From Thermoproteota archaeon (GTDB lineage: Archaea > Thermoproteota > Thermoprotei_A > EX4484-217-1): 64,000 nt of DNA. The translations under genes and the position numbers were made by a program. Positions 1 through 64,000 of this stretch are shown piece by piece. The notes beneath the pieces are model-generated. The model was given only the letters and a program-made list of their open reading frames with translations. It was not told the DNA's origin and ran no database searches. The stretch spans positions 37,183-101,182 of the forward strand of contig JAPDJU010000006.1 in assembly GCA_029258915.1 (NCBI GenBank), written 5' to 3'. Numbering within the stretch: position 1 is the first letter of the stretch; every line of letters starts with the position of its first letter.

Positions 1-162
1 TTTATTTTTATAAATTTATAAAATAGGTACTGTATTATAGTTAAAGAAATAAACTTTCACAAAATCAAACTTTTATAAATGACAAAGTAAGTTTATGCTT
101 CCTTAAGGAGGCTTCTATATTTAGATAGCTGATTTGCCATATTAGGGACAAGCTTAGATTAA

Positions 163-576
163 TTAAAGTATATTTAGCTCCAGTCGGGCTAATTTCTTCT
201 TTAGTTCTTCGTCAAATGTTAGTAGTTTAGAATTTGTTTCTAATGCTAGTGTAACATATAATGAATCATAAACTGTTATCCCGTATTTAACGGCATTATC
301 TAGAGCTCTTATGATTAAGTCTTTTGAATCATAAACTTTGCTTACAGTATTTTGTATAAGTGGTGGTATGATTTCCTTTAGTTTGCTAAAGGTTTCTACA
401 GGTATTCTTTTAAACGCAAAAACATGTTTCCATAGGACATTAGCTACCTCAACGTATACTATATCCACTGTTATTAACCCATTTTTCCTATGCTCCTTAA
501 TAATCTCTCTTGCTTTGTCGTAGAATTCATCTTTAACTATAACACTTGCAAATATACTGGCACCAATAACATACAT
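163..576 (-). CDS. vapC: VapC-like PIN-domain protein; first catalytic Asp replaced by Gly (MYVIGAS)
   Basis: 137 aa PIN-like protein with DSLYVTLA and TFDEEL motifs, directly downstream of a VapB-like gene. Confidence 0.8.
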   Translation of the reverse strand: MYVIGASIFASVIVKDEFYDKAREIIKEHRKNGLITVDIVYVEVANVLWKHVFAFKRIPVETFSKLKEIIPPLIQNTVSKVYDSKDLIIRALDNAVKYGITVYDSLYVTLALETNSKLLTFDEELKKKLARLELNIL

Positions 577-581
577 TAGAA

Positions 582-809
582 TTACCTCTCTTCTCTATAC
601 TTTCTAACGATTTTCCATGCTGGCTCCTTAGACTTTGGAATGCCATATAAAAGTTCGTCTATTAAGTTTAATGTTTCTTTAAGCTTCACTTCCTTTATTT
701 TTTCTTCTATGAATTTTTCAATTTCTTCCCTCCAATTAATACCTTTAATATTTGCCATTTTCTCTTTCAAATCTTTCCTTATTCTAATGCTTAAGGTTGT
801 TGTAGACAT
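582..809 (-). CDS. vapB: VapB-like antitoxin
   Basis: 75 aa, N-terminal STTTLSIRIRKDLKEKM ribbon-helix-helix-like, 5 nt upstream of the PIN gene. Confidence 0.75.
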   Translation of the reverse strand: MSTTTLSIRIRKDLKEKMANIKGINWREEIEKFIEEKIKEVKLKETLNLIDELLYGIPKSKEPAWKIVRKYREER

Positions 810-863
810 TTTATATCACTATTTTATGTCTACAATATTTATATACAATAATCGTATATAAAT
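801..863 (-). promoter_or_regulatory. vapBC promoter/operator region with two perfect inverted repeats
   Basis: TGTAGACAT (801-809) / ATGTCTACA (826-834); ATTTATATAC (837-846) / GTATATAAAT (854-863), AT-rich TATA-like. Confidence 0.65.
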
Positions 864-965
864 GCTTATCATTCAAGCAATGCTTCGTTACTTTATTAGG
901 AAAATTTATATTCTGAATATGTTTTTACATTTCTGCGATAACAAGAGGTATGGTGGTTTAGGGTA

Positions 966-1343
966 ATGCCTGAGTTTAAAGTGGTAGTGTCTGATCCTTC
1001 AACGGGTAAGGCTAAGACCTATGTTGTTAAAGGAGAATCAGCAATGAGGCTTATAGGTTTAAAAATAGGCGATATCATTGACGGTTTACTTGTTTCTAAT
1101 GAACTTAAAGGTAAGAAATTAGAGATTAGAGGCGGTAGCGACAGTTCAGGTTTCCCTATGAGACCAGATATTCCGGGCGGTGTTAAGAAGAGGGTTTTAC
1201 TTTCAGTTCCTCCAGGGTTTCACCCTAAAGAGAAAGGTGAACGTCGAAGAAAAACCGTTAGGGGTAATGTTATAACTGAAGATATTGTTCAAATAAATGT
1301 TAAAATAGTTGCTGAGGAAAAAAGTAAAGAGAAAAAGAAATAG
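966..1343 (+). CDS. rps6e: 30S ribosomal protein S6e
   Basis: [18 protein letters not shown]...[24 protein letters not shown]. Confidence 0.95.
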
Positions 1344-1372
1344 TATTTCTTCAAGGAGGTTAAGCCGCTAAA

Positions 1373-2611
1373 ATGCCTTGGGTTCTAAAGCAACCAGAAG
1401 TAAACATCGGCGTCGTAGGCCACGTTGACCACGGTAAAACCACTTTAGTACAGGCTTTAACAGGGAAATGGACTGCTACCCATAGTGAGGAGCTTAAAAG
1501 AGGAATGACAATAAAACTAGGCTACGCTGATGGAAACATTGCTAAGTGTCAATGCTGTCAAGGTCTTGAGGCTTGGATTACTGAACCAACATGCCCTAAA
1601 TGCAGATGCGAAAGTGTATTATTAAAAAGGGTATCTTACGTTGATGCTCCAGGCCACGAGGTTCTAATGGCAACTATGCTTTCAGGAGCAACAATAATGG
1701 ATGGAGCGATTTTAGTTATAGCTGCTAACGAGCCTTGTCCTCAGCCTCAAACTAGAGAGCATTTCGCAGCTTTAGACATTATAGGTATTAGAAACCTAGT
1801 TATAGTGCAGAATAAAATAGATGTTGTTTCAAAAGAACAAGCTTTGAAAAACTATAAACAAATTAAGGAATTTGTTAAAAACACTTGGGCTGAAAACGCG
1901 CCAATAATTCCTGTTAGTGCACTACATAAGGTAAATGTTGATGCTGTCGTAAAAGCAATATATGAAAACATACCTACGCCAGAAAGAGATCTAGCAAAAC
2001 CGACACTAATGTATGTGGCTAGAAGTTTTGATGTAAACAAGCCAGGTACACCTCCAGAAAAACTTATTGGAGGAGTTGTTGGCGGAAGCATAATTCAAGG
2101 AGTAATCAGGGTTGGCGATAGAATAGAGATTAGACCTGGCGTAAGAATAGAAGCTGGCGGTAAAACGGAGTATCAACCATTAGAAACAACTGTCGTAAGT
2201 TTAAGATTCGGAAATATTGAGGTAGAAGAGGCTAAGCCAGGCGGGCTTGTGGCTATAGGTACAGAGCTTGACCCTGCATTAACTAAGAACGATAACCTTG
2301 TAGGTAATATTGTTGGAAAACCAGGCCAGTTACCGCCTGTTCTTTGGGAAATTTCTCTAGAATATAAAACATTGGAAAGAGTTGTAGGTATGAAGCAGAT
2401 GATAAAAGTTGAACCTATAAGACCTAAAGAAAGTTTAATGTTAACTGTAGGAACTATGATTTCATGGGGTATAGTTAAGAACGTAACCAAGGACATTTTA
2501 GAAATAAAGCTGGCAAAACCAATAATAGCCCTTGAAAAGGCAAGGGTAGCTATAAGTAGAAGAATTATGGGTAGATGGAGACTCATAGGTTGGGGTACTT
2601 TAAAATATTGA
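1373..2611 (+). CDS. eif2g: Translation initiation factor aIF2 subunit gamma
   Basis: P-loop [10 protein letters not shown], CxxC zinc knuckle, DAPGHE, NKID; 412 aa. Confidence 0.97.
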
Positions 2612-3018
2612 GCAAGATTAAAGTAATTGTTGACTCAAATATTTTACTTCAATCAGCACGTTATGGAATAGATGTAAAGGAATCTATAGAGGAGGCTTTA
2701 ACAGCACTATGTGATATTTGCATACCTAAAGCTGTTGTTCATGAATTAGAAAATAAGGCAAAATACGGTAAACCTTCCGAAAGAAAAGCGGCTAAAAGAG
2801 CATTAGAAGCTATTAGCAAGAGCGAAGCAGTTGTTATAGAGCATGAAAATTTAAAAAACATGAAAACAGACGATATAATACTTACTTTGGCTTTAAAGGA
2901 GAAATATGTTTTAATAACTAATGACAGAGAGCTAAGGAGAAAAGCCAGGAGGATAGGTATACCGGTAGGTTTTCTGAATATAGAAGAGAAAAGAGTTATA
3001 GTTGAATATTTTCCTTAA
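2608..3018 (+). CDS. PIN-domain protein (Fcf1/VapC9-like); TTG start overlapping the aIF2gamma stop (TTGA)
   Basis: [18 protein letters not shown] ... DDIILTLAL ... [15 protein letters not shown] at 2608 is in frame with the ORF-track entry. Confidence 0.85.
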
Positions 3019-3099
3019 AACACATAATACATTTATATAGGAGGTTCCTGGTAAAGAAATATCACGATTTTACATCAACGTGAGAGGTAGAAATAAGCA

Positions 3100-3675
3100 A
3101 TGTACTATGTTTATCGCGTACAGGATATTGTTAGAATTCCACCTGAAATGTTTAATCTGCCCTTAGAAAAAGCTGCTTTAAGATCTTTACGTGAGAAGTA
3201 TGAAGGAACAATAGATAAGGACTTAGGACTAGTGCTTGCAGTATTCGATGTTAAGGTTTCTGAGGAAGGCGTTATAATTCATGGCGATGGAGCTACATAT
3301 CATGAAACAGAATTTTGCATCTTAGCATTCAAACCTTTAATTAAAGAAGTAATTGAAGGAGAAATAGTTGAAATAACAGATTTTGGAGCATTTGTTAGCC
3401 TAGGCCCACTTGATGCTTTAGCTCATAAATCCCAGATTTTAGATGACGTATTAATGTATGATGGTAGAAGAGGGGCTCTCATAGGTAAGGAAACTAAGAG
3501 AATATTAGAGAAGGGAGACCATGTTAGAGCAAGAGTAATCGCCGTAAGTACTTCAATGTCCAATAAAATTATGAGAATAGGTGTAACGATGAGGCAACCG
3601 TTTCTAGGTAAACTAGAATGGATAAAAGAAGACCTTGAAAGAATATACGGTAAACCTAAAGAGAAAAAGAAGTGA
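3100..3675 (+). CDS. rpo7: DNA-directed RNA polymerase subunit Rpo7 (RpoE1)
   Basis: MYYVYRVQDIVRIPPEMF... with S1-like GEIVEITDFGAFVSLGPLDALAHKSQ. Confidence 0.95.
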   Translation: MYYVYRVQDIVRIPPEMFNLPLEKAALRSLREKYEGTIDKDLGLVLAVFDVKVSEEGVIIHGDGATYHETEFCILAFKPLIKEVIEGEIVEITDFGAFVSLGPLDALAHKSQILDDVLMYDGRRGALIGKETKRILEKGDHVRARVIAVSTSMSNKIMRIGVTMRQPFLGKLEWIKEDLERIYGKPKEKKK

Positions 3676-3681
3676 TAAAAA

Positions 3682-3888
3682 ATGTCTTATCGTAGAAGAA
3701 AACCGTTTAAAGCATGTAAGAAATGTAATGCACTAGTACCGCATGATGAAACACAATGCCCTGTATGCGGTTCCCGCACATTCAGCGATGATTGGGAAGG
3801 CTTAGTAATAATTGTTTCCTCGGATTCTAAAACAGCTAAAATACTTAATAAAACGAAACCACATATGTACGCTATTAAGGTAAGGTAA
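3682..3888 (+). CDS. spt4: Transcription elongation factor Spt4 (RpoE2)
   Basis: Zn ribbon KACKKCNALVPHDETQCPVCGS; 68 aa; adjacent to rpo7. Confidence 0.95.
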   Translation: MSYRRRKPFKACKKCNALVPHDETQCPVCGSRTFSDDWEGLVIIVSSDSKTAKILNKTKPHMYAIKVR

Positions 3889-3890
3889 AA

Positions 3891-4451
3891 TTGTTTCTTA
3901 AACTACCTAAAGAACTTAGAAAGGAACTTAAAAAGCCCTTAGGAGAACTTATTGAAGTTATACCTGAAAAATCTATGGTTGAAATTGTAAGTTTAGTAAA
4001 TAAGTTAAGGCCTACTAAAATAATTAGTGTAGGAGATGTAATTACTCAATACATGTTAATGTCAGGTATTTTACCTGATCTTTCAATAGTCGACCATAAA
4101 ATGTATCGTAGAAAAATAGAGTTTCCCTTTAACTATGAAGGTTTCTATAACATTGTAGTTTATGTTAAAAATCCTCCTGGACATATAAGTGAGGATGCTT
4201 GGAATAAGATAAGAGAATACTTAACAACAGGTTTTAAAGCATTAATAGTAGTTGATGGTGAAGAAGACTTACTAGCATTACCCGTAATAGTTGAGGCTCC
4301 GGAAGGTTCTCTAGTATTTTATGGTCAGCCCAGCACAGGTGTGGTTTCTATTACGGTTTCTAATAGCATTAAGAGCAAAGTAAAGAGAATGCTTAAGAAA
4401 TTTATAAAGTTAAAGTATTTAGGGCAAAATATAAGTAGAACCAGCAAATAA
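3891..4451 (+). CDS. DUF359 family GTP-dependent dephospho-CoA kinase
   Basis: KIISVGDVITQYMLMSGILPDLSIVDHK...GEEDLLALPVIVEAPEGSLVFYGQPSTGVV; TTG start; between Spt4 and S24e. Confidence 0.9.
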   Translation: MFLKLPKELRKELKKPLGELIEVIPEKSMVEIVSLVNKLRPTKIISVGDVITQYMLMSGILPDLSIVDHKMYRRKIEFPFNYEGFYNIVVYVKNPPGHISEDAWNKIREYLTTGFKALIVVDGEEDLLALPVIVEAPEGSLVFYGQPSTGVVSITVSNSIKSKVKRMLKKFIKLKYLGQNISRTSK

Positions 4452-4499
4452 AACATGAAAGGCATTAAGGAAGTAAACATCACTTAGAGGGCTAACATT

Positions 4500-4850
4500 A
4501 TGGCCCAAAAAGAAACAATAGCTAAAACCATTAAGCTTAGAGAAGGATACGAAATGATCATCGTTGAAGACAAGCAAAATCCGCTTGTAGGTAGGAAAGA
4601 AGTAAAAGCAAAAATATTCCATGTAGGCAAAGGCACACCTAGCAAATGGATTATAAGGAAAACAATTGCAGAAACATACAACATACCATTAGACGTAGTT
4701 TATGTAAGAAACGTAGTTTCGGAATATGGTAAAGCAGAAACAACAGCAATAATCCACATCTATGATAGTCCTGAGAAGGCTAGAAGTTTCGAACCAGAAC
4801 ATGTAGTTCAGAAAAATAAACCCCCTGAAGAGAAAAAGAAAACAGGGTAG
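4500..4850 (+). CDS. rps24e: 30S ribosomal protein S24e
   Basis: NPLVGRKEVKAKIFHVGKGTPSKWIIRKTIAE. Confidence 0.93.
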   Translation: MAQKETIAKTIKLREGYEMIIVEDKQNPLVGRKEVKAKIFHVGKGTPSKWIIRKTIAETYNIPLDVVYVRNVVSEYGKAETTAIIHIYDSPEKARSFEPEHVVQKNKPPEEKKKTG

Positions 4851-5054
4851 ATGGGCATGGCTCATGTACATAAGCTTTATGAATATGATTATGAAAAGGG
4901 TACTATAAGACTTAAAAACAGAATATGTCCAAGATGTAGAAGCATTATGGCGCATCATCTTAAACCTGTTGAGCGTTGGCACTGTGGCAAATGCGGATAT
5001 ACGGAATTTGTTACAGCAAGGACAACAAGAAGAATCAGGGGTAAGAAAACCTAG
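4851..5054 (+). CDS. rps27ae: 30S ribosomal protein S27ae
   Basis: [28 protein letters not shown] zinc ribbon. Confidence 0.92.
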
Positions 5055-5073
5055 TTTTAAATGGTACAAAGCT

Positions 5074-6087
5074 ATGGCTTTTAAGAAAATAATTATTTTA
5101 GGTATAGAATCAACAGCTCATACTTTTGGATGCGGAATAGTAGATGAATATGGAAGCATTCTAGCAGATACTAGAGCAGTTTATGTTCCAGAGAAGGGAG
5201 GAATACATCCGAGAGAAGCTGCACAACATCATTCAACATATGGTCCTAAAGTAGTTAAAGAAGCACTATTAAAAGCAAACATTTCTATGAGAGATATTTC
5301 AGCAATAGCCATAGCCTTAGGCCCAGGTTTGGGTCCATGCCTACGATCTGGAGCTACAATTGCCAGAGCGTTAGCCGTTTACTTTTCGAAACCCCTTATC
5401 CCCGTTAACCATGCCGTAGCTCATATTGAAATAGGTAAGAAACTTACAGGAGCAAAAGACCCACTAATAGTTTATGTTTCAGGAGGGAATACTATCATAG
5501 CTGCTTTTTCAGGCGGAAGATATAGGGTTTTTGGAGAAACCTTAGACATTGCTCTTGGAAACTGCCTTGACGTTTTTGCCAGAGAAATTGGTTTGGCTCC
5601 ACCATATATCGTCGAAGGATTACATGCAGTGGATAAATGCGCTGAAAAAGGGGAAGAAATAATAGACCTACCCTATGTTGTTAAAGGAGAAGACTTATCA
5701 TATTCTGGCCTTTTAACAGCAGCATTAAGGAAAGCTAAAGAACCAGGAGTAAAGCTTGAAGACTTGTGTTTGAGCTTTAGAGAAAATGCATATAACATGC
5801 TTGTGGAGGCAGCTGAAAGAGCATTAGCTCATACTAAAAAGAAAGAAGTACTTCTAACAGGAGGTGTTGGTGCAAGTCCAATACTTCAAGAAAAGCTAAG
5901 GTTAATGGTTAGAGAACATAATGCAGAACTTTATATCACACCTAAAAAGTATATGGGAGATAATGGTGTTATGGTAGCATGGACCGGTGTTTTACTTTAC
6001 AAATCAGGAATAACAGTTAATGTTAAGGAATCGTTTATAAAGCAGCGATGGAGACTTGACGAGGTAGATATTCCTTGGCAAAAATAG
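5074..6087 (+). CDS. kae1: KEOPS subunit Kae1 (tRNA N6-threonylcarbamoyladenosine synthase)
   Basis: GIESTAHTFGCGIVD, NHAVAHIEIG, GGVGAS; start set to ATG 5074 (track ORF is extended upstream over S27ae). Confidence 0.95.
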   Translation: MAFKKIIILGIESTAHTFGCGIVDEYGSILADTRAVYVPEKGGIHPREAAQHHSTYGPKVVKEALLKANISMRDISAIAIALGPGLGPCLRSGATIARALAVYFSKPLIPVNHAVAHIEIGKKLTGAKDPLIVYVSGGNTIIAAFSGGRYRVFGETLDIALGNCLDVFAREIGLAPPYIVEGLHAVDKCAEKGEEIIDLPYVVKGEDLSYSGLLTAALRKAKEPGVKLEDLCLSFRENAYNMLVEAAERALAHTKKKEVLLTGGVGASPILQEKLRLMVREHNAELYITPKKYMGDNGVMVAWTGVLLYKSGITVNVKESFIKQRWRLDEVDIPWQK

Positions 6088-6749
6088 ATTTAGAGATAAA
6101 CATAGGAAAACTGATAAGCAAAGGCGCTGAAGCAAACATTTACATTGGTAAGTTTTTAGGCTATAAAGCAATTTTTAAAAAGAGAGTACCTAAACTGTAC
6201 AGAAATCCCAAATTTGATTTAAACTTAAGAGTAAGAAGAACAATAAATGAAGCTAAAATGCTACATTATGCTAGGAGGGAGGGAATACCTGTACCAACAC
6301 TGTTTTACTTTGACATAAAAGAAACCCTTATTGTAATGGAGTTCATTGAAGGCTCATTACTTTCACTAAGCATAAAAGACCTTCCAATAAACATTTTGAA
6401 AGAGATATTTTTAAAAACAGGAGAAATTATGGCTAAGCTCCACTTGAACCAAATTGTTCATGGAGATTTTACAACGTCAAATATAATAAACACAGGTAAA
6501 GAACTTATAGTAATAGATTTCGGTTTATCTAAGAAATCCCCTGAACTTGAAGAACATGCTATAGATATGCATCTGCTTCTAAGATCACTTGAAAGCACAC
6601 ATTACAATATAGTAGACTATGTAAGAGACTACATAATTGAGGGTTATGGTAATATTATAAGTGTAAATTATTCTAAAAAAGTTTATGAAAGAATGTTGGA
6701 GATAAGGCGTAGAGGAAGGTATGTTAAAGAGAGGAGGAAAAAGGTTTGA
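6075..6749 (+). CDS. bud32: KEOPS subunit Bud32 (protein kinase/ATPase), separate from Kae1
   Basis: ISKGAEANIYIGKF, VHGDFTTSNII, VIDFGLS; TTG start overlapping the kae1 end. Confidence 0.95.
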   Translation: MAKIDLEINIGKLISKGAEANIYIGKFLGYKAIFKKRVPKLYRNPKFDLNLRVRRTINEAKMLHYARREGIPVPTLFYFDIKETLIVMEFIEGSLLSLSIKDLPINILKEIFLKTGEIMAKLHLNQIVHGDFTTSNIINTGKELIVIDFGLSKKSPELEEHAIDMHLLLRSLESTHYNIVDYVRDYIIEGYGNIISVNYSKKVYERMLEIRRRGRYVKERRKKV

Positions 6750-7297
6750 AAATATTTTTCGTTACGAAAAATAAGCATAAGTTCTTGGAAGCATCAGAAA
6801 TCATGCGAAAATACTGCATAGATCTTGAAATGCTAGAAATAAATAAACCAGAAATACAGTCTTTAGACTTAAGAGAAATAGTTCTCCACGGCTTAGTGAA
6901 CCTATATTCTTTAGTAAATAAACCATTAGTTATTGAAGATGCAGGATTATTTATAAGAGCCTTAAATTGGTTTCCAGGTCCCTACTCGAGTTATGTGTTT
7001 AAAACTATAGGATGCCAAGGTATTCTTAAGTTAATGGACGGCATTGAAGATAGATATGCTAAGTTTAAATCAGTAGTAGGCTACATTGACGTAAAAAATA
7101 TTATACTTTTTGAAGGTGAAGTAGAAGGAGCAATAGCTTACGAAGCAAGAGGAAACAGGGGGTTCGGTTTTGACCCAATATTTACACCTAAGGGAGAAAG
7201 CAAAACATTTGCCCAAATGAGCATGCAAGAGAAAAACAGGTTATCTCATAGGGCTAGGGCCTTTAAGAAACTTGCAGAATGGCTGACAAGACTATAG
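6746..7297 (+). CDS. XTP/dITP pyrophosphatase (HAM1/RdgB family)
   Basis: FFVTKNKHKFLEASEI...VIEDAGLFIRALNWFPGPYSSYV...GFGFDPIF. Confidence 0.95.
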   Translation: MKIFFVTKNKHKFLEASEIMRKYCIDLEMLEINKPEIQSLDLREIVLHGLVNLYSLVNKPLVIEDAGLFIRALNWFPGPYSSYVFKTIGCQGILKLMDGIEDRYAKFKSVVGYIDVKNIILFEGEVEGAIAYEARGNRGFGFDPIFTPKGESKTFAQMSMQEKNRLSHRARAFKKLAEWLTRL

Positions 7298-7335
7298 CTA
7301 TGTAATAATAAGGTTTAAAAGTAAGAAACAATATT

Positions 7336-7827
7336 TTGTGTGCAAGAGAAAGAGAGAGGGATAACCCTTTGAATAAGAAAAGAGAGAAAGGAAGATCTCA
7401 TCCGACGAGACCTGTTAGAGCAAGTCCTCCTAGATGGCTTAAGCTAAGTTCCGAAGAAATTGAGGCACTAATAGTTGAACTTGCTAAGAAAGGATACGGC
7501 CCATCTATGATAGGTATTATTTTAAGAGACCAGTACGGTATACCCTTAGTTAAACCTATCTTAGGTAAGGGCATTGCTAAAGTTCTTGAAGAACATGGTT
7601 TAGCTGCAGAAATCCCTGAAGATCTTTTTAATTTAATGAAAAGAGCAGCTAAACTGAGAACACACCTTGAGGAGCATCCTAAAGACTATCATTCTAAGAG
7701 AGGGCTTGAAGAAATAGAATCTAAGATTAGAAGGCTTGCAAAATACTACAAGAGAATCGGTAAGTTACCTAAGTATTGGAAATACGAACCAGAGAAAGTA
7801 AAATTACTCGTATCTAGAACCTTTTAA
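7336..7827 (+). CDS. rps15: 30S ribosomal protein S15 (uS15)
   Basis: [49 protein letters not shown] start or downstream TTG. Confidence 0.95.
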
Positions 7828-7920
7828 GGTTTTCAATCCAGCTATTTTAAACTTCCCCATCTAGATATTGAACCAAGATAGTTTTTAGTTGGAAGCACTC
7901 ATACTATTCTAGGTGATTTT

Positions 7921-9249
7921 TTGAAACATAATACGAACATACTTAGCTTCACTAAGTCACGTAGTAAAAAAACTGCGTCAATAAAAGACGTATTACATGA
8001 ACTTTTAAGGTTTAAAGAAGTAAAACTATTCGTTTATCCTAGTGTTTCTGACGTTATTATTTCCTCGGTGATTATCTCTAAGCTCATAGATAGAAACGTG
8101 AGATTAGCTGTTAAGGTAAAACCGTTAATTAAGAGTAGTGATATTAAAGGAGAGACTATAATAAGTTTAGGTATACCTCTTAGTAAGAGTATCATAAACG
8201 TTCTAAATAAGTATGCTAAAGGCGGATACCTTATAGGACTATGTAGTAAAGGGTTGAGGAGTTATGGAAAAAATATTCCATTTTTAAAATGCATTGAAAA
8301 CCATGAACCATTAGCTACAGCGGTATGGCAACTATTTAAAGAAACTTACGATCACTTAGACTACATCCTCACATTATCTTCAATATTTGCACATAACTTC
8401 TTCAAATATCCTAAATCCATGATTGAAGAAATGTTTCTTAGCGAATGTGTTAGTAGGGATATTTTAGACAGAGTAAAAAGTTTAAGAGTAGCCGGTGTAA
8501 ACTATAAGCCCCTATATAAAGCCCTCGCTTGTTCCCTAATACCGTTCTTCTTCAGAATCTCAGGTAGTTTTATTGAAGCAGAGAAATTTCTCCGCACACA
8601 CGGAATAGTTGATTTAAACGCTAAACTCATAGAACATGACCCAGCAAAAATAAAGGAAATAGTTGAAGACCTTTTAAAAGTAGCTAATAAAGTGAGGGAA
8701 AACGCATGGAAAATAGAAGATTTAATAGGTGAGACATATAGTTTAAAGAAAAAAATGTTTAAAGAAATATCCAACGACGTATTAGAATTATCCATAGTAC
8801 TAGATACAGTAGTTGAAACGTATGGTTTAGAAAAATCTGTCTTTCTAAAAGAACAGTTTTCTTCATTCCTAAAAACCATAGGACCAACATACTTCAGCAT
8901 AGTTAAGAAGCTGGGTAAAATAGTGAATGCAATTCAGGAGGCAGGATTAAGGGAGTTAGAAGTAAATGGTAGAATAATGAAAATACTGCCTCCAATAAAT
9001 ATGGATAAGATCCCATATTACATCCTCGAATCCTTACTTCTAACAGCAGGCTTCATAGACTATGAAGACGTATTCATTGTAGATCATAGAAGAACATTAC
9101 TACTACCATATACTACTATACGTAGAGTATTTAGCGAGTATTCATGTAATGTCTTGGAAAAATTCATGAAGAAAGCTAGTGGAGAAAAAGCTTATGGCTT
9201 AACATTTAGAACTCTAAGAGATATTATCGAATGCTTAAGGGAGGTCTAG
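7921..9249 (+). CDS. RecJ/Cdc45-like protein of the DHH superfamily lacking recognisable DHH metal-binding motifs
   Basis: 442 aa between S15 and Pcc1-like/S3ae; FVYPSVSDVIISSVIISKL and ETIISLGIPLSKS occupy the expected motif positions without conserved Asp/His. Confidence 0.65.
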   Translation: MKHNTNILSFTKSRSKKTASIKDVLHELLRFKEVKLFVYPSVSDVIISSVIISKLIDRNVRLAVKVKPLIKSSDIKGETIISLGIPLSKSIINVLNKYAKGGYLIGLCSKGLRSYGKNIPFLKCIENHEPLATAVWQLFKETYDHLDYILTLSSIFAHNFFKYPKSMIEEMFLSECVSRDILDRVKSLRVAGVNYKPLYKALACSLIPFFFRISGSFIEAEKFLRTHGIVDLNAKLIEHDPAKIKEIVEDLLKVANKVRENAWKIEDLIGETYSLKKKMFKEISNDVLELSIVLDTVVETYGLEKSVFLKEQFSSFLKTIGPTYFSIVKKLGKIVNAIQEAGLRELEVNGRIMKILPPINMDKIPYYILESLLLTAGFIDYEDVFIVDHRRTLLLPYTTIRRVFSEYSCNVLEKFMKKASGEKAYGLTFRTLRDIIECLREV

Positions 9250-9504
9250 ATGAGGATTATATCTTTGCTCACGCTAAACTATGATGAGCCTAAAAAAGCA
9301 AAAGCAGTATTTTATGCCCTCAAACCAGATAATGTATTAACTAAAAAGAACATGGTTATAAAAGATTCTTTAGAAGGCTCCGGTGTGAAAATAGTCATAG
9401 AGATAAAAGATGATATTGAAATTATTGGCACGCTTTATAGTACATTAAACGAAATATTGGCACATACTAAATCCATTGAAAACCTGCTTAAGAAAATTAA
9501 ATAG
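9250..9504 (+). CDS. Pcc1-family KEOPS subunit (Pcc1 or Pcc2 paralog)
   Basis: 84 aa, KAKAVFYALKPDNVLTKKNMVIKDSLEGSGVKIVIEIKDDIEIIGTLYSTLNEIL. Confidence 0.75.
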   Translation: MRIISLLTLNYDEPKKAKAVFYALKPDNVLTKKNMVIKDSLEGSGVKIVIEIKDDIEIIGTLYSTLNEILAHTKSIENLLKKIK

Positions 9505-9604
9505 CGTAATAATATATCATGAAATCTCGCAAAGTAAGTCTTTTATACTACTTTTTAATCCTAAATTGGTAGTCAAAATACTGCTTAACCATGGGGAGGA
9601 ATAG

Positions 9605-10291
9605 GTGCCAACACCTAGAGCTGCTGTAAAAGATAAGTGGAAAGTGAAAAAATGGTACACTGTAGTAACTCCACCTGTTTTCGGCGAAGTACCTTTAGGG
9701 ACAACTCCTTCAGATAATCCGTTAAAACTTGTAGGTAGGGTTATTGAAACAACACTTTACGATTTAACGGGAGATTTTACGTTAGTTCACGTACACTTAT
9801 ATTTTCAGATAGTTAAGATTATTGGGAATAAATGTATTACTAGGTTTAAAGGACATGAATTAGCTAGAGACTACATGAGAAGTATTGTCAGGAGAAGGAG
9901 CAGTAAGGTTCAAGGAATATTCAATATTCAAACAAAAGACGGTTACGGTTTAAGAATAACGGCAGTTGTTCTAACATCTTACAGATGCAAAACATCTCAA
10001 AAGAGAGCTATTAGGAAAATTATGAAGGAAATCATTGAACAAAGAGCTTCAGAATTAACCTTAAACGATCTCATTAAAGCCATGATCTTCGGTAAACTCT
10101 CAAGCGAAATTTTCGCTCAAGCAAAGAAAGTATATCCTTTAAGGAAAGTCGAAATATATAAGTCCAAGCTCCTTACAATACCCACACCTGAAGGTCCCAA
10201 ACCCGCTACAGTAGTTTCCCCACTAATGCTTAAAGGTAAGGAAGCAGAGAAAATAATAAAAGAAGTTATTGTTCAGCCGGAGAAAGCTTAA
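9605..10291 (+). CDS. rps3ae: 30S ribosomal protein S3ae (eS1)
   Basis: DKWKVKKWYTVVTPPVFGEVPLGTTPSDNPLKLVGRVIETTLYDLTGDF; GTG start. Confidence 0.96.
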   Translation: MPTPRAAVKDKWKVKKWYTVVTPPVFGEVPLGTTPSDNPLKLVGRVIETTLYDLTGDFTLVHVHLYFQIVKIIGNKCITRFKGHELARDYMRSIVRRRSSKVQGIFNIQTKDGYGLRITAVVLTSYRCKTSQKRAIRKIMKEIIEQRASELTLNDLIKAMIFGKLSSEIFAQAKKVYPLRKVEIYKSKLLTIPTPEGPKPATVVSPLMLKGKEAEKIIKEVIVQPEKA

Positions 10292-10352
10292 AGAAACATT
10301 ATAAAGAATAAACATTTTTGAGCAAAATCTAATCATCTTAGGGGCTGGCTTT

Positions 10353-11411
10353 TTGAATAAGCCTAATATACTTGTTAAAACACCTTTAGGCATGGAAAAC
10401 ATTGTAGCTGCAAGAATTCTTGAACTAACTCCTAATGTGAGAGTTGCTCCAAGACCTAGGGGGTTTTTAGGCCTAGTTTTAGTTGAAGCAGAAAAACAAT
10501 TCGAAGTAGCTGAGCAGATTAAGAAAAATATTCTTGAAGCAGAAAAAGTTATTCCAGCATATGAGGTTGTAGAAGCAAGTTTAGATAAAATAGTTGAAGC
10601 AGCAAAAAAAGTAGTTAAAAACAGAATAAAACCATATGAAACTTTTGCGATAAGAACAACTCGTAGAGGTAAACATAGTTTTACAAGTTTAGACGTAAAC
10701 ATTAAAGCCGGTGCCGCAGTTAAGGAGATAACAAACGCTTCGGTCAATCTTTCATTTCCTGACAAAATAGTAGCTATTGAAATTATAGGAGATACAGCTT
10801 TAATATCTATTTTAAAAGGTACGGGGGAGTATAAGAAGCTAAGACCGGGAAAGGAGCCAGTGGTAAAGTTTTTGCGCAAAATAGCTCTCATTCAAATGCC
10901 TTACCTAGGTCCCTTAGATGCTTCTTACAATATGGGTGTTAGAATAGGTAGAGAAGCGCAAACATTTGAAGTAAAGGAACTCGTAATAGCTCCTATAGGT
11001 TCCATTCCAGCTGATCAGCTTCTAATGTTTCTTAAGGGAGTTTATGAAGGAATAGAGTCAAGATATAACATCCAAAAGAAAACATATGCTAGGAAAGTAA
11101 ATAAAATTCCGGTTTACGTTCAAGACCTATACCAGGTAGTCAGAGATAGGTTTAAGGAACCAATAATTGTCTTTGAACCTGAAGGAGAACCCGTAATTAA
11201 AATGAAGAATAAGATTAAAGAGATGTTCAACAGCCCTAAAGTTAAAAGAATAAACATTCTCATAGGTTCACGTGTAGGAATACCCGTAGGAATATACAGG
11301 TTCGCCGATTTAATCCTTGACATAGCCCCCGGAGTTACGATATCAACAGATTTAGCTGCTGCATCGGCAATTACAGCTTTAATTACGGTGCTTGAGAGTG
11401 TCGAGGATTAA
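10353..11411 (+). CDS. THUMP domain / SPOUT-like RNA methylase
   Basis: N-terminal THUMP-like region (PYETFAIRTTRRGKHSFTSLDVN) and C-terminal INILIGSRVGIPVGIYRFADLILDIAPGVTISTDLAAASAITAL. Confidence 0.75.
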   Translation: MNKPNILVKTPLGMENIVAARILELTPNVRVAPRPRGFLGLVLVEAEKQFEVAEQIKKNILEAEKVIPAYEVVEASLDKIVEAAKKVVKNRIKPYETFAIRTTRRGKHSFTSLDVNIKAGAAVKEITNASVNLSFPDKIVAIEIIGDTALISILKGTGEYKKLRPGKEPVVKFLRKIALIQMPYLGPLDASYNMGVRIGREAQTFEVKELVIAPIGSIPADQLLMFLKGVYEGIESRYNIQKKTYARKVNKIPVYVQDLYQVVRDRFKEPIIVFEPEGEPVIKMKNKIKEMFNSPKVKRINILIGSRVGIPVGIYRFADLILDIAPGVTISTDLAAASAITALITVLESVED

Positions 11412-12696
11412 AACAGCGGTAATTTTAGCCGCAGGTAAAGGCGAAAGATTACAGCCATTTACATATACCAGACCTAAACCGTTAATTCCAATATTAAATA
11501 GACCATTCATAAGCTATATTCTGGATAACATCATAGCGTGCGGTATTGAGAAAATAGTTTTAGTTGTACATTATCTTAAAGAAAAAGTAATCGACTATGT
11601 TAAGAAGGAATACGGGAATAAAGCTAACATTGTGTTCGTGGATCAAGGAGAACCTTTAGGAACAGGGCATGCTGTAAAAGTTTTAGAGAACATGCTAAGC
11701 GAACTGTTTCTGCTAATATACGGCGATGTATACGTAGATAGAGAAGTTTTAAGGAAAGTACTTTCACAAGCAGAAGAACATGAGAACGCCTTAGTAGGTG
11801 TACCTGTCGAGAATCCGTGGGATTATGGAGTTCTAATAGTTAAAGATGAACTCCTTAAAGGCATTGTTGAAAAACCTGAAAAAGGAAAAGAACCATCAAA
11901 CATAATCAACGCTGGAATATATGCTTTAACAACAGAAATATTCAGTTTTCTTAAGAAAACAAGGATTTCGCCAAGAGGGGAAATAGAATTAACGGATGCG
12001 ATAACAGAGCTTGCGAAGAAGAACGAAGTTAAAGTTATATTTATTGAGTGTAGCGCATGGTTCGAGTTGGGTAAAGTATGGGACATATTAGAACTTAATA
12101 AGATAATGCTTGATAAAATAAGAGAAAGTAAGATAGAAGGCATAGTTGAAGAAAACGTTAGCATAAGAGGTAAAGTGATCATAGAGAAAAACACCATCAT
12201 AAGGTCGGGCACGTACATTGAGGGACCAGTATTTATAGGTGAGAATTGCAGTATAGGGCCAAATTCCTACATTAGACCATACACTGTCCTAGGAAATCAC
12301 GTTAAAATAGGGGCCTCATGTGAAATTAAAGCAAGCACAATAATGGACTACACTCACATTCCCCACTTAAGTTACGTTGGAGACAGCATAATAGGAGAGC
12401 ATGTTAATTTTGGAGCAGGAACAATAACAGCAAACCTAAGATTAGACGATAAAACAGTTAAAGTAACTTTAAAAGGTAAGAGAGTCGACACCAAGAGAAG
12501 AAAATTAGGAGCATTTGTAGGAGACTACGTTAAAACGGGAATAAACGTATCTCTAATGCCGGGAGTAAAGATAGGACCATATACATGGATAGCTCCAGGG
12601 CTTGTAATCTACGAAGATCTACCACCCTATTCTTTCGTAAAGCCTGTAAATAAAAGGGGCTACATCGTAGAGAAATTAGTTATTAAGAATGACTGA
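11392..12696 (+). CDS. Bifunctional sugar-1-phosphate nucleotidylyltransferase / acyltransferase (GlmU-like)
   Basis: AVILAAGKGERLQPFTYTRPKPLIPI plus left-handed beta-helix hexapeptides; TTG start. Confidence 0.92.
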   Translation: MRVSRIKTAVILAAGKGERLQPFTYTRPKPLIPILNRPFISYILDNIIACGIEKIVLVVHYLKEKVIDYVKKEYGNKANIVFVDQGEPLGTGHAVKVLENMLSELFLLIYGDVYVDREVLRKVLSQAEEHENALVGVPVENPWDYGVLIVKDELLKGIVEKPEKGKEPSNIINAGIYALTTEIFSFLKKTRISPRGEIELTDAITELAKKNEVKVIFIECSAWFELGKVWDILELNKIMLDKIRESKIEGIVEENVSIRGKVIIEKNTIIRSGTYIEGPVFIGENCSIGPNSYIRPYTVLGNHVKIGASCEIKASTIMDYTHIPHLSYVGDSIIGEHVNFGAGTITANLRLDDKTVKVTLKGKRVDTKRRKLGAFVGDYVKTGINVSLMPGVKIGPYTWIAPGLVIYEDLPPYSFVKPVNKRGYIVEKLVIKND

Positions 12697-12755
12697 AAAA
12701 ACCTCCTTAAACTTTAAACTATACAATTAGCTTAAGGTTTCTAGGTGGCTTAGTT

Positions 12756-13646
12756 GTGGAGAAAATAGAGCTATATGGCTTAACAATGCCGCTAGTGGAA
12801 GAGAAAACGGATATAGCAAAACTCATAGTTAGTGAAGCTGAAAAACTGGGTATAAACATAGAAAATGGTGATGTAGTAGTTGTTACATCTAAGCTTCTCC
12901 AAAAGACCATAGGAGATGTTATTGATTTAAAAACAGTGAAACCTAGCTTTAAGGCTAAAATAATAAGTAAAATCTTCAAAAAAGACCTCGTAGAAACGGA
13001 AATAGTTCTGAAAAACAGTCAGAAAGTACTACTTGCAGTACCAACAGGTTTTCTTAGGGAGCATATAGGTAAAATTTCTAAAAACGTTAAAGACGGACTA
13101 AAAGCTCTAGAAAAAGTAAAATGTATCCTCATAACGATAACTAAGAACGGTTTTATAGCGACAGATGCTGGAGTAGATTATTCTAATTTACCTCAAGGAT
13201 ATGCTATAGCGAATGATTTAGATTTCGACCTGGAAGCAGAAAGAATAAGAAGAAAGATAAAGGAAATTACGGGTAAGAATGTAGCAGTAGTGATCTCGGA
13301 TACCGAATTTACCATTTCAAACGGTAAGTTCGGCTCAATAGATGTAGCAGTAGGTTCTTCGGGAATAGAGCCGCTTACAAGACTCTTTGGAGAAAAAGAC
13401 CTTTACGGTAAGCCAAAATTTGGAGGGTTAGATATTGTTGTTGATGAAATATGCTCAGCTGCAGCACTGCTCATGAAGCAATGTGGTGAAGGAATACCTG
13501 TAGTTATAATCAGAGGACTAAAATACACACCAAGCGTTAGAGGAGTGAAAGACATATTGATTGTTAAATATAGAAGAAAAGCTTCAAAGATTCTCTTGAA
13601 AATAGCCTTAATCAACATGGTAGCTAAAATTTTAAAAATAATATAG
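12756..13646 (+). CDS. cofE: Coenzyme F420-0:L-glutamate ligase (CofE)-like
   Basis: NGDVVVVTSKLLQKTIG...VVISDTEFTISNGKFGSIDVAVGSSGIEPL..GKPKFGGLDIVVDEICSAA. Confidence 0.85.
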   Translation: MEKIELYGLTMPLVEEKTDIAKLIVSEAEKLGINIENGDVVVVTSKLLQKTIGDVIDLKTVKPSFKAKIISKIFKKDLVETEIVLKNSQKVLLAVPTGFLREHIGKISKNVKDGLKALEKVKCILITITKNGFIATDAGVDYSNLPQGYAIANDLDFDLEAERIRRKIKEITGKNVAVVISDTEFTISNGKFGSIDVAVGSSGIEPLTRLFGEKDLYGKPKFGGLDIVVDEICSAAALLMKQCGEGIPVVIIRGLKYTPSVRGVKDILIVKYRRKASKILLKIALINMVAKILKII

Positions 13647-13673
13647 CTATCTTCATTGGGGATACATGTAAAC

Positions 13674-14711
13674 CTAAAGTCCGACAGCTTCCCTACCTAT
13701 CTCTTTAACTAACTTCTCTATGTTTTCCATGGTTTTACAGAATACACCTACGTTTCCTAATCTAACTTTCTTTAAACCGTGTTTTTCCATTACTTTATAG
13801 GCATTTACCATTTCACTATATGTCGGTTTTCTGAATCCTGACAGTAAGTATTCTGGGAAAAAGGCAAGAATGGTTATGGGTATTTCCTTATCCGCTTCTG
13901 AAAGGAGTTTAGCAAACTTTTCTATTTGATCTAGCTCTACTAGGCCTGGAATGTAAATTAAAACCACTTCTAAAACTATTCCTGATTCTTTAGCTATTGA
14001 GGGTATTTCAAGAATCCATTCATTTGTTGTTCCGCAAAGCTCTCTGTACGTTTTCGCATCGAATGCCTTCATATCAAGCCATATTGAGTCTAGTCCTGCG
14101 GAGTAGTATAATTCAATGTTCTCACGTACTAGACCATATCCGTTAGTTTCAATGTGAATCCACATCTCCGGAGCTTCCCTTTTTATTAGCTTAAACACTT
14201 TAACGTAGAAGCTTGGTTGACAATACAGATCTCCTCCGGTAAAGGAGACAATGTTCCTGGCTGGGCCGTAGCCTTGAGGCGAAAAGAGAATTTGTTCAGG
14301 CTTAAGTTTGTTCGGACAAAACACTCCCTTACTTTCCGAAACCTTACACACACCACAGTGTGCACACAAGTCTGAAGCATGCCACATAGTAGCTCTACTT
14401 CTAGGTTCCCAGACGGTTACTGTTTCCCTATACTTCAATACCTCTTTAAGAATATCTTCAGGTTTCATCCATTTACCTTTAGCATACTGTGAAAAATACC
14501 AACTATGACATTTTAAGCAGTTATGATTACAGCACGACTGATATATTGAGAGGTAATCTTCAGGTCTGCTTAAGATAATATCGTAGATAAGTCTTTCAAC
14601 ATTCCCTCCCACTTTCCTTAATCCAGCACTACACGGTCTCGTAAAAGTATTATCCACTGCAACAACGTTACCGCAAGACCGATAACCTAGAGATTCAAGG
14701 TAGCATACCAC
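13674..14711 (-). CDS. Radical SAM protein with additional Cys cluster
   Basis: SCCNHNCLKCHSWYFSQ (CX3CX2C), CAHCGVCKVSESKGVFC insert, SFTGGDL; 345 aa. Confidence 0.85.
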   Translation of the reverse strand: MVCYLESLGYRSCGNVVAVDNTFTRPCSAGLRKVGGNVERLIYDIILSRPEDYLSIYQSCCNHNCLKCHSWYFSQYAKGKWMKPEDILKEVLKYRETVTVWEPRSRATMWHASDLCAHCGVCKVSESKGVFCPNKLKPEQILFSPQGYGPARNIVSFTGGDLYCQPSFYVKVFKLIKREAPEMWIHIETNGYGLVRENIELYYSAGLDSIWLDMKAFDAKTYRELCGTTNEWILEIPSIAKESGIVLEVVLIYIPGLVELDQIEKFAKLLSEADKEIPITILAFFPEYLLSGFRKPTYSEMVNAYKVMEKHGLKKVRLGNVGVFCKTMENIEKLVKEIGREAVGL

Positions 14712-14748
14712 ACTGGATCACACAACATTAAGCTAAAAATGTTTAACG

Positions 14749-15144
14749 TTATTTCATGAATTTAAGTATAAATAAAACCATGATAGCAATTACGATAATG
14801 AAAAAGCATGTTATGACCGCAAAAGCTACTTCACTTGATAAAGGAATTATTAGCCCAGGTAGTACAATATATGCTTCTTCACTAGCTAACCCTACAGTTA
14901 ATGTAGCTAACATCATCAAAGCAAAACCAGCAAATGTAAGAATAATACCTATCCACAGTGGTTTAATTAGTAATGGTATTTCTGGGACAGCTAACTGAGG
15001 ACCTATATTAGCTTTTCTCTTTAAACAATCTACGCACAGCCATACTGAGGGTTCAAAACAATTGCTACAAATCACTCTACCGCAGTTTTGGCAAACATAC
15101 ATAGCTTGGTTTTTACGGCAAATACTACATAGAGGCACAACCAC
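14749..15144 (-). CDS. Zinc-finger (B-box/HIT-like) membrane protein
   Basis: CSICRKNQAMYVCQNCGRVICSNC...CVDC followed by two hydrophobic segments. Confidence 0.6.
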   Translation of the reverse strand: MVVPLCSICRKNQAMYVCQNCGRVICSNCFEPSVWLCVDCLKRKANIGPQLAVPEIPLLIKPLWIGIILTFAGFALMMLATLTVGLASEEAYIVLPGLIIPLSSEVAFAVITCFFIIVIAIMVLFILKFMK

Positions 15145-15159
15145 TTTTCAAACCTCTAC

Positions 15160-15675
15160 CTATTCTTTTTCCAAAACTATTTCTAAGACTCCATGCTTAT
15201 AACGGGCTTTAGCTCTAGAGGGATTTACTCTTGAAGGTAGTTTTATTTCTCTAAAATACTCTGGAGCCCTTATTACAAGAGTTTCCCTGTCCTTAAGGAT
15301 TTTGACATCTATATTTTTCTTATCCACTCCTTTAATTTCGGCGACAATTGTTATTTCATTTTCATTTTCGAAAATATCTATATCAGAATACTCCTCAGAA
15401 ACCTCCCTTATCTTAGGGCGTCTTTCCTGACTCTCATGTTCAATTCCTATAATACGTTTACGTCCAGGTCTGCTACCAAACTCTCTTATAACTGGTTTAC
15501 CATCCGGACCTACAGTTACTGAGAATCCATAAAAGTATTCTCCTTTATGCTTTTCACTAGAAAATTCCTCCAGCCCTTTTTCGAAAAGTCTCTCTATCTC
15601 TTCAACGTCTTTTAGAAATCTCCTAATTAACTTCCTAAAGATATCTTCGTCGTCAAATGCCATTGCTTTGTTCAC
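15160..15675 (-). CDS. Hsp20/alpha-crystallin family small heat-shock protein
   Basis: C-terminal IDIFENENEITIVAEIKGVDKKNIDVKI...REIKLPSRVNPSRAKARYKHGVLEIVLEKE. Confidence 0.85.
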   Translation of the reverse strand: MNKAMAFDDEDIFRKLIRRFLKDVEEIERLFEKGLEEFSSEKHKGEYFYGFSVTVGPDGKPVIREFGSRPGRKRIIGIEHESQERRPKIREVSEEYSDIDIFENENEITIVAEIKGVDKKNIDVKILKDRETLVIRAPEYFREIKLPSRVNPSRAKARYKHGVLEIVLEKE

Positions 15676-15724
15676 CTAGGAGTGTTTTAGAATGTTAGGC
15701 TATTTTAATTTATATCCTGGCAAA

Positions 15725-17254
15725 CTATCCTTTAAGCCACTCTTCCAATTGCGGTTTAAGCTTTTCCACTCTATATCTCACATACCTTATGAATAGCTTT
15801 ATCAGTAGTTTCACCGGGAACTTACTTGGTTCTTTTAAGTAGAACTTGCTCATCATTTCCTCGGCCCAGTATATGCTATGATTTAGTGTTTTCAATAGCA
15901 CGTCTACATGTTCCGGCTTAACATGTTTCTTTCTAAACCAGTCTCTATGTCTAAGCGCACCCATAGGTACGAAGAACATTGGAACTATTAGACTTCTATA
16001 GGGTTTAAGTTTATCTATGAGCTCAGCTGTTTTAACAACGTCATCTCTTGTCTCTCCTGGAATACCTAAGATTATTGTTGCTGCAGGTACTATGTGGTTT
16101 TCATGCATTATTGCGAAAGCGTCTTCAACTATTTCAGGCCATTTTCCGGGAGGGTATGGTGCAGCTTTTCCAGGCATTACTATTTTGGCTAATCTAGGTG
16201 AACCTGTTTCAATACCCACTTGAACACCCATAAACTCCTGGTTACCTATTAAAATTATGTCTTTCATAAGCTTACTTATTAAACCATATTTTTCCTCGGC
16301 ATATTTTACTGTCGAAAGCGTTAGATGAGACCATCCTATAGGCCCCTCTCCTGCAAGCTCCCTTGCAAGGTTATGAAGCTTAACTAATGCTTCAGGATTA
16401 GGCTCTACTCCTTCAGCACCATACAATAAAACGTCTTCACTATGGAAGAGAACTCCTTTGATCCCAGCTTTTAAGTTAACCTTAATTTCCTTAGCAATAA
16501 TGTCTGGTGGGATGAACTTCAGAGGTCTAAGGGTTACAGGGCAGAAACGGCATCCCCTAGGGCAACCTCTCATGATTTCGACTAGGCCATTAACGCTTGC
16601 ACTCTTAATTACGGGAATCTCTTCAATACTTGGACTATCGTATGGTCCAACATAGATGTAATCTGGTAAAGGCTCATCGGCTAATGCTTTCTCAACAATC
16701 TCAACTATGACCTTCTCTACTTCACCATCAATGACAAGGTCTACACCCCATTTTCTCCAATACTCTAACTCCCAAAGCCACTGCCAAGCACCTGGACCTC
16801 CGGCTATAATCTTAACACCTTTCTCCTTAGCCATTTTAACCGAAGGGCTTTCCATAAGCTTCCTGAATAAAACCCTATTAATAGGCTCCTTCCCCGTAAT
16901 CATCCACCATTCGCTACTGGGTGGACCGTAGGCAAAATAGTCATGATGTCCTAGCATGAGTATTTTCATAGAATCTAAGTGTTTATGGATGTAATCGGGA
17001 TCTATTATTGCAGCTTCAAACCCTGCCTCAATGAGTTTAGCTTCAACTTTCCTCATGCCATAAGGTGCTTCAACGGGTTTACCCTCTTCATCAACCCTAA
17101 CTTTGGGTGCAGCAAGCCATAACCACAGTTTTTCAGGTAAGCCTAAAGCAGGTCCAGTAGCCAAGAAACCTAGGAACTCCCTACCATGATGGTTGCTCAT
17201 CATAGTTCTATCGGTAGTTAGTACTATTTCATATTTGCTCATGGTCTTCACCAA
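15725..17254 (-). CDS. Cobalamin-binding-type radical SAM protein
   Basis: RGCPRGCRFCPVTLRPLKF (CX3CX2C), GVQVGIETGSPRL, ATIILGIPGETRDD; N-terminal Rossmann-like region with IIAGGPGAW. Confidence 0.88.
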   Translation of the reverse strand: MVKTMSKYEIVLTTDRTMMSNHHGREFLGFLATGPALGLPEKLWLWLAAPKVRVDEEGKPVEAPYGMRKVEAKLIEAGFEAAIIDPDYIHKHLDSMKILMLGHHDYFAYGPPSSEWWMITGKEPINRVLFRKLMESPSVKMAKEKGVKIIAGGPGAWQWLWELEYWRKWGVDLVIDGEVEKVIVEIVEKALADEPLPDYIYVGPYDSPSIEEIPVIKSASVNGLVEIMRGCPRGCRFCPVTLRPLKFIPPDIIAKEIKVNLKAGIKGVLFHSEDVLLYGAEGVEPNPEALVKLHNLARELAGEGPIGWSHLTLSTVKYAEEKYGLISKLMKDIILIGNQEFMGVQVGIETGSPRLAKIVMPGKAAPYPPGKWPEIVEDAFAIMHENHIVPAATIILGIPGETRDDVVKTAELIDKLKPYRSLIVPMFFVPMGALRHRDWFRKKHVKPEHVDVLLKTLNHSIYWAEEMMSKFYLKEPSKFPVKLLIKLFIRYVRYRVEKLKPQLEEWLKG

Positions 17255-17256
17255 TA

Positions 17257-17550
17257 CTATGCTTCGATAACCTCATAAGGATTATTTTCTAGCCTATTGA
17301 GAAGTTCATTTAGACCTCCACGGGATAATTTATGGTATTCTATTATAAGGGTATAAGCAATGTTTTCGAATACTATGTTTCTTAGTTTTTCAAGGTATAA
17401 TGGTCTTTCATCGTTCGTTAGAACATGGATTATAAACTTTCTAAATCCTAAGGCGGAATAACTGGATAGTTTGTCTAGCACCTTTTTGCTATCCAGATTT
17501 CCCTTCGACACTAACACTACATGGAATGCTCTATCCTCTAATATGCTCAT
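17257..17550 (-). CDS. Hypothetical protein, 97 aa, in operon with radical SAM and HTH genes
   Basis: Compact ORF, 2-6 nt from neighbours. Confidence 0.6.
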   Translation of the reverse strand: MSILEDRAFHVVLVSKGNLDSKKVLDKLSSYSALGFRKFIIHVLTNDERPLYLEKLRNIVFENIAYTLIIEYHKLSRGGLNELLNRLENNPYEVIEA

Positions 17551-17556
17551 AAAGAT

Positions 17557-17934
17557 CTACCTTAGGACCTTAAGCATCTTCATAAGTTCTACTTCGAAAG
17601 GTTTAAGCTCAGTTACGAGAACATCCTTCCTAATTTCTTTAATAGTTTCTTGAATAATCTCCCTTAGCATAGACAAGTGTTCTTTAAGCAAATTGCTAAT
17701 TGCTTTCTTTTTAACTTTAACTAGGAGTTTTCTACGCTTCTCATACACTTTCTCTATTAATTTTCTGCTTTCGAGAAATTGAAGAATAGAAGATAAATGT
17801 CCTTTAGCATACCCTGTTTTCTCGGAAAGTTCTTTTAGGGATAATGGTCTTTCCTCGATAATTAAAATAGCCAATACGAGAGCTGCTGTTGCAGATAAGC
17901 CTGTTAGTTGGAGTAACTTGGCTAAACTTAGCAT
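17557..17934 (-). CDS. Winged-helix transcriptional regulator (MarR/TrmB-like)
   Basis: ERPLSLKELSEKTGYAKGHLSSILQFLESRKLIEKVYEKRRKLLVKV. Confidence 0.75.
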   Translation of the reverse strand: MLSLAKLLQLTGLSATAALVLAILIIEERPLSLKELSEKTGYAKGHLSSILQFLESRKLIEKVYEKRRKLLVKVKKKAISNLLKEHLSMLREIIQETIKEIRKDVLVTELKPFEVELMKMLKVLR

Positions 17935-17972
17935 TTCATTAACCTCTAATGTTTTGTCTGTTCGAAATGTTC

Positions 17973-18024
17973 AGAAAACAGAGTGTATTTCCTACAATTT
18001 AAATTTAACTAAAGAAAACAGAGT
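17973..18024. repeat. 12-bp direct repeat AGAAAACAGAGT, two copies 40 bp apart
   Basis: 17973-17984 and 18013-18024, in the gap upstream of the HTH gene. Confidence 0.7.
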
Positions 18025-18039
18025 ACCAAAGTATTTTCC

Positions 18040-19251
18040 CTACCTTCCTTTAGCAGCTACTATCGATATTACATCGTTGTCTTTTAGTATGTAGTTCTCT
18101 CCGAGTCTTCTCTTAGTACGTACATCTATAGCGTAAAGAAATGTTTTACCAAGATCGGTATGTATTTTATAAGCTAACTCTTTAGCTGTTGTGCCTTTTT
18201 TCACAAGGTAAACATCAGGGAGAATGTTTCCTTTATGATCTGTTAGCTTTATGGGGTCTTCTACAGGGTAAACAGTTATCATGTTAAGTTTTTTCAAGAC
18301 AGCCTTGTTTATTGCTTGCTGAACACCTGTTGAACCCCATTTCTTCAAAACTTTCTCTCTAATGTACTCCAATCCTTTTATTTCTCTAGTAGTAAGATAT
18401 GAATGGTCTAAGATTTTAAAATCAGGATCTCCTGGAATATACTTTATTACCCCTTTGTTTACTGCTCTTCTTAAAACAAGCTCTGCTAATGCTGATGTAG
18501 GAACAATTATTTGATCCTTAAGCTCTTTCCTCATTTCTTTTATGAAATCCTCTGCTATTGAAAGATCTGCCTTATTAGCTACGGTTATTGTTGGTTTAGC
18601 TATTTTTCTAAGATTTTTAACAAATAAAAGTAATTCCTCACTCTTCCAGGATGAAGGTTTTGATGACTCTAATTTTGATTTTCTTAAAGCTTCAATAACA
18701 TGAATTTTCGTTATGGAAAGACCTGAAAGCCTCTCAGCAAGTATTTCTTCAAATTTTCCTTCAGATTCTGCTTTGTGAACAAGTTTTCTCCAGTCCTTTT
18801 GTAGTATTTGGAAAAGCCACATATCTACCTCATTCTGTATTTGAATAACTTCTTCTATGGGATTATATGTTCCCGGAGGTACAGGTCTCCCTTCGGCATC
18901 CGTTGAACCTGATGCATCAACTATGTGTAGTAGTACATCTGCTTTACGTAAATTATCTAGAAACTTGTTACCTAAACCTCTGCCTTTATGTGCTCCAGGT
19001 ATTAGCCCTGCTACATCCATTAAAGTTACTGGTATGAACCTTATTCCCTCTATGCATATTGAGTTTTGAGGATCATCTTTAACACCGAATTCTTTACAAA
19101 CACATTGCTTCCTAACATAACCTACTCCAATATTCGGCTTAATTGTGGTGAATGGATGGTTAGCTATACTTACCGAGACCATAGTGGCAGCAGTAAAGAA
19201 CGTTGATTTGCCTACATTCGTCTTTCCAATAACTCCAATTAACAAGGGCAT
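18040..19251 (-). CDS. ychF: YchF/Obg-like translation-associated GTPase
   Basis: GVIGKTNVGKSTFFTAAT, MDVAGLIPGAHKGRGLGNKFLD, TVANKADLS, C-terminal TGS-like region. Confidence 0.95.
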   Translation of the reverse strand: MPLLIGVIGKTNVGKSTFFTAATMVSVSIANHPFTTIKPNIGVGYVRKQCVCKEFGVKDDPQNSICIEGIRFIPVTLMDVAGLIPGAHKGRGLGNKFLDNLRKADVLLHIVDASGSTDAEGRPVPPGTYNPIEEVIQIQNEVDMWLFQILQKDWRKLVHKAESEGKFEEILAERLSGLSITKIHVIEALRKSKLESSKPSSWKSEELLLFVKNLRKIAKPTITVANKADLSIAEDFIKEMRKELKDQIIVPTSALAELVLRRAVNKGVIKYIPGDPDFKILDHSYLTTREIKGLEYIREKVLKKWGSTGVQQAINKAVLKKLNMITVYPVEDPIKLTDHKGNILPDVYLVKKGTTAKELAYKIHTDLGKTFLYAIDVRTKRRLGENYILKDNDVISIVAAKGR

Positions 19252-19419
19252 TTATGACCAACTCTATTGAATACACGTAGGTTATATTATGTGGTTCATA
19301 AAAACTTATAAACTTTATACCTTTAATATGTGGTGGAAATAGCTTCTCTAAAAGAAACATATAAATTTATAAACTTCCATCAGCATTCTCAAAACACGAA
19401 TTAATATTGGTGAATAGTC

Positions 19420-20049
19420 ATGTACAAGTACCTTAAGGAGCTATGGAAGAAGTCGGCAGAGGAGCTTAAAAAGCTAATGAAGAAAAGATTGATTAAGTGG
19501 CGTAGAGGACCTTCCGTGGTTAGAATAGATAAGCCAACAAGGTTAGATAGAGCAAGGGCTTTAGGTTATAAAGCTAAGCAAGGTTTCGTAGTTGTACGTG
19601 TTAGAGTAAGGAAGGGTGGACGTAGGAAACCAAGACCAAGAGCAGGTAGGAGACCTAAAAGAATGGGCGTTTACGGTTTCGCACCAGCAAAAAGTCTTAG
19701 ATTAATAGCCGAAGAAAGAGCAGCTAAAAAATACCCTAACCTGGAGGTTCTTAGCAGCTACTATATTGCTGAAGATGGTAAGTATAAATGGTATGAAGTA
19801 ATACTTGTAGATCCTAACCATCCAGCCATAAAGAATGATCCTGAAATTAACTGGATATGTCAACCATCTCAAAGAGGTAGAGTTTTCCGTGGAAAAACAG
19901 CTGCTGGCAGGAAAATGAGAGGACTGCTTAAAAGCCGAGGACTTAAAGAAACACATAAACATAAGTGGAAGAAGAAGCAGAAAGAAAGAAAACTTAAGAA
20001 GAGACATGAAGCTTCAAGAGGAGCTAGAGTTATTAAACCTGTAGAATAG
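19420..20049 (+). CDS. rpl15e: 50S ribosomal protein L15e
   Basis: [70 protein letters not shown]. Confidence 0.97.
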
Positions 20050-20151
20050 TCCTTCTAGATTCTAACACCTGTACTCTATGTTTCCTGCAATTATCCGGTC
20101 ACCTTTTAACCTTTAAGCTACAATTTTTACTCTTAGAAGAGGAGAGTATTT

Positions 20152-20595
20152 GTGCCTGTGAAGGTTAAAAGTTTAGAGCTTATAGCTAACTGCCATGCTA
20201 CAGAAGATGTTTCTAAAGTAAAACAGGCTATGCTAAATCTTATACCTGAAAAACTGAGAAGCAAGGTTGAATTTACTCAAAGTGTACTTCGTGGACACTA
20301 TGGTAACCCTATTACTAGAATTGTGCTTTACATGAAGAATAAAGATGCTGAAGAAACATTAAAACATATAGCTAGTAAAATGAGCGACATAGATAAGAGA
20401 ATACTGAAAACATCGCTTGACTTAAGAACAGAAGCTTCGAAACTCTATCTTAGATTTTCAAAACAAGAAGCTTATCTTGGAAACATGGTTTTAGAGGACA
20501 GCGATGACATAGTAAGAGCCATAGTAACATTTAAAGGTATAAGAGGTAAAAGTAAATCAATTGAAGAATACTTAGAAAATATTGGAATGATATAA
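20152..20595 (+). CDS. COG1325-like RNA-binding protein of the exosome superoperon
   Basis: 147 aa between L15e and Rpp30; GHYGNPITRIVLYMKN; GTG start. Confidence 0.8.
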   Translation: MPVKVKSLELIANCHATEDVSKVKQAMLNLIPEKLRSKVEFTQSVLRGHYGNPITRIVLYMKNKDAEETLKHIASKMSDIDKRILKTSLDLRTEASKLYLRFSKQEAYLGNMVLEDSDDIVRAIVTFKGIRGKSKSIEEYLENIGMI

Positions 20596-20596
20596 T

Positions 20597-21322
20597 ATGA
20601 AACTACAAGGACCTGCCGATTTCTGCATATATTTCAAGAATGTTGAAGAAACGCTTAAAACCATAAACCATGCATTTAAGATAGGGTTTAACACCATCGT
20701 TATTTCCTTAACGTTTAAAGAAGAAGATGATTTAAAAAATCTGATCAGTAAAGTTCATGAAGCCAAAAGTATCATAAAAAAATATAACTTAGAAAACGTA
20801 TTTCTACGAGCACATCTTATAGGCTCAAGTATTTCATGGTTTAAAAACTGTTTAAGAAAAATTAGATACAGTTTTCATGTAGTCTCAGCTAAACCTCTAA
20901 CTGTAGATTCTCTTAGATTTACTGGTAGAGATAGGAGAATAGATGTCATAGTTTATGAAAATAAGAACTTAAGCAGGTTTTTCGGTAAATCCCAAATGAG
21001 GCTCATGAAAAACACTGAGAAAGCTTTAGAAATACAGTTCAACAGTTTATGGAGCTCAAGTAACTATAAAGGATTAATCTTTAACTTACGTAAAACGTTA
21101 AGCTTAGCAGTAAGAAGTAATATACCTATAATTGTTTCTTCAGGAGCATCATCACTTAGCAACATTAAGACACCATATCAGTTAATGTCTTTGCTGACTG
21201 TTTTAGGAGTATCTTATCCTTACGCTAAACTAACAGTATCTACTATTCCACTTAGTGTTATTAAAAGGAATATTCATAGGTTATCGAAGAAACATGTAGA
21301 AACAGGTGTTGACATAGTGTAG
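20597..21322 (+). CDS. rnp3: Ribonuclease P protein component 3 (Rpp30)
   Basis: ADFCIYFKNVEETLKTINHAFKIGFNTIVIS; IPIIVSSGASSLSNIKTPYQLMSLLTVLG. Confidence 0.85.
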   Translation: MKLQGPADFCIYFKNVEETLKTINHAFKIGFNTIVISLTFKEEDDLKNLISKVHEAKSIIKKYNLENVFLRAHLIGSSISWFKNCLRKIRYSFHVVSAKPLTVDSLRFTGRDRRIDVIVYENKNLSRFFGKSQMRLMKNTEKALEIQFNSLWSSSNYKGLIFNLRKTLSLAVRSNIPIIVSSGASSLSNIKTPYQLMSLLTVLGVSYPYAKLTVSTIPLSVIKRNIHRLSKKHVETGVDIV

Positions 21323-21329
21323 GCTTAAG

Positions 21330-21905
21330 GTGAACCTAATGAACGTTTTAAGCTTATTTATAGCATTGTTGATTGTAGAGTTAACATTTATAATGGCTAC
21401 TACTTCGCTCTTCATATTTAACGCTATAGAATTACCTGTTTTCGCAACCTTAACAATCCTAGGTCTTATAGTGGTTATTCTTACATTTACCCTGTTTAAA
21501 CTATTTAAAATGATCATTTTGACAAATAAAATTTTATTAAGAGTTAAAGGTGAGAAAGTAAAGCTTAAAGAGGCTTTAAGAAAACCTAGGAAAAGATATA
21601 TAGTATTTCAAGTGGTTTCCGAGAAACCGTTAAGCAGGGACGAAGTTAAATCCATCATAGACGAATTAATTAAGGAAACATTTGGGCTTATAGGTTCTGG
21701 AAACATAAATGCTAAGCTAATAAGCTATGATGAAAACAATATGAAAGGTATTTTAAGATGCGTACATTCATATAGGGACGCAGTACTTTTTGCTTTGGCC
21801 ATGGCTTCGGTTAAAACAAAGGATAAGGTAAATATAATTCCCCTCAAAACTACAGGCACATTACGTAAAGCGAGGGAAATAGTTAAAACGCTGAGTATAG
21901 ATTAG
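21330..21905 (+). CDS. rnp2: Ribonuclease P protein component 2 (Pop5) with N-terminal hydrophobic extension
   Basis: C-terminal RKRYIVFQVVSEKPLSRDEVKSIIDELIKETFGLIGSGNINAKLISYDENNMKGILRCVHSYRDAVLFALAM; N-terminal ~60 aa with two hydrophobic helices. Confidence 0.8.
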   Translation: MNLMNVLSLFIALLIVELTFIMATTSLFIFNAIELPVFATLTILGLIVVILTFTLFKLFKMIILTNKILLRVKGEKVKLKEALRKPRKRYIVFQVVSEKPLSRDEVKSIIDELIKETFGLIGSGNINAKLISYDENNMKGILRCVHSYRDAVLFALAMASVKTKDKVNIIPLKTTGTLRKAREIVKTLSID

Positions 21906-21913
21906 TAAGCAGG

Positions 21914-21966
21914 GATGATGAAGCCGCTCCATGTCGGATAAGTGAAGAACTCGCGACGATCTGAAC
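21914..21966 (+). ncRNA. C/D box guide sRNA
   Basis: C ATGATGA 21915-21921; D' CGGA 21935-21938; C' GTGAAGA 21942-21948; D CTGA 21961-21964; guides of 13 and 12 nt; T-run after the D box. Confidence 0.85.
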
Positions 21967-22084
21967 CTTTTTACATGTTTAGGACTGCACTTCGATTATT
22001 TTTAATTATCAACCCAAGTTTTTATATGTCTGCGAAAGGTATTTTTCTTAAGAGAAATTGTTTTGAAACGTTGAGTGTGTTATT

Positions 22085-22534
22085 ATGCATAACATGGTTG
22101 ATGAAGAGGTAAAAGCATTACTTAATAGGTTAGCTTTAAGAATAGTTCAGGAGAAACAGAGGGAAATGAAATGTTGTAAATCTCATGTTGAAATTGGCTA
22201 TAAAATAGCTGACAGAAAGGAGCTTACGAGAGTTTTCGAAATATGTAGAGCTGTCTTCATAAACTTTTACTCCCCCATATGTCCTCATTGTGAAATGTTT
22301 AAACATGTATTTTACAGTATTGCTAAGAAATATCATAGTAAAGCAGCTTTTGTAAGAATAAACGTTTTCGATGTTCCAGAAAGCGTTCGCGAATATAGCG
22401 TGTTAGGTGTTCCGACAACTATTGTTATAGTTGATGGTAACGAGTACGATAGAATAGTAGGCTATGTTCCGAAGAACGTTTTTGAACGAATTGTATTAAT
22501 GACGCTTGATAAGATAGGTTGTTTAGACAAATAG
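22085..22534 (+). CDS. Thioredoxin-fold protein with CPHC motif
   Basis: VFINFYSPICPHCEMFKHVFYSIAKKY...YSVLGVPTTIVIVDG. Confidence 0.85.
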   Translation: MHNMVDEEVKALLNRLALRIVQEKQREMKCCKSHVEIGYKIADRKELTRVFEICRAVFINFYSPICPHCEMFKHVFYSIAKKYHSKAAFVRINVFDVPESVREYSVLGVPTTIVIVDGNEYDRIVGYVPKNVFERIVLMTLDKIGCLDK

Positions 22535-22763
22535 TATTTAGTTTTATCGACAATAAGTTTAAACTTCATTATTTAAATATTAATTGTATGGATGATGAAT
22601 TCCCCGGTTAAGTAATGAAATAATAAATGATTAAGGGACTATCAGCTGGCATTAACGTTTACTTACCCTAAAGTTTAACGCTAACACACCGAGGTAAGGT
22701 ATATTTAGACCCCTATAGACTTTAGATGTAGAGCCTAAGAGTAAGTATGAGGAGCGCAGAAAA

Positions 22764-23486
22764 ATGTTCCCTCCAACAACAATGGGTTACGATAGAGCAA
22801 TAACCGTATTCTCCCCTGACGGTAAGCTATACCAGGTTGAATACGCTTTTGAAGCTGTTAGAAGAGGCTGGACAACTTTAGGTATTAGATCTAAGCATGG
22901 CATTGTTTTAGCTGCAATTAAGAAAAAAGTCTTACCTTTAATGGACTTTTCAGGCATCGAAAAAGTTTTCAAAGTAGATGACCATATTGGAATGACCTTT
23001 GCGGGATTTGCTTCAGATGGTAGAATTTTAGTTGACTATGCTAGGCTTAGAGCTATTCAGCATAAACTGCTTTACGATGAAAAAATAAGTGTTGAGTTCT
23101 TAACTAGGAGAATATGTGATGTCAAGCAAAGCTATACTCAACATGCTGGCGTTAGGCCTTTTGGAGTAGCTTTAATCATAGGCGGTGTTGACGATATAGG
23201 GCCTAGGCTGTTCATGACTGAGCCTAGTGGCCAATATATGAGCTACTTTGCTGTTGCCATTGGAGCAGAAGGTCAAGCAGCTAACGAGTACCTTGAAAAA
23301 CACTATAAGGAAGTCTTAGCACTAGATGAGCTTATTGTGTTAGCTATTAAAACACTTATGGAAGCTTCAAAAGAAGAACTAGGTCCCGAATTCATAGAGA
23401 TAGGCTATGTTGATGCGGAAAAACGTGTTTTTAAGAAACTGTCTATAAAAGAAGTTTCGGAATTTATATCTAAAGTTAAAGGCTAA
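22764..23486 (+). CDS. psmA: Proteasome subunit alpha
   Basis: GYDRAITVFSPDGKLYQVEYAFEAVRRGWTTLGIR. Confidence 0.97.
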   Translation: MFPPTTMGYDRAITVFSPDGKLYQVEYAFEAVRRGWTTLGIRSKHGIVLAAIKKKVLPLMDFSGIEKVFKVDDHIGMTFAGFASDGRILVDYARLRAIQHKLLYDEKISVEFLTRRICDVKQSYTQHAGVRPFGVALIIGGVDDIGPRLFMTEPSGQYMSYFAVAIGAEGQAANEYLEKHYKEVLALDELIVLAIKTLMEASKEELGPEFIEIGYVDAEKRVFKKLSIKEVSEFISKVKG

Positions 23487-23542
23487 ATTTAAACGTAAAA
23501 CTTGGATAGCATCCTAGAGTAAATATAATACTGAGTAGTAGG

Positions 23543-24259
23543 TTGAGAGATTTGGGTACGAGAAAAACAGAGTATGTTATTGCAAGATATGAATCCCATG
23601 GCCATAGGTTTGAGATTCTAGTGAAACCTAAGCTTGCTTTTGAATTCAAAAGTGGTGGTAAAGTAGATATTAGAGAAATTCTCATAGGAGATTTCATATA
23701 TAAGGATGCTAGGAAAGGGCTGAAGGCTTCAGAAGAAGCTGTTAAAAAGATCTTTGGAACAACGGATATCTATAAAGTTGCCGAAGAGATTTTGAGAAAG
23801 GGAGAACTTCAACTCACGACTGAGCAGAGAAGACAGCTTATTGAAGCTAAAAAGAGGAAAATAATAGACTTTATAGCTAGAAACTGTATAGACCCTAGAA
23901 CCAAATTACCTCACCCGCCAAGGCGAATAGAGTTAGCATTAGAACAGGTAAGAGTAGGTTTAGATCCTTTCAAGGATACAGAATCTCAAGCTCTTGAAAT
24001 AATTAAGAAACTTAGCAGGGTTCTCCCAATAAAAATAGCTAAGTCAACAGTTAGAGTTAAAGTTCCACCACCATACTCTTCTAGAGCTTATGGTGTTTTA
24101 GCTGGTTTAGGTGAAGTCAAGAGGGTCACATGGTTAAGCGATGGTAGCCTGTTTATGGAACTAGAAATACCTGCTGGAATGCAGCAAACACTTATAGATA
24201 GAGTAAACTCTATATCTAAAGGTACAGCTATCGTCAAAATAGTTGAAACTAAGTGGTGA
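23543..24259 (+). CDS. sdo1: Ribosome maturation factor SBDS/Sdo1
   Basis: TKLPHPPRRIELALEQVRVGLDPFKDTESQALEIIKKLSRVLPIKI. Confidence 0.95.
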   Translation: MRDLGTRKTEYVIARYESHGHRFEILVKPKLAFEFKSGGKVDIREILIGDFIYKDARKGLKASEEAVKKIFGTTDIYKVAEEILRKGELQLTTEQRRQLIEAKKRKIIDFIARNCIDPRTKLPHPPRRIELALEQVRVGLDPFKDTESQALEIIKKLSRVLPIKIAKSTVRVKVPPPYSSRAYGVLAGLGEVKRVTWLSDGSLFMELEIPAGMQQTLIDRVNSISKGTAIVKIVETKW

Positions 24260-24265
24260 AAAATA

Positions 24266-24982
24266 ATGCCTATACTTGTTCAACATCGTCAAATAGTGTT
24301 ACCGGGACAACTATTAGCTGAAGGTAAAGACGTTGAGGTGAAAGCTCAGCACACAATATATAGAATAGGGGATAAATATTATTCATCAGTTATAGGTTTA
24401 ACTGATGTTCAGAATGGAAAAAGATTATCGGTTATAGCTCTTGAAGGATTCTACTTTCCCAAAGTAGACGATATAGTCATAGGCATGATTATAGATACAG
24501 GGTTGACTTCGTGGACTGTAGATATTAGGTCACCATATTTAGCGATATTGCATGCAAGCGATGTTCTAAGTAAGCCATTTAATCCACTTAAAGATAATTT
24601 AAGAAAACATTTAGACATAGGAGATCTGGTTTTAGCTAAGATTATTCAGTTTGACCGTACAAGAAGCCCTGTATTAACAGTTAAGGGTAAAGGCTTAGGT
24701 AAAATAACTAAAGGTGTGATTGTTGAAATTATACCTTCAAGAGTGCCAAGGGTTATAGGTAGGAAAGGTTCTATGATAAATATGGTTAAAGAGGAAACTA
24801 AATGTCAAATAACCATAGGTTTGAATGGTAGAATTTGGATTATAGGTCCAACACTTACACATGAAGAAGTAGCTATATTAGCTATTAAGAAAATCGAGCG
24901 TGAAACGCATATTTCCGGTTTAACCGACCGTGTAAAAGCCTTTATTCGAGAAGAATTAAAGAAAAGAGGTCTTGCGAAATGA
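24266..24982 (+). CDS. rrp4: Exosome subunit Rrp4
   Basis: S1 + KH domains; VPGQLLAEG-like start and [22 protein letters not shown]. Confidence 0.95.
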
Positions 24983-25713
24983 GGTATGAGAAAATAAAGC
25001 TAGTTGATGAAAACGGTTTAAGAATAGATGGAAGAAAGCCTGATCAACTAAGACCTGTGAAAATGGAGGTTAGTGTTTTAAAAAACGCTGATGGTTCAGC
25101 ATATGTTGAACAAGGAAATACCAGAGTTTTAGCCGCAGTTTACGGTCCAAGAGAAGTACATCCTAAACATTTAACATTACCTGACAGAGCTATTTTAAGA
25201 ACAAGATACCATATGGTACCATACTCTACTGATGAAAGAAAATCCCCAGCACCAACTAGGAGAGAAATAGAACTCTCAAAAGTTATTAGGGAAGCATTAG
25301 AGTCTGTTATTTTTGTAGAACTTTACCCTAGAACAACAATAGATGTTTTCATAGAAGTAATACAGGCAGATGCTGGAACAAGAACAGCAGGACTTATGGC
25401 TGCATCATTAGCATTAGCTGATGCTGGAATACCTATGAAGGATCTCATAGCTGCAGTTGCCATAGGCAAGGTTGATGGAACACTTGTTCTAGACATAAAC
25501 CAGGTAGAGGACGAATATGGAGAAGCGGACATGCCAATAGCTATGATGCCTAGTTTGGGTGAAATAGTTCTATTACAGCTTAACGGAGTATTATCGGAGG
25601 AAGAATTCTATGAAGCATTAAAACTAGCGCAGAAAGGTATAGCGCAGCTTTACGAGTTTGAAAAACAGGCTTTAATGAAAAAGTATGTTGAAGTAAAGGT
25701 TGAAGAGGTGTAA
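24979..25713 (+). CDS. rrp41: Exosome subunit Rrp41 (RNase PH-like, catalytic)
   Basis: [51 protein letters not shown]. Confidence 0.97.
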
Positions 25714-25718
25714 ATGTT

Positions 25719-26561
25719 TTGAGTATGACACCTTCGAATCAAAGAATAGTTTCTAAGTTGAAAAGATCTTCAATAGTTTCCCTTATAAAGAAAGGTCTAA
25801 GAGTTGACGGGAGAAAATTAGATGAGTATAGAGAAATAACTGTAATACCGAACTACATTTCTAAAGCTGAAGGATCAGCATACGCTAAGATAGGAGGAAC
25901 ACTTGTTATAGCGGGTCTTAAGGTAGGTGTTGGAACACCATATCCTGACATGCCTAACAGCGGCGTTATAACAGTAAATGCAGAGTTCGTACCTTTCGCA
26001 TCGCCAACATTTGAACCTGGACCGCCAGATGAAAACGCTATAGAACTCGCAAGAGTTATTGATAGAAGTATTAGAGAACTACACGTAATAGATCTAGAAA
26101 AGCTGGCAGTAGTGCCTGGAGAAAAAGTGTATATTCTATGGCTCGACATATACGTCTTCGACCATGATGGCAATCTTTTAGACACTTCAATGTTAGCAGC
26201 TATCACAACTCTTTTATCGGCAAGAATACCTAAAGCAGTAGTTAAAGAAAACGGTAGAATAGTAGAGTTAGATAAGGAGGTAAGAGAACCATTACCTATA
26301 ATGAACAAAGTGGTTACCGTTAGTGTAGGAAAAGTAAATGATAAGTTCATAGTAGATCCCAATATAGATGAAGAACAAGTGCTTGACTGTAGACTAGCAG
26401 TTTCGTTATCTGAAGATGGTAAAATAGCTGGAATGCAGAAAATGGGTTCAGGAACATTCACTACAGAGGAAGTTATTGAGGCAGTTAAGTTAGCTAAGAA
26501 AGCATCTAAAACACTTTTCAGTAAGATAAATGAAGCGCTAAAAAAGATAGAAGAACAATAA
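25719..26561 (+). CDS. rrp42: Exosome subunit Rrp42
   Basis: LRVDGRKLDEYREITVIPNYISKAEGSAYAKIGGTLVIAGLKVGVGTPYPDMPNSG. Confidence 0.97.
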   Translation: MSMTPSNQRIVSKLKRSSIVSLIKKGLRVDGRKLDEYREITVIPNYISKAEGSAYAKIGGTLVIAGLKVGVGTPYPDMPNSGVITVNAEFVPFASPTFEPGPPDENAIELARVIDRSIRELHVIDLEKLAVVPGEKVYILWLDIYVFDHDGNLLDTSMLAAITTLLSARIPKAVVKENGRIVELDKEVREPLPIMNKVVTVSVGKVNDKFIVDPNIDEEQVLDCRLAVSLSEDGKIAGMQKMGSGTFTTEEVIEAVKLAKKASKTLFSKINEALKKIEEQ

Positions 26562-26623
26562 ATTTTTTAAACTAAAACTCTTTACACTTTCTAGACTAAC
26601 AGAGCAGCTAAGAGGTTAGTATA

Positions 26624-26887
26624 ATGGGTAAAACTAAGGTTATAGGCATAGCCGGACGTTACGGTGCAAGATACGGTTCTACTTTAAGAAAGAGGGTTAA
26701 AGAAATTTTAGAGAAAAGATACGCACCACATACCTGTCCCTTCTGTGGTGTTAAAGGTAAGATTTTCAGGGTAAGTGTTGGAATATGGAAATGTAGAAAA
26801 TGTGGAGCAGTTTTTGCTGGAGGAGCTTATATACCTAGAACAGGAATTAACAAGTTCTTCCCACCCATGATTACTAGGAAAGAGTAG
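26624..26887 (+). CDS. rpl37ae: 50S ribosomal protein L37ae (eL43)
   Basis: IAGRYGARYGSTLRKRVKEI...CPFCGVKGKIFRVSVGIWKCRKCGAVFAGGAY. Confidence 0.95.
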   Translation: MGKTKVIGIAGRYGARYGSTLRKRVKEILEKRYAPHTCPFCGVKGKIFRVSVGIWKCRKCGAVFAGGAYIPRTGINKFFPPMITRKE

Positions 26888-26890
26888 GCA

Positions 26891-27433
26891 ATGAATAAGA
26901 AGAAAATAATAATCACCACTTCTCATAAACCCTCTCCCAGAACCAGAACTTTTGCTAAAGAACTTTCTTCCGTTCTTCCAAATTCTATAAAGTTAAATAG
27001 AGGTAAGAAAACACTTACAGACCTGCTTATCGATGCCTTATCTATTAGAGCAAATAGAGCAATTATCATATATGAGAAAAAAGGTAACCCATCAGCATTG
27101 AAAATATATTCTATAGAAGATAAGAAGCTAAAAGAATATGTAACATTAGAAATAGCCGGTATAGCGTTATGGAGAGAGTTAACTGGCGTTTCTAGAGTTT
27201 ATAACCCTGAAAGCATTGCTATAGAATGTTTTGAGGACAAATTAGCTGAGTTAGCTGAAAAAATAGCTATAGGGTTTAATGCTAAAATACTTTATAATGA
27301 AAAGATGAAAACAGGCTTCGATGTTATAATCTCTTTAAAACCGCGGGGTAATACCGTTCTCCTATTATTCATTAATCCTTCAATAAATAAAATAGTAGGC
27401 CCTATTTTGAAGCTAAGAATGAAGAAACTTTAG
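26891..27433 (+). CDS. Brix-domain ribosome biogenesis protein
   Basis: IIITTSHKPSPRTRTFAKELSSVLPNSIKLNRGKKTLTDLL. Confidence 0.88.
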   Translation: MNKKKIIITTSHKPSPRTRTFAKELSSVLPNSIKLNRGKKTLTDLLIDALSIRANRAIIIYEKKGNPSALKIYSIEDKKLKEYVTLEIAGIALWRELTGVSRVYNPESIAIECFEDKLAELAEKIAIGFNAKILYNEKMKTGFDVIISLKPRGNTVLLLFINPSINKIVGPILKLRMKKL

Positions 27434-27434
27434 G

Positions 27435-27722
27435 TTGTTCTCTATGAGCTATAAAGCACTTATAACTTTAGAACTTGATAGCGAGGGAGAAGCAAAAACA
27501 GTTTATGAAGCTATACTACCAGAAGCCAGGAATATGCCTTCAGAAAGAACTAGAGCATTTATTATTAGAGACGGTAAGGAAATTAGGTTAACTGTTGAAG
27601 CGGATACCTCTTCAAGCTTAAGGGCAGCGTTAAATTCTTATTTATCGTGGCTTTCAAGTATAGTGAAGACAGTTAAATATGTTAGGGAAGTGGAAACGTA
27701 TGGCAGAAAAAATACCTCCTGA
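27435..27722 (+). CDS. pcc1: KEOPS subunit Pcc1 (second Pcc1-family copy in the window)
   Basis: EAKTVYEAILPEARNMPSERTRAFIIRDGKEIRLTVEADTSSSLRAALNSYLSW. Confidence 0.85.
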   Translation: MFSMSYKALITLELDSEGEAKTVYEAILPEARNMPSERTRAFIIRDGKEIRLTVEADTSSSLRAALNSYLSWLSSIVKTVKYVREVETYGRKNTS

Positions 27723-28062
27723 ACTACAGACCAGAATTGCACAGCTTCAGCAGCTGCAAGAACAGTTAAGAATAGTTTTAGCGCAAAAGCAAAGTGTTGA
27801 ATCGGAACTTAGGGAAGTTGAAAGAGTATTAAGTGAGCTAACTAAAATGTCTGATGATACAGAGCTCTATAAGAGCATAGGTCATATACTTGTGAAAACA
27901 AATAAAGATGATCTAATGAAGGAGCTTACTGAAAAGAAGGAGATTTTGGAGTTGAGAATGAGAACGTTAGAGAAACAGGAAAGTTTCTTACAGAAGCAGT
28001 TTGAAGATTTAAGAAAGAAGGTAACTGAAGAGCTTATGAGAACATATAGGGGCGGCAGCTAA
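27700..28062 (+). CDS. pfdB: Prefoldin subunit beta
   Basis: MAEKIPPELQTRIAQLQQLQEQLRIVLAQKQSVESELREVERVLSEL; ATG 27700 inside the pcc1 end. Confidence 0.95.
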   Translation: MAEKIPPELQTRIAQLQQLQEQLRIVLAQKQSVESELREVERVLSELTKMSDDTELYKSIGHILVKTNKDDLMKELTEKKEILELRMRTLEKQESFLQKQFEDLRKKVTEELMRTYRGGS

Positions 28063-28089
28063 AGTAAAGTCTTTAAGTGATTATGGTGT

Positions 28090-28413
28090 TTGTTTGTGGA
28101 TAAAAAGGAAAGCAGTATTATCAGTTTAAACTTGGATTTAGAGAAAATAGATGAGAATGTGTTATCGGAGATAATTTTCGATGCAGAAGAGATTATAAGA
28201 CAATACATAGTTAAGGAGATAGGTGACAAACTTGTTAGCGATTTAAACATAACAATAATTGTTGACAAAAACGATAAAATAACGTTCACCATAGATGTTG
28301 CTTTTTCAGCGCCAAAATTCTTAGAAATGGAGTATGATAACATAATAGACAATGCTATAAGAAATGCTGCAAAAGTTATTGAAGAAAGGTTGATGATGTA
28401 TGTTAAAAAATAA
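28090..28413 (+). CDS. DUF3194-like protein
   Basis: 107 aa acidic protein between prefoldin beta and a DHH phosphoesterase. Confidence 0.65.
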   Translation: MFVDKKESSIISLNLDLEKIDENVLSEIIFDAEEIIRQYIVKEIGDKLVSDLNITIIVDKNDKITFTIDVAFSAPKFLEMEYDNIIDNAIRNAAKVIEERLMMYVKK

Positions 28414-29419
28414 GGAGATATGCGATATAATATGTGCTGCAAAGTCTATAGCTATAGTTACCCATAAGAATGCTGACCCGGATGCATTCTTCTCAGCTTA
28501 TGCACTTTCAAGACTTATAACCATTCTATGTGGAAAAGAAGCTGATCTATATTTTCCTGAAAGCATAAGCGCTATTACTAAGAGAGCAATTAAAAATTAT
28601 TCTTTAAAGATAAACTATTTAAGCAAAGGCGTTAAGAAAGAAAACTACGATTTAGTATTCATTGTAGATACTGGTTCTCCAGAACAACTTGGCGAATATG
28701 TAAAGCTTATCTCGAGAGAGAACGTAAAAATAGTTCTTATAGACCACCATTTTACCCATGAGTTTTTTCTAAAAAAGGCACTACTTTACGTAGACCCCGA
28801 AGCTAAATCAACAGCAGAACTTATCTATCTTCTGTTCAAGGAATGTAATGTTAAAATAACTAAAAATATTGCATCACTTCTACTAATAGCTATACTTTAC
28901 GATACCAGGCAGTTCAGCATAGCTAGACCATTAACGTTTAAAGTGGCATCCGAATTGCTGGAAATTGCTAAAGAATATAGAAGCTTAGCAAGCATTATTA
29001 AAATACCGATGGATATTTCAGAGAAGGTGGCTAGGCTAAAAGCATCTATGAGAATGGATCTCTATAGGGCTGGAGAATACTTGATAGCAATAACCAATGT
29101 TGGAGCTTATGAAGCAAGTGCTGCGCGAGCACTATTGGATTTAGGAGCCGATGTAGCATTTGTAATCTCTGAAAATAAGGCTATAAGGGTTTCAGCTAGA
29201 GCAAAACATAGTTTCACTAAGCAACTAGGAGTACATTTAGGTAAAGACGTTATGGTGAAGTTGGGTAAAGCTATGGGAGGTACCGGTGGAGGACACGATG
29301 TAGCGGCTGGAGCTGAAGGTAAAAATATTCCTATAGACTATGTTAAAGGATTGATTGTAGAGATACTTTCAGAGATATTTAGAACTAAAGGGTTAAAACT
29401 AACAGCTTTAAAACCTTAG
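28400..29419 (+). CDS. DHH/DHHA1 family phosphoesterase (motifs intact)
   Basis: THKNADPDAFFSAYAL, VDTGS, LIDHHF, GGTGGGHDVAAGA. Confidence 0.92.
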   Translation: MLKNKEICDIICAAKSIAIVTHKNADPDAFFSAYALSRLITILCGKEADLYFPESISAITKRAIKNYSLKINYLSKGVKKENYDLVFIVDTGSPEQLGEYVKLISRENVKIVLIDHHFTHEFFLKKALLYVDPEAKSTAELIYLLFKECNVKITKNIASLLLIAILYDTRQFSIARPLTFKVASELLEIAKEYRSLASIIKIPMDISEKVARLKASMRMDLYRAGEYLIAITNVGAYEASAARALLDLGADVAFVISENKAIRVSARAKHSFTKQLGVHLGKDVMVKLGKAMGGTGGGHDVAAGAEGKNIPIDYVKGLIVEILSEIFRTKGLKLTALKP

Positions 29420-29444
29420 CCAAGTAAGGGAGGTTATAAAATAT

Positions 29445-30296
29445 ATGCCTATTATTGAGGTTGACAATCTAACATACTATTATCCAGGGTCTTCGAAACC
29501 CGCTTTAGCCAATATTAGTCTAAATGTTGAGAAAGGAGACTTTCTATTAATAACGGGGCCTAGTGGTAGTGGTAAATCAACGCTTGTGAGAACATTTAAT
29601 GGTTTAATACCCCACCTCTTCGGCGGTAGGTTTGAAGGAAAAGTTCTTGTTAAAGGTAAGGATACAAGGTACTGCAGTGTTGCAGAGCTTTCAAAAACCG
29701 TAGGTATAGTTTTTCAAGATCCAGAGAATCAAATATTAACCCTTTCTGTTGAACGGGAAATAGCATTTGGCCTAGAAAACTTAGGCTTACCTAGGAAAGT
29801 CATTAGAGAAAGAATGGAGAAGGTTCTTAAAGACTTAAACATCGTTCATTTAAGAGAAAGAATACCTATAGAACTCTCTGTAGGAGAGCAGCAAAAAGTA
29901 ATAGTAGCTTCAATAATAGCCATGATGCCTGAAGTATTGGTTTTTGATGAACCAACAGCGCACATGGACCCTTTAAGCGCTTTAAAATTCCTAGAACTGG
30001 TACATGAACTGAATAAAAGAGGATATACTGTAGTTGTTGTAGAACATAGATTAGATTTAGTAGCCAAATATGCAAATAAAATAATAATCCTAAACAACGG
30101 AAGAATAGTTGTTAAAGGTGAACCAAGAAATATTTTACCATCTGACATTGCCGAAGAATGTGGAGTGGATGTTCCAAGGTATATAAGATTTTTCAAAAGA
30201 ATAAGCAATTTAGCAAAAATAAGCCGATACCCTATAAGCGACGAAGAAGCCGCAGAAACACTTAAGGAGGTTTTAGGTTATGGGAGAAGCTATTGA
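29445..30296 (+). CDS. ecfA1: ECF transporter ATPase EcfA1
   Basis: Walker A GPSGSGKSTL, SVGEQQKV, Walker B EVLVFDEPTAHMD. Confidence 0.93.
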   Translation: MPIIEVDNLTYYYPGSSKPALANISLNVEKGDFLLITGPSGSGKSTLVRTFNGLIPHLFGGRFEGKVLVKGKDTRYCSVAELSKTVGIVFQDPENQILTLSVEREIAFGLENLGLPRKVIRERMEKVLKDLNIVHLRERIPIELSVGEQQKVIVASIIAMMPEVLVFDEPTAHMDPLSALKFLELVHELNKRGYTVVVVEHRLDLVAKYANKIIILNNGRIVVKGEPRNILPSDIAEECGVDVPRYIRFFKRISNLAKISRYPISDEEAAETLKEVLGYGRSY

Positions 30297-31122
30297 GGTA
30301 AGAAACTTATGGTACATTTACCCTAATGGTGTAGTCGCATTAAAGGGTATTAATTTAGAAATACGTTTAGGAGAAAAAGTAGCAATCGTTGGACCCAATG
30401 GTGCAGGAAAATCCACGCTCATAAAGCACTTCAATGGACTACTTAAACCAACGAAAGGTGTTGTCAGGGTCTTTGGTGTTGATACTAGGAAAACCACTGT
30501 CGCAACTTTAGCACGCAGAATAGGTATTGTTTTTCAAAACCCCTATCATCAATTCTTCTCTGAAAAAGTATGGGATGAAGTAGCTTTTGCTTTAAAAAAC
30601 TTCGGTTTCCCCGAAGAAACCATAAGACATAGAGTTACTAAGGTTTTAAGGCTTTTTGATTTATACGATTATGCTGATAGATCGCCTTTCACACTTAGCA
30701 GCGGTGAAATGCGAAGACTAGCTATGGCATCTATTTTAGCATATGACCCCGATATAATAGTCTTCGATGAACCCACTGTTGGACAGGATAGGTTTCATAA
30801 AGAGAAAATTAGAGAATACATAAAGCTGCTTTCATCCCAGGGGAAGACAATAATTCTAGTAACTCATGACATAGACTTTGTTGTTGAGGAATTTGATAGG
30901 TTAATTGTTATGAGCGAAGGAAGAATTATAGCTGATGGGGCTCCTAGAGAAATACTTTATAACGAAGAAATTTTAACTAAAGCAAGTTTAATATTACCTC
31001 AAATACCTAGGCTAGTTAAATATTCTGAAATACCGTTTCTACTTAAACATAAACCTCTTACAGAAGACGAACTACTAATTGCTGTACTAGGTATTCTTAG
31101 AGGAGATGGTGGAAGGTGCTAA
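30280..31122 (+). CDS. ecfA2: ECF transporter ATPase EcfA2
   Basis: GPNGAGKSTLIKHFNGLLKPTKG, LSSGEMRRLAMASILAYDPDIIVFDEPTVGQD. Confidence 0.93.
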   Translation: MGEAIEVRNLWYIYPNGVVALKGINLEIRLGEKVAIVGPNGAGKSTLIKHFNGLLKPTKGVVRVFGVDTRKTTVATLARRIGIVFQNPYHQFFSEKVWDEVAFALKNFGFPEETIRHRVTKVLRLFDLYDYADRSPFTLSSGEMRRLAMASILAYDPDIIVFDEPTVGQDRFHKEKIREYIKLLSSQGKTIILVTHDIDFVVEEFDRLIVMSEGRIIADGAPREILYNEEILTKASLILPQIPRLVKYSEIPFLLKHKPLTEDELLIAVLGILRGDGGRC

Positions 31123-31889
31123 GTTTAGTATCATCCGTATATGAGATATTTGTTTTTAGAAAGAAAGCTAAGCTACTTTACAATATTGATCCTAGAGTAA
31201 AAATGGTGCAGTTGATAGTTACACTTATAGCCATTGCTCTAACTACAAATCTTATACTTCAACTATTTATTATGGCTTATTTGATTGCTTTCACAGTTAT
31301 TGGTGCTGATGTTAGGAGAATTTTAAGGTCTATAAGGACTATTTTAAAAATGCTCATTATGTTCTACATTATAATATATGTTGTGAATGCTTTTCCTCAA
31401 ATAGTTAATTTAAACGTTGCTTTTCAATCGCTTATAGCCATTTTTAGGTTCTTTATGCTCATATATTCGTTTTCCCTTTTCTTTACAACAACCCAGTTAG
31501 ATGACCTTGCGCAATCGCTTTGTAAACTTAAGGTACCTTACCATATAGCCTTTACACTTACCTTGTCTGTGAGATTTATACCTACGGTTGCAAAGGATTT
31601 TCTAACAGTTTATGATTCTCAAAGAGCCCGTGGCTTAGAAATGGAGAAAGGTAGTTTTTTAAAGAGAGTTAAGAAGTTTTTAGCCCTATTAATACCTGTG
31701 TTTATAGTGTCTTTCTTAAGGGTTGACAGGATTGCTGAAGCATTAGAATCCAGAGCATTTGGTTTAGTTAAAAATAGAACATTTCTTTACGAAGTTAAAG
31801 TAGGTTTAAAGGATATAATTTTCCTAGTAGTAGCAATAACACCATTGTTAACTATTCTATATCTCCAATATTATCCAATCTATTTTTAA
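31116..31889 (+). CDS. ecfT: ECF transporter transmembrane subunit EcfT
   Basis: Membrane protein, DPRVKMVQLIVTLIAIAL and DSQRARGLEMEKGSF...ALESRAFG motifs. Confidence 0.9.
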   Translation: MLSLVSSVYEIFVFRKKAKLLYNIDPRVKMVQLIVTLIAIALTTNLILQLFIMAYLIAFTVIGADVRRILRSIRTILKMLIMFYIIIYVVNAFPQIVNLNVAFQSLIAIFRFFMLIYSFSLFFTTTQLDDLAQSLCKLKVPYHIAFTLTLSVRFIPTVAKDFLTVYDSQRARGLEMEKGSFLKRVKKFLALLIPVFIVSFLRVDRIAEALESRAFGLVKNRTFLYEVKVGLKDIIFLVVAITPLLTILYLQYYPIYF

Positions 31890-31901
31890 GGGGAATAGTA
31901 A

Positions 31902-32630
31902 ATGCCTAACACTAGATCAGTAAAAGCTAATATTAGAAGATATGTTTGGAAGATTCTGGAGGAAAGAAAGGTAGCGTTACCCCCTAAACCTATTGTTGGA
32001 AGAATACCTAACTTTATAGGTGCTAATGTAGTTGCTTTGAAAGTAACTAAGCTTAATGTTTTTGAAAAATCTGAAGTAATAAAAGTAGACCCTGATTCTC
32101 CACTTAGACCTTTTAGAGAATTAGCTTTGAAAAATGGAAAAATACTTGTTATGCCTACTCCTAGGCTTAGGAAAGGATTTTTAATTTTAAATCCTAACCG
32201 CATACCTTCTTATAAGATAAGATTTGCTTCAACAATAAGGGGTGCATTTAATTATGGTGAAATAGTGAAAAACCCCTACAATATCCCTAAGATAGACTTG
32301 TTTGTTGTTGGATGCGTTGCGGTTTCCATAATTAACGGAGTTAGACTAGGTAAGGGAGGTGGGTTTAGCGATTTGGAATATGCTATTCTTTTAGAAGCAG
32401 GAAAAATAAGCAGAGAAGTATATACTATTGTTTTAGCTCACGACTATCAGGTTTTAAACTATCCTATACCTTTTGAAGTATATGATACGCCAGTGGACTT
32501 AGCTATTACACCTTCACGTATGCTTAGAATTAAAGAGAGAATAAAAAGACCGAATGGTTTATATTGCAACCTACTTTCTAAAGAACATAAGGAGCTCAGT
32601 ATAATTAAGAGCTTAGGTAAATGCGTCTGA
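31902..32630 (+). CDS. 5-formyltetrahydrofolate cyclo-ligase family protein
   Basis: VIKVDPDSPLRPFRELALKNGKILVMPTPRLRKGF...GVRLGKGGGFSDLEYAIL. Confidence 0.82.
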   Translation: MPNTRSVKANIRRYVWKILEERKVALPPKPIVGRIPNFIGANVVALKVTKLNVFEKSEVIKVDPDSPLRPFRELALKNGKILVMPTPRLRKGFLILNPNRIPSYKIRFASTIRGAFNYGEIVKNPYNIPKIDLFVVGCVAVSIINGVRLGKGGGFSDLEYAILLEAGKISREVYTIVLAHDYQVLNYPIPFEVYDTPVDLAITPSRMLRIKERIKRPNGLYCNLLSKEHKELSIIKSLGKCV

Positions 32631-32757
32631 AATTCGCTGGCATTATTAAAACCTATGCTGATGCTTACCTAATAGTCAGTGGATTTATAAATCCCTACTG
32701 AATTTAGCTTTAGGTGACCTAAAAAGTATAATGTAAAAAGAAAAGTAAGGAGGAGCT

Positions 32758-34974
32758 GTGGCTATGGTAAAGTACAAGATGGTTGAAGACGTATTGAAGA
32801 TAATGAACAATATAGAACAAGTTAGGAACATTGGTATAATTGCACATGTAGACCACGGTAAAACAACAACCTCAGACCATTTACTCATGGCAGCCGGTAT
32901 TCTTTCACCTAAAGTTGCAGGAGAAGCTCTTGCACTAGACTACCTAGATGTTGAGCAGAGAAGAGGTATAACAGTTAAATCAGCTAACATAAGCCTTTAC
33001 CACGAGTACGAAGGCAAGCCATACGTAATTAACCTCATAGACACGCCAGGTCATGTTGACTTCTCAGGTAAAGTTACACGTGCATTAAGAGTTCTCGATG
33101 GAGCACTAGTTGTTGTCGACGCTGTAGAAGGTGTTATGACGCAAACAGAAACAGTGCTAAGACAAGCTTTGGAGGAAAGAGTTAGACCCCTACTTTACAT
33201 AAATAAGGTTGACAGATTAATTAAGGAACTACGCTTAACACCCCAACAAATACAGGAAAGAATAGTCCAAATAATTAAGGAAATTAACGGCTTAATTGAA
33301 ACCTTCGGAGAACCAGGCTTTAAAGAAAAATGGAAACTAAACGTTGCTAAAGGTATGGTAGCTATAGGTTCAGCTAAAGACGGATGGGGATTCACCGTAC
33401 CTTATGCAGCTAAAGTTGGTATCAAATTCTCAGATGTTGTCGAAGCATATAAGAAGGGACCTGAAGGTGTTAAGGAATTAGCAAAAATAGTTCCACTTCA
33501 CGTATCCTTACTTGACATGATAGTTAGATTTGTACCTAACCCGAAGATTGCCCAAAGATATAGAATACCTAGAATATGGAGAGGAAATGTAAGTACAGAA
33601 ATAGGAAAAGCAATGTTAGAATGTAATCCTGAAGGACCTACAGTAATCTTTGTAAACAACATAAACATTGACCGACATGCGGGACTCGTAGCTACTGGTA
33701 GAATATTTTCAGGAACGGTGAAAACGGGGGATGAAGTATGGCTTATCCAAGCAAGAACAAAGAACAGAGTTTTACAGGTAAGCCTTTACATGGGTCCTCA
33801 TAGAGAAATAGCTGAAAGAATACCAGCAGGTAACATTGTAGCACTACTTGGGGTAGATCAAGCTAGAGCGGGTGAAACATTAGTTTCTTTAGGGTTCAAA
33901 GACGCTATGGTACCTTTTGAAAAACTAAGATACATTTCAGAACCAGTAGTTACAATGGCCATAGAACCTAAGAATAGCAGAGACTTGCCCAAATTAATAG
34001 ATATTCTAAGAAAGATGAGCATAGAAGACCCTAACCTAGTTGTTAAGATAAATGAAGAAACAGGAGAATATCTAATATCAGGTATGGGTCATTTACACTT
34101 GGAAATAGTCCTAACGCTTATGAAGGAAAATTACGGCATAGAAGTAATACCTTCACCACCTATAATAGTTTACAGAGAAAGCATAAGAGCAGGCTCAAGA
34201 GTATTTGAAGGAAAATCTCCTAATAAACACAATAAGTTCTACATTTCAGTTGAACCTTTAGATGAAACAGCCGTTAAACTTATCCAGGAAGGAGTAATAA
34301 CCGATGATCAAGACCCAAGAGTTAGAGCTAAAATACTTAGAGAACAAGCCGGATGGGAAACTGATGAAGCTAGAGGAATAATAGCTATAGATGAAAGAAT
34401 AAACGTATTCGTAGACAAAACAAGAGGAGTCCAGCATTTAAGAGAAGTTAAAGACACCATTATAGGCGGTTTCAGATATGCCATGGCTGAAGGGCCTTTA
34501 GCCCACGAACCCGTGAGAGGATTAAAAGTAATACTTCATGATGCAATAATCCACGAGGACCCGGCACATAGAGGACCAGCGCAAATATATCCAGCAGTTA
34601 GAAACGCAATATTCGCTGGAATGCTAATATCAAAGCCAACGCTTTTAGAACCAATACAGAAACTAGACATTAAAACACCTATGGAATATATGGGTAATGT
34701 AGCTAGAATAATAACTCAGAGAAGAGGAAGAATAATAACAGTTTTACAGCAAGGACCTATAGTTAGAATTTTCGCTGAAATACCTGTAGCAGAATCAATG
34801 GACTTAGCATCCGTTTTAAGAAGCGCAACAGCAGGAAAAGTATTCTGGGGAACAGAATTTAGTAAATGGTCTCCAGTACCTGACTCATTACTACCGGAAA
34901 TAATAAGAAAAATTAGGGAAAGAAAAGGCTTAAAACCAGAACCGCCAAGACCTGAAGATTTCATAGGATACTGA
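32758..34974 (+). CDS. fusA: Translation elongation factor EF-2
   Basis: [56 protein letters not shown]. Confidence 0.98.
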
Positions 34975-35076
34975 CGCTAAGTTTTTCTTTCAAAACAATA
35001 CAATCTCTATGATGTCGTTCTAAGTATGGAATACTATAAAAACCTAGGAATATTAAACCCTATCTGAGGATAAGTA

Positions 35077-36396
35077 ATGCCTAAATACAGTATACCTAAA
35101 GGATTTAGAGACTTCCCGCCGGAAATAATGATTTTAAGAAAGAAAGTCTTAGGTATCGTTGAAGAAACATTTAAGAAACACGGGTATGACCCTATAGAAA
35201 CACCTGCTCTAGAGTACTGGGAAACTTTAAAGGGAAAGTATGGTGAAGAAGCAGAGAACAAGCTTCTTTATCGGTTTAAAGATCCGTGGAGTAATAGATG
35301 GTATGCCTTAAGATACGACCTTACAGTTCCTCTGGCTAGATTTCTTTCACACCATGCAATCCCGTTACCTTTTAGAAGATACCATATTTCAAGAGTTTGG
35401 AGACATGAAAACCCTCAGAGAGGAAGATATAGAGAATTTTGGCAATGCGATGTAGATATTGTTGGTTCACCTTATCCTGAAGCAGATGCTGAAATAGTCA
35501 ATGTATTATCTGAAGCTATTGAAAACATAGGGTTAAAGAATTTTAAAATAAAACTTAACGATAGAAGAATACTGGCAGGAATTTTTGAAGAAACGCTATC
35601 TTTAAGAAACGCTATCTTAGCTTACCGTGTAATCGATAAACTTGATAGAATAGGCTTCGAAGGGGTGCGTAAGGAATTAAGTAAAACAGGTTATTCCAAC
35701 AAAGTAGTTGAAAAAATAATTGAAACAATATCTATAAGCGGTTCCCCAGAAAAAGTTCTAGATGAAATAGAGGAGATGTATGGTAAAAACGAAAGAGTTA
35801 ATGAAGGCATAGTACATCTGAAGGAAATGCTAGATTTCTTAAAATATAAAGACAAAACATCTATTGAGCTATCTTTAGTTAGAGGCTTAGATTATTATAC
35901 AGGACCTATATTTGAGTATGTTGTTGAGAAACCTAAGATAGGTAGTATAGCTGGCGGAGGAAGATATGATAATCTCATCGAAATATACACAGGAAAACAC
36001 ATACCTTCAACAGGCGGGTCAATAGGTGTTGAAAGAGTTATTGATGCAGGATTAGAACTTGGAATATTTAAGCTCTTAGAAAAAACTTACGCTAAAGTTT
36101 ATGTTTTATCTTTAAAACATGATAAGAAGACGTATCTTTACGCATTATCTGTTGCTAGCATGTTAAGGGAAAATGGCATACCCACACACGTAGATGTCAT
36201 GAGGAGAAGCGAGCAAGCACAGCGAAGATATGCTCTTAAGAAAGGAATAAACATAATAGTTTACGTAGGTCCAAAGGAAGTTTCCGAGAATAAAGTAACA
36301 ATCTATGATAGAATGAGAAACTTACGTAAAGTTGTTGCCTTAGAATATATGATTGACACTATTAAAGAATTTCTCAAAAATAAAGATATAACATAA
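35077..36396 (+). CDS. hisS: Histidyl-tRNA synthetase
   Basis: KYSIPKGFRDFPPE, RYDLTVPLARF, RVWRHENPQRGRYREFWQCDVDIVG, GGRYDNL. Confidence 0.97.
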   Translation: MPKYSIPKGFRDFPPEIMILRKKVLGIVEETFKKHGYDPIETPALEYWETLKGKYGEEAENKLLYRFKDPWSNRWYALRYDLTVPLARFLSHHAIPLPFRRYHISRVWRHENPQRGRYREFWQCDVDIVGSPYPEADAEIVNVLSEAIENIGLKNFKIKLNDRRILAGIFEETLSLRNAILAYRVIDKLDRIGFEGVRKELSKTGYSNKVVEKIIETISISGSPEKVLDEIEEMYGKNERVNEGIVHLKEMLDFLKYKDKTSIELSLVRGLDYYTGPIFEYVVEKPKIGSIAGGGRYDNLIEIYTGKHIPSTGGSIGVERVIDAGLELGIFKLLEKTYAKVYVLSLKHDKKTYLYALSVASMLRENGIPTHVDVMRRSEQAQRRYALKKGINIIVYVGPKEVSENKVTIYDRMRNLRKVVALEYMIDTIKEFLKNKDIT

Positions 36397-36522
36397 CATA
36401 TTATTTCATTATCAATAAAGTATAAGACAAGTGTCGCTTAATATTCTCATCTTAATCTATTGAAGACGATAAAAGGAGAACTTTTTAAAGATTATTTCCA
36501 TTGAATATGTAGGTGAACATAT

Positions 36523-36810
36523 TTGTCTTTTCTTAAAAGTATTGTAGCTACTACAGTTGAGATAGTCACGGTAATCTATCTTATAACAGCCATAATTTAC
36601 TTGTTTCGTATAGTCAGGGGTCCGACAATATTTGATAGGATTCTTGCTGTTGATGCTTTAAATTATAATCTTACAGTATTTATGGCCCTCTTAGCATTAT
36701 ATTTGGAAATTCCTATGATAGCCTTAGGTATGATCGTTGTTTCACTTTGGCTCTATGCGCTTGATATTTACGTCTCTAAATATATTGAGTTTAAAGAAAT
36801 TGGTGAATGA
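36523..36810 (+). CDS. mnhF: Mrp-type cation/H+ antiporter subunit F (MnhF/MrpF)
   Basis: RIVRGPTIFDRILAVDALN motif; 95 aa membrane protein. Confidence 0.88.
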   Translation: MSFLKSIVATTVEIVTVIYLITAIIYLFRIVRGPTIFDRILAVDALNYNLTVFMALLALYLEIPMIALGMIVVSLWLYALDIYVSKYIEFKEIGE

Positions 36811-37181
36811 ACATGGTAAATCTAATAATAATCCTAGGCCTTGTCATGATAACCATCGGTGCATTTTTTGAAGCTATTGGAGCACTTGGAGTTTTAAGGT
36901 TAAAGGGTTTCTTCAATAGAATACATGCAGTTACAACTTCAGCTATTGGAGGAGCCGCGTTACCGCTCCTGGGTGTAGCTTTAGTTTCTGCATTTGCCCC
37001 ATGGATGATTCCTCAAGGGTACTATTTAGCAGGTATCTGTTTAACAGCAACTATTCTAATATTACTATTAGCCCCTGCTGGAGCACATGCGCTAGCTAGA
37101 TCAGCCTATTTATGTAAGAATATTCGTAAGAAATTCATATATGATGACCTTGTTGAACACTTAAAAGAAAGAAGAAGGTGA
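36807..37181 (+). CDS. mnhG: Mrp-type antiporter subunit G
   Basis: GAFFEAIGALGVLRLKGFFNRIHAVT...LLAPAGAHALARSAY. Confidence 0.9.
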   Translation: MNMVNLIIILGLVMITIGAFFEAIGALGVLRLKGFFNRIHAVTTSAIGGAALPLLGVALVSAFAPWMIPQGYYLAGICLTATILILLLAPAGAHALARSAYLCKNIRKKFIYDDLVEHLKERRR

Positions 37182-37190
37182 GATATATTA

Positions 37191-37439
37191 ATGTTTCTAC
37201 CAGCAATTATCTTACTAATATTTGCGTTTTTATCAATTGTTGTTACATATCTGGCTATAGTTGAAAGAGACATGCTCGTAGCTGCAATTTTTATGGCATT
37301 TCAAGGGGTATGTTATGCAATAATATACTACGTGCTTATGGCTCCAGATGTGACTTTAGCTTATATTCCTATATCTAGCGGGCTCACACCAATTCTTATT
37401 CTTATAGTATTAAAAAAGACAGAGAGAGTTGAAAGATGA
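37191..37439 (+). CDS. DUF4040/MbhD-like subunit
   Basis: 82 aa membrane protein: ERDMLVAAIFMAFQGVCYAIIYYVLMAPDVTLAYIPIS. Confidence 0.75.
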   Translation: MFLPAIILLIFAFLSIVVTYLAIVERDMLVAAIFMAFQGVCYAIIYYVLMAPDVTLAYIPISSGLTPILILIVLKKTERVER

Positions 37440-38251
37440 AAAAGAAAGATATAGTAATAGCTGTATCTTTAGCCATAATGGTTATAGCCATAAGTTCCGC
37501 ATTATATGCAGGAGGAATTATTATAATAACACCTCCTTATAAGGTGCGAGACTTAGCTAAAAACTTTTTAAGATACTCATATAATCCATGGAATGGAAAG
37601 CTAACCTCGTATGCTCTTAATGTTGTCTCTGCAATAATTTGGGACTATAGAGGGTTAGATACTGTTCTTGAGACTGCTGTACTGTACTCAGCAGTAATAG
37701 GCATCACCGTGTTATTTAGAGGAATAGTTGAAATTAGAGGGCTTAAACATCGTGGTCTTTCCCTTCTAGTTAAAATGCCTTCAAGAATTGTTATTCCACT
37801 AATTATAGCTGTAGGCATTTCATTAGCTGTACACGGACATTTGACTCCAGGTGGAGGATTTCAGGCAGGAGCTGTAGCTACTGTAACACCTGCTTTAATT
37901 ATAACTATTTTTTCAATAGAGGCACTGTATGTTTTAAAGTTAAGGATTCAGAAACTCTTTCTTATGCGAACCATAGCATTTATAGGTATATTAATGATTT
38001 CTATTTCGCTTTTCTTATATTCTCTTATGTCTTTAACTAATGCTTATGTTCTTCAAAATATGATAAGAGAGCACTCTAATATATCAATGCCTCATTGGTT
38101 TATAGATGTACCGTTGGCAGGTTCTGTTTTTCTTTATAACATACTTGAATTTTTTACAGTATTTGCAGGGTTAACGTACGTCTTCATAGTTTACTCAATG
38201 AGAAGAAAGGAAGTGGAAAATATGTGGGAAGAGGTTGAAACATATGAGTGA
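37436..38251 (+). CDS. mnhB: Mrp subunit B-like protein (MbhE+MbhF-type arrangement)
   Basis: NVVSAIIWDYRGLDTVLETAVLYSAVIGITVLFRG and HGHLTPGGGFQAGAV. Confidence 0.88.
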   Translation: MKKKDIVIAVSLAIMVIAISSALYAGGIIIITPPYKVRDLAKNFLRYSYNPWNGKLTSYALNVVSAIIWDYRGLDTVLETAVLYSAVIGITVLFRGIVEIRGLKHRGLSLLVKMPSRIVIPLIIAVGISLAVHGHLTPGGGFQAGAVATVTPALIITIFSIEALYVLKLRIQKLFLMRTIAFIGILMISISLFLYSLMSLTNAYVLQNMIREHSNISMPHWFIDVPLAGSVFLYNILEFFTVFAGLTYVFIVYSMRRKEVENMWEEVETYE

Positions 38252-38660
38252 AATATTACAGGCGATATTTACAATAGTCGTTACAATATTTATCACTAAT
38301 ATGGGTATAGCCTTGTACGGAGTTTTTTCTAGACCATCACTAATAAAGAAAACTATATCATTAGTTTTATTTACGGATTCGATAAACATAATAGCAATAT
38401 CTATAGGTTTTAGAGTATTAGAGGAAGGCTATCCAAAACCTCCTATCTTACCAAAGATTCCGGAAACACCAGCTGAATTAGAATATTTTGTTCAAGTAAG
38501 TGTTGATCCTCTTCTTCAAGCTCTTGTTTTAACGGCTATAGTGATTGGATTTGCAATAAACATGTTCATAATAGGCTTGGTCAAGATATACTATAGACAT
38601 TATGGAACAACCGATATAAGAGTGTCTTTGGAGGAGGGAAAACATGAAAAAAATAATTAA
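38235..38660 (+). CDS. mnhC: Mrp subunit C (NuoK-like)
   Basis: GIALYGVFSRPSLIKKTISLVLFTDSINI...PLLQALVLTAIVIGFAI. Confidence 0.85.
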   Translation: MKHMSEILQAIFTIVVTIFITNMGIALYGVFSRPSLIKKTISLVLFTDSINIIAISIGFRVLEEGYPKPPILPKIPETPAELEYFVQVSVDPLLQALVLTAIVIGFAINMFIIGLVKIYYRHYGTTDIRVSLEEGKHEKNN

Positions 38661-39147
38661 TAAATTAACATTATTCACCTTGATACTTTTTCTCTATATC
38701 CTTTTTACAGGCCGTATTAATACATTAACCATCGTAACGGGAACACTTGCATCCTTTATCTTAGTTGCAATATTTGAGAAAATAATTTTCAAAGGAAGAC
38801 TTAAGGTTAGGGACATCATTAAGCTAAGTTATATTTTTCTTTACATTTACTATTTTATAAAAGCTGAAATAGTATCGCATATCAAAATAGCTAAACTCAT
38901 TCTAAGTAAGAATCCTAGGATATATCCTGCTATAGTGAGAGTGCCATTTGAATTAGAAGATACGTACGGTATAGCTCTTTTAGCGTCATCTATAACAAAC
39001 ACTCCTGGTACTCTAACTTTACATGCGGATAGAAATCGTAAAGTACTTTACGTACATTGGCTTACTGCCTATACTCGCGATCCTAATGAGGCTAAAAAGT
39101 ATATTGTAGGTAGATTGGAAAAACCCATAAGAAACATCTTTGGATGA
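38644..39147 (+). CDS. mnhE: Mrp subunit E
   Basis: TNTPGTLTLHADRNRKVLYVHWL. Confidence 0.85.
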   Translation: MKKIINKLTLFTLILFLYILFTGRINTLTIVTGTLASFILVAIFEKIIFKGRLKVRDIIKLSYIFLYIYYFIKAEIVSHIKIAKLILSKNPRIYPAIVRVPFELEDTYGIALLASSITNTPGTLTLHADRNRKVLYVHWLTAYTRDPNEAKKYIVGRLEKPIRNIFG

Positions 39148-40697
39148 AGAACATGATAATAATAGGTTTACTACCAATATATTTGCTAATTTCAGCTACT
39201 TTAATCGTTTTGCTTAAGCTTATTCTTAAAAAGGAAGTTATTGTTGATTTAATTGCTATAATACTTGGTTTTATATCATTAGTAGCTACGTTCTATACTA
39301 TGTTTCTAACTATGAAGCATGGGATTATAATATATAGATTTGGAGGGTTTCCACCACCACTTGGAATAGTTTATGTAGTAGATAAAGTAAGTGCTGTTTT
39401 AAGCATGCTAGTTTCATTTTCCTTAATTATAGCAATAGTATATAGCATATGGATCCTTTTACCTAAATGGCGTTATTTATTTTACTCCTTAGCTTTCTTA
39501 CTTATAGCTGGAGTTATAGGCTGCTTATACACAGGTGACATATTTAATTTCTTTGTATCGCTAGAACTGTTAGCCATATCTTCATATGCTTTAACAGCTT
39601 TTTATAGAGGAAGTTCTAAGGCAATTAGAGCAGCAGTAATATATGCTATTACTGGATCCATCGCTACATCTCTTTACTTACTCGCTTCATTCCTAATATA
39701 TGCCTCGTATGGAACATTAAATATGGCTGATGTAGCCCTTAAGGCGAGGGATCCCGGGTACATTGTTGCATTCTCAGGGAAAGTTTATGGTGATGTAGCG
39801 TTACCTACAATTATAGCTATGATACTGATACTATGGACCATGCTGTTTAAGTCAGGAATAATACCGAATCACTTTTGGTTATTAGATGTTTATTCAGAAT
39901 CACCTACACCAGCCGTAGCGTTATTTACTTCGACAGCTGATATGATAGGAGTATACGGGATTTCTAGATTCTTTCTTACAGTTTTTGGAGAGGGAATATT
40001 AATTGAATACTTTAGATCTCTTCTATTTAACGTCGCTTTACTAATAGCATCTGTTTCAGCGCTCGCTTCAGCCTTGCTCGTTGTTACGCAAACTAACATA
40101 AGAAGACTTATTGCTTACAGTACGATTTCTCAGCTTAGCCTAGCTTTCATGGGAGCTTTAACTGGAGTTCCGGAAGGTATTTCGGGAGCTATGCTTCACT
40201 TAATAACAAATGGTCTTGGCGATATGCTCATGCTCTACTCGGCCGGAATAGCTATCATCAGTTGCGGTAAAGATCTATCATGCTTAAGCACATTAAGGTC
40301 TAATATTATAGCTTATACAGCATTCGTCATAGGATCTCTTAATCTCTTTGGAATATTCCCGCTCCTACCAGGATTCTGGAGCAAAGCTTTACTTACACTA
40401 GGCTTTTTAAAAGCTGGATTATTTTGGGGTATCATAGTGGTATTAGTATCGTCAGGGCTTTGTGCCGCTGGTTACTTTAAAGCTATAGGTGCAATTTTTA
40501 AACTTAAAAGAAATCCATTTATTACCATAAGCACCACTATTCCGGCAATAGTTCTAGCTACATTAATGTTCTTTGCCCTAACTTTAGGCATACTTATGAC
40601 ATTAAATGGCTATTTCAGAGAGTTTGTTATTCAATGGGGATATGATATGATAGATTACAAGAGATATATAGTTATAACACTTAACCTAACTATATAA
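39144..40697 (+). CDS. mnhD: Mrp subunit D-like proton-translocating membrane protein (NuoN/M-like)
   Basis: 517 aa; LFKSGIIPNHFWLLDVYSESPTPAVALFTSTADMIGVYGISRFF; NIRRLIAYSTISQLSL. Confidence 0.9.
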   Translation: MKNMIIIGLLPIYLLISATLIVLLKLILKKEVIVDLIAIILGFISLVATFYTMFLTMKHGIIIYRFGGFPPPLGIVYVVDKVSAVLSMLVSFSLIIAIVYSIWILLPKWRYLFYSLAFLLIAGVIGCLYTGDIFNFFVSLELLAISSYALTAFYRGSSKAIRAAVIYAITGSIATSLYLLASFLIYASYGTLNMADVALKARDPGYIVAFSGKVYGDVALPTIIAMILILWTMLFKSGIIPNHFWLLDVYSESPTPAVALFTSTADMIGVYGISRFFLTVFGEGILIEYFRSLLFNVALLIASVSALASALLVVTQTNIRRLIAYSTISQLSLAFMGALTGVPEGISGAMLHLITNGLGDMLMLYSAGIAIISCGKDLSCLSTLRSNIIAYTAFVIGSLNLFGIFPLLPGFWSKALLTLGFLKAGLFWGIIVVLVSSGLCAAGYFKAIGAIFKLKRNPFITISTTIPAIVLATLMFFALTLGILMTLNGYFREFVIQWGYDMIDYKRYIVITLNLTI

Positions 40698-40729
40698 CGC
40701 GAAGAATTTTAGTAAATTAGTATTTAATA

Positions 40730-42220
40730 ATGGTGTGGGGCATAGTGATGCCAATTGAGGAAAGACTAATAATCATGGCGATTTCGGGTTTACTTGTTTT
40801 AGCAGGCAATTTTCCCCCCATTAGAGAAAGCAAGTTAAGCGTTACTTTAAGATCCATAGGCTACATTGTTCTTCTCTTAAATATACCACATGTAGACATA
40901 GTGAGTTCAATTCTCATCCTTGGAGGAGTATCAATTTCAGTAAGCTTAACAGGTTTTTCGCTTCATTATTCAAAAATTAAATATGAAACAACAAGTTTAG
41001 TTGTGCTTATCGATATTTTTGCTCTTGCAATATTATTTACCTTCTCCTCTAAATTTTTAATAGAACTAATTACGTTTTGGTTGTTAACAGAGCTGTTAGG
41101 TTTCTTCTTAATAGCATACGACTCTATCATTGGTGTAAGAAGAGAGGCCATGAATTCTGCTTTAAAGTATCTCCTATTTTCTATGATACCGACAGACGTA
41201 GCTCTCTTCATTTTACTCGCATTAACAGGCTTCAATAAAGCAGCACGCATACCTATACATGACTTGTTTGTAAATGTAGACTCGCCTATATTGACAGCAT
41301 TAGTCATAATAGGTTTCTTTTCCAAAGCAGCTATTTTTCCGCTTCATTTCTGGCTGCCTGATGCTCACTCCATAGCTCCTGCTCCTGCTTCATCATTGCT
41401 TTCAGGCTTAATGGTTAAGATGGGTATTTATGGGCTTTACTTAGTGACTAAGTTTAATATAAATAAGGAAGCAGCATTTCTAACACTGTTCATACCAGCC
41501 TCAATTACAGCGATATATGGTGGCTTACAGGCCTCCATACAACATGACATTAAAAGAATTTTAGCCTATAGTACTACATCGCATATGGCGGTCATGGTTT
41601 TACTCTTATTCTTATATATGCTTCTTGGAGATAAAATATTTGTTTACACGCTTATGATATATGCACTCGCTCATATAATATATAAGGCCGGTTTATTTGC
41701 TGATTCAGGGTTGGTAGAGGTTTTAACGCATGAAAGAGTAGTGGGGAGGCTTGGATACGTAAGCAGAATTGTTCCCCTAGAAACCCTTGCTGTAATCCTT
41801 TTAACTTTATCAATGTTAGGCATGCCTCCGACAGTAGGTTTCCTTGCAAAACTCCTATTGTTTACATCAATTTCACACTATTTAACCTATTCGTGGATTT
41901 ACTTAGCTATATTGCTGATAATTTCTATCGAGATTTCTCTTACAGTTCTCTATAGTGTAAGGTATCTAAAAGTTCATATAACTAGTAAGGACATTATAAA
42001 TCTTAAGAAACTTAATCTTAAAGCACTTACAATGAAATATTACGTTGCATTAATGGCATTAATCTCAATAATAATAACCTTCACGCTCTCAATATTTGAA
42101 ACACTATATGTTGAAGAAATTAAGCTACTTGGAGAGATAATACCAGTGCTGTATGTTTCATTAGCTATGCTTTTGTTTATCTCGCTACCATTATATGAAC
42201 TATTTAGAGTGGAAAAATGA
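40730..42220 (+). CDS. Second NuoL/M-like antiporter subunit
   Basis: 496 aa; FFSKAAIFPLHFWLPDAHSIAPAPASSLLSGLMVKMGIYGLY; DIKRILAYSTTSHM. Confidence 0.9.
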   Translation: MVWGIVMPIEERLIIMAISGLLVLAGNFPPIRESKLSVTLRSIGYIVLLLNIPHVDIVSSILILGGVSISVSLTGFSLHYSKIKYETTSLVVLIDIFALAILFTFSSKFLIELITFWLLTELLGFFLIAYDSIIGVRREAMNSALKYLLFSMIPTDVALFILLALTGFNKAARIPIHDLFVNVDSPILTALVIIGFFSKAAIFPLHFWLPDAHSIAPAPASSLLSGLMVKMGIYGLYLVTKFNINKEAAFLTLFIPASITAIYGGLQASIQHDIKRILAYSTTSHMAVMVLLLFLYMLLGDKIFVYTLMIYALAHIIYKAGLFADSGLVEVLTHERVVGRLGYVSRIVPLETLAVILLTLSMLGMPPTVGFLAKLLLFTSISHYLTYSWIYLAILLIISIEISLTVLYSVRYLKVHITSKDIINLKKLNLKALTMKYYVALMALISIIITFTLSIFETLYVEEIKLLGEIIPVLYVSLAMLLFISLPLYELFRVEK

Positions 42221-43227
42221 TATTTGATAATGAAGGCGTTGAGAGAGAGATAATACCTTACATATTTGGTAGATTACTATCTCTTATATCGTTTCTAAGT
42301 CTAATGATTATAAGTTATGCATTACTTTCTAAATCTACTTTATATATGGAGGTCTCGATAAAACTAAAACTTCTTTTAATATCAATGATTGTGCTCAGCT
42401 ATGTTATGTATAAGGATAGGTTAAGAATCCTTTATGGTGCTTTTATTCTCCCTATAGTAACATTACTATATTACTTATTATTAACAAGCAGTAACTTTGC
42501 CTTAAACGTAATGGTTTCCTTTAATATCTTTCTTCTTACATGTGGACTATATTGTAGTTCAAAGCATTTAATGATTCCATTAGGTTATTGTTCCTCAATA
42601 TTTTTACCTCGGTTTGTATTCCAATACAATCTACTTTCACTACTCTTACTAACTATAAGATTAGATATTATTGAGCGAATATTTTTAGCGATAGGTACTG
42701 CTTTGCTTCTTTATAAGCTCTCTTCCTATCTAAAAGGTCCAATATTCAATTTATGGATACTTTGTTTTCAAAAACTTATGAGAGAAAGTAACATGATTAA
42801 GAACTCGCTGAGTAAATTAAATTATTTGCTTAAAAAAGACATTGGACAATACTTGTATAAAAAAGAAATAGTAATTATACATAAAATCCCTCTAAAAATA
42901 TCTTATAAGGTTGTTGTTAGAAAGATAATTATAGCATATGAGCATTGTCAGTTAAGGATATTTACGTCATTGATGAGTGTTCTTAATGTATTAGCTAACA
43001 TTAATATAGAAGTTCATATACCAGCTATTGTTAGAACAACTAAAAACCTTGTTAAGCAGATACTACACATTGAAAGAAAAACTCTAAATATCTTAAAAAA
43101 TATTTCAAAATATCTTGAACATGTACAGAAATCTGTAGAACATTCTTTGACGCTTTCATCATTTCTAATAGGATTAATAATATTAACAATAGTTCTAATA
43201 TACCTAGTTTTAATGTATCTAACGTAA
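42217..43227 (+). CDS. Unrecognised membrane protein with central basic region and C-terminal TM anchor
   Basis: 336 aa, ATGA overlap with the preceding Mrp-like gene; hydrophobic N-terminal half, C-terminal SFLIGLIILTIVLIYLVLMYLT. Confidence 0.7.
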   Translation: MIFDNEGVEREIIPYIFGRLLSLISFLSLMIISYALLSKSTLYMEVSIKLKLLLISMIVLSYVMYKDRLRILYGAFILPIVTLLYYLLLTSSNFALNVMVSFNIFLLTCGLYCSSKHLMIPLGYCSSIFLPRFVFQYNLLSLLLLTIRLDIIERIFLAIGTALLLYKLSSYLKGPIFNLWILCFQKLMRESNMIKNSLSKLNYLLKKDIGQYLYKKEIVIIHKIPLKISYKVVVRKIIIAYEHCQLRIFTSLMSVLNVLANINIEVHIPAIVRTTKNLVKQILHIERKTLNILKNISKYLEHVQKSVEHSLTLSSFLIGLIILTIVLIYLVLMYLT

Positions 43228-43289
43228 GAACAATTGATTGAAAATAGCTTAACTATAGAGAGCGATCTTAGGTATTCCATTTAGATGTT

Positions 43290-43490
43290 TAAGAAGAACT
43301 ATTGGTGTGACATATGTTTTAGTGGTTTCGGAAGCATAGCACTTACATTGTTCGATAGGAGCATTCTATGATGAATAACATTAAGTCAAGCCGTTGAGAA
43401 CCTGGGCTTCTTAGGAAGTAAGCTTTCATGGTAAACATTGGTGTAACTCTTAGTGAAGCACTGAAGAGAAGCTTATACAAATAGCCATAG
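43290..43490 (+). pseudogene. Possible degenerate TnpB/OrfB (IS200/IS605-type) C-terminal relic
   Basis: Translation across frames: KKNYWCDICFSGF...DRSIL...MNNIK...; CxxC followed by DR and MNI-like residues, with stops and frame changes. Confidence 0.25.
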
Positions 43491-43617
43491 TTAATTAAAA
43501 AATGTAAGCAGCAATTACGGTACTTACTCTATATTTTTTACTTCAATAAGTTTATAAATAAGCACGCTTTCTTTCTCAATGAAGCATAAAGCCTATGGTC
43601 TCTTAGGAGGGTATTTA

Positions 43618-43860
43618 ATGGTAAAGTACAAAGTTAATATAAATAAGGATGCATGTATCGGTGATGGAATCTGTATTTCCATATGCCCTGAAGTTTTCGA
43701 ATTTGATGAAGAAGGTAAAGCCAGAATAGTGGAAAAATATAGAGAAGAGGGCAAGGAATATACAGGTTTGGTAGATGCAAGCGGAGAGCTGGAGGACTGT
43801 CTTAACCAATCAGAAGCTATGTGTCCAACGCAAGCAATAAAGTTATTTAAACTAGAATAA
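43618..43860 (+). CDS. 4Fe-4S ferredoxin of the Pyrococcus furiosus type (CxxD ligand motif)
   Basis: VNINKDACIGDGICISICPEVFEFDEEGKARIV...CLNQSEAMCPTQAI; ATG 43618 preceded by AGGAGGGT. Confidence 0.9.
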   Translation: MVKYKVNINKDACIGDGICISICPEVFEFDEEGKARIVEKYREEGKEYTGLVDASGELEDCLNQSEAMCPTQAIKLFKLE

Positions 43861-43929
43861 AGTCTTAACCAAAGATTAGCATTAAAAATAATGGAGTAAT
43901 TTTTCTATATTTTATGTTTTACTCAAAGC

Positions 43930-44290
43930 AACATACGATAAAATAGTCACTCTCTAAACGATACGATGCCTCTTGGTTTTGTTTTCAGAGCTTACTATTG
44001 GCAAATGTCTTATTTTATTTGCTAACATAACGCGTAAAGTCTCAATCTTCCGTGCATATTGTATCCTTAGACGTAATGTCTTTGACCTTTAAGTTTTCTA
44101 AGGAGCCCCTACCACCTAACGCTTTTATTATATCTCTTCCGGAAATAATACCGTAAACTTTTCAATCATCGTTTATGATAACTATGCATCCAGAATCCTT
44201 CTCTGCCATAAGTTTAACAGTATCCATAAGCTCAGCTTTCCCGTGCAATGTAATCATAAGTTCAAACACCATGTTTAACCGCGTGTTGGA
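43930..44290 (-). pseudogene. Decayed CBS-domain protein gene
   Basis: Broken frames: LHGKAELMDTVKLMAEKDSGCIVIINDD*KVYGIISGRDIIKALGG...VKDITSKDTICTED* / ETLRVMLANKIRHLPIVSSENK / RGIVSFRE. Confidence 0.8.
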
Positions 44291-44360
44291 AATCTAGCTA
44301 CCTTTTCAAATTCAATATTTTTAGTATTTAACTTAGATAGCGTTTAATTGTCGAAAAATG

Positions 44361-44415
44361 TCAGACAAATGCCTTTTCTTCACCAATAAAATTCGGTGTC
44401 GGGAGTACTCATCAT
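44361..44415 (-). ncRNA. C/D box guide sRNA
   Basis: Minus strand: C ATGATGA (44415-44409), 12-nt guide, D' CCGA (44396-44393), C' GTGAAGA (44383-44377), 12-nt guide, D CTGA (44364-44361); TATA-like CTTAAAAACTT ~30 nt upstream; T-run after D. Confidence 0.85.
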
Positions 44416-44470
44416 CCAGAGGACAATATGTAGTTTAGACATTATTAAGTTTTTAAGAAATGGCATCTGA

Positions 44471-46396
44471 TTATCCTATGTTTCTGAGATACTCGTTTAT
44501 TTTCTTTTTAACTATTTCTGCAACGGTTTTTCCGTCTACTTTTCCTCTCAACTTACTCATAGCTAACCCCATGATTGCGCCAAAAGCTCTTTCTCTCCTG
44601 GCTTTTATTAGTTCTCTTTTATCTTTAATTATTTCCTCTACAATCGCTTCAACGTCTCTTAACGTTAATCTTTCGATTTTTAGAACTTTAATTGCTTCTT
44701 CAACAGTTTTTCCAGGGTTACGGGCAATCCATGCTAAAATTTTCGGTATTGCTTCCTTAGCCATGGTTTTTTCAGAGTATTTTTCAAGTATTTCTTCAAA
44801 TACTTCATCTCTAATGTTTTCTATAGGTATTCCTTCTCCTTTTAAAGCCTTCAACGTGTTTTCAAATGTTGTAGCTATGAGAACCGGGGATACCTTACCC
44901 TTAAATTTCTCAACAAGTTTTTCAAACAAATCTAGCCAATATGATTTAATCATAAGCCTTGCTAGATCTTTACTTAAACCATATTCCCTAACGAATTTCT
45001 CATATTTCTGCTCAGGTTTTTCAGGTAATTTTTCTCTTATCTTTTCCAGCCACTCTTCTGTTACTTCTATTGGTGGGACATCTGTCTCAGGATACATTCT
45101 AGCAGCTCCAGGCTGAGGTCTCATATACCTAGTTGTACCATCAGGGTTAGCTGCCCTAGTTTCCTTAGGCACTCCTTTTAAAGCATACTTTGCTCTTTCA
45201 ACAATTGCTTTTAATGCTTCTCTAGCATTATCTTCTCTATCAGCAACTATGACTATAGCATCTTTTTCAGGGTCTGCTTTACAGTACTCATAAAGCATTC
45301 TAATTTCACTATCCGTGATACCGTATCTTGGCAGTTCATCAGTATGTATTATCCCTGAAACACCTCCCCAGAATTTCGCATATTCTGCCAGTTCTGTTCC
45401 AAATCTTCTCTTCGGTTGAAGTTCTATGCCAAGTATGCCTTTAAAATATGGAAGTACTTGCGCTAATATTTTCTTTCTCTCCTTTAAAGCCCTTCTCAAA
45501 ACTTTGCTTTTGGTTTTCTCAAAAATCTTAGTTACATCAATAGGTTTGAAAGCTATATCTTCTTCTCTTAGCCCTCTCTTTTTAAGCCCATCCCTGATTT
45601 TAAGCAACCTGTACTGTCTTAGTGCTTCGTAAGCTACAACCCTACTTATAAGTTCAAGTTTCTGTACACCTTTAACCTCTATTTTTTCTCCTCCTTCTAT
45701 TGAAATGTTTAAATCCTGTCTTATTGTTCCTAAGCCTCTCTTAACTTTGCCAGTTATTCTTAAAAGCTGCCCTATTTTGTATGCTACTCTTTCAGCTTGC
45801 TCTGGTGTATGTATATCTGGACCTGTAGCTATCTCTATGAGAGGTATTCCAAGCCTGTCTAGCCTATACGTTACTTCAGCTCCTTTTTCAGCTATTTTAC
45901 GTGCTGCATCTTCTTCTAAACATATTGTCTGTATTCTAATAACGTCTTCTTCGTCTTCTAAATATCCTCCTAAAGCAACAACTGCTGTTCTTTGAAAACC
46001 TGTAGTGTTTGAACCATCGATAACAATTTTCCTCATAACATGAACTTCATCTACTGGTTTAGAGTTTAGAAGTAAAGCTACTGTTAAGGCTATTTCTAAA
46101 GCCTCTCTATTTAACTCATGTGGAGGTTCTTCATCCCCTTCAACAAGACAGGTGTAATTATCATATGATTCATAAAGATAGTATCTTCCTCTTTTCCATT
46201 CAAATAAAGCTGCAATATCTACTTCTCCAAGCTCGCTTCTTGTGGGTCTAAGTCTACGTATAAAGTTAAATTCTCCTTTCTCTTCAACAAGTTTCGTAGG
46301 ACACTTACAGAACAGCTTATGTTTAGTATTTAATTGTTGGTGAAGTTCAAGACCGACCTTTAGACCTAGTTTTTTAAAGTCTATTTTCTCTCCCAA
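44471..46396 (-). CDS. gatE: Glutamyl-tRNA(Gln) amidotransferase subunit E
   Basis: KVGLELHQQLNTKHKLFCKCPT; GSNTTGFQRTAVVALGG; MRPQPGAARMYPETDVPP. Confidence 0.97.
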   Translation of the reverse strand: MGEKIDFKKLGLKVGLELHQQLNTKHKLFCKCPTKLVEEKGEFNFIRRLRPTRSELGEVDIAALFEWKRGRYYLYESYDNYTCLVEGDEEPPHELNREALEIALTVALLLNSKPVDEVHVMRKIVIDGSNTTGFQRTAVVALGGYLEDEEDVIRIQTICLEEDAARKIAEKGAEVTYRLDRLGIPLIEIATGPDIHTPEQAERVAYKIGQLLRITGKVKRGLGTIRQDLNISIEGGEKIEVKGVQKLELISRVVAYEALRQYRLLKIRDGLKKRGLREEDIAFKPIDVTKIFEKTKSKVLRRALKERKKILAQVLPYFKGILGIELQPKRRFGTELAEYAKFWGGVSGIIHTDELPRYGITDSEIRMLYEYCKADPEKDAIVIVADREDNAREALKAIVERAKYALKGVPKETRAANPDGTTRYMRPQPGAARMYPETDVPPIEVTEEWLEKIREKLPEKPEQKYEKFVREYGLSKDLARLMIKSYWLDLFEKLVEKFKGKVSPVLIATTFENTLKALKGEGIPIENIRDEVFEEILEKYSEKTMAKEAIPKILAWIARNPGKTVEEAIKVLKIERLTLRDVEAIVEEIIKDKRELIKARRERAFGAIMGLAMSKLRGKVDGKTVAEIVKKKINEYLRNIG

Positions 46397-46408
46397 GCTA
46401 AACCACCT

Positions 46409-47746
46409 TCAATTTAAGTATGTTGAAAACATCGTTCTTGGATTTATTTCGCCAGCAATATTTGTAAGCATAAGCTTCCTAACTTCATCCATATTTCTTG
46501 TCTTAGCCAAAACCCACATGAGCTTAACCAGTGCGACTTCAGGCAGCATGTCCTCTCCTGGAATAACACCCATAGCTAAAAGGTCTCTTCCAGTACTGTA
46601 AACGTTCATGTTGATACGCCCCCATAAACATTGAGAAGTCATAACTACAGGTATTCCTTCTTCAATAGCTCTCTTTAGAGAATCGAAAATATATACTGGC
46701 GTATGGCCTAAGCCTGTTCCTTCAAGAACTATTCCATGGTATTTTTTATCCACTAAAAAGTCTATTATCTCTCCTGACATTCCTGGATGAGTTTTTACTA
46801 ATGCGACTTTCCCATCAAACTTGTTTTCTAGAATCATTTCTCTATTTTTATCTCTTGGTTTAAAATGGTCATTAATAATGATTATTTCACCTTTTTCAAC
46901 TTTAGCCAAAGGTTTATCATTTATTGATCTAAACGCATCTCTACGGCTTGTATGCATTTTTCTAACTTTAGTCCCTCTGTGAACTAAGCAGTATACATCT
47001 GCTGTTTCACCATGCATAACAACAGTAACCTCAGCAAAAGGTGCTTTAGCAGCTACAAGAACTGCTGAGTAAAGGTTCATAGCTGCATCAGATGATGGTC
47101 TATCCGATGATCTTTGAGAACCAACTAAAACAACTGGTACTGGGAGATTTCTAAGAGCAAAAGCAAGTGCTGCAGCAGTATAGGACATAGTATCTGTTCC
47201 ATGAGGAACAACTACTCCGTCAAATCCCTCCCATATTTTTTTAGCAATTTCTTCTGCGATTCTAGACCATAGCTCAGGTGTCATGTTTTCGCTAAAAATA
47301 GAGAATAAAACCTCTGCTTCAATATTAGCTATATTCATGATTTCAGGGGCGAATTCTAAAATATCCTCTGTTTTTAATGCAGGATATACTGCACCAGTTC
47401 TGTAATCAACTCTGCTTGCAATAGTGCCTCCAGTGCTTATTATAGAAACTTTAGGTAATTTCGGATTATACTCTACTTTAATAGATGGAGTATATTTTTT
47501 GAGCTTTTCTCCTTCAGCAACTTTTGCTAGTTTTAATTTGTCTGTAAAACGTACGCCAATATTATAACCATTATCTAGTTTAATGACTATGTATGGTCTT
47601 TTTGAGAGAGCAGCTCTAGGCATTAATATTCCTTCAACAATAAGGTCTTTACGTATGATCCTTACTCTGTCGCCGATTTTAACATTACATTTTTCTAGAA
47701 ACTTTCTTAGTTTCCCTTTATAGCCGTAGAGAGGATCCTCTATCAA
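46409..47746 (-). CDS. gatD: Glutamyl-tRNA(Gln) amidotransferase subunit D
   Basis: Asparaginase-like STGGTIASRVDYRTGAV, VPHGTDTMSYTAAAL, GSQRSSDRPSSDAAMN. Confidence 0.97.
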   Translation of the reverse strand: MIEDPLYGYKGKLRKFLEKCNVKIGDRVRIIRKDLIVEGILMPRAALSKRPYIVIKLDNGYNIGVRFTDKLKLAKVAEGEKLKKYTPSIKVEYNPKLPKVSIISTGGTIASRVDYRTGAVYPALKTEDILEFAPEIMNIANIEAEVLFSIFSENMTPELWSRIAEEIAKKIWEGFDGVVVPHGTDTMSYTAAALAFALRNLPVPVVLVGSQRSSDRPSSDAAMNLYSAVLVAAKAPFAEVTVVMHGETADVYCLVHRGTKVRKMHTSRRDAFRSINDKPLAKVEKGEIIIINDHFKPRDKNREMILENKFDGKVALVKTHPGMSGEIIDFLVDKKYHGIVLEGTGLGHTPVYIFDSLKRAIEEGIPVVMTSQCLWGRINMNVYSTGRDLLAMGVIPGEDMLPEVALVKLMWVLAKTRNMDEVRKLMLTNIAGEINPRTMFSTYLN

Positions 47747-47850
47747 AACTAAGTATCACCTATTAGAAACTTTAGGTAAGATGTTTTATAAAATGAACTT
47801 AGAAGAAACAATAGGTAGCAGTAATAAAATAAGTAAATACAGTACTTACT

Positions 47851-48021
47851 TTACCTTCTACCATAACCTCTCTGAAAAGCCATTTGTTGCTGAGCAAGTC
47901 TTCTAACATATTCTCTTCTATTCCTAAGCCTTGGAGCTAAATTCTTCCTAGGCTTAGCTGGAATTTTAGGCGTCTGGCTTCTGACCTTTCCAGCTTTAGT
48001 TATTGAACCATGAGATGGCAT
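47851..48021 (-). CDS. rps30e: 30S ribosomal protein S30e (not in the supplied ORF track)
   Basis: 56 aa: [56 protein letters not shown]. Confidence 0.95.
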
Positions 48022-48151
48022 ATGTTATCACCAAGTTTTTCCGATAAGGTGTTTTCTATGCTAACCCTTATTAAGCTTATCGCTTACCTTGAAGCTAATA
48101 TTTTAATTAGTGTAGCTTAAATAATTATATGTAGCAATTCAATATAGGAAT

Positions 48152-48166
48152 CTGAATATGTGATGA
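48152..48166 (+). promoter_or_regulatory. k-loop-like element (CUGA-N4-GUGAUGA) in the nop5 leader
   Basis: CTGA 48152-48155, loop ATAT, GTGATGA 48160-48166, 7 nt before the GTG start of nop5. Confidence 0.6.
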
Positions 48167-48172
48167 TAGGAG

Positions 48173-49405
48173 GTGGTTGGAATCAAAGCATACCTTGTAG
48201 ATCACACTATAGGCGTTTTCGCGTTTGACGATAAAGGTAATGTCCTAGCCTACGAAGTAGCTAAAGGAGACTTAGAGAAAGTTGTTGAACATGTTTTTAA
48301 AATTGAAAGAGGTGAACCTTCAGAACTCCATGAAAAAGTTTTGGACAAACTATCGAAAATAGAAGGTATAGACAAAGTAGTAATTGAAGATGAAAGGCTG
48401 GCTAAAATAGTTACTTCTAAAGGATTAGATGTTGAAATAGAACCAGGAAATGCTATTACTAGAATGTTTAGAGAAAATGTAGTAGATTATGCTGTAAAAT
48501 ACGGATTTGCATTATCTCCTGAAGAATACTATTCTAAAATGCATGAAATATCGGTAATTCTTACAAGGAGAAAAGTTAGAAAGGCTGTTGAAAAAAGAGA
48601 CTTACTTGCCGCACAAGGTGTTAGAGCAATAGACGATATTGATAGAACAGTTAACCTATTTGTAGCAAGACTTAGAGAATGGTATTCACTACACTTCCCA
48701 GAACTAGATGATCTTATAAAAGAACATGAAGACTATGCTAGGTTAGTTTATGAACTTGGTCTAAGAGAAAACTTTACCAAAGAAAACCTCGTTAAACTAG
48801 GCTTTAGTGAGGGTAAAGCCAATAGAATAGCTGAAGCTGCTAAGAAGAGTATGGGCGCCGATATTACAGATTTCGACATTAAAACAATGCAAACTTTGGC
48901 AGACATAATATTGAAACTTTACCGTTTAAGAGCAGACATAGCCCAGTATATAGGCGATGTTATGAGAGAAGTAGCTCCAAACGTAACAGCGCTTGTAGGT
49001 CCACTCCTCGGAGCTCGATTAATATCTTTAGCCGGAGGCTTAGAAGAACTAGCAAGACTACCTGCAAGCACTATACAGGTATTAGGTGCTGAAAAAGCAC
49101 TTTTCAGAGCATTAAGAACAGGAGGTAAACCACCAAAACATGGGGTGATATTCCAGTTCCCTGAAATACATAGATCTCCTAGATGGCAAAGAGGTAAAAT
49201 TGCAAGAGCCTTAGCAGGTAAGCTAGCTATTGCTGCACGTGTTGACGCTTTTACAGGGCAGTATATAGGCGACCAGCTTAAGGAAACATTAAGTAAGAGA
49301 ATAGAAGAAGTAAAGAAGCTCTATCCTAAACCGCCAAGACGTAGAGAGGAAGTAAGACCTAGACCGCGTAAAAGAGAAAGGCCTAGAAGGAGAAAGAGAA
49401 AATAG
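48173..49405 (+). CDS. nop5: C/D box sRNP core protein Nop5 (Nop56/58-like)
   Basis: APNVTALVGPLLGARLISLAGGLEELARLPASTIQVLGAEKALFRALRTGGKPPKHGVIFQFPEIH; basic tail. Confidence 0.97.
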   Translation: MVGIKAYLVDHTIGVFAFDDKGNVLAYEVAKGDLEKVVEHVFKIERGEPSELHEKVLDKLSKIEGIDKVVIEDERLAKIVTSKGLDVEIEPGNAITRMFRENVVDYAVKYGFALSPEEYYSKMHEISVILTRRKVRKAVEKRDLLAAQGVRAIDDIDRTVNLFVARLREWYSLHFPELDDLIKEHEDYARLVYELGLRENFTKENLVKLGFSEGKANRIAEAAKKSMGADITDFDIKTMQTLADIILKLYRLRADIAQYIGDVMREVAPNVTALVGPLLGARLISLAGGLEELARLPASTIQVLGAEKALFRALRTGGKPPKHGVIFQFPEIHRSPRWQRGKIARALAGKLAIAARVDAFTGQYIGDQLKETLSKRIEEVKKLYPKPPRRREEVRPRPRKRERPRRRKRK

Positions 49406-49418
49406 AAAAACGGTTTGG

Positions 49419-50129
49419 GTGAATAATATGAGTCAGCCAATAAATGTTAAACCACATGAGAAATTTGAAGGAGTATATATCGTTGAGCTTGAAGATGGAT
49501 CATTAAAAATAACAACTAAAAACCTAACTCCAGGCAGGAGAGTTTATGGTGAACGGCTATTTAGGATAGGTGGCGTTGAATATAGGGAATGGAATCCGTA
49601 TCGTAGTAAGCTTGGAGCAGCTATTTTAAAGGGAATATCTCATGTACCGTTGAGAAGTGGAGTTAAAGTACTATACCTTGGTGTAGCTACGGGAACAACT
49701 GCAAGCCACGTTTCAGACATTATTGGTTTAGAAGGTAAACTCTACGGTATAGAGTTCGCCTATAGAGTTATGAGAGAATTTGTAGCATTAGCCGAGATTA
49801 GAAAGAACCTATACCCAATATTAGCAGATGCAAGACTACCACATACATACAGGAATGTAGTTGAAGAAGTTGATGTAATATATTCTGATGTAGCACAACC
49901 TGAACAAGCAAAACTAGTTGCTGATAATGCGGACTATTTCCTTAAAGAAGAAGGCCATCTACTATTAGCTATTAAAGCTAGAAGCATAGATGTTACAGCA
50001 GAACCTTCAGAAGTTTACAGGAGAGAAATAGATACTTTGAAGAATAGAGGATTCAAAATAATAGATGTAGTCCATTTAGAACCTTATGATAAAGATCACG
50101 CAATGGTGTTAGCTGTATTTAAACCTTAG
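49419..50129 (+). CDS. flpA: Fibrillarin-like rRNA 2'-O-methyltransferase
   Basis: EYREWNPYRSKLGAAILKG, VLYLGVATGTTASHVSDI, VYSDVAQPEQ-like. Confidence 0.97.
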   Translation: MNNMSQPINVKPHEKFEGVYIVELEDGSLKITTKNLTPGRRVYGERLFRIGGVEYREWNPYRSKLGAAILKGISHVPLRSGVKVLYLGVATGTTASHVSDIIGLEGKLYGIEFAYRVMREFVALAEIRKNLYPILADARLPHTYRNVVEEVDVIYSDVAQPEQAKLVADNADYFLKEEGHLLLAIKARSIDVTAEPSEVYRREIDTLKNRGFKIIDVVHLEPYDKDHAMVLAVFKP

Positions 50130-50238
50130 AGCTAAACTGCACCTACGTTTCCGCATAAATTTTTAAATCTCTAAAACTACACTTCAAAAGTTTTGGGAAT
50201 AGTAAAAACGCCCTACCCTTAAGAGGAAGGACATCACA

Positions 50239-51135
50239 ATGCTTGTAACAAGAAACCATGGGCTAGTTGAAGAAGTAATAGATACTCTTCGAAGCAGAGG
50301 TTTTAAAGTAGGTTATGTAGAGTACCCTACCTACGAAAGAAGATCATTAGATATTGTAGCTAGAAGAAGTAATGAAAAATACATTATGAAAGTTTCTTTC
50401 AAAATAGACTGCGTTAGCTCTAAAGAACTAGCAGAACTAGCAGCGTTATCTAAAATATTCGATACAGCAGGAATAGTGGTTAGTAAGAAAACTAGGAAAA
50501 AAGAACTAAAAGACTACGTTGTCTACGAACGTTACAATGTACCTGCAATGACGCCTGAAACGCTAAGAGAACTTGTAGATAGTGGAGAAGTATATGTTTA
50601 CGCTGGTAGAGGAGGATACTATGTTAAAATAAATGGTAAGAAACTGAGGAAGAAGAGAGAAGAAAAGGAAATGTCGCTAGGCGACTTAGCTCAACTACTT
50701 GGCGTTTCAAGAAAAGCTGTTTACGAGTATGAAAGAAAAAGAATGAATTTAAGTTTCTCCACAGCTTTAAGGCTAATAGAGATTTTCGGGGAAGATATAC
50801 TACTACCTGTTAACATTAGAGACCATGATATAAGAGAAAGAGGAAAACTTATAGAACTTCAGAAGCTAAAGACAAAGTTTAAAGAAATCGTTTCCCAACT
50901 TAAAAAACTAGGTTTCCTAACAGCAGTTACTGAAAGAACACCTATAGACATAGCAGCTAGAAGAAACGATAAAGGAAAATTTGCTATAACACTTAAAGAA
51001 ACAGGGAGATCGCAAAGAGAACTCGAAGCAAAACTTGAAGCTGCTGAAATAGTTTCAAGAACACTAAACATAAGATCGCTTATAATAGAGGATTTAAAGA
51101 ACCTAGTAAGATATTTATCAGAATTTTATGGGTAA
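50239..51135 (+). CDS. HTH (XRE) transcriptional regulator flanked by duplicated REase-like domains (COG1395-like)
   Basis: Central KREEKEMSLGDLAQLLGVSRKAVYEYERKRMNLSF; flanking repeats RRSLDIVARRS / TPIDIAARRN. Confidence 0.82.
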   Translation: MLVTRNHGLVEEVIDTLRSRGFKVGYVEYPTYERRSLDIVARRSNEKYIMKVSFKIDCVSSKELAELAALSKIFDTAGIVVSKKTRKKELKDYVVYERYNVPAMTPETLRELVDSGEVYVYAGRGGYYVKINGKKLRKKREEKEMSLGDLAQLLGVSRKAVYEYERKRMNLSFSTALRLIEIFGEDILLPVNIRDHDIRERGKLIELQKLKTKFKEIVSQLKKLGFLTAVTERTPIDIAARRNDKGKFAITLKETGRSQRELEAKLEAAEIVSRTLNIRSLIIEDLKNLVRYLSEFYG

Positions 51136-51144
51136 AGGTTAATC

Positions 51145-51681
51145 TTGAAAATATATGTAACGGGAAGACCAGGTGTAGGTAAAACAACAGTTGTTTTTAA
51201 AGCTATAGATATTTTGAGAAAACATGGTTTAAAAATTGGAGGAATTTTCTGCCCAGAAGTAAGAGGCAGTAGCGGTTATAGAGTAGGTTTCAAAATAGTA
51301 AATCTACTAGACCATTCTGAAGGATGGTTAGCAAGAAAGAACGTTCAGCTCAGAGGCCCTAGAATTGGAAAATATGTTGTCATTGTTAATGATGCTATTG
51401 TAGTAGGTGTTAAAGCCCTTAAAGATGCAAGAGAAAAGGCTGACGTAATAATAATAGATGAAGTAGGCCCTATGGAGCTTAGAGTCAGCGAGCTACGTAG
51501 GGAGATAGTAAGCTCATTAAAATCTAGTAAACATATAATAGCTGTAGTACACTATAGGTTAAGAGATTTTGAGATAATGAACATACTTAGAGGTTATCTT
51601 AGATATGAAGTGACATTAGCTAATAGAAGCATATTGCCTAAGATTATAGCTGACAAAATATTACTTGAAATTAAAAGATAA
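51145..51681 (+). CDS. THEP1-like nucleoside-triphosphatase
   Basis: KIYVTGRPGVGKTTVVFKAIDILRKHGLKIGGIFCPEVR; VIIIDEVGPMEL. Confidence 0.92.
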   Translation: MKIYVTGRPGVGKTTVVFKAIDILRKHGLKIGGIFCPEVRGSSGYRVGFKIVNLLDHSEGWLARKNVQLRGPRIGKYVVIVNDAIVVGVKALKDAREKADVIIIDEVGPMELRVSELRREIVSSLKSSKHIIAVVHYRLRDFEIMNILRGYLRYEVTLANRSILPKIIADKILLEIKR

Positions 51682-51698
51682 AAGACAGGCACTAAAGA

Positions 51699-52883
51699 AT
51701 GGAAAAAATACCAACCCAAATAGTCATGGAAGGTTTAGCTAAGATAGCAGTTCCTGATTTTTCAAAGTATAGAAGAGAAAACGGTGTTTATGAACCTACA
51801 TGGGCACCGGTGTTTTATAATCCACTAATGAAACTTAACAGGGATTTGTCTGTAGCCGTTATTGAAGCCTATTCTCTGAGGAGAAAAGCATTGAAGATAG
51901 CAGACATTTTAGCAGGTACTGGTGTTAGAGGTATACGTTTTGCACTTGAAGTAAACAATATTGATAAAGTACATATAAATGACAAAAATCCCTTAGCTTA
52001 TGAGTTCATGATTAAGAATATAGAGTTAAACAATGTGGCAAATAAAGTTGAAGCAGAGAACTTGGATGCAAACTTAATGCTAAGATACCATAGGTTTGTA
52101 GGAGAACTTTTTGATTACATAGATATAGATCCTTTCGGTTCCCCCATAGAATTCATAGATTCGGCTCTAGCTACGGTAAGAATCAATGGAATGTTAGGAA
52201 TAACAGCAACAGACACTGCAGTTTTAGAAGGCAAACATCCAAGTGCATGTATTAGAAAGTATTTTTCGAAATCTGTTAAAACTTACTTTTCTAAGGAACT
52301 AGCTATAAGAATATTGTTAGCATCTATAGTGTTAAGAGCTGCATCCCATGAAATGGGGGTTAATGTTAAGTTAGGTTATTATAACAAGTACTATGTTCGC
52401 GTATATGTTACTATATCTAAAGGGGCTAAAAGAGCCGACGAGTCCTTGAAAAAACTTGGCTACGTTATTTTTGATAGAGAGAAAGAAACATTTTTTATAG
52501 TTCACGATCTAGCAAAACTTTACAGCTTCACTGATGGAAAACGATATGTCATCAGCGGCCCTATATGGTTAGGTAAGTTAGGTGAAAAGGAATTCATAGA
52601 AGATGTATATAAAATCATTACAAAAAAGAGCCACTTAAAGTATAAGGAAATAACAAGACTTATTCTAATGTTAAAAGACGAACTAGATTATCCACCCTTA
52701 TACTATAATGTAGATTCGCTAGGGAAAAAGCTAAAGATATCTATTCCCTCAATGAATAACCTTTTTGAATGTCTTAGAAAGCAAGGTTATAATGCTATAA
52801 GAGTACATTGCGATCCAAAGGGGTTTAAGACAGATGCTCCTTTGGAAACAATTATAGAATGTTTTAAAAAGCTTTCACATTAG
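51699..52883 (+). CDS. trm1: tRNA (guanine26-N2)-dimethyltransferase Trm1
   Basis: ADILAGTGVRGIRFALEV, YIDIDPFGSPIEFIDSAL, LGITATDTAVLEGKHPSAC. Confidence 0.95.
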   Translation: MEKIPTQIVMEGLAKIAVPDFSKYRRENGVYEPTWAPVFYNPLMKLNRDLSVAVIEAYSLRRKALKIADILAGTGVRGIRFALEVNNIDKVHINDKNPLAYEFMIKNIELNNVANKVEAENLDANLMLRYHRFVGELFDYIDIDPFGSPIEFIDSALATVRINGMLGITATDTAVLEGKHPSACIRKYFSKSVKTYFSKELAIRILLASIVLRAASHEMGVNVKLGYYNKYYVRVYVTISKGAKRADESLKKLGYVIFDREKETFFIVHDLAKLYSFTDGKRYVISGPIWLGKLGEKEFIEDVYKIITKKSHLKYKEITRLILMLKDELDYPPLYYNVDSLGKKLKISIPSMNNLFECLRKQGYNAIRVHCDPKGFKTDAPLETIIECFKKLSH

Positions 52884-53272
52884 CCTTCTTTCGATTTTTT
52901 AGAAAGTACTCCCTGAATAATCCATTCCGTTAGTTTAACGCATGTTGATGGATTTATGTAGCTACCTTCAGAACACTTACTGTATAGTGGACAGGTAAAG
53001 CATGGTATATCTATTACTCCATTAAGTTTTATTCTCTCCGTAACTTCTTTTACTTTCTTAATATAAAGTCTGTAAGTTCTCTTACCATTATGTGTTACAG
53101 GTTCCCTCCCGATAAGTCCTCTTTTTAACAGCTTTAACGCTATCCTAGATCCTTCTCTACTATCTATACCGAGCCTATGCCAAAGCTCGCTTTGAAGTAT
53201 GCCTTTCTTTCCTGCTTTCCTTATCAGGTTGAAGGCTTTTTGCTCTAAGGGTGACAGTGGTGTTGTAGACAT
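52880..53272 (-). CDS. TFE-beta / RPC39-like transcription factor (WH plus Fe-S Cys motif)
   Basis: IPCFTCPLYSKCSEGSYINPSTCVKLTEWI resembles the C-terminal Cys motif of RPC39/RPC6; preceding winged helix. Confidence 0.8.
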   Translation of the reverse strand: MSTTPLSPLEQKAFNLIRKAGKKGILQSELWHRLGIDSREGSRIALKLLKRGLIGREPVTHNGKRTYRLYIKKVKEVTERIKLNGVIDIPCFTCPLYSKCSEGSYINPSTCVKLTEWIIQGVLSKKSKEG

Positions 53273-53421
53273 GGTAATAGTACCTCCCTGCTATTTAACG
53301 TGCTTGCTTCAGCTTTATCTGCTTCCTTGCTCTATTACTGTTTTCTAATATAATTTTAGAAGTAGTAAGTATTTAGTTTTGCTAGAAAACTAAGTAGATG
53401 TAGGAAAAATGGAGCTTAAAC

Positions 53422-54336
53422 TTAAATTCTCACTTCAAAATCTAGAGCATCTATTAATTCCTTGTACCTGTTTCTAACAGTTACCTCAGTTATACCGGCT
53501 GCATCAGCCACTTCTCTTTGCGTTCTTTTCTCATCCATTAAAACACTAGCTATGTAGATTGCGGCGGCAGCTAAACCTATAGGTCCTTTACCGCTAGTTA
53601 TGCCTCTTTCTCTAGCTAATGAAAGTATTTCAGCGGCTTTTGTTTGCACATAAGCTGGTAAATTCAGCATGTTTAGAAGTTTAGGTACATAGTTTACAGG
53701 GTTTGATGGTGGAGGTTTCTTTCTTAATAGTGTTACTAGTTTTCGATATTGTTGAGCAACTTTCTTTCTAGGCACGTTAATGGTTTTAGCTATCTCATCT
53801 AATGTTCGTGAAATCTTTAGTTTTCTGCACGCTAAATATATTGCAGCAGCAATGTAATCATCATATATCTTACCTCTAATCATTCTAGCTTTAATGGCCT
53901 TTCTTAGGATTATTGCTGCAGTTTCATTTACTGTAGCTGGTAGTTGAAAAGTTGATGTTAAATGGTTTAGTCTTGAAAGAATTTCTATAAGCTTCTTTTC
54001 TTCAGTACTAGCCGCTCTCATACGTTTCTGACATATTATAAGCCTTTTTACTCTAATTTTTTCTCTAAAAGATAACCGTCTACCTTGATAATCTCTATTA
54101 CTTGAATCTATTGTTGTTGTTAATCCTTTATCATGTATTGAAAATGTTCCTGGAGGACCTGTTCTTTTTCTCCTTAAAAGTTGTTCATGAGTGAAGGCCC
54201 TCCATTCAGGCCTTTTATCTATCATTTTGTCCTCTACTACAACACCACATTCAGCACAGACTATTTCGCCTCGTTCAGGAAAGTATATTAGGTTTGAAGA
54301 GCCACAGACAGGACATCTATATATCGTATTTCTCAC
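53422..54336 (-). CDS. tfb: Transcription initiation factor TFB (TFIIB)
   Basis: CPVCGSSNLIYFPERGEIVCAECGVVVED; two cyclin-like repeats; PEWRAF. Confidence 0.97.
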   Translation of the reverse strand: MRNTIYRCPVCGSSNLIYFPERGEIVCAECGVVVEDKMIDKRPEWRAFTHEQLLRRKRTGPPGTFSIHDKGLTTTIDSSNRDYQGRRLSFREKIRVKRLIICQKRMRAASTEEKKLIEILSRLNHLTSTFQLPATVNETAAIILRKAIKARMIRGKIYDDYIAAAIYLACRKLKISRTLDEIAKTINVPRKKVAQQYRKLVTLLRKKPPPSNPVNYVPKLLNMLNLPAYVQTKAAEILSLARERGITSGKGPIGLAAAAIYIASVLMDEKRTQREVADAAGITEVTVRNRYKELIDALDFEVRI

Positions 54337-54596
54337 CTTCTCTTCCTAGTTTTTCTTTTAGGCCTTCTAGGCCTATAATAAAGAGGAGAAGGAATATATT
54401 GTAGAGTTAAGCCTTTACTCAGCTTAACGACAGCGTAAGGTTCTTTTACAGACCCTATGATGTCAATAATCCTGCCAATAATCTTCATGTACTTTGTCAG
54501 AACGGGTGATTCTAAAGGAGGCGTTTCTCTGCTTCTCAGCTGAACAATTAGATACCCTGTTTTAGTAGTATGTAGCGGTAATCCTAGATACCTCAT
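54333..54596 (-). CDS. gar1: H/ACA RNP protein Gar1
   Basis: IIGRIIDIIGSVKEPYAVVKL...PRRPKRKTRKRR; next to tfb. Confidence 0.88.
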   Translation of the reverse strand: MRYLGLPLHTTKTGYLIVQLRSRETPPLESPVLTKYMKIIGRIIDIIGSVKEPYAVVKLSKGLTLQYIPSPLYYRPRRPKRKTRKRR

Positions 54597-54775
54597 AAAT
54601 AAACTACCTTGCTAAATCTGTAGCTGTATCAGTAATACTTGGGTAATACCGAAATTAAAATCTTTGCCCTAATAATACCTCACCTATATTTTAAATATTC
54701 TATTAAATATACTAAACGGTATTATCTATGATTATTTAATTGGATGTTAAAATTGGAGTAGAAATTCTGCTATTT

Positions 54776-55087
54776 CTACTGTCTTTTCCTCATTCTAATT
54801 TCTTTAATTTTAGAAGCTAGCTCCTTCAACAACTCAATTTTTCTCTTCGACTTTAAAACTATGACCCTCGTTTTCTCTTGCCACCAATTCGAAGGATAAC
54901 TTTTTTCCTCAACATTAACGAGTATTCCTAATTCTTTTGCGGCTTCAATTAGCTCTCTAGGCTTAGGTGATTTCACAGAATCTTTTAGCGATATTTTTCT
55001 ACCTTTACTCCTGCTTTTTGTTGAATCTATGTTAGATGGCCAAACTACTATGTATTTTCCTTTATATTTTCTCGACAATGTACTCAC
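54776..55087 (-). CDS. srp19: Signal recognition particle protein SRP19
   Basis: KYIVVWPSNIDSTKSRSKGRKISLKDSVKSPKPRELIEAAKELG. Confidence 0.92.
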   Translation of the reverse strand: MSTLSRKYKGKYIVVWPSNIDSTKSRSKGRKISLKDSVKSPKPRELIEAAKELGILVNVEEKSYPSNWWQEKTRVIVLKSKRKIELLKELASKIKEIRMRKRQ

Positions 55088-55096
55088 GGATTACCT

Positions 55097-55480
55097 TCAC
55101 TTTATTAATACAGCATTAAGTACTCCATCTTGGCCTGGTCTTGATGTTATTTTGGCCTTACCTATTTCAGTTTCAATAATAGTACCTTTTACGATAATGT
55201 TTCTCCTAGCATATTCTCTATTAGCTGGTACTTCAAGAACCCTAATTATTCTTACCTTTTTCGCTTTACCTGTTTCAGGGTCTATAACATTCACATAGTG
55301 CACATACTTAAGCTTAACCTTATAATTTCCTCCAAACCCTCGTTCAGCAACACGTACTTCTTTTTCACTAAGTTTAGTCTCAGTAAACGGACCTCCTAAT
55401 TCATACTTCCTTTTCTTTCTCCACGGCCTCTTTTTTCCACCTGAAGGCTTTTTAAAATTGTTTCCTTGATAATAGCTCAT
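55097..55480 (-). CDS. rps8e: 30S ribosomal protein S8e
   Basis: [55 protein letters not shown]; start placed at MSYYQ rather than the extended ORF. Confidence 0.93.
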
Positions 55481-55600
55481 CAGTGATCCCATGCTTTCTC
55501 TATTACGGTGGTTTACTATCAAACAGTGAGAAATATAAATTTTTACTTTTTAAATATCTTGCAAGACATAGTATACATAGTGTTGAGGGTTTGATTATTA

Positions 55601-56416
55601 ATGTTTAAAAACTTAACTTCACCAAAGTTTTTCGCCGTAATGAATTTCCTACTAAAACCTGTTTACAAAGTTTATGAGAAATGGCTATGGCTTCAAATAA
55701 AGAATGGACCTATACCTAAACATGTAGCTATAATACCTGATGGAAATAGGAGATGGGCAAAAAGCTTAGGTCTAGATCCTAAAGTAGGTCACCTATACGG
55801 TTACGAAAGAATGAAGGAAGTTGTTAGTTGGTGTTTAGATTTAGGTATTAAAACCTTAACAGTATATGCTTTATCAATAGATAACTTAAGAAAAAGATCT
55901 AAGGATGAAATAGGGCATTTATTTAACCTAATATCTGAAGGTCTTAAGGCGCTTTTAAAATACGATATCATAGTTAAGAAGAAGGTTAAAGTTAAGGTTA
56001 TTGGTAGAAAGGAAATTCTCCCAAAACGTATTAGAGAAATAGCTGAGGAAATTGAAAGAAAAACTAGAAATTTCAATGAAAGACATTTGTATATCGCGAT
56101 AGGTTATGGCGGCAGGGAGGAAATAGTTGATGCTGTAAAGTCTCTTGTAAAAGATGTAATTGAAGGTAAAATTAAACCTAACGAAATAGATGAAGAAATA
56201 CTTTCAAAGTACATGTATACTAGTGATTTACCAAATCCTGAACCTGACTTAATAATCAGGACTTCAGGTGAAGAAAGGTTAAGCGGATTTTTACTATGGC
56301 AATCAGCATACTCTGAGCTATACTTCTGTGATGTACATTGGCCATCGTTTAGAAAAATAGATTTCTGGAGAGCAATACGTTCATATCAGAGACGGGAAAG
56401 AAGATTCGGAGCCTAA
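55601..56416 (+). CDS. uppS: Cis-prenyltransferase (undecaprenyl diphosphate synthase family)
   Basis: PKHVAIIPDGNRRWAKSLG, TVYALSIDN, DLIIRTSGEERLSGFLLWQSAYSELYF. Confidence 0.96.
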   Translation: MFKNLTSPKFFAVMNFLLKPVYKVYEKWLWLQIKNGPIPKHVAIIPDGNRRWAKSLGLDPKVGHLYGYERMKEVVSWCLDLGIKTLTVYALSIDNLRKRSKDEIGHLFNLISEGLKALLKYDIIVKKKVKVKVIGRKEILPKRIREIAEEIERKTRNFNERHLYIAIGYGGREEIVDAVKSLVKDVIEGKIKPNEIDEEILSKYMYTSDLPNPEPDLIIRTSGEERLSGFLLWQSAYSELYFCDVHWPSFRKIDFWRAIRSYQRRERRFGA

Positions 56417-57585
56417 CTTTTCTCTTTAACCTTCATAGCTGCTTTTAATCGTTTAAGTTTCGCCCTAATTTTAAGCCTTGTTAAAGCTCTTTTTCTTAAA
56501 ATATCTTCTCTAACGCTCTTCTCTATTAACGTAAACAAGCCTGTAAGAAAACCTACAACACCTATTGTAACACCTAACCATAAGAAAAGACCGGAAGATA
56601 AAACTGGGTTAATTATTTCACTTGGACTTGTATAGGCTACTTGCTTTAAAATACCGGCTGTAACGTTTAGTATTTTGAAAAGCAAAACTGTAAACACGAA
56701 ACCTATGGCTTCATGCCATATTTTAATATCTCTTCTAATGACTTTAACTATAGCTTTTCCTCCAAGTAGAAGTGTTATCGAGATTATTATAAACGGTGTT
56801 ATGACGTATATTGCCTGGCTCCAAGCTAAAACACCCTTGCTTAAATCAACCATTAGCAGAGTATATGCTGTCCCTAAAACTATGGAAAATACTGCTAAAA
56901 TTGTTGAAACAAATATTACTGGTGATGACTCCCACCATTCTGCAATTTTTCTATCTAATGAGAAACCACGATATATCATAGTGAAACCTATTATTGCTAA
57001 TGCTGCTAAAACTACTTGATCTATTAAACCTATAGCTGCAAATATTGATGCTACAAGTATTATAAGCCCAGGTACTCCGAGAAATATGCGTGAAAACCTT
57101 GGCTCCTCTACTATTTTTCTTAAATATCTACCTATCAGAATATATGTTTCTTCAACGCCACGTGATTGCTCAACAATAACTCTTTTAACAGATTCTATGG
57201 GTGTTAATGAGCTCACTATAGGTATTATAAGTTCATCGTCTGCTCCATCACTTACTATTATAGCTGAACTAGCACCAGTTTTTTCTAAAACTTCTTTTGT
57301 TTCCTCTTTTATCTTAATACCTGCTTTTAAATCGTCCATAGGATCCCCCGTTATTATGGCTACCTCGACATCGTATCCTTCATCCTTAAGTCTTTTAGCT
57401 ACATTTAAAGCTGCAAATACGGCATTTGCATCTGCATCTTCAGGTCTTCTTAAAGCGTATTCTGTAGCTACCTTAAGAACATTATTAAACCCTATTATTG
57501 GAGTTCTAATGTTAAGTACTCTAATATCCGCATCTCTATCAACACATAGCACTACAATTTTCTTCTTCCTTTCCTTAAAGCTCAT
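56413..57585 (-). CDS. DUF373-like integral membrane protein
   Basis: IVVLCVDRDADI..., N-terminal soluble domain plus multiple TM segments; 390 aa. Confidence 0.82.
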   Translation of the reverse strand: MSFKERKKKIVVLCVDRDADIRVLNIRTPIIGFNNVLKVATEYALRRPEDADANAVFAALNVAKRLKDEGYDVEVAIITGDPMDDLKAGIKIKEETKEVLEKTGASSAIIVSDGADDELIIPIVSSLTPIESVKRVIVEQSRGVEETYILIGRYLRKIVEEPRFSRIFLGVPGLIILVASIFAAIGLIDQVVLAALAIIGFTMIYRGFSLDRKIAEWWESSPVIFVSTILAVFSIVLGTAYTLLMVDLSKGVLAWSQAIYVITPFIIISITLLLGGKAIVKVIRRDIKIWHEAIGFVFTVLLFKILNVTAGILKQVAYTSPSEIINPVLSSGLFLWLGVTIGVVGFLTGLFTLIEKSVREDILRKRALTRLKIRAKLKRLKAAMKVKEKS

Positions 57586-57694
57586 AATTTTAATTCCTTA
57601 CCTAAGCTATAATGTACTTTTCCCGTCGTTTAACATTTTGTATTTGAAAACTTATCTAATTTTTTACTTTTCCCCAGTAGTGCTTTTACATTAT

Positions 57695-58594
57695 CTATTT
57701 AGCCTTATCGTTTTCTTCTACTTCGCCTAGTAGTATTCTTAGTTCGTCTAATCTTAGTCTTCTTCTGCTGCTTACTTTCCTCTCTATGTCGCGACGCTTC
57801 TTTTCCAGTATTTGCTTAATTTCTGCTTTTCTCTCCATTTCATTTAGTTCATTGTATTTTTTTCTTAACTCGCTTAGTTTCTTCACATTATTTACCAGGT
57901 TTTCGTTTATTTTATTTAGCATGCTTCTTATTTCATCTATTTCCTTATTTAACCTGCTGATTTCGTCGCCTATAATCTTAGCTTCTTGTGAAAGAAGCTC
58001 TATTTCAGATCTTACTTTACTTAACTTTCCGTAAAGTTGTTCAAGGTTTTCTTTTATGGTTTTTATCTCTATTTTCTCTTTAATGAGTTTAGCTCTAAGC
58101 TCTGTTAGGGTGTTTTTAAGTTCTTTAGCTTTAATTGCTTGACCCAGTGCTTCTTCAAGCTTAGCTATTTGCTCTATAAGTTCTTTTTCCTGTTTAAGTG
58201 TTAGAATTGATGTTTGCTGCTTCCACTCTAGCTGTTGTATCTTTTTTCTTAATTCAGCTACCGGTATTTTTAATGCTTTCGAGTACTTTTGTAGTTCCTT
58301 CTTAACGTTGTTTAGCTCAGCTATTGCTGCTTTAAGTTTTTTATATGCTTCATTCCTTCTCTCTTTAATTTCTTTAACTTGGCTCAAGATGTTTTTCTTC
58401 TTGTTCCTTAGCAGTTTTATTTTCTCTATTAACTGCTTATGTTCTGATATAAGCTCTCTTCTTTTTACAATAAGCTCTCCTAGTTTTGTTCTTAAAATGT
58501 TGCGCTCTACTTTTAACTTTTTAATAGCTGTTTTTGCTTCTTCTATTTCGCTAAGCGTTTTCTTAATTTCTGCTTCTATACTGGAGATATCCAT
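57695..58594 (-). CDS. Coiled-coil protein (COG1340-like)
   Basis: 299 aa, almost continuous Lys/Glu/Leu heptad pattern. Confidence 0.7.
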   Translation of the reverse strand: MDISSIEAEIKKTLSEIEEAKTAIKKLKVERNILRTKLGELIVKRRELISEHKQLIEKIKLLRNKKKNILSQVKEIKERRNEAYKKLKAAIAELNNVKKELQKYSKALKIPVAELRKKIQQLEWKQQTSILTLKQEKELIEQIAKLEEALGQAIKAKELKNTLTELRAKLIKEKIEIKTIKENLEQLYGKLSKVRSEIELLSQEAKIIGDEISRLNKEIDEIRSMLNKINENLVNNVKKLSELRKKYNELNEMERKAEIKQILEKKRRDIERKVSSRRRLRLDELRILLGEVEENDKAK

Positions 58595-58608
58595 TAGGTT
58601 TACACCGC

Positions 58609-59305
58609 CTATTCGAGAAATATTCTCGCATCAACCACTTTTGCTCCTTTACCTTTCTCATAGACCATTATTGGGTTTAAATCTAACTCTTTTATAGCTT
58701 TTATTTTTTCAAGCATTCTAGAAACATTAAACAATATTTCAACTACTGCTTCCATGTCCTTAGGCCCTCCTGTCCTATATTCTTCAAGTATAGGGTATGC
58801 CTTTGTCTCCCTAATAATTTGATACGCATCATCCCTAGTTATAGGCACTATTCGGAAAGGAACATCTCTTAAGACTTCTACAAAAATTCCCCTTAAACCA
58901 AACATTACTGCATAGCCGAAAACGGGTCTTTAATAGCTCCTACAATCACCTCTGTTCCTTGAGGCACCATTTCCTGCACAAGAACCCCTTCTATACGTGC
59001 TTTAGGTTTTCTCTTCTTAACATTCTCCATTATTTTCAGAAAGTTTTTTACCTCTTCAGGATCCTTTATGTTTAGCTTCACTCCGCCAATATCACTCTTA
59101 TGTATTATGTCTGGTGAAACTATTTTTAAACAACAGGATAGCCTATCTCATTAGCTGCTTTAACAGCTTCCTTAACAGTCTTTACTAAAACAGATTTAGC
59201 AACAGGTATGTTAAAAAGTTCGCAAAGTCTTTTAGCTTCATGTTCCAGTAGAAACTTCCGGTTTTGCTTCCTTACTGTTTCAATAATCCTTAACGCTTCT
59301 TTCAT
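58609..59305 (-). pseudogene. ATP-grasp acyl-CoA synthetase (ADP-forming) beta subunit, interrupted by two -1 frameshifts
   Basis: MKEALRIIETVRKQNRKFLLEHEAKRLCELFNIPVAKSVLVKTVKEAVKAANEIGYPVV [fs ~59128] KIVSPDIIHKSDIGGVKLNIKDPEEV...GAIKDPF [fs ~58919] GYAVMFGLRGIFVEVLRDVPFRIVPI...LDLNPIMVYEKGKGAKVVDARIFLE. Confidence 0.85.
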
Positions 59306-59385
59306 TCCAGAACTCCGTTTTGAAATCTTTAGGAACTGTACTTATAAAGGTTGGTTAACGGAGAAGATAAAGATTTAGGTAACTC

Positions 59386-60174
59386 CTATAGCCTTCCTGA
59401 GGGTTCCTCTGTTAAAAAATCTTCACCACCAGCTAATACTCTCTGTACTTCAGCATATAAATTATCTAAGCCTATGTTAAGCTTTGACGAGATAGGTATT
59501 GGTTTAAGCACTAACTGCGTTTCTGTCATAGTTTCTGCAAGTCTCTTAGCAAGGTCTTTTATTACAAAACTAACAGGCTCACTATCAATAGCATTAATTA
59601 ACTCGACAGGGTCTTCAAACCATTGAAGAATTTTCTCTATTTCTGCTTCCGTTAAAAAATCTACCTTAGAAAGCACATTTATCTGGGGCTTATTAAATCT
59701 AAGCATAACAGATGCTGAAAGCAGAAGAGCCGATACAAAAGCTGCTGGTTGAAGCGCGAAAAACGAATCTATCAAGTATAATGAAACAGATTTATGTTCA
59801 CCTATTACAGCAGATAAAACTAAAGGCCCCGAACTTCTAAATGCGAAAAGCTCAAGCTGGCCTGGAGTATCTATTATTACATAGTTTGTTCTTTCACTCC
59901 ATATTTCTTTACGTAGAATATCAATGTAATTTATAAGCATATCAACCGAAGCTATTAAGGCAGCATTTGGTCCTAAATTATTTTCAACCATAACCTCTCT
60001 TGTGTTTACAAGGTCTCTTACATCGAAATCCGGGTTATAAGGTAGCCACTCAGTGGCAGGGTCAAGGTTTACTTTAGAAACGCTTAACTGCTGGTCTTCA
60101 AGCCAATCAGCAAGTGCAGCTGTTAAAACAGATTTCCCTGAACCTGCAGTACCCAAAATTGTTATAAAATACAT
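59386..60174 (-). CDS. GPN-loop GTPase
   Basis: LGTAGSGKSVLTAALADWL, NLDPATEWLPYNPDFDVRD, GPN motif NNLGPNAAL, IDTPGQLELF. Confidence 0.95.
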   Translation of the reverse strand: MYFITILGTAGSGKSVLTAALADWLEDQQLSVSKVNLDPATEWLPYNPDFDVRDLVNTREVMVENNLGPNAALIASVDMLINYIDILRKEIWSERTNYVIIDTPGQLELFAFRSSGPLVLSAVIGEHKSVSLYLIDSFFALQPAAFVSALLLSASVMLRFNKPQINVLSKVDFLTEAEIEKILQWFEDPVELINAIDSEPVSFVIKDLAKRLAETMTETQLVLKPIPISSKLNIGLDNLYAEVQRVLAGGEDFLTEEPSGRL

Positions 60175-60186
60175 TGCTTAAACCCT

Positions 60187-61248
60187 TTAAAATAAGGATA
60201 GCCAAGATCTATATTTTGGCTTAAATACTCCCTTAATATTAATTTTTGCTTTACAGTACTTGCATCTATTATCTTCTGTTAAATTCCATTTTAAAATCTC
60301 AAATCCATATCTTTGAATAATGATTTTACCGCAGCTTGGACAGTATGTTGACTCTAATGGGTGGCCCGGGGCGTTACCTATGTAAACATATTGTAAACCT
60401 TCCTCCTTAGCTATCTTAGCTGCTTTTTCTAACGTTTCTATAGGTGTTGAAGGTAGATTTGTTAGCATATATGATGGAAAGAATCTTATCAGGTGGAATG
60501 GTGTTTCCGGACCTAAATTCTCAACAACCCATTTGGCTAATTTTTTAACGTACTCCATTTTATCGCCATACTTTGGAACTATTAGATCTGTTATTTCTAT
60601 GAAAATACCTTTTCTCTTCATTTCTAATAACGTGTCAAAAACAGGGCTAATATCGCCAACAGCCATAAACTTTCTATGAAACCATGGATCACCTGAGGCT
60701 TTAAAGTCAACAGTTGCTGCGTCAAGATAGGGTGCTATTTCATCTATTGCTTCTACGGTCATATAGCCATTGGTTACGAAAGTGTTGAACAGTCCTTGCT
60801 TCTTAGCTAATTTAGCTGTATCGTATGCGAATTCAAAGAAAACCGTTGGTTCATTGTAAGTATAACTTATCCCATTTGCACCATAGCTTAAAGTATATTT
60901 AACTACTTCTTCTGGTGTAGTAGATTTACCCATAACTTCTTTTTCCTGGCTTAAAACCCAATTACAGCAGAAAACGCATCTAAAATTGCATCCAACAGTA
61001 CTAATGGACATAACTTCTGAGCCTGGATGGAAGTGGAAAAGCGGCTTTTTCTCTATAGGATCGATGTTCATTGATGTAAGTTTACCGTAAACTATTGAGT
61101 AAAGTTTACCTTCAATGTTTTTTCTTGTGTAACACACTCCAAGCATTCCATTAGGTATTACACATCTCCTATAGCATAAATAGCAAAGTACCTTCTTATT
61201 TTCTAAAGGCTTCCATAGCATTGCTTCTCTAAACTTATTTTTTAACAT
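60187..61248 (-). CDS. amrS: AmmeMemoRadiSam-type radical SAM enzyme (AmrS/PflA-like)
   Basis: CYLCYRRCVIPNGMLGVC, STVGCNFRCVFCCNWVLSQ, GISYTYNEPTVFFEFAYD, C-terminal CPSCG/CKYC. Confidence 0.9.
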   Translation of the reverse strand: MLKNKFREAMLWKPLENKKVLCYLCYRRCVIPNGMLGVCYTRKNIEGKLYSIVYGKLTSMNIDPIEKKPLFHFHPGSEVMSISTVGCNFRCVFCCNWVLSQEKEVMGKSTTPEEVVKYTLSYGANGISYTYNEPTVFFEFAYDTAKLAKKQGLFNTFVTNGYMTVEAIDEIAPYLDAATVDFKASGDPWFHRKFMAVGDISPVFDTLLEMKRKGIFIEITDLIVPKYGDKMEYVKKLAKWVVENLGPETPFHLIRFFPSYMLTNLPSTPIETLEKAAKIAKEEGLQYVYIGNAPGHPLESTYCPSCGKIIIQRYGFEILKWNLTEDNRCKYCKAKINIKGVFKPKYRSWLSLF

Positions 61249-61358
61249 TATTTTAAACCCGCCTGTGGTACCTTCCTAAATCTAGGTTTACATGTTAATG
61301 TATTTAAACTAATATTGTCCTGTAAAAGATTTAAAAATTAATACTAGGAAGTAACAAA

Positions 61359-62270
61359 ATGGTGAAAATATTGGTAATAATAGTGGGTGGTCCTTCATCA
61401 AACAATGTAGACGTTAAGTTGGCTAAAATACTTGGCATTAAACATGTTAAGCTTATTTATAAAGAATTCCCGGATGGAGAATCATACATTAGATATCCTA
61501 GACCTGAGGACGTTAAAGACGAAGATATAGTTATAGTGCAATCACTTTACAAGCCTCAGAGTAAACATATTTTCGAACTTCTTTTAGCAATAGATGCAGC
61601 CAAAGACTTTGAAGCTAAAAAAGTAATTTCCGTGGTTCCATATTTAGCGTACTCTAGACAAGATAAAAGGTTTCTTGAAGGAGAACCAATTAGTGTTAAG
61701 ACTTTACTTAAAACAATAAAAAATGCTGGAACAGACTATTTCATAACAGTAGACATACATAAAGAATATAGTTTAAAACATTTTGGAGAAGGAGCATACA
61801 ACGTAACTGCAATGGGAGAATTAGCTAAACATATAAAAGAAAACGTTAAACCAGCCAACCCCATAGTTCTCGCCCCAGATAAAGGAGCTCTAGTTCATGC
61901 TAGGAAGGTTGCTGAGATTTTGGGAAACGTTGACTACGATTATTTAGAGAAGAAAAGAGATCTAATTACAGGTGAAATAGAAGTTAGACCTAAGGAATTA
62001 ACTGTTAAAAATAGAGATGTAATAATAGTTGATGACATAATAAGCACCGGAGGTACAGTGGCCCTAGCAGCTACATCTGTAAGAAAGCAAGGCGCTAGAA
62101 GAGTTATCGTTGGATGCACTCATGCACTACTTGTAGGCAATGCTAGAGAAAAACTTAGTAAAGCTAAAATAGACTACATCGTAGCTACAGATACTGTACC
62201 ATCAGAATACTCTAAGGTTACAGTAGCACCAGCAATAGCTGAAGTTTTAAAGCAAATCTTAAAGATTTAG
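61359..62270 (+). CDS. prs: Ribose-phosphate pyrophosphokinase
   Basis: FPDGESYIRYP, PYLAYSRQDKRFLEGEPIS, DVIIVDDIISTGGTVALAA. Confidence 0.95.
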   Translation: MVKILVIIVGGPSSNNVDVKLAKILGIKHVKLIYKEFPDGESYIRYPRPEDVKDEDIVIVQSLYKPQSKHIFELLLAIDAAKDFEAKKVISVVPYLAYSRQDKRFLEGEPISVKTLLKTIKNAGTDYFITVDIHKEYSLKHFGEGAYNVTAMGELAKHIKENVKPANPIVLAPDKGALVHARKVAEILGNVDYDYLEKKRDLITGEIEVRPKELTVKNRDVIIVDDIISTGGTVALAATSVRKQGARRVIVGCTHALLVGNAREKLSKAKIDYIVATDTVPSEYSKVTVAPAIAEVLKQILKI

Positions 62271-62281
62271 GTTTCAAAACT

Positions 62282-63325
62282 ATGACAGTAAACATGTACT
62301 TCCTCCTCTCAGGAGAACATGAAACATTACCTAAAGCTGAGCTAAGAGCTATTTTAGAAGCAGAAAGAATAAGCTATAATGTAATTAAAGACTTAGATCA
62401 GCTTATACTTTTAAATGCTACATGTAAGGTAGAAGATTCTATAAAAATAGTGAACAGAGCGGCTATGGTTAAGGAAGCAGGTATACTGCTTAAATACTAT
62501 GAAATAGAGGATATAGGGAAAATAAGAGACACTATTAAAAACATCGACTGGAATTTTTTAAGAAAAAAGAGCTTTGCTGTTAGAGCTAAAAGAATTAAAG
62601 AATATTTTCCAAGCGTTAAAAGCGACTTCTTGGAGAAGGAAATAGGTGCTGCAATCATATCTCAAGAACCCCAAGCTAAAGTTAACCTTACAAGACCAGA
62701 CTTTATAATTAGAGTTATTTTAACAGAAAACTACGTGGTTTATGGTGTTAAAACTGTAGGGTTAAACACAAAGCAGTTTTTAGAAAGAAAACCAAGAAGC
62801 AGACCTTTCTTCCACCCAGGGGTTTTAAGCCCTAAGATTTCAAGGCTTTTCGTAAACCTTTCAAGACCTAAGAAGGGAGATTTATTTTTAGATCCGTTTT
62901 GCGGCGTTGGCGGATTTATTATTGAAGCTCACCTTTTAGGGCTTAAATGTTTATGTTCAGAGCTACGCTGGGATCTTGTTCAAGGGGCTAAGCGGAATTT
63001 CGACTTTTACAAGTTTAATATTTTGGGTGTAGTTCAAGCAGATGCTATGAAAATGCCATGGTTGAAAGTAGATGCCATATCAACAGATCCGCCTTATGGG
63101 CGTTCAACATCGACACTGGGCAGAAATATTAAAGACATTATTGGAGGTTTCCTTTGCGAAGCAGCAGATACTATAAAGAGAAACAGATATGTGGTCTTCG
63201 CTCTCCCACATACAATAAACCCTTATGAAGTTATTCCTAAAGATAGTTTTATTCTTGTTGAAAAACATAGTATGAGAGTACATAAGAGCCTTACAAGAAT
63301 AATTATAGTGTTGAAAAGGAGATAG
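62282..63325 (+). CDS. trmG10: tRNA (guanine10-N2)-methyltransferase (Trm-G10/Trm11 family, THUMP + MTase)
   Basis: THUMP-like N-terminus; FHPGVLSPKISRLFVNLSRPKKGDLFLDPFCGVGGFIIEAHLLG; STDPPYGRST. Confidence 0.92.
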   Translation: MTVNMYFLLSGEHETLPKAELRAILEAERISYNVIKDLDQLILLNATCKVEDSIKIVNRAAMVKEAGILLKYYEIEDIGKIRDTIKNIDWNFLRKKSFAVRAKRIKEYFPSVKSDFLEKEIGAAIISQEPQAKVNLTRPDFIIRVILTENYVVYGVKTVGLNTKQFLERKPRSRPFFHPGVLSPKISRLFVNLSRPKKGDLFLDPFCGVGGFIIEAHLLGLKCLCSELRWDLVQGAKRNFDFYKFNILGVVQADAMKMPWLKVDAISTDPPYGRSTSTLGRNIKDIIGGFLCEAADTIKRNRYVVFALPHTINPYEVIPKDSFILVEKHSMRVHKSLTRIIIVLKRR

Positions 63326-63328
63326 GGT

Positions 63329-64000
63329 TTGAAACTTAAAATAACGTTTCTAGGAACTTCAGCAGCTGTACCTACAATTAAGCGCAGTTTACCAGCTATA
63401 GCGTTTCAATGGAAAGGTAAAATAATGTTATTCGACGCTGGTGAAGGCGTTCAAAGACAAATGCTAAAATCTGGACTTAGTATTTTAAGGGTAAAACAGA
63501 TATTTATAACGCATTCCCATGGGGACCATGTTTTAGGAGTTTTCGGTTTATTACATACCATGGCTATGCTGGGTAGGGAAAGTTTATTGGAAATATATGC
63601 TCCAAGAGATGTAATAGAGCTTATAACCTCGGTGATCAAGTATACGGGCCGTGATTCAGCATTTAAAGTCATACTTAAACAGGTACATGAAGGAATAATT
63701 TTTGAAGGAGAAGACTATCTTGTTAAAGCTTTCAAAGTGGATCATGGAACCTTAGAAGCCTATGGATACGTTTTCGAGGAAACGAAAGCTTTAGGCAAAT
63801 TTGATGTTAAAAAAGCTGAGAAATTAGGCATACCAAAAGGACCTCTATGGAAAATGCTTCAAGAAGGTAAAGACATCGTTCTAGAAAATGGAAGAATAAT
63901 AAGATGGCGGGAAGTAGTAGTACCACCTAAACATAAGGTGAAAGTAGTATACACAGGAGATACTAAGCCTTTAGAGAAAACAATAGAATACTCTAAAGAT
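63329..64000 (+). CDS. rnz: Ribonuclease Z, truncated by the window end
   Basis: TTG start 63329, LKITFLGTSAAVPTIKRSLPAIAFQWKGKIMLFDAGEGVQRQML..IFITHSHGDHVLGVFGLLHTM; 224 codons open to 64000 (not in ORF track). Confidence 0.93.
   Translation, partial: MKLKITFLGTSAAVPTIKRSLPAIAFQWKGKIMLFDAGEGVQRQMLKSGLSILRVKQIFITHSHGDHVLGVFGLLHTMAMLGRESLLEIYAPRDVIELITSVIKYTGRDSAFKVILKQVHEGIIFEGEDYLVKAFKVDHGTLEAYGYVFEETKALGKFDVKKAEKLGIPKGPLWKMLQEGKDIVLENGRIIRWREVVVPPKHKVKVVYTGDTKPLEKTIEYSKD

Follow-up and report, generated by a model that had tools for sequence, protein, structure and literature searches.

The idea that L7Ae controls nop5 is already published. In EMSA, L7Ae bound an RNA made up of the first 125 nt of S. 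acidocaldarius nop5 mRNA, and regulation of all three C/D sRNP proteins was proposed (Daume et al. 2017, PMC5539422). In T. kodakarensis, L7Ae sites have been reported in the aNOP56 (TK0184) and Cbf5 transcripts (Jager et al. 2014, PMC4247193). In the published model for the leader of l7ae itself, the free leader is open, and a hairpin that L7Ae induces beside the Shine-Dalgarno (SD) sequence lowers translation. Here we describe a candidate L7Ae site in front of nop5 in an uncultured heat-loving archaeon, a further example of this known kind that takes the form of a plain D'/C' k-loop. A literature search with partial coverage found no paper on a plain D'/C' k-loop before nop5.

The k-loop lies in a window of 64,000 nt, by which we mean the whole stretch of DNA that was analyzed, from a 1.6-Mb genome (G000) that is 99.7% complete. 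The nop5 product was recognized as Nop5 by two Pfam families (PF01798, Nop, 2e-76; PF21572, 6e-38), and together with the fibrillarin profile (Table 1) this bears out the identification of a nop5-flpA pair made in a preliminary description of the sequence. The two genes are presumably cotranscribed. On the minus strand, an eS30 ribosomal protein gene identified by translation occupies positions 47851 to 48021; the two genes diverge, which leaves nop5 with a short divergent promoter region to itself. An eS30 start sequence likewise lies upstream of nop5 in the Sulfolobaceae, which makes this an old gene pair. Read on the plus strand from 48116, the sequence runs CTTAAATAATTATATGTAGCAATTCAATATAGGAAT CTGA ATAT GTGATGA TAGGAGGTGGTTGGAATCAAAGCA, with the 15-nt motif (CTGAATATGTGATGA) at positions 48152 to 48166. 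From the usual spacing of 26 nt after the TATA-like box, transcription would start near 48146 to 48150.

Table 1. Features of the nop5 locus (positions within the window).
Feature	Position	Strand	Remarks
TATA-like box CTTAAATA	48116..48123	+	Read from sequence
k-loop 5' (Kt-n) strand	48150..48155	+	Outer-stem A-U, then D'-like CUGA (48152-48155)
k-loop terminal loop AUAU	48156..48159	+	4-nt spacer; identical in congener G001
k-loop 3' (Kt-b) strand	48160..48167	+	C'-like GUGAUGA (48160-48166), then U48167 pairing with A48150
Shine-Dalgarno-like GGAGGTG	48169..48175	+	1 nt past k-loop stem; overlaps GTG 48173; kept in congener G001
nop5 (aNOP5/56)	48173..49405	+	C/D sRNP core protein; GTG start as called; 410 aa
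Fibrillarin (flpA)	49419..50129	+	13 nt past nop5 end; PF01269, 1e-104

The consensus D'/C' k-loop that had been noted before nop5 is present, with CUGA followed by RUGAUGA inside the 3 to 9 nt typical of boxes D' and C'. The n-strand reads AUCUGA and the b-strand UGUGAUGAU, with U.U at 3b:3n as in box C/D. Outside the tandem G.A, the predicted stem has three Watson-Crick pairs (C-G, U-A, and A-U). The element was also said to fill nearly the whole of a short leader next to the SD sequence, and its stem does end at 48167, adjoining the SD-like sequence of nop5, an L7Ae-related gene; the gap between GTGATGA and the GTG is 6 nt, where 7 nt had been given. In its predicted fold, the short leader alone is nearly unstructured (-2.1 kcal/mol, z about 0), which fits the need of a protein-dependent switch. 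No Rfam family matched at gathering score anywhere in the window.

Each of the closest described systems shares part of this arrangement. The S. acidocaldarius operon (saci_1347; PMC5539422) likewise has nop5 first and then fibrillarin, with L7Ae as the proposed regulator acting at the 5' mRNA end. However, the RNA bound in that species consists of the initial 125 nt of the message, whereas the predicted site here is a consensus D'/C' k-loop in the putative leader. Because the TATA boxes of the Sulfolobaceae nop5 genes examined imply little or no leader, we infer that the S. acidocaldarius site is probably in the coding part. When we sought to place that site, we found no consistent coding-region k-turn common to the Sulfolobaceae. 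The aNOP56 transcript of T. kodakarensis (PMC4247193) similarly has a predicted L7Ae site near its 5' end, but it belongs to another phylum, was predicted from transcript maps, and comes with a proposed role in processing besides regulation. With the D'/C' k-loop found in C/D guide sRNAs of archaea, the nop5 element shares CUGA, a spacer of 3 to 9 nt, and RUGAUGA; it differs in standing alone in an mRNA leader, with neither boxes C and D nor guides.

The archaeal l7ae k-turn (Daume et al. 2017; Huang et al. 2019, PMC6298567) is similar in having a 5' n-strand and a 3' b-strand, a very short or absent C-helix, a position adjoining the SD, and a stem that is too weak to form unless L7Ae is bound. 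It differs in its sequence (GACGA..GGAGGATGA), in the C-G pair that follows the G.A tandem, and in being conserved through the class, whereas the sequence of the nop5 element is that of boxes D' and C', with U.U, and only a few lineages have it. Repression by L7Ae through k-turns in archaeal leaders, invoked in the preliminary description, is published, and the known l7ae k-turn occurs in the same genome. Specifically, the organism's own l7ae gene lies outside the window on contig C3 (31.4 kb), and its leader (AACGACGAGATAGCCGAGGAGGATGAGTAAGTATG) has the published autoregulatory layout (C-GA-C ... GG-GAU-GA-G). Of the 29 class genomes examined, nearly all carry a close form upstream of l7ae, and among 865 leaders of G000 the element is unique to l7ae. 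Taken as a positive control, this k-turn makes it very probable that the organism has L7Ae feedback.

The preliminary description had looked to relatives for conservation upstream of nop5. In G001, the sole congener with nop5 (Nop5 89% identical), the 16-nt core TCTGAATATGTGATGA is unchanged. There are six differences in positions 48117 to 48179, and two of them, A48150G and T48167C, fall on pairing partners, so that the outer stem pair changes from A-U to G-C and the stem becomes C-G, U-A, and G-C. Permutation of the six differences over this interval puts two of them on opposite sides of some stem pair with probability 0.023, and yields the observed outcome, in which the outer stem pair is hit and the core is left untouched, with probability 0.002; both values are post hoc. 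At fourfold sites of nop5, 75 of 140 differ between the two genomes (54%), against which the near-intact leader is clearly under constraint, and the promoter likewise. Because the whole stretch from TATA to start is conserved (57/63), conservation of the core alone is weak evidence (P = 0.16), and the likeness of the GUGAU half to a Shine-Dalgarno sequence accounts for some of the conservation of that half. With two sequences only, the standard covariation control is uninformative.

A similar layout occurs in G024, which belongs to another family (Nop5 67% identical). There, GTCTGACCCGGGTGTGATGAGTATG reads CTGA-N7-GTGATGA and stops 2 nt short of the nop5 ATG, with a stem of C-G and U-A only outside the tandem G.A. 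Most other motif matches in the G024 genome have C-like boxes, while the match in the nop5 leader has no C/D partner. The class contributed 112 nop5 leaders, four of which had a strict match, where dinucleotide shuffles averaged 0.03. One of these, L019 in G018 (CTGATATATGATGA), contains the start codons themselves, in its C' box; it was counted apart, as SD-like and start sequence probably make up this match by coincidence. Conservation before nop5 is not general: the element is kept in G001 and occurs in similar form in G024, which with G000 makes 3 of the 112 leaders, representing two lineages. The motif is missing from about 108 other leaders, including that of G003, the only same-order relative with nop5, which makes it a lineage-specific trait and not a general feature of nop5. 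Among closer relatives, the G002 and G006 assemblies lack the 5' part of nop5, and the start is missing from a further fragment (L039, 86% identical). A general scan for k-turns and k-loops returned matches in 14 of the 112 leaders, compared to 7.8 in shuffles (2 of 100 shuffles reached 14). The individual matches have no element in common, and therefore we do not claim a class-wide nop5 k-turn. As a separate observation on this gene, two genomes from a single genus, g26, have a nop5 that runs on past an in-frame TGA (L016 in G036, and G109:C1:48714-49919), which may reflect an intron, a frameshift, or sequencing.

We think it reasonably probable that the lone box D'/C' k-loop in the nop5-fibrillarin leader is an L7Ae-controlled translational switch. 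Free L7Ae, available once guide RNAs and rRNA sites are saturated, would bind the k-loop near the predicted 5' end of the mRNA (48146 to 48150). Binding would stabilize a small hairpin of the C-G, U-A, and A-U or G-C pairs, the U.U, and the tandem sheared G.A/A.G, closed by AUAU. The 3' edge of this hairpin, 1 nt from the GGAGGTG, would block the SD; ribosome occlusion would then lower the translation of Nop5 and fibrillarin, and the RNA-methylating machine would limit its own protein supply. This proposal draws on the motif and where it lies, on the congener having kept it with a compensated stem pair, on the missing sRNA partners, and on the l7ae k-turn in the same genome; from these we infer the mRNA start, the binding of L7Ae, the occlusion, and the sense of the control, which would be repression. 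A bolder version, which we regard as quite unlikely, is that the assembled L7Ae-Nop5(-fibrillarin) complex, and not L7Ae by itself, reads the k-loop, such that Nop5 would directly repress its own operon and the D'/C' element of guide RNAs would have been co-opted as a product-sensing switch independently in at least two lineages (the genus of G000 and G001, and G024).

The GGAGG reported next to the k-loop is there, 1 nt past the stem, but it spans 48169 to 48173 and overlaps the G of the GTG, so GGAGGTG is unable to serve a start at 48173. Judging from the sequence, either GTGAT in the C' box, which as GUGAU is complementary to the 3' end of 16S rRNA, would be the SD for GTG 48173, or GGAGGTG would serve a start further downstream. 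Many homologues have their initiator Met where the alignment places ATC (48182) in this genome and ATT in G001. We have kept GTG 48173 as the conventional call, and a nonstandard nop5 start codon (ATC/ATT) is conceivable. Under both options, the k-loop occupies the position of the initiating ribosome.

The most serious alternative to an L7Ae-controlled switch is coincidence: GUGAUGA would be SD-related, CTGA would stand 4 nt before it by accident, and L7Ae would have no control over nop5 here. To gauge this, leader statistics were taken from 865 mechanically called genes covering 861 kb of G000. RTGATGA is present in 26 of these leaders (3.0%), and the probability of CTGA 3 to 9 nt before any given point is 0.020, which gives a joint chance of about 6e-4 per leader. 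The full motif occurs in two of the 865 leaders, that of nop5 and one inside a C/D-sRNA-like gene just upstream of an ORF (L040). In the 1.6-Mb genome as a whole, there were 15 strict matches, compared to 6 for the reversed pattern. At least 5 of the 15 resemble parts of C/D sRNA genes and most others lie inside or opposite ORFs; only the nop5 match immediately precedes a same-strand start without a C/D-sRNA-like gene. Within the window, the pattern occurs twice, compared to 0.26 expected from shuffles. The second match (minus strand, 41390 to 41405) faces a long ORF on the other strand and was put down to chance.

The site was picked after being seen, and perhaps ten genes would have been equally apt, so that the honest chance is near 1%; moreover, the statistics are weakened because the C' half doubles as a Shine-Dalgarno-like sequence. 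Coincidence also gains from the lack of the motif in most nop5 leaders of the class, that of the same-order G003 among them, and from congener conservation that covers the whole promoter-leader stretch. Set against it are the low frequency per leader, the compensated stem pair in G001, the like layout before nop5 in a second lineage (G024), and the known binding of nop5 mRNA by L7Ae in S. acidocaldarius. Chance is a poor explanation, and on balance we consider coincidence, with no L7Ae control of nop5 in this lineage, unlikely, though to be taken seriously.

It is also conceivable that L7Ae binding to the k-loop serves the processing or stability of the mRNA and not translational repression, as has been suggested for L7Ae sites near the 5' ends of T. 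kodakarensis transcripts (PMC4247193). However, the element abuts the SD, as in l7ae leaders with shown repression, and we regard a processing role as very unlikely. We give slightly less credence still to a hairpin that would act without L7Ae, formed by GUGAU and GGAGGU of the leader together with AUCAC and ACCUU of nop5 codons 5 to 10 (48160 to 48206). The predicted fold of positions 48146 to 48225 reaches -20.5 kcal/mol (z = -2.0) and in G000 is stabler than 97% of synonymous recodings. In G001, it is no better than recodings (48%), and the change at 48167 breaks one pair of the hairpin while preserving that of the k-loop. At 80°C, moreover, it is almost melted (-1.8 and -1.0 kcal/mol). A conserved SD-sequestering hairpin with the coding start, being strong in G000, unremarkable in G001, and nearly melted at 80°C, was accordingly rejected. 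The least likely alternative is a C/D box guide sRNA, or a relic or part of one, whose gene overlaps the nop5 leader. It is common for C/D sRNA genes to lie against or across ORFs (PMC7994747), and G000 has several further strict matches that are sRNAs of this type, but the sRNA matches of these genomes show the C box and D box partners, which are missing about 12 nt upstream and downstream, respectively, of the k-loop in G000, G001, and G024, in line with the original reading that it is not an sRNA.

If the L7Ae-controlled switch is real, this uncultured Thermoproteota lineage would join the ones where L7Ae governs how much of all three C/D sRNP proteins is supplied. The nop5 site would then come and go between lineages, unlike the deeply conserved l7ae k-turn, and it could take the form of a plain k-loop. 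A leader of roughly 25 nt would also be a compact and easily tested part.

Two further features of these genomes were noted. A probable C/D box sRNA is found in both congeners (L041, G000:C1:184423-184437; L180, G001:C54:11331-11346), with boxes and guides conserved and the D'-C' spacer changed. In addition, cbf5 is in two frames with a gap of ~46 nt (L205, G000:C3:16720-17740, outside the window), covering profile positions 6 to 73 and 67 to 322. The gene is split likewise in G003, and the arrangement resembles the known archaeal cbf5 intron.
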